Shown here: piece after piece, positions 1 to 23,477 of the stretch
Layout of the letters: the number at the start of each line of letters is the position of its first letter
How positions within the stretch are numbered: position 1 is the first letter of the stretch
DNA from: a virus
Length of the DNA stretch: 23,477 bases
Reading direction: 5' to 3' (one strand)
Virus record (IMG/VR): IMGVR_UViG_3300010883_014735
Location: 1 to 23,477 of that record
The notes under the pieces: generated by a model
Database searches by the model: none
Told to the model about the DNA's origin: nothing
What the model saw: the letters and a program-made list of their open reading frames with translations, nothing else
Position numbers and translations under genes: made by a program

Positions 1-1217
1 CTCTTGCTGCTGAAAGTACCGCCGCCTTCTTTTTTTGTTGGGGATAGTCTTTTAAGCGCAGATAATATATTGTTTTCTTGTTGACAACTTTCTACAATCC
101 ATTCCTTCTCTTTTTTAGTTAGCACTGACCAAGTTTCAAACTCATACATACACTTTTTTCTGGCTGTCTTTTTTCCTGTAAGCTTTGTTAAGGCCCCAGC
201 CAGTATTAGTGATTCAACTACTTTTGAGCTTATTTTACCTGAAACATTTATCAAAAAGGAATACCAGTCTAGCTCCTCGCTGAACAGTCCAGTTGAGGTA
301 TACTCTTTTACTGAAGACAACAGCTTTTCTACGTGGTTCTTGCCGATATACTTTATATCTCCAAGACCAAAATTAACAGACTTATTATATATTTTAAAAG
401 ACCTGTTCAGCTTCTCTATTCTTGGGGGTTCTACCGATACTCCGCTAGATTTAGCGTCTGAAACTAGATCTTTTACCTCCTGTTGTGGGTCCGGTTTCCC
501 CCCAGAATAATACAGGTAGCTACAGTAGAAATCGAGCGGAAAATGTGCTTTACAATAAGCAGACCAGTAACCACAAATAGCATAAGAAACAGCATGGGAC
601 TTATTAAAAGCATAGCGATTAGATTTTTCGATCCACCCGAATATCTCCTCCGCTGCTTCTTTAGAAACAACATCTTTTTTAATCGCTCCTCTTAAGAAGG
701 TCTCCTTTACCTCTGTCATTAGATCGGCTTTTTTCTTACCGATGGCTTTTCTTAAATCGTCTGCCTCTCTTAAATTAAATCCGGCAATTACCTGAGCAAT
801 TTTCATGGACTGTTCTTGATATACAAGAACCCCCTGTGTAGACTTTAGGATAGGCTCAAGAGAATCGTCTATATATTCTATATTTTCTTTACCATGTTTT
901 CGATCAACATAATGCTGGGTCATGGATTTGCCGTCTACAATTGCTCTAAGACATCCCGGTCTCAATAGTCCAGACAGCGCTGCTAGTTCTTCAATATTTC
1001 TGGGTTTTAGCTTCTTTGCCCATGACCTACCAAGCTGACTCTCTAACTGAAAAACCCCTTTTGTTTTACCGTCGCATATAAGATCCCAAGTTCTTGAGCA
1101 GTCGTAGTTAACATTAAGTATGTTCAGGTTAATAACAGGGAGTCCGTCCTCCTTTAGTATAGAGCGGTCTCCGTCTATGTCAAACTCACATCCGCATTCA
1201 AACGTATAAATTGCCAT
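1..1217 (-). CDS. dnaE: DNA polymerase III alpha subunit, C-terminal half (split DnaE; runs off left edge)
   Basis: This frame opens at an ATG at 1217 and stays open to the window edge (405 codons), so the 3' end is missing. I translated it by hand. It continues DnaE where the N-terminal half at 2077-4011 stops: FQLES, a GLLRPG element, DRKHG, VLVYQEQ, LRKAIGKKK, then FNKSH followed by a helix-rich segment and a VNFGLGDIK motif. These correspond to the fingers domain and the region after it in bacterial DnaE. The catalytic palm aspartates are not here, so it must pair with the other half. An AAAAGG stretch nine bases upstream supports the start. It overlaps the exonuclease gene by 20 nt. The first 50 residues hold a CGC and a later C-x8-C that ordinary DnaE lacks. 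No intein sequence is visible at its start. Identity as DnaE is near certain; that it works as a separate polypeptide is inferred. Confidence 0.93.
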   Translation of the reverse strand, partial: MAIYTFECGCEFDIDGDRSILKEDGLPVINLNILNVNYDCSRTWDLICDGKTKGVFQLESQLGRSWAKKLKPRNIEELAALSGLLRPGCLRAIVDGKSMTQHYVDRKHGKENIEYIDDSLEPILKSTQGVLVYQEQSMKIAQVIAGFNLREADDLRKAIGKKKADLMTEVKETFLRGAIKKDVVSKEAAEEIFGWIEKSNRYAFNKSHAVSYAICGYWSAYCKAHFPLDFYCSYLYYSGGKPDPQQEVKDLVSDAKSSGVSVEPPRIEKLNRSFKIYNKSVNFGLGDIKYIGKNHVEKLLSSVKEYTSTGLFSEELDWYSFLINVSGKISSKVVESLILAGALTKLTGKKTARKKCMYEFETWSVLTKKEKEWIVESCQQENNILSALKRLSPTKKEGGGTFSSK

Positions 1218-1881
1218 CTGCAAAAGCCTTTTCAAATTTGGTTCTGGATGCCAGACCTCTGTGGAACTTCATAAACCTGATCATTATGTTCGCCGTATCT
1301 TTAACGTCTTGTAAGGCGTCGTGAGCATTCTCGCTTGACAACCCCAAGTATTTCCGCATATTATCCATGCTGATCGATTTTATATCTGGGTCATTTTCTG
1401 TCCAGAGAAACATCATATCCATAACGTCTATCTTGTTGACTTTACTGAACAATTTTTGATGTCCAGTTTTTTCGTTTAGTGGACCGTATTGTTTACACAT
1501 ACGATCTACTATCACCATATCAAATCCAAGAATGTTGTATCCCGCTGGTATGGGCGCGTACCATTGGGTCTTTTTGAAATTAAATTTGTCAACAAATTTT
1601 GTGAATTTTTTCCAGACCTGTTTAGGATGTGGGGCTTTAGCTAACTCTTCTCGTGTTTTGTGTGTTATCTCAAGAGCTTCATCTTCTATGGGATCAAGAC
1701 CCTGCTTGATTGCCTCCTCGTCATCAAGAATTGGACGAATTTCACTGTTAAAAAATCCTCCGGGCTGTGGTGTCAGCTTCCTACCATGTATCGCAACCGC
1801 AGCTATTTGAGTTGGCTGTGTCTTGTTTGGATTGACAGATCCGGTTTCAAAATCAAAAACTATAATGTCTCGATAGTTCAT
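1198..1881 (-). CDS. DnaQ-like DEDDh 3'-5' exonuclease (proofreading)
   Basis: The 227-residue protein has the complete DEDDh exonuclease set: FDFETG supplies D10 and E12, GYNILGFD supplies D121, and AHDALQDVKD supplies H187 and D192. This family removes mismatched 3' nucleotides using two metal ions and is the epsilon proofreading subunit in bacteria. The gene lies between the two halves of the phage DNA polymerase III alpha, overlapping the upstream 71-aa gene by ATGA and the downstream polymerase half by 20 nt. Proofreading for that polymerase is therefore the obvious role. I see no clamp-binding motif that I can call with confidence. A more general DNA or RNA exonuclease (RNase T-like) is the alternative, but the context argues against it. 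Confidence 0.9.
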   Translation of the reverse strand: MNYRDIIVFDFETGSVNPNKTQPTQIAAVAIHGRKLTPQPGGFFNSEIRPILDDEEAIKQGLDPIEDEALEITHKTREELAKAPHPKQVWKKFTKFVDKFNFKKTQWYAPIPAGYNILGFDMVIVDRMCKQYGPLNEKTGHQKLFSKVNKIDVMDMMFLWTENDPDIKSISMDNMRKYLGLSSENAHDALQDVKDTANIMIRFMKFHRGLASRTKFEKAFADGNLYV

Positions 1882-2093
1882 GTCGCTATACCTTTAATTT
1901 CCAAAAATTTTTCAACTGCTGCACTTAGGTTTTTGTACAACATGCTGAATTTAAATTTCCTATTATCAGAATGTACTTGGTACAATTCTTTTTTAATAGC
2001 TCTATCATAATAATCGTTGATTTTACAAAGAGAAATATCCTTGTATTCTATGGCACATCCATCCAGAAGTACCTCGTTATAATGTTCCTTCAT
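1878..2093 (-). CDS. Unrecognised 71-aa protein between polymerase half and exonuclease
   Basis: This 71-residue protein is not recognised. It is rich in Lys, Tyr and acidic residues and looks soluble and mostly helical, with no membrane segment, no metal-binding cluster (two Cys, not paired) and no nucleotide-binding motif. It is real by context: its ATG overlaps the end of the polymerase N-terminal half by 17 nt, and its stop overlaps the exonuclease start as ATGA, so all four genes should be translated in a coupled way. Lying between the polymerase and the exonuclease, it could be an adaptor similar in role to the theta subunit, but nothing in the sequence proves this. It shows none of the conserved intein blocks, so it is not an intein remnant. 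Confidence 0.75.
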   Translation of the reverse strand: MKEHYNEVLLDGCAIEYKDISLCKINDYYDRAIKKELYQVHSDNRKFKFSMLYKNLSAAVEKFLEIKGIAT

Positions 2094-4011
2094 GTATATC
2101 TCCAGTTAAAAGTTGATCCCTAACACCCATGAGCTTATCTAATAAATTAACGCCTAGAACGTCAAACTTGACATGACCCATTGCCTCAAGGTCTGTCATT
2201 TCCAACCCTGCTATTTTCCCAGTCCCGTTGGTTTCTTTTACCATGGGGCATGATTTGTCTAGATCTTTAGAAGATATTACAACGCCAGCCGCATGTTTCC
2301 CCTGAGATTTATAGGTTCCTTCGAGCCTTATGGCTTGTTCGAACAGCTTAGAATAATTACCGCCCAGAGTGCCATCCTCTTTTAGTTCACAGTATCCCTT
2401 TAGAATCTCTGGTTGGTAAGCCAGAGTCCACATTATAGAGGAGGGGCTTTCCATAGACTCCAATTGATCAGATATTTTATCTTCTTGGGGCAATGCTTTT
2501 GTTATGGTGTTCATCTCGTCAAATGAACAGGCATCATGAACTCTGAGGACTTCCTTTAGAGCACTCCTGCCTTGCAGCCTTCCAAATGTTACCATCTGAC
2601 ACACGCGATCTTCCCCATATTTAGAGCGTATGTAGTCGATAACTTCGTCTCTTTTTGTTGCGGGAACATCCATGTCTATGTCCGGCAAGGAAACATGGTC
2701 TTCCGTATTCCTACCTATATTATAAAACCTCTCAAAAATCAAGTCATATTCGATAGGGTCTACTTCAGTGATGCCTATTAGGTATGAAATTAAACAACCC
2801 GCAGCGGAACCTCTACCGGGGCCAGCGAGCCAGTTGTTTTCTTTAACATAGTTTATAATATCTCTAACTATTAGGAAATATCCAGAGAGGTTGGCTTTTT
2901 GTATTACATCAAGCTCCTCTTTTATTCTGTCTACATATTTTTGAGTGTCTTCTTCTGTGTTAACTTTATCCTGAGCTTTTAATCTTTTACGCCAGCCATC
3001 TCGACAAAGGTCTCGAAGATATTCTTCTTCTGTCATATTGTTTGGGCAAGAAAATTTTGGAAGCATAGGCTGTCCAAGTATATCATAATTCTCACAAAAG
3101 CTAGCTATTATAGAAGAGTTACGAATTTCTTCTTCTGTGTGCAATGATTCCATTTCTTCTGACGAGGGAATGTGGTAGTTATTTGATCTAAAAAAGCAGG
3201 ACATTCCTACGTCTTCATTATTTCTTATCTTATTCTCTACTTTTTTTAGAGTTGTTTTCATGGCAGAACAAAGGAGTATTCTTTGGTCTGCCGCGTCTTC
3301 TTTTTTGGGGTAGTGTGAGTCTGCCGTTGCAACACAGGGTATTTTTGTTTCTGCTGCGACTTTTCTTAGGCACTCTGCTATAAGTTCAGACGCCGGAAAG
3401 TTGTCCTTATCTATAAGCTGTATCTCTATGAAAAAGTTTCCAGAGCCAAATACTTTTAGATGACTGTTCGCAGCAAAGACGCACTCTCTTTTCCAATCCT
3501 TTTTTAAGTACTTAGCTGCTTCGTCATAACTGTGAGCCGAATATGCCTTCTTAACATCTTGGAATAAAACATTGGCAAGATCGCTACCGGGATGTCCACT
3601 AAAAGATATTAGACTGCCCTTATCTTCACCTATGATTTCAGACAAAAGTCTTAGGTCTAGTCTAGGTTTAAAATAAAATACGTCTTCTTCGTTACTTCTA
3701 GATGTAGCTTCAATTAACTTATTCCAACCTGTTAAATTCTTAGCTAATACTACCAAGTGGGTTAGAGTTTTATTTTCTTTGGTTCTTAGCTTGGCATCTT
3801 TTGATATATAAAACTCGCATCCTAAAATTGGTTTTACATTCTTCTCTCGCATGCTCCTGACAAACGAAACGGCTCCAGAAATCGTGCCGTGATCTGTCAT
3901 CGCACAGGAGTCATAGCCAAGCTCCACGCAACGGTCTGCAACCTGTGGGGGCTTCGAGAGACCGTCCAACAGGCTATAATGAGTATGCAGATGTAGAGGA
4001 ATCCAAGTCAT
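2077..4011 (-). CDS. dnaE: DNA polymerase III alpha subunit, N-terminal half (split DnaE: PHP domain and palm)
   Basis: These 644 residues are the first half of a bacterial-type replicative polymerase. The PHP domain opens with HLHTHYSLLDG (H7, H9, D16) and continues with TDHG (H41), GCEFY (E66), H85, SGH (H140) and DSH (D231, H233), so all nine PHP metal ligands seem to be kept. The polymerase site follows: GPGRGSAAG at 397-405, PDIDMD at 443-448 (catalytic D446 and D448) and VKFDVLG at 614-620 (third catalytic Asp, D617). The protein stops 27 residues after that last Asp, whereas DnaE is normally about 1,100-1,200 residues. The fingers and the rest are encoded by a separate gene at 1-1217. 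The ATG lies one base after the stop of the upstream nuclease gene. I see no intein-like C-terminal extension. Confidence 0.95.
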   Translation of the reverse strand: MTWIPLHLHTHYSLLDGLSKPPQVADRCVELGYDSCAMTDHGTISGAVSFVRSMREKNVKPILGCEFYISKDAKLRTKENKTLTHLVVLAKNLTGWNKLIEATSRSNEEDVFYFKPRLDLRLLSEIIGEDKGSLISFSGHPGSDLANVLFQDVKKAYSAHSYDEAAKYLKKDWKRECVFAANSHLKVFGSGNFFIEIQLIDKDNFPASELIAECLRKVAAETKIPCVATADSHYPKKEDAADQRILLCSAMKTTLKKVENKIRNNEDVGMSCFFRSNNYHIPSSEEMESLHTEEEIRNSSIIASFCENYDILGQPMLPKFSCPNNMTEEEYLRDLCRDGWRKRLKAQDKVNTEEDTQKYVDRIKEELDVIQKANLSGYFLIVRDIINYVKENNWLAGPGRGSAAGCLISYLIGITEVDPIEYDLIFERFYNIGRNTEDHVSLPDIDMDVPATKRDEVIDYIRSKYGEDRVCQMVTFGRLQGRSALKEVLRVHDACSFDEMNTITKALPQEDKISDQLESMESPSSIMWTLAYQPEILKGYCELKEDGTLGGNYSKLFEQAIRLEGTYKSQGKHAAGVVISSKDLDKSCPMVKETNGTGKIAGLEMTDLEAMGHVKFDVLGVNLLDKLMGVRDQLLTGDIHEGTL

Positions 4012-4012
4012 T

Positions 4013-4543
4013 CTAAAGTCCTAGCTGGTCAAGATTCTTGTACGGCAAGTTGTAACAATCGGTTAACACCTTCCATCCGTTTGAGGGGTCTACGTCACCC
4101 TTTGCATAGAAGGTCGCTTGTTTAAAATACTCTGTTGAATTTTTTTGTCCGCATATCCAAGCTTTAACTGGTTTGTCACCACGAAATTGAATACTTACAA
4201 ACACATAGAAGTCTGGGTTTTGATGTAGGCTGGTATGGGCAACGCTAGCATCATAAAAATCTTTAGGGGGAACTGTCCTACGCTTGGTTTTTATCTCTAT
4301 AGTTTTGTTCCCAAGCACCAAGTCGTGATTATATTTTTCTTCACCTCTTTTATTGCTAACTATTTTCGCGCCAATATACTCAGCAACAATTGATTCCCCT
4401 AAGTAGCCAGCAAAATTTCCTTTTCCTTTTAGAATAGAATTTTTTATTTCTCCCAATCTTTTTGCCTTGCCTTTTGCAGACTTCACCATCGCTTCGGTGA
4501 AGGGGGCTTCAACAATGTTACTTCGTTCTGTTGAATTTTTCAT
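4013..4543 (-). CDS. PD-(D/E)XK-type nuclease, function unknown
   Basis: The 176-residue protein carries the spaced signature of a PD-(D/E)XK restriction-like fold: a helix with GES (E50), HDLVLG (D74) and then TIEIKTK (E83, K85). Nothing outside that core is recognised. The fold is used by restriction enzymes, resolvases and phage end-processing nucleases, so the substrate cannot be assigned. The gene sits between a putative dehydrogenase and the split polymerase, one base before the polymerase start, which favours a role in replication or repair. A longer version starting at a TTG at 4564, with GAGG just upstream, is possible. I preferred the ATG at 4543 although no good ribosome site precedes it, so the start is uncertain. 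Confidence 0.68.
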   Translation of the reverse strand: MKNSTERSNIVEAPFTEAMVKSAKGKAKRLGEIKNSILKGKGNFAGYLGESIVAEYIGAKIVSNKRGEEKYNHDLVLGNKTIEIKTKRRTVPPKDFYDASVAHTSLHQNPDFYVFVSIQFRGDKPVKAWICGQKNSTEYFKQATFYAKGDVDPSNGWKVLTDCYNLPYKNLDQLGL

Positions 4544-5450
4544 AAATATATCGTGCTGCTGCAACGTCCTCTATAGCTAGTCCTGTGGCATCGAATAGTG
4601 TTGTTAGAGCGCCGTCCATCTCCACTCTCCCCTGAACTATCTCTGCTAGCGGCGACCATATCTGTGAGATTTTACTTTTCTTAGCGTATTGTATCTCCCC
4701 AGAGTGGGAACACTGAACCCACTCATCGTAGGAAACTAGGTCTACATTGTCAAGGACGCATGGGTGCAATTCTCTTTTTCCTTCTGCGTCAGCACCAACA
4801 GCATTAATGTGGACTACGGGTTTTAGATCCTCGTACTTTATGAAGGGCTTTCTGGAAGGCGTTAGAGTTGTAACTATGTCAGAATCCCACAGACAATCTT
4901 CCAGTGTTTTACAAACTTCTACCTTGATAGGCTCTGGTAAATAGTCAAGACTGTCCTTTACTGCGTTGGCTCTATCTTCGCTAAGATCAAAGAGCTTTAT
5001 AGTTTTTATATCTCTGACAGCCAACACCGCCTGAATTTGGCGAAGGGTTTGATGTCCACACCCTATAAATGCTGCCGTTCTGGAATAAGTACGGGATAGA
5101 TACCTTGTGGCGACCCCCGTCACAGCAGCCGTTCTAATAGCGGTAAGAGTTTCTGCATCTAGAACAGCTAGCAGATCTCCAGTTTCGATATCGTTGATCA
5201 TCACCATAGCAAAGATGTTGATCTTGCCCGCCTCCTTGACACTGAGTCCGGCCCATTTGATTCCTGCCGTGTTGCCTACTACTGCTGGCATTGCCCGAAA
5301 GTCCCCGCTTGGAACATTCATGTATACCTTTGGCGGCATTTGTGTGTCGTCAATGTTTTTAAATAGGTCTTCTACAAGCTCTATACAAGCTGGTACTGAA
5401 AGTAAGTCTGCCACTTCGTCGTTGCTAAAATGTTTAACCGGGAGCATCAT
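4518..5450 (-). CDS. Ornithine cyclodeaminase/mu-crystallin family NAD-dependent enzyme
   Basis: At 310 residues this matches the full length of the family, whose members include ornithine cyclodeaminase (ornithine to proline plus ammonia), archaeal alanine dehydrogenase, ketimine reductase and SbnB-type siderophore enzymes. Visible family elements are FRAMPA (R52), GIKWAG (K65, the likely catalytic Lys), AIRTAA (R106), a Rossmann motif IGCGHQ at 129-134, GADAEGKREL (D221, the likely general base) and FDATGLAIEDVA near the C-terminus. No active-site residue that I can place is missing, so the enzyme looks functional, but the sequence does not tell which substrate it uses. It overlaps the upstream Cas4-like nuclease by 17 nt and extends into the start of the next nuclease gene. 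It is a metabolic enzyme embedded in a replication operon, probably taken from a cellular genome. Confidence 0.9.
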   Translation of the reverse strand: MMLPVKHFSNDEVADLLSVPACIELVEDLFKNIDDTQMPPKVYMNVPSGDFRAMPAVVGNTAGIKWAGLSVKEAGKINIFAMVMINDIETGDLLAVLDAETLTAIRTAAVTGVATRYLSRTYSRTAAFIGCGHQTLRQIQAVLAVRDIKTIKLFDLSEDRANAVKDSLDYLPEPIKVEVCKTLEDCLWDSDIVTTLTPSRKPFIKYEDLKPVVHINAVGADAEGKRELHPCVLDNVDLVSYDEWVQCSHSGEIQYAKKSKISQIWSPLAEIVQGRVEMDGALTTLFDATGLAIEDVAAARYIYEKFNRTK

Positions 5451-6444
5451 AATACCCTATATTAAAACCTTGTTTAGTACACTCTGCGGTAGTCCTTTCT
5501 AGACCCTTATTTTCCAGCTCCTTATGGACATGCTTACAAATATTGGTGTTGGTTCCTTCCCAATTATTTTTGTAGTATGCACATAGTTTTTTACATTTCC
5601 AGTGTGCTTGTTCTTGAGATAGCATCCTAGGAGATTCGTTTGCTTTTATTTCTTCAAACCTATTCTTAAGCATCTCCAAAAATTTATCTCTATCAGATTT
5701 ATCAAAGCATAGTGAAAATGGACCTCCATCTCTGATATAAAAAATTGACATTATTGACTGACTATATTCTGGAAAAAGCTTTGAGATCGCGTAGTTATAA
5801 AGAAGGAGTTGTGGGTCTTGGGAAAGTTTTTCATAGTCCTTTTCTTGACCCGTAGCCCAGTCTATTCTTCTTCCAGTCTTCCAGTCTACGACCTCTATAA
5901 CATCTTCGGAAGATTCAGTAACCAAGTCTATGGTCCCCTTGATGGCAAGGTTTCCAGAGATTGTCTCACCACTTGGAAGCTCGTAGTCATACTTGGCCCA
6001 AGGCTCGTTGATCTCGATGTCAAAATGAGGTTCAGCGGCTACTATTTTTCTTTTTCTTGGGTCAAATTGTCCCTTGTTGTATTCTAGAGCGAGCCATACC
6101 CACTTTTGACAGTTAGACAAATCTCCTTTTGTAAAAGCGTGCGAGCTTCTATCTGTATAAAATTCAATGCTTTTGTCTGTAAGATTATTTACAAAGTTCT
6201 CTGATAGCATTATATCTTTTGTTAGACGAATTCTTCCCAACGATTCGTCTGTGAAGCTCTTTTTTTTATTCTGTAATGCGTATTTTGATCGCGCAAGACA
6301 CTCCATAACCTTATGTACAATGGTCCCCATCTCCGCCTTCTTTCCAGAAAGAGAGGGGTGTCCCAAAACATAATTAATATAATATTGCTGTTGACAATAA
6401 TCATAATTATTATATGAAGAGCTTCTTACATATGTAACTATCAT
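5434..6444 (-). CDS. Cas4/RecB-like PD-(D/E)XK exonuclease, possible iron-sulfur protein
   Basis: The 336-residue protein shows the RecB-nuclease order of motifs: an N-terminal SSSYNNYDYC, GTIVHKVME (H44), E138, GTIDLV (D173), EVVDWKTG (D187, K189) and QLLLY (Q212 to Y216). Relatives are Cas4, AddB/RecB nuclease domains and many phage exonucleases that degrade or trim DNA ends. One Cys near the start (C17) and three near the end (C284, C288, C303) resemble the four-cysteine iron-sulfur staple of Cas4 and AddB, but the spacing of the last three is looser than the classic form, so cluster binding is only a possibility. There is no CRISPR array or other cas gene here, so recombination or DNA-end processing is likelier than CRISPR adaptation. 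Confidence 0.85.
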   Translation of the reverse strand: MIVTYVRSSSYNNYDYCQQQYYINYVLGHPSLSGKKAEMGTIVHKVMECLARSKYALQNKKKSFTDESLGRIRLTKDIMLSENFVNNLTDKSIEFYTDRSSHAFTKGDLSNCQKWVWLALEYNKGQFDPRKRKIVAAEPHFDIEINEPWAKYDYELPSGETISGNLAIKGTIDLVTESSEDVIEVVDWKTGRRIDWATGQEKDYEKLSQDPQLLLYNYAISKLFPEYSQSIMSIFYIRDGGPFSLCFDKSDRDKFLEMLKNRFEEIKANESPRMLSQEQAHWKCKKLCAYYKNNWEGTNTNICKHVHKELENKGLERTTAECTKQGFNIGYYDAPG

Positions 6445-6474
6445 ACAGTGTATCCCATTAAAGGTTGATTGAGT

Positions 6475-6816
6475 TTAATCTCTATCATATTTATCCTCCA
6501 TTCTTATGATGTCGTCTTCTTCGCACTTCCCATACTGCATTTCATAGATGACTAAATCAGTATCTCCAGTGTTAATAAGCTGATGGTTGTCATTCACGTT
6601 TATTTCTACAGTGAATCCCTGCTTGACTTTCCACTTGGTAACATTATTCCATCTGAAATATCCAAATCCTTCTGCCACATACCAAAACTCACTCCTTTTA
6701 GAATGCCTTTGGTACGATATTTCTTCGCCGGGACTTATCACTATCCTTTTGAAGACCACCTCATCAGACCTAAATATATCTTCATAGAAACCCCAAGGTT
6801 TTATTACATCGCCCAT
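6475..6816 (-). CDS. Small cupin, mannose-6-phosphate isomerase type II-like
   Basis: The 113 residues form one cupin barrel resembling the C-terminal isomerase domain of bifunctional mannose-6-phosphate isomerase/GDP-mannose pyrophosphorylase. It starts KPWGFYEDI, then KRIVISPGEEISYQRH (metal ligand H38), RSEFWYVAEG (E43) and DNHQ (H78). The guanylyltransferase half is absent. In bacteria this fold isomerises sugar phosphates, but lone cupins of this kind may have other substrates, so sugar metabolism is a family-based guess. The gene begins directly after the deoxynucleotide kinase stop and is followed by a 30-nt gap before the nuclease gene. No sugar-nucleotide genes are nearby to confirm a pathway. 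Confidence 0.8.
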   Translation of the reverse strand: MGDVIKPWGFYEDIFRSDEVVFKRIVISPGEEISYQRHSKRSEFWYVAEGFGYFRWNNVTKWKVKQGFTVEINVNDNHQLINTGDTDLVIYEMQYGKCEEDDIIRMEDKYDRD

Positions 6817-7611
6817 TTAACGATCCTCTTTTATCCTCATTGTAAACCCAACAGGCTCCGCAGATTGAACCCACCCCCAGCCAACCAACACCTCTAACAG
6901 TTTCTTATTGCATTCCTCTATCGTCATATCAGAATTATCAATCACATAATCAAATTCATCATAGCCTTCTAGATCATTTTCGCTTGAGTGACTGTCGTCA
7001 TTGGGCCTTCTCAGTAGTCTGACGACCTTACCCCCAGCTTCATGTACGGCATCGACTTCATTTCTGAATCTACAATCACCTATTATAGCAAGCTCGCTTT
7101 CATCATCTATGATGTGATCTATACAGATCGAAGTCCAAATATCTGATTTTATTTGTCTGCAAATATCCGTTCCAAAAAATTGCAGGAATTCTCTGGCGGT
7201 CGTTGTGCCTGATTTGTGTTCTGGTGATAGATTTTCCCACATAATGTTTGTGTGGGTGTTCTTTTCTTGATCAGTGCCGTAACATTGTTTGTGTGTGAGT
7301 CCAAACAGGCTCATGCAAACCCCTTTTAGCGGGGTGGCAAAATTGTAAGCCCTGATGAAAGGCCATATCCTTTGTGATGCGTATGAGGCAAACTCAAAAT
7401 CATCCCTTTCTACATCAAGGACACCCATACCCTCTGAGGCCCCTCCTCTTTCATCAGTAGTGACGGCATTTACAACCAAGTTTCCATTCTCATTTATTTC
7501 AAAAATCTTTATGGCTTCAGTTCTTTTCATCTCATAGCCGTGAAGAAAATTAACCCTAGTAGTTTTTCCACTCTGCTTAGATCCTGAAAACGCCAGTATT
7601 TTCTGAGTCAT
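6817..7611 (-). CDS. Deoxynucleoside monophosphate kinase
   Basis: The 264-residue protein has a P-loop GSKQSGKT at 10-17, a FLQFFGTDICRQ segment at 142-153 and IIGDCRFRNEVD at 177-188. Together these are typical of phage deoxynucleoside monophosphate kinases related to T4 gene 1, which phosphorylate dNMPs to dNDPs with ATP. It complements the dCMP deaminase, dUTPase and ribonucleotide reductase encoded upstream. An insertion at about residues 30-75, between the P-loop and the core, is not recognised. The ATG follows a 30-nt gap after the iron-sulfur carrier gene, one of the longest gaps in the region. The stop abuts the cupin ATG. Confidence 0.85.
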   Translation of the reverse strand: MTQKILAFSGSKQSGKTTRVNFLHGYEMKRTEAIKIFEINENGNLVVNAVTTDERGGASEGMGVLDVERDDFEFASYASQRIWPFIRAYNFATPLKGVCMSLFGLTHKQCYGTDQEKNTHTNIMWENLSPEHKSGTTTAREFLQFFGTDICRQIKSDIWTSICIDHIIDDESELAIIGDCRFRNEVDAVHEAGGKVVRLLRRPNDDSHSSENDLEGYDEFDYVIDNSDMTIEECNKKLLEVLVGWGWVQSAEPVGFTMRIKEDR

Positions 7612-7641
7612 TATGTAGTCTCGTTTACGTAAGATGTCTAA
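7612..7641 (-). other. 30-nt intergenic gap with palindromic octamer
   Basis: This is one of the few real gaps in the gene string. It contains the perfect palindrome TTACGTAA at 7625-7632. An imperfectly spaced inverted repeat, GTCTA-AC-TAGAC at 7636-7647, overlaps the stop codon of the upstream gene. There is no T-run for a terminator and no clear promoter. Both could arise by chance. Confidence 0.25.
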
Positions 7642-7977
7642 CTAGACGCTGAAGCTCTCACCGCATCCACAACTGCTAGAAGCGTTTGGGTTATTAAAAG
7701 AGAATCCACGTTTCGACAAGTCTTCTATCCAGTCAATGGTAGTGCCGTCGATAAATAATTCGGCCTTCTTTTCTACGATTAGAGCTAGGCCACCCTGCTC
7801 GTATTTATTGTGGGTTTTGTCTGAATACTCTGATAGTTCTACAAAACCTAGTTTATATTCAAAGCCAGAACATCCCCCACCCGCAACGGCAACCCTAAGT
7901 AGACTATTAGTAGCATCGGGCAAGTCTTCCATAACCCGTTTAATTTCTTTGACTGCCTTATCGGTTAGTGTTACCAT
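7642..7977 (-). CDS. A-type iron-sulfur cluster carrier (HesB/IscA/ErpA family)
   Basis: At 111 residues this is a full-length A-type carrier. The three invariant cysteines are present: C36 in GGGCSGFEY and C103 and C105 in the C-terminal CGCGESF. These proteins bind a [2Fe-2S] or [4Fe-4S] cluster or iron and hand it to apo-enzymes. Its ATG overlaps the primase stop as TAATG, so it is co-translated with the replication genes. Within this window the plausible client is the Cas4-like nuclease at 5434-6444, which has a candidate four-cysteine set, though host proteins are equally possible. No scaffold (IscU) or desulfurase gene is present, so it must plug into host iron-sulfur assembly. Confidence 0.93.
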   Translation of the reverse strand: MVTLTDKAVKEIKRVMEDLPDATNSLLRVAVAGGGCSGFEYKLGFVELSEYSDKTHNKYEQGGLALIVEKKAELFIDGTTIDWIEDLSKRGFSFNNPNASSSCGCGESFSV

Positions 7978-9035
7978 TATATAAGACCTTGTAGTTGAGG
8001 ATTTAGTATCTGCTGTATCTCAGAAACGCTCATGTCACCCACGTCTTTGTGTGGGGTTATGTCTGGAGTATATATATTAAAAAGTCTTTCACACTGGGTT
8101 TTTATCCTCGCAGACGCATCTCTTCCCGCTTCATCGCTATCGGTTAAAATTATGAGATTCAACGCCCCAGACCTCTCTAATATTATACGCTGATAATCAC
8201 TCAAATAGCAACCAAACATTCCAACAGAATTCCTAATACCGGCTTCATGAAGACGCCACACGTCTCCCTGACCCTCCACCACTACCACGCTGCTGGTTTC
8301 TTCGATGAATTCCTTGGCGTTCCAGTAGTTATATAGGAAGTCACCCGTGTTAAGACCCTTGCTATTAACCCATTTATGAGTCAAGGGCTTCTCCTCCAGT
8401 GATCTCCCAATGCACCCAGTCATGTAGGCGTGACTGTCATCATACACCGGAACAACAATTCTATTATACATAGGTTTTGATGGGTCTTTGCAGATTCCCA
8501 CATCAAAAAAGTCTAAAGTTGACTGGTTAAATCCTTTGTTCAAATAGTATTCGACGGGCCTACACAATCCCGCCACAACCATCGCCCTAGTCGCGACCTT
8601 GTTTGCTTCCTTTTTTTGTTTAAATATGCTATTTGCACACCTTATAAAGTTTGACTTATCTTTTTGAGATTCGTCTACTTTTATGTCATCGGGGGAGAAG
8701 TTCAAAAATTTAAATCCAAATGAAACGGCTTGGGGGAATCCTACTTCCTCACCTCTCTCTCTAGAGAGGATACCTCGTAGTAACCCCAAAACAGAATTGA
8801 TGTATTCTTTTTCACAATGGTGGGTCCAGCAAGACCATACTATTTGGTTTGGAAAAATGTCTGATTGTCGGATGCTAAACCCATCCTTTTTGTCTCCGTC
8901 ATGCACAGGACAGGGACAGTATATCCACTCGTCCTGTTCGGTATATTCAATATTGAAGTGGTCCAGTATATCAATGATTCTTTCAGATAACTTCTCAGAG
9001 AGAACGCTGATCTTTTCTTTTTCAAATTTCTGCAT
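7977..9035 (-). CDS. DnaG-like DNA primase with zinc-binding and TOPRIM domains
   Basis: The 352-residue protein has an N-terminal CHC2-type zinc site (C40, C42, H45, then C69 and C74), a central NRIVVPVYDD and CIGR segment typical of DnaG, and a TOPRIM domain with VVVVEGQGD (E254) and LTDSDEAGRD (D299, D301). It makes RNA primers on single-stranded DNA. It is clearly shorter than cellular DnaG (about 580-650 residues) and lacks a recognisable C-terminal helicase-binding domain, so contact with the helicase must differ. The ATG comes six bases after the helicase stop, consistent with a helicase-primase pair made together. Confidence 0.92.
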   Translation of the reverse strand: MQKFEKEKISVLSEKLSERIIDILDHFNIEYTEQDEWIYCPCPVHDGDKKDGFSIRQSDIFPNQIVWSCWTHHCEKEYINSVLGLLRGILSRERGEEVGFPQAVSFGFKFLNFSPDDIKVDESQKDKSNFIRCANSIFKQKKEANKVATRAMVVAGLCRPVEYYLNKGFNQSTLDFFDVGICKDPSKPMYNRIVVPVYDDSHAYMTGCIGRSLEEKPLTHKWVNSKGLNTGDFLYNYWNAKEFIEETSSVVVVEGQGDVWRLHEAGIRNSVGMFGCYLSDYQRIILERSGALNLIILTDSDEAGRDASARIKTQCERLFNIYTPDITPHKDVGDMSVSEIQQILNPQLQGLI

Positions 9036-9041
9036 TAAGTT

Positions 9042-10502
9042 TTACATTTCAAATGGAATATCGTTTTTATTGTTATCCTCTACAACAAATCCTTCATCTT
9101 TTTGTTTAACGACTTTTCTTATTTCATTGCGTGTACACTTCTCAACAATGTTGGCGGTCTCGCCCTTCATAGCCATGCTTATATAGTCTCTGTCGGAAAG
9201 TCCGGGGCCATGTCTGGCAACGATTGGGACCAGCTTTTTGTTTCCATACTCATCGCCATCCTCTGCAATCTCTTCATCACTCTTATTCTTAAAAATACTA
9301 AAACTGGTGCATAACCATATCAGTCGGTCTGAGCCACTGACAACATCCGTAGATTCTTTGGTTATACCATCTCTGTTTAGCTGCACAAAACTTAGGCATG
9401 GACAATCGTATTCAACACAAAAGTTATGAAGTGCGGTTATCTGAAAACCAAGAGCCTGAAACTCCTGAACGCTATTGTTGATCGTGTCGGAGGTCATCAA
9501 TTTCAAGTAGTCGTAAATTATCAAGCAGTTATTTGTTCTGCCGTTCTCATCAAAGCCAACCGTTTGTATAATCCATCTTCTCATCAGAGAAAGTATTTCA
9601 TCGAAAGGCTTTCCAGATATGCTGATATAATCATATGGTATTTCTTCTATCTTTCTGGCTGACCTCTCAATTTTTTCTTTATTTGTCTGGCTACTAAAAC
9701 ACTTTCCTGTAGAGATATCATTTATATCTATGCCACTTAATTTAGCAAGTATTCTGTTGAGATGATCCTCTTTTGACATCTCGGTGTCCAGCATCAGGAC
9801 CGGTATGTTCAACTCGCCTGCTACATGCATCGCAACATTATCGCCAAACATGCTTTTACCAACCTTGGGACGAGCGGCGATTAAGTCAACACACTTTCTT
9901 CTGAGTCCTCCCCCGATACTAATGTCATACCGACTGTATCCGCTGGGTATGCCCAGTATGTCTGATGGATTTTCCTCTAGGTGTTTGATGTATTCTTCAA
10001 TGTCTTTACCCAATGGTAACGGAGTACTGTCTTCTTCTCTGTTTAGATTGGAAGAAAAGTCTAATATAGGCTTCTCCGCAATATTTATTATTTCACTTAT
10101 ACTCTCGTCACCATCAATTGTTGATATGTTATTGTATATTTCTTTAGATAGCTTTTGTATATCTCTTGCAAGCTGTAGTTTACGAATTTTTACTGCGTGC
10201 GGCCTAACATTTTCTAGCTTGATCGGAAAATGATATACCGCACGAAGATGTTCAAGACCACTCTTGCTGTTTAAGTTGTCCTGAAAATCAAGATCATTGG
10301 CGGCGGCTAGTATTGAGGATATATCTACAGAGTCAGATTTTTCAAGCACTTTACAAAGACACTTGTAAATTATCTGATTTTCTTCGATAACAAAAGTATC
10401 AAATTCAACTACCCCGCCTATGTCTATAAAAGCGCTGGCTCCATGTGAACAAACTCCTGAAAGAACCGCTCGTTCAGCCGCTGAGTTATGTAATAGATTC
10501 AC
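9042..10502 (-). CDS. DnaB-like replicative DNA helicase
   Basis: From a GTG at 10502 the protein is 486 residues and begins MNLLHNSAAERAVLSG, the usual DnaB N-terminus. The RecA-type core has Walker A ARPKVGKS at 210-217, DTEMS at 239-243, Walker B LIIYDYLKL (D331) and an arginine-containing RHGPG near 435-440. It should form the hexameric ring that unwinds DNA ahead of the split polymerase and works with the primase encoded six bases downstream. A TTG at 10523 would add seven residues but would overlap the previous gene by 19 nt. The GTG lies two bases after that gene's stop and gives the canonical family start, so I prefer it. The C-terminal tail is acidic and ends DIPFEM, like a protein-interaction tail. 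Confidence 0.92.
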   Translation of the reverse strand: MNLLHNSAAERAVLSGVCSHGASAFIDIGGVVEFDTFVIEENQIIYKCLCKVLEKSDSVDISSILAAANDLDFQDNLNSKSGLEHLRAVYHFPIKLENVRPHAVKIRKLQLARDIQKLSKEIYNNISTIDGDESISEIINIAEKPILDFSSNLNREEDSTPLPLGKDIEEYIKHLEENPSDILGIPSGYSRYDISIGGGLRRKCVDLIAARPKVGKSMFGDNVAMHVAGELNIPVLMLDTEMSKEDHLNRILAKLSGIDINDISTGKCFSSQTNKEKIERSARKIEEIPYDYISISGKPFDEILSLMRRWIIQTVGFDENGRTNNCLIIYDYLKLMTSDTINNSVQEFQALGFQITALHNFCVEYDCPCLSFVQLNRDGITKESTDVVSGSDRLIWLCTSFSIFKNKSDEEIAEDGDEYGNKKLVPIVARHGPGLSDRDYISMAMKGETANIVEKCTRNEIRKVVKQKDEGFVVEDNNKNDIPFEM

Positions 10503-10504
10503 TT

Positions 10505-10942
10505 TTATCTTCTTGTTATGCAATTATCGCACTTGTAATTTTCGCGAACTAATGTGGGATGGATCTCAAAATTCTTATTGCACGAAACACATGTGGTAGA
10601 AATTCTCTTGAATATCCTTCTGGTTCTTTCGACGGGAGGTTTAACCGCCAGTTTTTTATCCACAGCCGTGTCTTCCGAGGCTTCGGTCCCATCATCAACA
10701 AAGGTGTTCTCTCGATCTGTGATATCTAAAGGTTCTGATCTGGCTATCCTACTTTTCCCGCTAGTCTCCGACGATCTGGTTGAGGTTATAAAACTATCTC
10801 CCGCGTCTTCCTTCTCTGTTTCAACCACCTCTTGTTCATCTTCTGCGATGACTTTTTCTCCAGTCAGATCTTCAAACCCCTCAGAGACAAGGATCATATT
10901 ATTTTTCTGTATGCCAGACTTTATCTTGTCTATAGGATTCAT
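10505..10942 (-). CDS. Acidic linker protein with C-terminal zinc ribbon, upstream of the helicase
   Basis: The 145-residue protein is not recognised as a family. Residues 30-100 are acidic, Ser/Thr-rich and probably disordered. The C-terminus is a compact zinc-ribbon candidate with CVSC (C118, C121) and CDNC (C138, C141), preceded by a basic RTRRIFKR. It overlaps the upstream gene by ATGA and stops two bases before the helicase GTG. Position and build (flexible acidic arm plus nucleic-acid-binding ribbon) suggest a helicase loader or single-strand-binding accessory, but this is inference from context. The Cys spacing (C-x2-C, x16, C-x2-C) is visible directly. Confidence 0.75.
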   Translation of the reverse strand: MNPIDKIKSGIQKNNMILVSEGFEDLTGEKVIAEDEQEVVETEKEDAGDSFITSTRSSETSGKSRIARSEPLDITDRENTFVDDGTEASEDTAVDKKLAVKPPVERTRRIFKRISTTCVSCNKNFEIHPTLVRENYKCDNCITRR

Positions 10943-11427
10943 GAGTACGCTTTCCTTTTTGCAAGTTCCAAAAGTGATTCACCCATTCTTCGTATGTCTC
11001 TTATTTTTTCAGTCATCTTGTCAACTCTTGCTTGGGCATGTTTTCTGATATTGTCTAACTTCGAAGCAAATTCATTGTTGTTTATAACGTTCTGTTGTTT
11101 TATTTCATGTTTCATGTACTTGTCAAACTGTCCCATCTCAGCAGTAACAATTTGTCTCAAAGAATCATTAGCGTAGTTTAGTTTTACTAAATTGAGATTA
11201 TGCTCTTCCTGTAGATAATTAGCGTAAGCAAATACCACATAAGATTTCGCTACACATTCCTCGGGGGAGAGGTTTTTTAATTCTTCAACTGTCAAGTTTA
11301 GTATCTCGATTGCTTCAATATTAAACCCTATGGGACATAGGTGCTTAGAATTTATATAATCCTCGGTTGCTTTCTCAAACCTAGCAAGACGCTCACTCGC
11401 CGTTAATCCTTTTTGTCCAGACATCAT
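10939..11427 (-). CDS. Unrecognised helical protein next to recombination genes
   Basis: The protein has about 162 residues, is highly charged and is predicted helical almost throughout. From about residue 95 to the end it looks coiled-coil-like (many Lys/Glu with spaced Ile/Leu/Met). It is not recognised. It overlaps the DUF559-like nuclease gene upstream by 35 nt and the zinc-ribbon gene downstream by ATGA, placing it in the recombination/replication core next to the RecA-like gene. A recombination mediator resembling UvsY in role would fit the place and size, but no motif supports it. The start is uncertain: GTG, ATG and ATG follow one another at 11430, 11427 and 11424. I chose the first ATG. 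Confidence 0.72.
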   Translation of the reverse strand: MMSGQKGLTASERLARFEKATEDYINSKHLCPIGFNIEAIEILNLTVEELKNLSPEECVAKSYVVFAYANYLQEEHNLNLVKLNYANDSLRQIVTAEMGQFDKYMKHEIKQQNVINNNEFASKLDNIRKHAQARVDKMTEKIRDIRRMGESLLELAKRKAYS

Positions 11428-11815
11428 CACTCTCAGAATATTTTAGTACTACTATTGTAAGGGAATTTAGTTTACACCAGTCAATCTTGTCTTGATCTCT
11501 CTTTCTAGAGCGATAGTACTCACCTTTGGTTTTGTGGTAGAACTTCACAAACTCGTAATGTTGGCTGCCGTGAACTTCTACCACAAGATCGTGTGATGGT
11601 ACAAAAAAGTCTGCGTATAGTAGCGACTTCCTATTGGGCGTGTTGCTACCCGGAAGGGAGACCTCTTCAAGAAGACGGTCTCTTGGAAAGATTTCACGAA
11701 GGATTTTTCTTGCTCGCAGATGATTTTTTGATCGGTGTCTCTTATCATTTTTACTTGGAACATGCTTGGTCAGGTTCCACGTTTTTTGCATACCATCAAA
11801 ACCTAAAACCTTCAC
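11393..11815 (-). CDS. DUF559/Vsr-like PD-(D/E)XK endonuclease
   Basis: The 140-residue protein has a basic N-terminus and then the core of small restriction-like nucleases: a helix with EE near residue 50, YADFFV (D69), VVEVHGSQHY (E80, H82, H86) and a late strand LTIVVL. The same layout occurs in DUF559 proteins and Vsr mismatch endonucleases. It overlaps the RecA-like gene by four bases (11812-11815), so a job in recombination such as junction or flap cleavage is plausible. No typical phage Holliday-junction resolvase is visible elsewhere in the window, which makes this protein a candidate for that role. The specific substrate is inferred only from the neighbourhood. Confidence 0.72.
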   Translation of the reverse strand: MKVLGFDGMQKTWNLTKHVPSKNDKRHRSKNHLRARKILREIFPRDRLLEEVSLPGSNTPNRKSLLYADFFVPSHDLVVEVHGSQHYEFVKFYHKTKGEYYRSRKRDQDKIDWCKLNSLTIVVLKYSESDDVWTKRINGE

Positions 11816-12855
11816 AGAATTGCCTTTAACTCTTCATTCAGCAAATTCATGACATCTGGGTTTTGTTCGATAAAATTGTACAATTTATCTTGTCCTTGAA
11901 ATTTTTCTTCAGACATCTCTGAATACTTCTCCCCGTGGTTTTCAAGGAAATTACAGCTATACCAAGCTCCAGCCTTAGATATAATACCAAATTCTATACC
12001 CATCATAAGAAGTTCTTGTATGCTATCTACACCAACACCATACCTTAACCACCCCTGAGCGGTAGATCCGGGGAATCCACCAGAAGAAGAACACAGCACT
12101 TTCCAATTTATTTGTTGGCCTATGCTACGTCCTCCAGATTCCCACGATTTTATATACTCTATGACCATGTTGGTATCAGCTTGGTATTGTATTTTTTTAC
12201 CGCCATCTGCCAGCTTTGTCTTCCTACCCATCCCGCTGGTGTTGGCTATAAAATGGGTGATGAGAATTATTATTGCCCTCTGCTTTGTAACTACATTTGA
12301 GAGCCTTCTTGTGAAAGCTGCTAATATTTTCGGCAGCCCCGCTCTGAACTGCCCGCTCACATCCTCTATTAGTTCTCTCTCTGGTATAAGGGCGGAGGCT
12401 GAGTCTATTATCACAACACACTCTGGCTCCTTGCTTACGTACTTGACTACAATATCAAGATATTCTTCCGCGCTCATTGGCTCTGCATCAGACTCAACAA
12501 CACGAATTTTTTCAATGTCCAAGCCCTTGACTCCACCAAGATTCATGGACTTTAGTCTGCCTTCTGCGTTAATGAAAATTACTGGTCTTGATCCATTTTC
12601 TTCTTTTTGACAGTTGGCGGCAAAATGTAGTGCTGTTGTAGTTTTCCCAGTCTTTGGCTCCCCGGTAAAAATAACCCAACTCCCCTCTCTTATACCCCCA
12701 CCCAAGGCAACGTCTAGGGCCGGGCTGACCGATATGACCTTTAGGTTGGAGCTTTCCTCAAAAACATCTATTCCAGCCCTGACAACATGGCCATATTTTT
12801 TGATAACTTCCTTGGTTACAGGGTCATCAAACTTGGTATTTTTATTTTTACTCAT
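11812..12855 (-). CDS. RecA/UvsX-like recombinase
   Basis: The 347-residue protein is a RecA-family ATPase with Walker A GEPKTGKT at 65-72, Walker B VVIIDSAS (D151) and an ILITHFIANTSGMG segment at 197-210, in the place of the L2 DNA-binding loop. This family forms filaments on single-stranded DNA and drives strand exchange. Here the likely role is recombination-dependent replication and repair of phage DNA. The size equals bacterial RecA, but the N- and C-terminal parts do not look like it, so this is a divergent phage recombinase. It overlaps the upstream gene by eight bases and the nuclease downstream by four. Confidence 0.88.
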   Translation of the reverse strand: MSKNKNTKFDDPVTKEVIKKYGHVVRAGIDVFEESSNLKVISVSPALDVALGGGIREGSWVIFTGEPKTGKTTTALHFAANCQKEENGSRPVIFINAEGRLKSMNLGGVKGLDIEKIRVVESDAEPMSAEEYLDIVVKYVSKEPECVVIIDSASALIPERELIEDVSGQFRAGLPKILAAFTRRLSNVVTKQRAIIILITHFIANTSGMGRKTKLADGGKKIQYQADTNMVIEYIKSWESGGRSIGQQINWKVLCSSSGGFPGSTAQGWLRYGVGVDSIQELLMMGIEFGIISKAGAWYSCNFLENHGEKYSEMSEEKFQGQDKLYNFIEQNPDVMNLLNEELKAIL

Positions 12856-13285
12856 CTAGATCTCGCAGTTTGTTTATTCCACTTCTCTTTCCAAAAGGCT
12901 TTGGAATTACTTTAGAGTTGTGAGAAGTTACGTCTATAGTCTTTTGTCTAGACAGTTCTTTTTCTAGACCGGACTGCTCAGATTCTATGAGATCGGAAAG
13001 AGCGGGGAACCGTAAGGAATATATTTTAGACCCTCGTTTACTCCTCAAAGCTCTTATAACTGCTCTCTCGTCATAATTTTTTAGAAGACGATTCGCTAGC
13101 ACTACCTGCTGGGTGAAAGTGCCCTTCCACTTTTCTGTGTTCCAGAATTTATATGCCAGCGAGCCTTCGTTAGAGTTTTCGGCCATTCTTTGACACATAA
13201 GTTCTGCTATATACTGAGCCGTTGTGCAATAGTCTCCGGTGGAAGGTGATTTGTACTTGCTTCTATCTGTTCTTTTTTCAGCCAT
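12848..13285 (-). CDS. Unrecognised basic protein before recA-like gene
   Basis: The 145-residue protein is not recognised. It has a KYKSPSTGDYCTTAQY start, a central WNTEKWKGTFTQQVV segment and a KNYDERAVIRALRSKRG segment, then a Lys/Arg-rich tail. It is net positive and probably helical, which would suit DNA binding. No membrane segment or catalytic motif is visible. It overlaps its neighbours by eight bases on both sides, so it belongs to the same transcription unit as the recombinase. A role in phage DNA metabolism is likely only by location. Confidence 0.72.
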   Translation of the reverse strand: MAEKRTDRSKYKSPSTGDYCTTAQYIAELMCQRMAENSNEGSLAYKFWNTEKWKGTFTQQVVLANRLLKNYDERAVIRALRSKRGSKIYSLRFPALSDLIESEQSGLEKELSRQKTIDVTSHNSKVIPKPFGKRSGINKLRDLDE

Positions 13286-13709
13286 TTTTAAGTATCAAAC
13301 ATTCCCCGGCTAGATCTGGGTTCCTTGGTTCAGACGCTTCTGGAATCAATTCTGGAACTAGCCAGCTTTTTACAAGTAATGAGTCATTATTTTTTAACGC
13401 TCCAGCCATATACAAATGTCTGGTTGATCCCCCAAACATCTGTCCAGACACGCCCTTACAAAAGTAATAGCCTTTGTCACCCCTTCCAACCTCAATCTCG
13501 TTAGATCTAAACTTTAGTTTCATTGATTCTATATGTAAATCATTATCTTCGCAATACTTTCCAAGCCTTATCCATGCGCTATGCTCTGCAACCCCCGGTC
13601 TTCCATCATCTTGAAAAACCGTTGTTCCATTTGATAACTCTATCACCCACATAGCATTCTCGTCAGAGAACTTACCAGCATACGAGTCTATTTCAGTACA
13701 GATACTCAT
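13278..13709 (-). CDS. Unrecognised 143-aa protein
   Basis: The protein is not recognised. It contains alternating strand-like stretches (MWVIELSNGTTVFQDD, KLKFRSNEIEV, GYYFCKGVSG) that suggest a mostly beta fold, followed by an acidic, proline-containing C-terminal part. There is no signal peptide, membrane segment or nucleotide-binding motif. The ATG lies one base after the stop of the helix-turn-helix candidate gene, and the end overlaps the next gene by eight bases, so it is clearly part of the operon. Confidence 0.72.
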   Translation of the reverse strand: MSICTEIDSYAGKFSDENAMWVIELSNGTTVFQDDGRPGVAEHSAWIRLGKYCEDNDLHIESMKLKFRSNEIEVGRGDKGYYFCKGVSGQMFGGSTRHLYMAGALKNNDSLLVKSWLVPELIPEASEPRNPDLAGECLILKNG

Positions 13710-13710
13710 G

Positions 13711-14034
13711 CTAACCCTCTTTGATCCTATGGATACTTCCTCTGAATGATCTCTCCTTAGACTTTTTCTCTTCTTTTGACGTGACTTGTTTTTTCTCGTC
13801 GGTCAACATTGAGGCAGCTTCAGTCATGGTAGTAGCACCCTTGTCGGTTCTGGCCATGAGGTCAGAGACCTTTGTAGTGGGTTCTTCATTTTTTGGAAGA
13901 CTGGACCTGTATTTCTCAATTATGTTGGGGGAACGATTAAGATCCTTTGCAAAATCTTCATCACTAAAAGTAACGTTATTTGCTATGTAAAACTTTTCTG
14001 CCTTACTTAGCGGTCCTCCTTTTGGTTTAGACAT
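13711..14034 (-). CDS. Small protein with probable helix-turn-helix
   Basis: Residues 5-45 read as a sigma-region-4-like helix-turn-helix: GPLSKAEKFYIANN, then FSDEDFAKDLNRSPNIIEKY, in which the second helix, a tight turn and a recognition helix can be seen. The rest (about 60 residues) is Lys/Glu/Ser-rich and probably flexible. It could be a small transcription factor or a DNA-binding accessory protein; I cannot say which promoter or partner it would act on. I start it at ATG 14034, with AAAGGAG nine bases upstream, rather than at the TTG one codon earlier. The first bases overlap the upstream gene's end. Confidence 0.68.
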   Translation of the reverse strand: MSKPKGGPLSKAEKFYIANNVTFSDEDFAKDLNRSPNIIEKYRSSLPKNEEPTTKVSDLMARTDKGATTMTEAASMLTDEKKQVTSKEEKKSKERSFRGSIHRIKEG

Positions 14035-14368
14035 CAATCATGCTCCTTTCAGCTAATGATAAAAAAGACCTGTTCTTGCCTTCTATATACTTATAGTAAT
14101 GCTCGAACACTGTTTGAGAAACTTTAACGAATTTAAAATCTCTTGACGATTCTTTGCCAGCAAAAATACCCCACGGATCAAACAAGACACCCCTCCCAAA
14201 TTTCGCATAATATGTAGTACGTTCGGTCTGGGTGTTTACAGATTTTTTACAGTACGCTTTAGGGTCATTCCCATCTATTTCAACACCCTTTATTGTGTAG
14301 CAGAAAGATAGGTATGAAATCGGGTCGGGCAATTCTATATCTAGCTCTTCTCGATCATGTCTAGCCAT
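14027..14368 (-). CDS. Unrecognised 113-aa protein
   Basis: The protein is not recognised. It has an acidic start, an aromatic-rich middle (YLSFCYTIKG, TTYYAKFGRG, LFDPWGIFAG) and a helical C-terminus with EHYYKYIEGKNRSFLSL. No membrane segment, metal site or catalytic motif is visible. It overlaps the upstream gene by eight bases and contains the start of the downstream helix-turn-helix gene within its last codons, which shows translational coupling. The many Trp/Tyr/Phe residues suggest a small compact globular domain. Confidence 0.7.
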   Translation of the reverse strand: MARHDREELDIELPDPISYLSFCYTIKGVEIDGNDPKAYCKKSVNTQTERTTYYAKFGRGVLFDPWGIFAGKESSRDFKFVKVSQTVFEHYYKYIEGKNRSFLSLAERSMIDV

Positions 14369-14585
14369 TTTTATCTTGAAAATCCTTTATCTTTTTCTGT
14401 AACTTATTAAGGCAATCCCACTGATCTTTTCCGTCAACATACAGCAAAAAATCTTCTTGAAGACCGCATTTCTCTAGGGTTTCGTTGGGGATAAACCTTG
14501 CTGAACACTCCCCTGTGTTCATAAGGGCGTGCAGAGAGAGGTTAATCCTAAGTACTGCTCGATGCGGAGCGTCTTGTTTACCCAT
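14361..14585 (-). CDS. Unrecognised 74-aa protein
   Basis: The small soluble protein has a strand-like start (RAVLRINLSLHALM), two separated Cys (C27, C40) and a Lys/Asp-rich helical tail. It is not recognised and no motif is visible. Its ATG overlaps the stop of the FmdB-type gene as TAATG, and its end overlaps the next gene by eight bases. That is the pattern of the real genes in this operon, so I accept it as coding. Confidence 0.68.
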   Translation of the reverse strand: MGKQDAPHRAVLRINLSLHALMNTGECSARFIPNETLEKCGLQEDFLLYVDGKDQWDCLNKLQKKIKDFQDKNG

Positions 14586-14932
14586 TATCCTCCACCCTCG
14601 ATGAAATTTTTCCTTTGAGATTCAGACATCTTTTTTATCTGATCGTTTGAATACTTGCTGTCCTTACGCCACCAAGGCTCAGACTTTTTACTTTTATTTT
14701 CCATCTCTCTTTTTTCACTAAGTTCATAAGAACCCATTTTTTCGGTGTTCTTTTCCGCCCAGTGTCCAATACTTTGCGGCTCCCCCTTAACGAAGATGAT
14801 GGGGGTTCCCAGAACTTTTTTGAGCTTACTTTTTTTACACTCTGGACATTTTCTTTTCTGTCTATCTTTCATAGATTGAACTATTTCAAAACTATGACTA
14901 CAGGCAGAGCATTTATATTCATACGTCGGCAT
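14585..14932 (-). CDS. FmdB-family zinc-ribbon protein
   Basis: The protein starts MPTYEYKCSACSHSFE, the standard FmdB opening, with two zinc knuckles (C8, C11 and C29, C32 in CPEC) followed by LKKVLGTP, also usual in the family. The remaining 70 residues are a Lys/Glu/Ser-rich tail with a WWRKDSKYSND segment that is not recognised. FmdB proteins are small putative regulatory or nucleic-acid-binding zinc ribbons whose job is mostly unknown. It overlaps neighbours on both sides. Its opening resembles the first residues of the DnaE C-terminal half in this window. Confidence 0.88.
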   Translation of the reverse strand: MPTYEYKCSACSHSFEIVQSMKDRQKRKCPECKKSKLKKVLGTPIIFVKGEPQSIGHWAEKNTEKMGSYELSEKREMENKSKKSEPWWRKDSKYSNDQIKKMSESQRKNFIEGGG

Positions 14933-15167
14933 TTTCTTTATTTCTTACAGCATGTCTTATTCTTGATATAAAAACATCCAAAGCCTCCAAACGCCGCAGG
15001 TTGGTAAGTGGTTGCAACTCATCATCCCTAGCGCTTACAAGATCCTTGCACAATACGGTCAGTCTAAGCAAGTCCTTTGACAACGTCTCTACTATTTCGT
15101 AACCAAACACAGGATTCTCTTTGGTTAACTGTAGTATTTCGTGTAAGTTGTCTTCAGATAGTTTCAT
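14919..15167 (-). CDS. Unrecognised 82-aa helical protein
   Basis: This soluble, probably all-helical protein has many Leu in heptad-like spacing (LHEILQLTK, LSKDLLRLTVL, LRRLEALDVFI), which may form a helical hairpin or a dimer. It has a single Cys and no metal site or ATP motif. It lies between the PhoH-type ATPase (five-base gap) and the FmdB-type gene (14-nt overlap), so it is part of the same string. No function can be proposed from the sequence. Confidence 0.7.
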   Translation of the reverse strand: MKLSEDNLHEILQLTKENPVFGYEIVETLSKDLLRLTVLCKDLVSARDDELQPLTNLRRLEALDVFISRIRHAVRNKENADV

Positions 15168-15172
15168 AATTA

Positions 15173-15862
15173 TTAACTCAGCCTATCAATTATTGATCCT
15201 ATGATCGGGTTTCTGATTATATCCTCAACTGTAAGTTCCATTATACCAACATTTTCAAGTTTGTCAAGACGTTTTATAATCTCATGAAAATCACAACCAC
15301 CTTTATTAGACAGGTCACTTTGCTGTAGATCTCCATTGATCACAGATTTTGAATCTCTTCCAACGCGGGTTATAAACATTTTTATTTGATCAAAAGTTGC
15401 GTTCTGCGCCTCGTCTAAGATCATAAAAGCATTATGAAAGTTTCTTCCCCTCATATATTCAAGAGGAACAATTTCAATAATATTATTGTCTAATAATCTT
15501 TTTGACTGTTGACTGTTAAGATAAAGATCCATCTCTTCTAATACGGGGATAAGATATGGATGTATTTTATCTTTAAAAGAACCGGGTAAATATCCCAACC
15601 CCTTTCTGCCGGATTCTACAACCGGTCTAGTTATAATAATCTTTTCAACTTTACCCTCAGTTAGATATTCGCATGCCAAACCAACAGAAACACTTGTTTT
15701 ACCTGTACCGGCTGGACCATGACACAGGGTAACTATATTGTTTGCTATTGACCGTATGTAATCAGCTTGGTTATCTGTTTTAGGGTGAAGTCGTCTTTTC
15801 TTAAGCTTTCGAGCCACTACTACCAAAACCTTTCTCGCCTCTTTCTGTTGTAGATAATTCAA
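15173..15862 (-). CDS. phoH: PhoH-family ATPase
   Basis: The 229-residue protein has the PhoH P-loop GPAGTGKT at 49-56, IIITRPVVESGRKGLGYLPG after it, Walker B MILDEAQNA at 147-155 and SVINGDLQQSDL as sensor. PhoH proteins are P-loop ATPases, probably RNA- or DNA-related helicases, and are frequent in phage genomes; their exact task is unsettled. The frame opens with a TTG at 15862 that would overlap dUTPase by 62 nt, with GAGG only three bases before it. A TTG at 15826 or a GTG at 15817 would give shorter overlaps and keep the whole conserved core, so the true start may be one of those. It matches the usual core size without extra domains. Confidence 0.92.
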   Translation of the reverse strand: MNYLQQKEARKVLVVVARKLKKRRLHPKTDNQADYIRSIANNIVTLCHGPAGTGKTSVSVGLACEYLTEGKVEKIIITRPVVESGRKGLGYLPGSFKDKIHPYLIPVLEEMDLYLNSQQSKRLLDNNIIEIVPLEYMRGRNFHNAFMILDEAQNATFDQIKMFITRVGRDSKSVINGDLQQSDLSNKGGCDFHEIIKRLDKLENVGIMELTVEDIIRNPIIGSIIDRLS

Positions 15863-16325
15863 TTACCTCTTCAATGCTGACTGTAGGTATTGACTGTATC
15901 ACCATCTGTGCTATCTTATCACCAGTCTTTATCTCATAACTAACTGGAAAATGTGGCCAGAACTGCATTCCATAACCTGAATTATTAAAACAGATCTTTA
16001 TCTCTCCGGTATAGCCACTATCTATAACTCCAGCGAATCTGTGTATCCCTTTACATCCCATTGATGACCTGTCCCATATAAAGCCAACAAATCCTTCTGG
16101 GATAGAAACAGACACGCTAGTGCCTACTATGATAGTCTCTAGATGTTTAATCGTGACAGTTTCGTCCGCATAAAGGTCTATCCCTGCGTCATGTTTATTT
16201 GCCTTGGTAGGCAAGATGGCGGTATCGGAGAGGCGTTTTACCTTTAGGTCTATGTGGTTCTTGTCCACATAGTCTAACTTTATTCGGCCATCACAAGTGT
16301 CGCTATAGGTAGGAAAAAAGACCAT
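15801..16325 (-). CDS. dut: dUTPase (trimeric type)
   Basis: All five motifs of the trimeric dUTP diphosphatase are present: DAGIDLYA at 46-53, RSSMG at 86-90, GVIDSGYTGEI at 99-109, GDKIAQMVI at 135-143 and the C-terminal RGEKGFGSSG at 162-171. It hydrolyses dUTP to dUMP and pyrophosphate, keeping uracil out of phage DNA and supplying dUMP for dTTP synthesis. The first 25 residues precede the usual domain start and are not recognised. I kept the ATG because it directly follows the upstream TGA. Its neighbours are other dNTP-metabolism genes, including dCMP deaminase, which supplies the same dUMP pool. Confidence 0.96.
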   Translation of the reverse strand: MVFFPTYSDTCDGRIKLDYVDKNHIDLKVKRLSDTAILPTKANKHDAGIDLYADETVTIKHLETIIVGTSVSVSIPEGFVGFIWDRSSMGCKGIHRFAGVIDSGYTGEIKICFNNSGYGMQFWPHFPVSYEIKTGDKIAQMVIQSIPTVSIEEVIELSTTERGEKGFGSSGSKA

Positions 16326-16571
16326 TCATTTGTCCTCTTCAGGCTTGTCCTCGTTGTCTCTGGTAGACTCAGCATACTTTATAAAGTCTGCGTAATTTGC
16401 TTTTGATATGATTAGATCGCCGTATGGGAACCTGTGAGATAGGTTGAAATGTTTTACTTCTGAAGACTCCTCGTCAACATAAGACAAGTGCATTACAAAA
16501 CCAATATTATCACTCTCAGCTTCTGCTACGATTTTACCAATAAAAGCCTCGAATTTTTCCACGTCACTCAT
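16326..16571 (-). CDS. Unrecognised 81-aa protein between ribonucleotide reductase and dUTPase
   Basis: The small acidic protein has strand-like stretches (IGFVMHLSYVD, VKHFNLSHRFPYGDLII) and ends in a Glu/Asp/Lys tail. It has no cysteine, so it cannot be the redoxin that would re-reduce the ribonucleotide reductase. It overlaps the reductase stop as ATGA and abuts the dUTPase start, so it is surely translated with them. It is not recognised; a regulatory or binding partner of the reductase is possible only from location. Confidence 0.75.
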   Translation of the reverse strand: MSDVEKFEAFIGKIVAEAESDNIGFVMHLSYVDEESSEVKHFNLSHRFPYGDLIISKANYADFIKYAESTRDNEDKPEEDK

Positions 16572-18751
16572 ATTATTTCACAGGCTCCACCAGCACAGGC
16601 TATTTCTTGTTCTAGTTTTGTGTTGTCTTGTTCTTCTACGCAGGTTGTATAATCAACCGACTCGTACTGTCTTTTTGTATCCAACCATTCTTTCCAGTTG
16701 TATACATCTTTCATACAATAGCTTAACCTTTTTACGTCGCCATTCATATATTTATCAGCGAAATTTTGACATCTTTTTGCCCAAGTCTTTTTACCATTGC
16801 CCTTGACTTTTTCTCCAAGCCCCACCAAGGAGTTACAAGCGGTCCAAAGATTGTCTTCCCATAGATTGAGTGCAACTTCTATTAAACCACTCACGAACAT
16901 GGCCCCATCTCCATAATGGGATATCATTTCACTGGGAAGATACACCGTTGTAAACGGTGCTTGCGGATAGTCCTTGTCTCCACTCACAGGTAGTAGAGAG
17001 ACTCCGCAGAAATATCTTCTATTCTTGTAGATAAATTTTGTTACTTCATCCCATTCTTCTGGTTTCACATTGATCGTATTGGAAACATTGTGCTGAAGAA
17101 AATCTTTTACACAGAGGGACTCGTTTCTCCCTGTCATAACCCAGTTTTGTTGAGTGCTTTTTACATACTCTAAAAGACTAATGGCCCCGATCTTGTTTTT
17201 TAGTTTGGAACCATCGGGAACCTCAATGCAAAAAGATATGACATCATCACTGTCATTGGCAGACCAAACGGATTCTTGGCACGCCCTTGGATTTGTCTTC
17301 TCAAAGTGCTGATATATATTCTCCATCTTGTTAGCCTGCACCCGCCTGATATAACGCTTGGCATGATGAGGATGGATACCAGAGCTAGTCCCTAGAATGC
17401 AGCTAGACGTGCCTTCTGGCTTGACGCAGGTAGTCCTAGCAGCCGGGCTGATCCCTATCTTTGAAGCAAGCTCCCTGTTTGTCTTCTTTACTACCCTAGC
17501 ACCCTCTTTTTGTATCGTTGGGTCTAAGCATATCTCGTGGTTCTCCATTATCCCGGTCATTGAAACGCCAAGAAGAGCCTCTTTTTTTAGGATTCTTTCT
17601 GTGACCTCTCCGAGATACGTCATCTCAGTAAAACCAGCTTGCAGAGTTCCTATGATGGCTGCTGCTTTACAAGACTCTAGAAATTCTTCTTTGGTCTTTA
17701 CCTTTGCGCAATTGATCGTACTTAGGTTACATGCTTGCCAACCGGTTTTTCCTGTTACTTCATCAACAGGATAAAGGCCAATTTCAACACAGGGATTTAC
17801 GATAAGCTCTGTAGAATCTGACCAAACAAACCCCGGCTCACCGAACTCCTTAACCGATTGCATTAATGATGCAAATTGTTCAGGACTGGTCTTATCACGA
17901 AGTAGGAGAGCAGAATTATTAGAACGGCCACGTTGAGGATTATCGTGAAACCAATTACCAGTTTTTGCGAGTTCCATCTCCTCATCTTCTGGCGAAAAGA
18001 GACAGATGGTGGCACTCCTACGTACACCGCCAGAAATAACAGAATCAGCAGCGTGCATAACAATATCATAGACATCTATAGGCCTTAGCTTTCTTTCTGA
18101 GAACTCTGCGCTTTTTAGAGCCTTGTCTAAGACCTTTTTAATATTTCCCAAAGCTTTCTTTAGCGGCTCCGGTCCGGGTGCTTTCCCGGAGCTTGAGCTT
18201 AAATATGATCCGGCTGGTCTTATTTCAGAGTAATCAAAAGTTACATTTTTCCCTTCGTATTTTGGAAACAGGTCACAGTCTTCAAAATAGCTAGTCACTA
18301 GGACGCCTACGGCGTCAGACCATCCTTCTATTGTGTCTGGGATGGTAAATTTTTTAGTACCTTCTTTTTGTTGGATCAGTCTGGGAAGCTTCCCTACATG
18401 ATGTCTCTGGACGGAGAATCCAGTACCACATCCGCACAGGAGAAGATACATACACTCCTGAAAGAATCTTGGTCTGTCAATATATGATGCTATACAGTTA
18501 TAGATTCTTGCATTATGTTTTAATATTGGCAATCCGCCAAATTGGAGAGCGCGCTGAGATCCCAGCACTCTCTTTTTATGCATCATGTCATAAGCCCAAT
18601 CAACATCTCCGTTAATTTCAGGATATTGATGATGCATCATCTCCTTAACTCTGTCAACCGATTCTTTCCAAGTTTCCCTTCTCTTTTTTTCAGGTATCCA
18701 TCTGGCATATTTAGATGCAAAAGTGTAGCTTTCCAGTTCCTTTATTGACAT
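16568..18751 (-). CDS. nrdJ: Class II (adenosylcobalamin-dependent) ribonucleoside triphosphate reductase
   Basis: The 727-residue protein matches the monomeric RTPR type known from Lactobacillus leichmannii (739 residues). It has IYNCIAS (C86, first redox Cys), NPCVEI (C321, thiyl radical Cys, and E323), QACNLSTIN (C341, second redox Cys) and a C-terminal CAGGAC pair (C719, C724) that passes electrons from thioredoxin. GGVRRSATI and VKPEGTSS are further family signatures. It reduces ribonucleotides to deoxyribonucleotides, usually at the triphosphate level, using adenosylcobalamin and no oxygen or separate radical subunit. The host must therefore supply B12 and a thioredoxin, as neither is encoded here. 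The small gene upstream ends six bases before its ATG. Confidence 0.95.
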   Translation of the reverse strand: MSIKELESYTFASKYARWIPEKKRRETWKESVDRVKEMMHHQYPEINGDVDWAYDMMHKKRVLGSQRALQFGGLPILKHNARIYNCIASYIDRPRFFQECMYLLLCGCGTGFSVQRHHVGKLPRLIQQKEGTKKFTIPDTIEGWSDAVGVLVTSYFEDCDLFPKYEGKNVTFDYSEIRPAGSYLSSSSGKAPGPEPLKKALGNIKKVLDKALKSAEFSERKLRPIDVYDIVMHAADSVISGGVRRSATICLFSPEDEEMELAKTGNWFHDNPQRGRSNNSALLLRDKTSPEQFASLMQSVKEFGEPGFVWSDSTELIVNPCVEIGLYPVDEVTGKTGWQACNLSTINCAKVKTKEEFLESCKAAAIIGTLQAGFTEMTYLGEVTERILKKEALLGVSMTGIMENHEICLDPTIQKEGARVVKKTNRELASKIGISPAARTTCVKPEGTSSCILGTSSGIHPHHAKRYIRRVQANKMENIYQHFEKTNPRACQESVWSANDSDDVISFCIEVPDGSKLKNKIGAISLLEYVKSTQQNWVMTGRNESLCVKDFLQHNVSNTINVKPEEWDEVTKFIYKNRRYFCGVSLLPVSGDKDYPQAPFTTVYLPSEMISHYGDGAMFVSGLIEVALNLWEDNLWTACNSLVGLGEKVKGNGKKTWAKRCQNFADKYMNGDVKRLSYCMKDVYNWKEWLDTKRQYESVDYTTCVEEQDNTKLEQEIACAGGACEII

Positions 18752-18757
18752 CGTTGT

Positions 18758-18922
18758 CTAAATCTTTCTTTTGTTTTTTATCTTTTTTTTATTTCTCGAT
18801 TTCTTATACGTCTTTTTTTCATACCACGCTGACATATCGCTTCCTGTATCAAAGAATTTTTCTCGCCCGTTAGCTAGAGTGATAGAGAATTTTTTTCTAT
18901 CTGGAGTCTTGTTGTCTGTCAT
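18758..18922 (-). CDS. Small basic 54-aa protein before ribonucleotide reductase
   Basis: This 54-residue protein, translated by hand, begins MTDNKTPDRKKFSITLANG, continues with FFDTGSDMSAWYEKK and ends in a Lys/Arg/Asn-rich tail. The start overlaps the nuclease stop as ATGA, and the stop lies six bases before the reductase ATG, which fits the spacing of the other genes here. The strongly basic tail suggests nucleic-acid contact, but the protein is not recognised. The long A-run in the tail is a likely place for sequencing error. Confidence 0.62.
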   Translation of the reverse strand: MTDNKTPDRKKFSITLANGREKFFDTGSDMSAWYEKKTYKKSRNKKKIKNKRKI

Positions 18923-19275
18923 CTCTTCTTCTCTTTTGAAGCATGTCCGGCTTCAATCATCATTTCGGAAACATCATAGTCATCTATGAAGACCCTCCCG
19001 ACAACTCTACCAAAAGTAAAGAGATCTTTGAGTTCACCCTCATCGTCAGCAGGAATATGCAGGGTTACATCTTTATCCATAGCCCTAGTTATCAGGAAAG
19101 ACCGCGCCGCAAGCCCTTTTTGTTTTTCTACTATATCCTTTGTTCTGGTTTCTGGGGACCAGCAATCTTGCAGTCTAACTCTCACTCGGCGCTCTATTAC
19201 AACGTCTATCGTATCTCCATCCACTACGTTGACCACCTTGGCTTTAGTGGTGAAGCCCTCTGGTGGTTTAATCAT
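18919..19275 (-). CDS. Staphylococcal nuclease-like (SNase) domain protein
   Basis: The 118-residue protein is a single SNase OB-fold: VVDGDTIDV (D19, D21), VRVRLQDCWSPET (R34, E42) and FGRVVGRVF (R90). These correspond to D21, R35, E43 and R87 of staphylococcal nuclease, so catalysis is possible. The position of Asp40, a calcium ligand, seems to be a Trp here (LQDCWSPE), so metal use may differ. No signal peptide is present; the enzyme should act inside the cell, for example on host DNA or RNA. It overlaps dCMP deaminase by ATGA. Confidence 0.86.
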   Translation of the reverse strand: MIKPPEGFTTKAKVVNVVDGDTIDVVIERRVRVRLQDCWSPETRTKDIVEKQKGLAARSFLITRAMDKDVTLHIPADDEGELKDLFTFGRVVGRVFIDDYDVSEMMIEAGHASKEKKR

Positions 19276-19760
19276 TTACTTTCTTTCTCTTTGTTTGGTA
19301 TTATATGGTAGAGATGGTCAAGGTTTGGATTTATATAGTTAATCTTTAGTCCGTTCTCGTTCAAATGTTTGTAAACAATCTCATCATCTTCAGAGTAGCT
19401 GTGGGCTTTTTGCCGTTTTGGTATATACCATTCTCTAACGTCGTTTTGCCACATTAATTTTGCGCACCTATGGCACGGGACGTGTGTTATATAAGCCGTT
19501 TTTTTGAAAGAGGGCTTTATAATCATGTTACATATAGCATTTTCTTCTGCGTGAACAATAAAAGGATACTTTAGGGGTCTTGTTGTTGGTAGATCAGTAA
19601 TATCTACGCCAGAGCAAAAGCCGTTGTATCCAATACTAATAATCCTATTGTCAACGCCTACTATAACACAACCAACCTTAGTTTGAGCATCATTACTTCT
19701 AGTAGAAGCGTAGTAAGCTAGTCCAATAAAGTAGTCATGCCACGGGGGACGATTTGTCAT
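19272..19760 (-). CDS. dCMP deaminase (zinc-dependent)
   Basis: The 162-residue protein carries the cytidine/deoxycytidylate deaminase signature: VHAEENA (H70 zinc ligand, E72 proton shuttle) and PCHRCAK (C96, C99). A DAQTKVGCVIV and IGYNGF pattern at 24-48 is typical of dCMP deaminases. It converts dCMP to dUMP, the precursor for dTMP, and fits with dUTPase and the reductase nearby. No thymidylate synthase is seen in the window, so that step may be elsewhere in the genome or supplied by the host. An AGGAAG about ten bases upstream serves as ribosome site. Confidence 0.93.
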   Translation of the reverse strand: MTNRPPWHDYFIGLAYYASTRSNDAQTKVGCVIVGVDNRIISIGYNGFCSGVDITDLPTTRPLKYPFIVHAEENAICNMIIKPSFKKTAYITHVPCHRCAKLMWQNDVREWYIPKRQKAHSYSEDDEIVYKHLNENGLKINYINPNLDHLYHIIPNKEKESK

Positions 19761-19842
19761 AATTTTTATTCTTCCTGTCCCTTCGTTGTCTCTTCAACTT
19801 TTTCTTGTCCCGCTTACTCTTGTTTCTAACTGTCTTACCCAT
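19735..19842 (-). CDS. Possible tiny basic peptide (35 aa)
   Basis: An ATG inside the last codons of the upstream gene opens a 35-residue frame, MGKTVRNKSKRDKKKLKRQR and onward, almost half Lys/Arg. It fills the only space between its neighbours and ends inside the dCMP deaminase start. GGAG lies directly against the ATG, closer than normal, so translation is uncertain. If real, it would be a nucleic-acid-binding or host-shutoff-type micropeptide; that is a guess. Confidence 0.4.
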   Translation of the reverse strand: MGKTVRNKSKRDKKKLKRQRRDRKNKNYDKSSPVA

Positions 19843-20200
19843 CTCCAAAAGCCTTCATAAAATTATTGCACGTTATATTTTTGAGCTTTCTCCTATTAAC
19901 ATGACGAGAAAGTATACATAAGTCGTATTCAGATTCTAAGTCTTTTAATTCTATAAGAAAATCATGCCCCCCTCTAAAGCCAAGACATCTTATCGAGTCT
20001 TTCATAGAGGAATCATTATTATAACAAATTTCCACAACACGATCAAGACCGGAATAGACCATCCCGGTTTTGTCGTGGTATTCTTTCAGTATACACATGG
20101 ATTCAAGAACCCCTCCCTGCTTTTTTTGAGGGATCATGTGTTTGACTATCCTGCTGATAGGATTGTACCAGCTACCTAGTCTTTCTTCTATAGTACTCAT
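19835..20200 (-). CDS. Unrecognised 121-aa protein
   Basis: This cytosolic protein mixes basic and acidic residues with five Cys, none arranged as a clear zinc site. It has a WYNPISRIVKHMIPQKK start, a central MCILKEYHDKTGMVYSGLD segment and a DLCILSRHVNRRKLKNI segment near the end. It has no signal peptide or membrane segment although it follows an exported protein. It overlaps that gene by 29 nt, more than usual here, so a later start is possible. It is not recognised. Confidence 0.65.
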   Translation of the reverse strand: MSTIEERLGSWYNPISRIVKHMIPQKKQGGVLESMCILKEYHDKTGMVYSGLDRVVEICYNNDSSMKDSIRCLGFRGGHDFLIELKDLESEYDLCILSRHVNRRKLKNITCNNFMKAFGDG

Positions 20201-20648
20201 CTACTTTCCTAAGACCAGAGGCGTAATTAGGTACATCAGAAGAAAAGGTTACTCCTCTTTTCTTTTGGCTATACACCTTGATAGTACCATTTTCTAATAT
20301 ATAAATACAATCCGCATCATGAATAGTAATCTGTTTAATATTCTCTCTTCTCTGTGTTAACTGGTGATATCCATGCAGATGTCCTTGGAAATTCAGGTTG
20401 TTACCATAGTATATGGGCTGTGCCTGAATAGTCCACCCATAGGGAGTCCACACCCAAACCATTGGGGTTGGATAAATAAACTGGTTTATATATAGATGTG
20501 AAGATAGATTAAGTCTATTGGTATCAATAGTCTCTTCAATATTTCTTACAAAAATCTGTACATCGGCAGCCTGTGATTCCCCCATTGAAATAAAAGGAGT
20601 TGATGCCGCAATAATCGTGATAGTTTTGAGAAAGTTTCTTCTATCCAT
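20172..20648 (-). CDS. Exported protein with Tat-type signal peptide, function unknown
   Basis: The 158-residue protein begins MDRRNFLKTITIIAASTPF, which fits the twin-arginine consensus RRxFLK, followed by a hydrophobic region and a Ser-Gln-Ala cleavage site near residue 28. The mature part (about 130 residues) is rich in Tyr, Trp, Ile and His, with QFIYPTPMVWVWTPYGW and a QGHLHGYHQL stretch, and looks mostly beta. The His-rich QGHLHGYH could bind metal. The gene has an AAGGTG ribosome site five bases before the ATG, overlapping the stop of the 56-aa gene. The function is not recognised. Its neighbours are membrane and exported proteins. Confidence 0.78.
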   Translation of the reverse strand: MDRRNFLKTITIIAASTPFISMGESQAADVQIFVRNIEETIDTNRLNLSSHLYINQFIYPTPMVWVWTPYGWTIQAQPIYYGNNLNFQGHLHGYHQLTQRRENIKQITIHDADCIYILENGTIKVYSQKKRGVTFSSDVPNYASGLRKVDEYYRRKTR

Positions 20649-20653
20649 TTTTT

Positions 20654-20659
20654 CACCTT
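20654..20659 (-). promoter_or_regulatory. Ribosome binding site of the Tat-signal protein gene
   Basis: AAGGTG lies five bases before the ATG at 20648 and shares bases with the stop codon of the 56-aa gene, which links translation of the two and supports both the small gene's end and this start. Confidence 0.65.
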
Positions 20660-20828
20660 AAGCTTGTCTGATACTGTCGCCTACGATCCAAGCACCGCCA
20701 AGAAGAACTAGGTGATTGACTTGTTCGGAACTCAGGTTAAATCCAAGGCCGTCGAATACTACGAATACTAGTCCTCCAAGAGCGACCCAGAATCTTCGTG
20801 ATTTAATAACGCCGGTAAAATGGTTCAT
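20658..20828 (-). CDS. Small 56-aa membrane protein, holin-like candidate
   Basis: I found this frame by hand. The protein starts MNHFTGVIKSRRFWVALGG and has a hydrophobic stretch at 13-30 (FWVALGGLVFVVFDGLGF) and another at 40-50 (LVLLGGAWIVG), separated by a short polar loop LSSEQVNH. It resembles small phage membrane proteins whose pattern is SRRFW, hydrophobic segment, SEEQV, AWIVGDS. Two short membrane segments fit a holin-type or membrane-anchoring role, but function is not shown. The ATG overlaps the previous stop as ATGA, and an AGGAG lies nine bases upstream (20838-20842), so I regard it as a real gene. Confidence 0.8.
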   Translation of the reverse strand: MNHFTGVIKSRRFWVALGGLVFVVFDGLGFNLSSEQVNHLVLLGGAWIVGDSIRQA

Positions 20829-21157
20829 GGTGTTTTTCTCCTAGTAAAGTTGCTTACGAATTTAGTTTTAGCGTCGTTGTTAATGCAGTCAGTACACATT
20901 GGAACTTGCTCAACATGCATTTTAAGATGGTGTTGGGTTCTCAAAACATGCTTCAAAATAACAGTGTCCCTAAAAATCGCCTGTCTGTTAATTTGTTCTA
21001 GCCCGGCAAGCAAGGGGGCGGGATTGTAACCGGTGGTAGACACCGGTTTTTCAGCCTTTGTTTCTTTTTTGTTAGATTTAAAATAATATACTGCAAGACC
21101 GACATTGGTCATGGTGCAGGTCAAAAAGAGAATTAAAAGTTTAGTTGATATTTTCAT
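20825..21157 (-). CDS. 110-aa protein with N-terminal membrane anchor
   Basis: Residues 5-25 (TKLLILFLTCTMTNVGLAVYY) form a single hydrophobic segment after a Lys-containing start, so the protein is anchored or secreted. A Lys/Glu-rich linker and a helical part follow, ending with HVLRTQHHLKMHVEQVPMC and CTDC (a CxxC) plus a basic tail. Since it sits between a signal-peptide protease and a 56-aa membrane protein, one long outer domain with a short anchor is reminiscent of phage spanin or lysis-accessory subunits. No lipobox or other signature supports that, so it stays a hypothesis. It overlaps the protease gene by 17 nt and the next gene by ATGA. Confidence 0.78.
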   Translation of the reverse strand: MKISTKLLILFLTCTMTNVGLAVYYFKSNKKETKAEKPVSTTGYNPAPLLAGLEQINRQAIFRDTVILKHVLRTQHHLKMHVEQVPMCTDCINNDAKTKFVSNFTRRKTP

Positions 21158-22082
21158 TGTCTTCTCTTACTAGCGGAAGAACTGGAAACTTCACCGTGTC
21201 TCTGGTGGCCTTAGTTCCCTTGCTTGTAGAGGCCTTCTCCCCTTCTACCGAAAGGGATGTGATCTCTTGCAGAGTGGGGACTTTAACGCCTGTGTCAATA
21301 GCCCACAGAACGTTATATTTCTTGGCGTAGTCCCTCATGCGTCTTACGGGAACAATAAGGTTAAAAGTTTCCCCAGCACCACGGACAAGCATGCCCATAT
21401 ACTGACCAGACTTTTCGCCAGACCTCTCACTTAAGAATACTCCTCCACCACTAGACCCCGGAAAAGCCGTCACTGTGGTTTGATCGAAGACTACACCGTC
21501 TCCAGTTCCCAAGTCAAGAACTCTACCAACTTGAGAACAAATTCCTCTCGTCATAGAGTTCGAGCCAGTTTGGCCTAGTAATGAGCCAACATGGTATAAC
21601 TCTGTACCAATAGCGACAGGCTTGTCTTCACCCTGATAGAACGTAACTGACTTGTCAACAAAACCCTTCTTTCTAATCATTAGAAGAGCCAAGTCTTCGC
21701 CGTTCTCAGAATCGCTATACTTAATGACCTTGGCTTCCATTTTAATTTCGCCAACGCGACGGCCATTCTCAACTAACTCCTGAACAATCTGAGCATCTCT
21801 AAACTCTACAACTTTAGATGGTCGCCCGTCCTTAATTGTATTTCTTACAGATCGAAGACCGTCCACAACATGCGCTGCTGTCCAAACAAAGTTAACCTTC
21901 TGTTTGACGTTTGGAGAGGTTTCAACTTCCCGTGTTACAATAACACCAGAACCCTCACCTCCCCCTGTTTTTACAGTAACAGACACGTCTTGCAGATGTT
22001 GGTATAGCTTGTTGTCCTGAGCGTTGACTACAGAGACCATAGAAAACATGGTCAGTGTCAGAACGCAAAAAATCCTTTTCAT
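21141..22082 (-). CDS. Exported trypsin-like (S1-type) serine protease
   Basis: The 313-residue protein starts with a Sec signal peptide MKRIFCVLTLTMFSMVSVVN, probably cut after A21. The protease domain has the full catalytic triad: GSGVIV, then TAAHVV (H71), EDLALLMI (D130) and FPGSSGGGVF (S211). The length and single domain resemble DegP-type proteases without a PDZ domain. It should act outside the cytoplasm, in the periplasm or membrane. Phages usually carry proteases for capsid maturation, which are cytoplasmic and of other families, so an exported trypsin-like enzyme is unusual. It has a strong ribosome site (GAGGAAGG, six bases before the ATG) and starts a group of envelope genes. The C-terminal 60 residues are flexible, with Ser/Thr/Lys-rich stretches. 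Confidence 0.9.
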   Translation of the reverse strand: MKRIFCVLTLTMFSMVSVVNAQDNKLYQHLQDVSVTVKTGGGEGSGVIVTREVETSPNVKQKVNFVWTAAHVVDGLRSVRNTIKDGRPSKVVEFRDAQIVQELVENGRRVGEIKMEAKVIKYSDSENGEDLALLMIRKKGFVDKSVTFYQGEDKPVAIGTELYHVGSLLGQTGSNSMTRGICSQVGRVLDLGTGDGVVFDQTTVTAFPGSSGGGVFLSERSGEKSGQYMGMLVRGAGETFNLIVPVRRMRDYAKKYNVLWAIDTGVKVPTLQEITSLSVEGEKASTSKGTKATRDTVKFPVLPLVREDNENIN

Positions 22083-22088
22083 AACTTT

Positions 22089-22096
22089 CCTTCCTC
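22089..22096 (-). promoter_or_regulatory. Strong ribosome binding site of the exported protease gene
   Basis: GAGGAAGG lies six bases before the ATG at 22082, inside a 34-nt gap. It is the best match to the Shine-Dalgarno consensus that I noticed in the window, so the protease is likely made well. Confidence 0.7.
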
Positions 22097-22116
22097 GTAA
22101 TCTTTAAAGTAAATAC

Positions 22117-22908
22117 TTAGTTAACTATTTCGCCACCGCCCTGCATCCGTCTTTCTAGCTCACGCTGTGGTGAGTTGGGATCGTTTTCGGCAACGCCGGG
22201 AGCAACAGGTATATTCGGAGTGGCAATAGGACGAAGTTCATCTTCTGTAAATTCACTTCCAAGAGCGGGATGCTTTATCCATTCTATGGTTGGGATGTGA
22301 CTCACATTGTAGTTTTCAAAGTGGGTCTTTGTCAAGAAGAACGGGTTCTCTTCATCAAAAATATTTTCACAATCTGAGAGCGGAACTTGAAATAGTTCAG
22401 CAGACATGAGGCGATATGCTTCACGGTAAAGCTTCTTCATTTCGCTAGCAGTGGCTTCGGACCAATCATTTGCCCAAGTGTTTTCACTCAGTTGAGCAAT
22501 ATTGCTAAGAGCCTGAAGACCAAGCTCAATCCACCTTCTGCAATAGTCATTCTTAACATCGAAATATCTAATTGGATAAATCTTGAAAGCTCTACGCTCG
22601 TGCGTAATATGCTGAGCTTCTAGTCTCTCAACATTGTCTCTTTTAGTGTTGGTGTCAATTAATCCGCATAGGCGAACAAACATGTTGTGATGCTGTTTTA
22701 CCGCACCCAGTGTCGGAGGACCGGGAACGAAACAATCGGTACGAACTGAAAAGGCTTGAAGATGCTCGCCAATCTTTTCAAATAGTCTAGCCATTGCTAG
22801 GTTTTGGGTTTCCTTGTTGTCGCCAACATTAGGAATTGCCCATTTAACTCCCAGATACATGTAGGGAATAATTGCGTCGTGAACTGGAATTACTAAGTGG
22901 TCTGACAT
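22117..22908 (-). CDS. Unrecognised 263-aa protein
   Basis: This large soluble protein is not recognised. It is helical in its central part (NLAMARLFEKIGEHLQAF, YCRRWIELGLQALSNIAQL) and has a Pro/Asn-rich, glycine-ended C-terminus (PNIPVAPGVAENDPNSPQ, then GGGEIVN) that looks unstructured. There is no signal peptide or membrane segment. An AAGGAG at 22918-22923 overlaps the upstream gene's stop, nine bases before its ATG. Because it precedes the exported protease and follows a protein with a membrane-prone start, it may belong to a structural or envelope-associated set; no motif settles this. Confidence 0.8.
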   Translation of the reverse strand: MSDHLVIPVHDAIIPYMYLGVKWAIPNVGDNKETQNLAMARLFEKIGEHLQAFSVRTDCFVPGPPTLGAVKQHHNMFVRLCGLIDTNTKRDNVERLEAQHITHERRAFKIYPIRYFDVKNDYCRRWIELGLQALSNIAQLSENTWANDWSEATASEMKKLYREAYRLMSAELFQVPLSDCENIFDEENPFFLTKTHFENYNVSHIPTIEWIKHPALGSEFTEDELRPIATPNIPVAPGVAENDPNSPQRELERRMQGGGEIVN

Positions 22909-22917
22909 TATTTATGT

Positions 22918-22923
22918 CTCCTT
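22918..22923 (-). promoter_or_regulatory. Ribosome binding site of the 263-aa protein gene
   Basis: AAGGAG nine bases before the ATG at 22908, overlapping the upstream TAA stop. It confirms the start and the translational coupling. Confidence 0.65.
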
Positions 22924-23473
22924 ATTCTATGTTATATTTCTCTTTAAGTCTGTGTCTGAGTAATATGTCCATCTGAGTCATGGTCATGGTTTGATCGTCT
23001 TGATACTCATTTATCAAATCTCCAAAAATTGTCATAATCTGTTCCGCAGTAGCCTTCTTCCTTGTGCTAAAAGGAACGTTAGGGAATTGTGGCGGTAATC
23101 CGTGTGCCGCCACCGGTTGGGGGTAGTAATAATTAGAGGATACTGGCGGCGGAAACCCATAGGGCAGAAGTCCGGGGTTCAATCCACCGCCCTGCTTAGA
23201 TAGATCATCTATCTCATGGGTAGTTCTCGGGTTTGGCAAATTCTCTGGAGACATTATATATTCATTTTCGTGCTTATGTTTATGAATATGCTCATGTCGA
23301 TGAACACGCTCCTCTGGAGCATCATCCGAGTTTGGAAGAGGTGAAGGCTCAATATTATCATACCCTTCTTCTCTATCTAAATCTTCATTATCTTCATCCT
23401 TTTTCTTTTTTCTTCGTCTTCTGTTGAGTAACAACGGAACTCCGTATTTTAACGCCAACATTCCCAAGCTCAT
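22922..23473 (-). CDS. 183-aa protein with hydrophobic start and His-rich stretch
   Basis: The protein has a short hydrophobic N-terminus (MSLGMLALKYGVPLLL) followed by a run of Arg/Lys at 18-25, then an acidic region. Between residues 58 and 68 every second residue is nearly always His (HRHEHIHKHKH), a possible metal-binding segment. A long Pro/Gly/Tyr-rich linker follows (95-137, including GLLPYGFPPPVSSNYYYPQP), then a helical C-terminus. No family is recognised. The modular, low-complexity build would suit a virion-associated or membrane-associated scaffold-like protein, but this is inference. The start lies four bases from the window edge, so its ribosome site cannot be judged and a longer form is possible. 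Confidence 0.72.
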   Translation of the reverse strand: MSLGMLALKYGVPLLLNRRRRKKKKDEDNEDLDREEGYDNIEPSPLPNSDDAPEERVHRHEHIHKHKHENEYIMSPENLPNPRTTHEIDDLSKQGGGLNPGLLPYGFPPPVSSNYYYPQPVAAHGLPPQFPNVPFSTRKKATAEQIMTIFGDLINEYQDDQTMTMTQMDILLRHRLKEKYNIE

Positions 23474-23477
23474 ACCA

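Follow-up and report, generated by a model that had tools for sequence, protein, structure and literature searches.

In the DNA analysed here, a virus record of 23,477 bases taken as a whole (hereafter, the window), the C-family DNA polymerase DnaE is encoded by two genes, between which lie a gene for a 71-aa protein and a gene for a DEDDh exonuclease. Because this arrangement is old and both halves have been kept intact, it is highly probable that the split DnaE works as a two-piece polymerase and is not a broken gene. The split pattern is widespread, well beyond the window record. We consider it likely that the two halves would assemble non-covalently into an active two-subunit replicase, which would recruit the exonuclease encoded together with it as its proofreader.

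All recognisable genes of the window lie on the minus strand. The features relevant to the split polymerase are as follows:

4013..4564, minus strand: 183-aa gene upstream of the N-half, without a Pfam match
4011-2077, minus strand: N-half of DnaE (PHP, thumb/palm), 644 aa; Pfam matches PHP PF02811 and DNA_pol3_alpha PF07733
2077..2163, minus strand: end of the palm, with the C-terminal tail that closes the N-half; the third catalytic Asp, then 27 residues and the stop
1878..2093, minus strand: gene of the 71-aa protein, between the DnaE halves; an open reading frame with no confident family match
1881-1198, minus strand: DEDDh 3'-5' exonuclease (DnaQ-like), 227 aa; RNase_T at 2.8e-16; phrog_192, DNA polymerase exonuclease subunit
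3..1217, minus strand, ATG at 1217: C-half of DnaE (fingers, HhH); Pfam DNA_pol3_finger PF17657 and HHH_6 PF14579
1050..1217, minus strand: C-half lead, with 55 residues ahead of FQLES and then its F; carries a CGC motif

The frames and their order are as the initial annotation had described them, and the overlaps that it had claimed between neighbouring genes are borne out: 17 nt between the N-half and the 71-aa gene, 4 nt (ATGA) between the latter and the exonuclease, and 20 nt between the exonuclease and the C-half. These overlaps suggest translational coupling across the four genes. The neighbourhood of DnaE is a replication and nucleotide block, with genes for a DnaB-like helicase, Toprim primase, RecA, dNMP kinase, dUTPase, class II RNR, dCMP deaminase and PhoH. 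Relatives of the 183-aa gene are found within the same replication block and, in phages with a fused polymerase, upstream of the exonuclease. The window also carries a gene of the Ornithine cyclodeaminase/mu-crystallin family (5450-4518) amid the replication block, present in just a few close relatives, and a phage-borne Fe-S_biosyn (iron-sulphur cluster biosynthesis) gene (7977-7642).

A key question is where the polymerase is cut. The PHP, palm, fingers and HhH domains (Pfam PF02811, PF07733, PF17657 and PF14579) follow one another in DnaE order across the two halves. By sequence, the N-half reaches residue 627 of Taq DnaE, and the C-half resumes at ~629-645. AlphaFold2 models of each half alone had pLDDT values of 92.6 (N-half) and 89.5 (C-half); in VIA-align comparisons with E. 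coli DnaE, the predicted N-half aligned with residues 4-582 (Z 35-39) and the predicted C-half with residues 570-1073 (Z 22.6, rmsd 8.6 over 462 residues). Each half is thus predicted to have the bacterial DnaE fold, and together the models tile E. coli DnaE. Since the halves align in this way, the cut is placed in the palm-fingers linker, past the third catalytic Asp, at approximately E. coli residues 570-582.

The palm aspartates D444 (2682-2680), D446 (2676-2674) and D617 (2163-2161) are invariant among the 49 N-halves compared, many finger residues and finger motifs are invariant among the C-halves, and the DEDDh residues are kept, so that the catalytic residues are present as the initial annotation had proposed. 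It had also placed the end of the N-half just past the third palm Asp and the resumption of the C-half, with its own ATG, at FQLES; indeed, D617 lies 27 residues ahead of the stop, and FQLES begins at residue 56 after the ATG at 1217. Its claim that both frames are intact holds in the window for the N-half, but not for the C-half, whose frame is still open where the window stops, at base 3. Its complete frame of 551 aa was found in a 37-kb contig that is identical to the window over all four genes (L002:6004-7659); it ends in an OB fold, past the window end, and is followed by one further gene and then by an SSB-like gene. Some features vary among the relatives. The CGC motif at the N-terminus of the C-half (window 1217-1050) is common to part of the clade, e.g., L004, L061 and L077. 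The PHP domain is full in the window lineage and ~100 residues shorter, with changed metal-ligand residues, in the L020-type and L021-type N-halves. In one relative (L155:4274-6264), the N-half itself apparently consists of two overlapping frames, with a break near mid-palm.

To assess how far the split extends, IMG/VR was scanned with both halves and two relatives, which revealed many related loci; once sequences within 5% identity had been removed, the in-group comprised 97 polymerases, and these were monophyletic with respect to bacterial and other phage DnaE (SH-aLRT 100). The breakpoint and the gene order, for which the initial annotation had suggested a search of phage and metagenome proteins, are both shared by 94 of the 97 lineages, every one of the 94 having the exonuclease between the halves; the remaining three encode a single chain. 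An assembly artefact was rejected because the same cut recurs in 94 lineages that differ by >5%. The stop-to-start gap between the halves ranges from 612 to 3858 bases among the split lineages, and the distance from N-half to C-half is ~6.8 kb, as reckoned from contig coordinates, in L007 and L009. Other genes found in the gap of relatives (HNH-like, GIY-YIG-like, sugar-metabolism and methyltransferase genes, judged by eye from the sequences) were considered as a cause of the split and rejected: they are sporadic, and only the exonuclease is common to the whole clade. A phage collection contained no record with as much as 60% identity to either half, and thus no close cultured relative, and no description of this phage clade was found in the open-licence PMC literature.

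The exonuclease has all of the DnaQ-like DEDDh motifs (DxE, N..(F/Y)D and H....D). D121, H187 and D192 are kept in 90/90 sequences, and D10 and E12 in 89/90, the single exception having a gap there. Comparison with the PDB gave weak sequence matches only, the relevant one being a PolC-type chain. The 71-aa gene is kept in 41 of the 94 split lineages, and its product has no confident Pfam or PHROG match; a theta-subunit-like role was considered for it, with nothing found in support.

Another important question is whether the ends of the halves hold an intein or an intron. Among the in-group lineages measured, the N-half ends 15-32 residues past the Asp, L004 alone differing (43 residues), and the C-half mostly has 20-60 residues ahead of FQLES, much of this stretch being alignable to the normal linker. 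No intein motifs were seen at the palm-fingers cut, and Rfam gave no match in the window. From these lengths, the alignment and the Rfam result, we rejected both an intein and an intron at this position. This agrees with the initial annotation, which had seen no intein at the split and a break unlike the cyanobacterial one: the break lies in the palm-fingers linker and leaves no room for an intein. Five relatives do have apparent split inteins, at FN(K/R)|SHS in the fingers, the two intein parts being separated by an endonuclease-like gene:

L088:6001-10687, split intein at FN(K/R)|SHS
L107:8479-12112, split intein at FN(K/R)|SHS
L123:9515-12340, split intein at FN(K/R)|SHS
L136:3530-6443, split intein at FN(K/R)|SHS
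L160:8692-11548, split intein at FN(K/R)|SHS

In four of these five, the polymerase is consequently in three pieces. Fractured genes, in which a phage gene lies in pieces with split inteins and an endonuclease gene between them, were reportedly described by Dassa in 2009; the five relatives show that arrangement, whereas the palm-fingers cut of the clade has no intein. The C-half fingers also have apparent in-frame inteins, located past RPG, at L107:8479-10062, L111:8331-10679 and L209:11700-13818.

These data raise the question of whether the halves become one chain, act apart or are simply decaying. A hidden split intein that joins them after translation, as in cyanobacterial DnaE, might be expected in a clade with five split-intein members; however, the N-tail and C-lead are too short for one, the C-lead is largely alignable to the linker and the clear inteins of the clade sit elsewhere, and we give this explanation almost no credence. 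It is extremely unlikely that the halves are joined by an intron at the RNA level or by programmed frameshifting. The HNH-like and GIY-YIG-like genes in the gap of some relatives would fit such a mechanism, as would Bacillus phage KLEB27-3, which has an HNH gene at its break, but the gap genes are conserved, mutually overlapping and under purifying selection, Rfam gave no match in the window, and the ~6.8 kb between the halves in L007 and L009 excludes frameshifting or read-through there. Decay of the split gene, with the host polymerase copying the phage, could be read from the truncated PHP and changed metal-ligand residues of many relatives. We rejected it as highly improbable, given the strong purifying selection seen in a dN/dS of 0.04-0.12 for both halves (0.02-0.12 with the exonuclease included) in pairs with estimable dS, dS being saturated for the N-half and exonuclease in one pair, together with the invariance of the catalytic residues and the conservation of the split over 94 lineages. 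Moreover, searches for DNA_pol_A, DNA_pol_B and the beta clamp found none in ten contigs of 37-231 kb; as these contigs are fragments, outside which another polymerase could lie, the result is supportive, not final, evidence that the split DnaE is the only recognisable DNA-copying enzyme of these phages in the contigs tested. The alternative that the halves do separate jobs, with no common active site, is in keeping with the confident predicted folding of either half alone and with their being separate genes, able to lie 6.8 kb apart; the invariance of both palm and finger motifs and the three fused forms, which join the halves in normal order through a short linker, make it very unlikely. The evidence on selection, catalytic residues and spread, together with the lack of any other recognised polymerase in the ten contigs, therefore supports the two-piece polymerase that the initial annotation had preferred to decay.

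The three fused forms (L088, L197 and L199) have the same polymerase as a single chain across the junction, each preceded by an exonuclease gene, and bear on the history of the split. Concatenated trees, like those of the palm alone and of the fingers alone, nest them within the split clade, and their linkers (41 residues in L088 and, by a count by eye from sequence, 43 in L199) are shorter than those of every out-group unsplit DnaE measured (45-58 residues). For these reasons, one split followed by one re-fusion is favoured, not proven: a single ancient split would have occurred at the base of the clade, with later re-fusion in one sublineage. The opposite reading, in which the fused condition is ancestral and the split lineages form a sister group to the fused ones, without any re-fusion, was not firmly rejected by AU tests of the split lineages as one clade (p-AU 0.0498, and 0.166 with long branches removed), and it would accommodate the finding that PHP is full-length in the fused forms and short in their nearest split relatives. 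This juxtaposition leaves the split and re-fusion history untidy. We nevertheless regard fused ancestry as rather unlikely, not only from the three tree types and the linkers but also because outgroup-free rooting preferred, by a small margin, a root outside the fused branch (the fused branch ranked fourth) and because L088 has the 71-aa gene, which only some members of the clade carry.

DnaE in pieces is already known from phages. A close likeness is in the cultured Mycobacterium phage Fowlmouth (NC_048734), in which gp85 and gp86, two intact C-family genes both annotated as DNA polymerase, have the same palm-fingers breakpoint; they differ in overlapping directly (ATGA), without an exonuclease between them, and in sequence they are far from the clade. 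No paper on the Fowlmouth split polymerase was found in the open-licence PMC literature. In other cultured phages with DnaE in pieces, the break lies before the third Asp (Bacillus phage G, gp329/gp331/gp339) or before the LPDIDTD motif (Cellulophaga phage phiST, gp044/gp045), and in Bacillus phage KLEB27-3 it lies slightly downstream, after FQIE. A split minimal PolIII alpha was described for group 2.2 jumbo phages by Iyer and colleagues, its two proteins being proposed to reconstitute the enzyme (PMC7824862). That polymerase is likewise a phage PolIII alpha made as two separate proteins, but it is a minimal core present beside a family B polymerase, with its genes distantly located (PMC7824862), whereas the present clade has kept PHP, fingers, HhH and OB and showed no family B polymerase in the ten fragment contigs. 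According to the passages of PMC6390638 and PMC3919608 that cite Wu 1998 and Caspi 2003, cyanobacterial DnaE is encoded on two genes with a split intein; the likeness ends at the two genes, since the breakpoint is another one and an intein is needed there, none being present at the cut of this clade.

Taken as a two-subunit replicative polymerase of the phage, the enzyme would receive its PHP, thumb and catalytic palm from the N-half and its fingers, HhH and OB from the C-half. The genes of both halves belong to one compact operon-like block, with that of the DEDDh proofreading exonuclease in between. The halves would pair non-covalently along the native DnaE palm-fingers interface, and the active site would be complete only in the two-chain complex. 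The exonuclease may join as the proofreading subunit, and encoding all three together would help assembly, while a chain break in the palm-fingers linker would cost little. If the phage encodes no clamp, the host clamp may be used. More tentatively, we can suggest an ancient three-subunit replicase core (N-half, exonuclease and C-half), in which the middle position of the proofreader may have been selected to couple the assembly of polymerase and editor, with the split and then the re-fusion occurring at the palm-fingers junction; this extension is possible, and we hold it with far less confidence than the two-subunit enzyme.

The placement of palm and fingers on separate polypeptides offers a sharp test of how far a core enzyme can be divided and yet copy a genome. 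Because the enzyme occurs naturally in this clade both split, in many forms, and fused, in three, the effect of splitting is directly measurable, and the palm-fingers cut provides a natural breakpoint for engineered split polymerases. Annotation in which dnaE is expected to be one gene will misinterpret such enzymes in uncultured phages.

Follow-up and report, generated by a model that had tools for sequence, protein, structure and literature searches.

The window analysed here is the whole of a virus record of 23,477 bases (IMG/VR record IMGVR_UViG_3300010883_014735). Its minus strand carries a long operon with replication and nucleotide functions, encoding in this order a DnaB-type helicase (9042-10523), a Toprim primase (7977-9035), a deoxynucleoside monophosphate kinase (6817-7611), a PD-(D/E)XK nuclease (PF12705; 5434-6444), a member of the ornithine cyclodeaminase (OCD)/mu-crystallin family (4518-5450), a 183-residue open reading frame (ORF; 4013-4564), the N-terminal part of DNA polymerase III alpha (PHP and NTPase domain; 2077-4011) and a DnaQ-like exonuclease (PF00929; 1198-1881). 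A cupin/mannose-6-phosphate isomerase C-terminal type protein is encoded on the same strand at 6475-6816. The replication, nucleotide and cupin genes were assigned by Pfam, with E=2.2e-19 for the nuclease and additional PHROGs evidence for the kinase.

The gene at 4518-5450 starts with ATG, is free of internal stops and encodes 310 residues, bearing out its first-pass annotation as a complete gene of this family lying within the replication operon of a phage. It shares 17 bases with the upstream nuclease gene and 47 with the downstream ORF as called from TTG (26 if that ORF begins at the in-frame ATG at 4543), so that it does overlap both neighbours, as had been noted. The GC content over 4501-5500 is 0.449, close to the top of the within-window range of 0.364-0.452. 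The earlier placement between two nuclease genes is secure for the upstream side; for the downstream 183-residue protein Pfam gives nothing at E<=0.01, and it may be PD-(D/E)XK-like as judged by eye. The possibility, raised beforehand, that the contig is chimeric at this point is ruled out, since two other contigs carry the identical sequence and others preserve the gene order.

Two further features of the operon may be recorded. DNA polymerase III alpha is apparently split, since the 644-residue ORF at 2077-4011 has a counterpart of 557 residues (L001:10216-11889, off the left end of the window) that appears to be the putative C-terminal part, with a 71-residue ORF and the DnaQ-like exonuclease between the two. 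At 7642-7977 the phage encodes an A-type iron-sulphur carrier protein (PF01521; PHROG 17776, function unknown), the gene for which is also present in some relatives (L009) and was not seen at the same place in others.

Family, fold and active-site residues

The window protein belongs to the OCD/mu-crystallin family, matching PF02423 (OCD_Mu_crystall) over residues 11-308 of 310 with E=6.8e-70 and 236 bits, against a gathering score of 24. Its best NCBIfam model is that of archaeal alanine dehydrogenase (AlaDH; TIGR02371) at 199 bits, followed by a model at 157 bits, and TIGR02371 is also the top model in all eight further viral copies scanned (174-234 bits). None of the viral copies scanned, the window's included, reaches the curated equivalog cut-off of 409 bits, and the assignment to alanine is for this reason not one by equivalog. 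The OCD equivalog PRK07589 gives 137.7 bits, which is below both its own cut-off of 350 and the AlaDH score.

The closest solved structure by sequence is the AlaDH of A. fulgidus (AF1665; 1omo/1vll, E 8.6e-52). An AlphaFold2 model built from a 22-row alignment (pLDDT 88, pTM 0.89; a poor model from 10 rows, pLDDT 68, was set aside) likewise has this enzyme as its top structural match, with Z-scores of 37.6 (1vll) and 37.4 (1omo), an rmsd of 2.3-2.4 Å over 301 residues and 34-35% identity in a full-length structural alignment. Iminosuccinate reductase (BhcD, 6rqa; Z 36.6), pyrroline-2-carboxylate reductase (6t3e; 36.2), mu-crystallin (2i99; 35.9) and P. putida OCD (1x7d; 34.2) follow. The small spread of Z-scores across the family structures, from 37.6 to 31.3, establishes the fold and not the substrate.

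The residues lining the active site are more discriminating. According to PMC3497308 and PMC3840593, the carboxylate of ornithine is held by Arg45, Lys69 and Arg112 of P. putida OCD, while Asp228 binds its α-amine and Glu56 its δ-amine. This numbering was moved by spacing and motifs, a transfer of our own, to the Ti-plasmid Ocd, the gene of which adjoins arginase. Alignment through Ocd places Lys41 and Arg52 of the window protein at the positions of Arg45 and Glu56, and Lys65, Arg106 and Asp221 at those of Lys69, Arg112 and Asp228; a further difference from OCD is Thr289 in place of Val. The full set of catalytic residues claimed at first is thus present as far as the shared family residues are concerned, and it is incomplete for the two ornithine-specific ones, to which the loss of substrate residues, foreseen as an objection, is confined.

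The same five residues are found in A. fulgidus AlaDH and in all seven other AlaDH-like sequences aligned, a set of eight with 1omo as the sole one named as tested. At 27 positions these eight are distinct from four annotated OCDs; the window protein is AlaDH-like at 20 of these and OCD-like at two, with 18-20 and two or three, respectively, in five other viral sequences. Extended to Lys41-Arg52-Lys65-Arg106-Asp221-His249-Thr289, a pattern shared with A. fulgidus AlaDH, the signature is invariant in a 10-row viral alignment and, without exception, in 24 further viral copies of full length, and the partial copy L289 keeps its first four residues. Since the loci were detected through the patterns QMPPK or GADAEGK, the conservation of Lys41 and Asp221 is partly selected for; that of Arg52, Lys65, Arg106, His249 and Thr289 is not.

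Other members of the family depart from this arrangement. The pyrroline-2-carboxylate reductase 6t3e shares Lys65 and Arg106 with the viral protein, but Asp221, present in every full-length viral copy checked, is Val in it and Ser in human mu-crystallin, so the viral enzyme keeps the base needed for amino-acid oxidation. BhcD shares Asp221 and, unlike the viral protein, has (in the plasmid-encoded form) Tyr at the position of Arg52 and Val at that of Lys41. From archaeal AlaDH itself the window protein differs in the RTGAAGG helix, which reads RTAAVTG with the Ala-Gly pair replaced by Val-Thr (110-111), as in SbnB, and in Glu294, which is Gln in AlaDH and Glu in OCD. An aspartate after strand 2 of a Rossmann fold favours NAD over NADP, and Asp155 at this position of the model suggests NAD as the cofactor. 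Taken together, profile, residues and fold indicate that the protein is probably not an ornithine cyclodeaminase, and point to an AlaDH-type, predicted NAD-dependent amino-acid dehydrogenase.

A viral clade found at several genomic positions

A maximum-likelihood tree of 58 sequences is split by one branch, with support of 100/99, into 28 distinct viral and 30 cellular sequences, and in all 200 bootstrap trees the viral group corresponds to a single change. This tree omits 16 of 74 sequences, including all of the canonical OCDs (four OCDs, BhcD, EutC, SbnB, two OCD-family sequences, L230 and six near-copies), because long-branched sequences had fallen among the viral ones with weak support. 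In the earlier 74-row tree the four annotated OCDs were placed, on a branch of 2.2, among the viral sequences beside L290-L292 (91/47), a position that we read as a probable long-branch effect. The position of L290-L292 is the least certain, since the long-branch warning linking them to cellular sequences persists in the 58-row tree.

The viral clade is separate from the AlaDH-like cellular sequences, and the trees resolve no sister group. The nearest cellular matches found are 43% (G173, from the phylum of the Omnitrophota record L038), 40% (from the phylum of the Myxococcota record L046) and 39% (Archaeoglobus) identical. They come from a genome scan with short patterns and from group searches of 193 and 195 genomes in two phyla, a thin sampling, so that nearer cellular kin may exist. 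Within this sampling we conclude that the viral proteins form a putatively virus-specific clade.

When IMG/VR was scanned with the protein, ten loci came back, 70-100% identical, and in each the gene immediately follows that for the nuclease. Two of them (L001 and L002) match the window exactly and could stem from linked samples; the remaining eight differ from it. When the nuclease alignment was used instead, 148 relatives were found and 80 kept, of which 13 have the gene directly after the nuclease, answering the proposed survey of viral genomes for this neighbourhood; the other 67 have the next replication gene, other genes or the contig end there. This division marks the post-nuclease slot as a site of accessory-gene turnover, in which the enzyme gene is confined to one set of phages. 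Pairwise dN/dS values of 0.046-0.117, computable for eight of 28 pairs (dS is saturated in the rest), indicate that the gene is under purifying selection. Together with its recurrence in the same position, this upholds the earlier view of a selected gene rather than a passenger.

The history of the gene differs from that of its surroundings. The backbone genes of the window have their nearest counterparts in L009 (DnaB 89%, primase 86%, nuclease 91%, polymerase III 88% and exonuclease 93% identity) and are distant from those of L004 (DnaB 66%, primase 49%, nuclease 65% and polymerase III 64%), whereas the enzyme is nearer to that of L004 (83-85%) than to that of L009 (71%). The simplest reading is that the enzyme gene may have been replaced by recombination between phage sublineages.

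A wider scan, for which the alignment was enlarged by two more distant viral copies, found the enzyme at 37 viral loci, which represent no fewer than six distinct gene neighbourhoods. The replication slot after the nuclease accounts for 13 loci. Twelve belong to a second neighbourhood with an ORF directly upstream in 11 (L275 starts with the enzyme), which is of GDP-mannose-dehydratase type in six: L276 according to Pfam, and L268, L269, L272, L273 and L274 by eye. In five loci the gene lies among glycosyltransferase- and UDP-glucose-dehydrogenase-like genes, in two between class II ribonucleotide reductase and dUTPase, in one beside phoH and in one (G023) at the end of an arginine/lysine cassette; three are of other kinds. 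Both G023 (L088) and the contig of L284 (L113) have the nuclease-kinase backbone of the window with the enzyme elsewhere, and this phage type thus holds it at three different places. Among 42 nuclease-kinase-type records outside the lineage of the window, a whole-record alignment search that did not include L113 found the enzyme only in G023. The gene has the marks of a phage auxiliary metabolic gene: it is metabolic in kind, its neighbours are phage genes, and it is both conserved and under selection in the genomes of phages.

Near the enzyme in L280 (8514-12018) are genes for a malate/L-lactate dehydrogenase (PF02615), a class I fructose-bisphosphate aldolase and a saccharopine-dehydrogenase-like protein; aldolase and saccharopine-dehydrogenase-like genes also precede the enzyme in G023. 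In INPHARED, tblastn with the protein found nine Enterococcus, Listeria, Staphylococcus and faecal records, with identities of 28-32% and no close kin among them, and by eye several of them look like bacterial sequence filed as phage; the nuclease had no match in INPHARED. A Tat-signal DUF1501 protein, odd for a phage, is encoded in G004 (L015:13791-15032, Pfam), and genes resembling DUF1501 follow the nuclease in L084 and L095 (by eye); a Planctomycetes host would be a guess from these genes.

The arginine/lysine cassette

Downstream of the enzyme, three relatives of the window (G004, G007 and G008) carry genes for VOC, aldehyde dehydrogenase (ALDH), arginine-dihydrolase-like, lysine-6-transaminase-like and UDP-glucose-dehydrogenase-like proteins, in this order, extended by a saccharopine-dehydrogenase-like gene in G004 and G008. 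Three genes separate the enzyme from the cassette in G007 and G008, and two in G004. At L004, L007 and L008 the metabolic cassette comes after a 71-residue ORF matching window positions 1878-2093, where the window has the exonuclease directly. The arginine-dihydrolase-like protein matches Synechocystis ArgZ (E 5.4e-60), with 254 bits against a cut-off of 450, and keeps an Asn that is Ser in one ArgZ entry; the lysine-6-transaminase-like protein reaches 484 bits against a cut-off of 520.8. From these likenesses, the viral VOC-ALDH-dihydrolase-transaminase cassette looks like one for arginine/lysine breakdown.

The cassette is present, with varying completeness, in 17 viral loci (L125-L141; for example L017:11510-17411 in G004) of several phage backgrounds, and the other 63 (L142-L204) of this separate set of 80 kept viral loci have an arginine-dihydrolase/dimethylargininase-like gene without the rest of the cassette nearby. 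INPHARED holds distant dihydrolase-like genes in Campylobacter and Bacteroides phages, annotated as amidinotransferase or hypothetical, and a closer one (34%) in the Xanthomonas phage phiXF1. The most direct connection is the operon of G023, in which VOC, ALDH, arginine-dihydrolase-like, lysine-6-transaminase-like, a 141-residue protein, class I aldolase and saccharopine-dehydrogenase-like genes are followed by the enzyme as the last gene. Overall, co-occurrence is weak. An arginine-dihydrolase-like gene is found in five of the 37 enzyme records (the G007/G008 near-copies among them) versus two of 41 enzyme-free related-phage records, the latter being the 42 related-phage records minus G023, which has both, and most of the records being fragments; conversely, four of the 16 cassette records searched have the enzyme. 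On the counts of five and two the enzyme is not tied to the cassette, and the link is kept as a lead.

Predicted function and significance

The reading that we prefer, with a probability of roughly 0.5, is that the gene represents a virus-specific clade of AlaDH-type NAD(H)-dependent amino-acid dehydrogenases, acting most likely on alanine/pyruvate as the product of an auxiliary metabolic gene. Alanine metabolism was among the options named at first, and is now the one best supported by profile, structure and residues. The enzyme would catalyse the reversible reaction of an L-amino acid, NAD+ and water to a 2-oxo acid, ammonium and NADH, with Asp221 acting as the base that accepts the α-amino proton, Lys65 and Arg106 holding the carboxylate together with Lys41 and Arg52, and Asp155 disposing it to NAD. 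Co-expressed with the replication genes, it might in the forward direction convert host alanine to ammonia and NADH, feeding nucleotide synthesis, or in the reverse direction fix ammonia onto pyruvate and recycle NAD+. Counting against this reading are the TIGR02371 cut-off that no scanned copy reaches, the departures from AlaDH at 110-111 and 294, the small spread of Z-scores and the thin cellular sampling. In addition, only one AlaDH-type member, that of A. fulgidus, is named as tested, the cellular relatives in the tree being untested enzymes, and the neighbourhoods vary between phages and point to no single pathway.

The substrate of an AlaDH-type dehydrogenase could also be a different one, for example a compound whose additional carboxylate would be bound by Arg52 (aspartate/iminosuccinate, glutamate or 2-aminoadipate), perhaps in the last step of arginine/lysine breakdown. 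The arginine that stands in place of the glutamate binding the positive side chain of ornithine, the terminal position of the enzyme in the G023 operon and the third rank of iminosuccinate reductase in the structure list speak for this alternative. Arg52 is, however, equally present in A. fulgidus AlaDH, the substrate of which has no second carboxylate, BhcD itself has Tyr there and the association with the dihydrolase-like gene is not clear, which makes it the less probable reading. A cyclic-imine (ketimine) reductase of the mu-crystallin/pyrroline-2-carboxylate reductase type would be compatible with the common fold, and PMC4113996 describes such activity in many members of the family, but both aligned representatives lack the aspartate that the viral copies keep, making this proposal unlikely.

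True ornithine cyclodeamination, converting ornithine to proline either alone or after a phage arginine dihydrolase, was an earlier suggestion. Family membership, the conserved counterparts of Lys69, Arg112 and Asp228 and the arginine-dihydrolase-like gene in five of 37 records would fit it, and the rule for Arg45 and Glu56 is not absolute, as the OCD of A. rhizogenes is reported to differ at both positions (PMC3840593). Nevertheless, the δ-amine ligand of the account taken from PMC3497308 is Arg in all of the full-length viral copies checked, the separating positions and both profile scores disfavour OCD, and the viral protein lies at a large distance from annotated OCDs whose genes adjoin arginase or CtlX. 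With the best profile and structure both those of alanine dehydrogenase, ornithine-to-proline conversion is unsupported and quite improbable, and the suggested production of an unusual amino acid finds no direct support. That the gene is a passenger or an assembly artefact with no role in the phage, a view favoured solely by the gene's absence beside the nuclease in 67 of 80 loci, is largely refuted by purifying selection, the conserved signature, recurrence in several positions and lineages and the matching contigs, and retains only a very slight probability.

A broader and decidedly tentative picture is that this dedicated viral family of amino-acid dehydrogenases circulates among uncultured phages as an ammonia/NADH valve in DNA replication. 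In some phages it might be the last enzyme of an arginine/lysine breakdown operon with arginine-dihydrolase-, lysine-transaminase- and aldehyde-dehydrogenase-like members, through which the virus itself would break nitrogen-rich amino acids down to ammonia, to glutamate or aminoadipate, and to alanine.

Metabolic genes are nothing new in phages, and auxiliary metabolic genes are in themselves a familiar kind; an AlaDH-type enzyme with what appears to be its own viral clade was not found reported earlier. PHROGs gave no match at E 0.001 for three copies scanned (those of the window, G023 and L290), and BFVD, a single library, gave two matches under E 0.001, both partial and neither of the OCD/mu-crystallin family. 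No report of this family in phages was found among the open-licence PMC papers searched, where absence is weak evidence. The main text of a paper on ocean auxiliary metabolic genes (PMC11360552) contains none of the terms 'ornithine', 'cyclodeaminase', 'alanine dehydrogenase' and 'lysine', and a truncated OCD-like ORF (V10) is tabulated with other ORFs homologous to haloarchaeal genes in PMC2194725.

Because the protein is small and the assays are cheap, the enzyme is easy to test. 'Ornithine cyclodeaminase', the label that databases would give, can mislead in viral annotation, the active site being AlaDH-like. That uncultured phages of several kinds encode a version of the enzyme of their own suggests that they may steer host nitrogen and redox metabolism while DNA is being copied; if the enzyme is active, amino-acid nitrogen and NAD redox balance would join the host functions under phage control.
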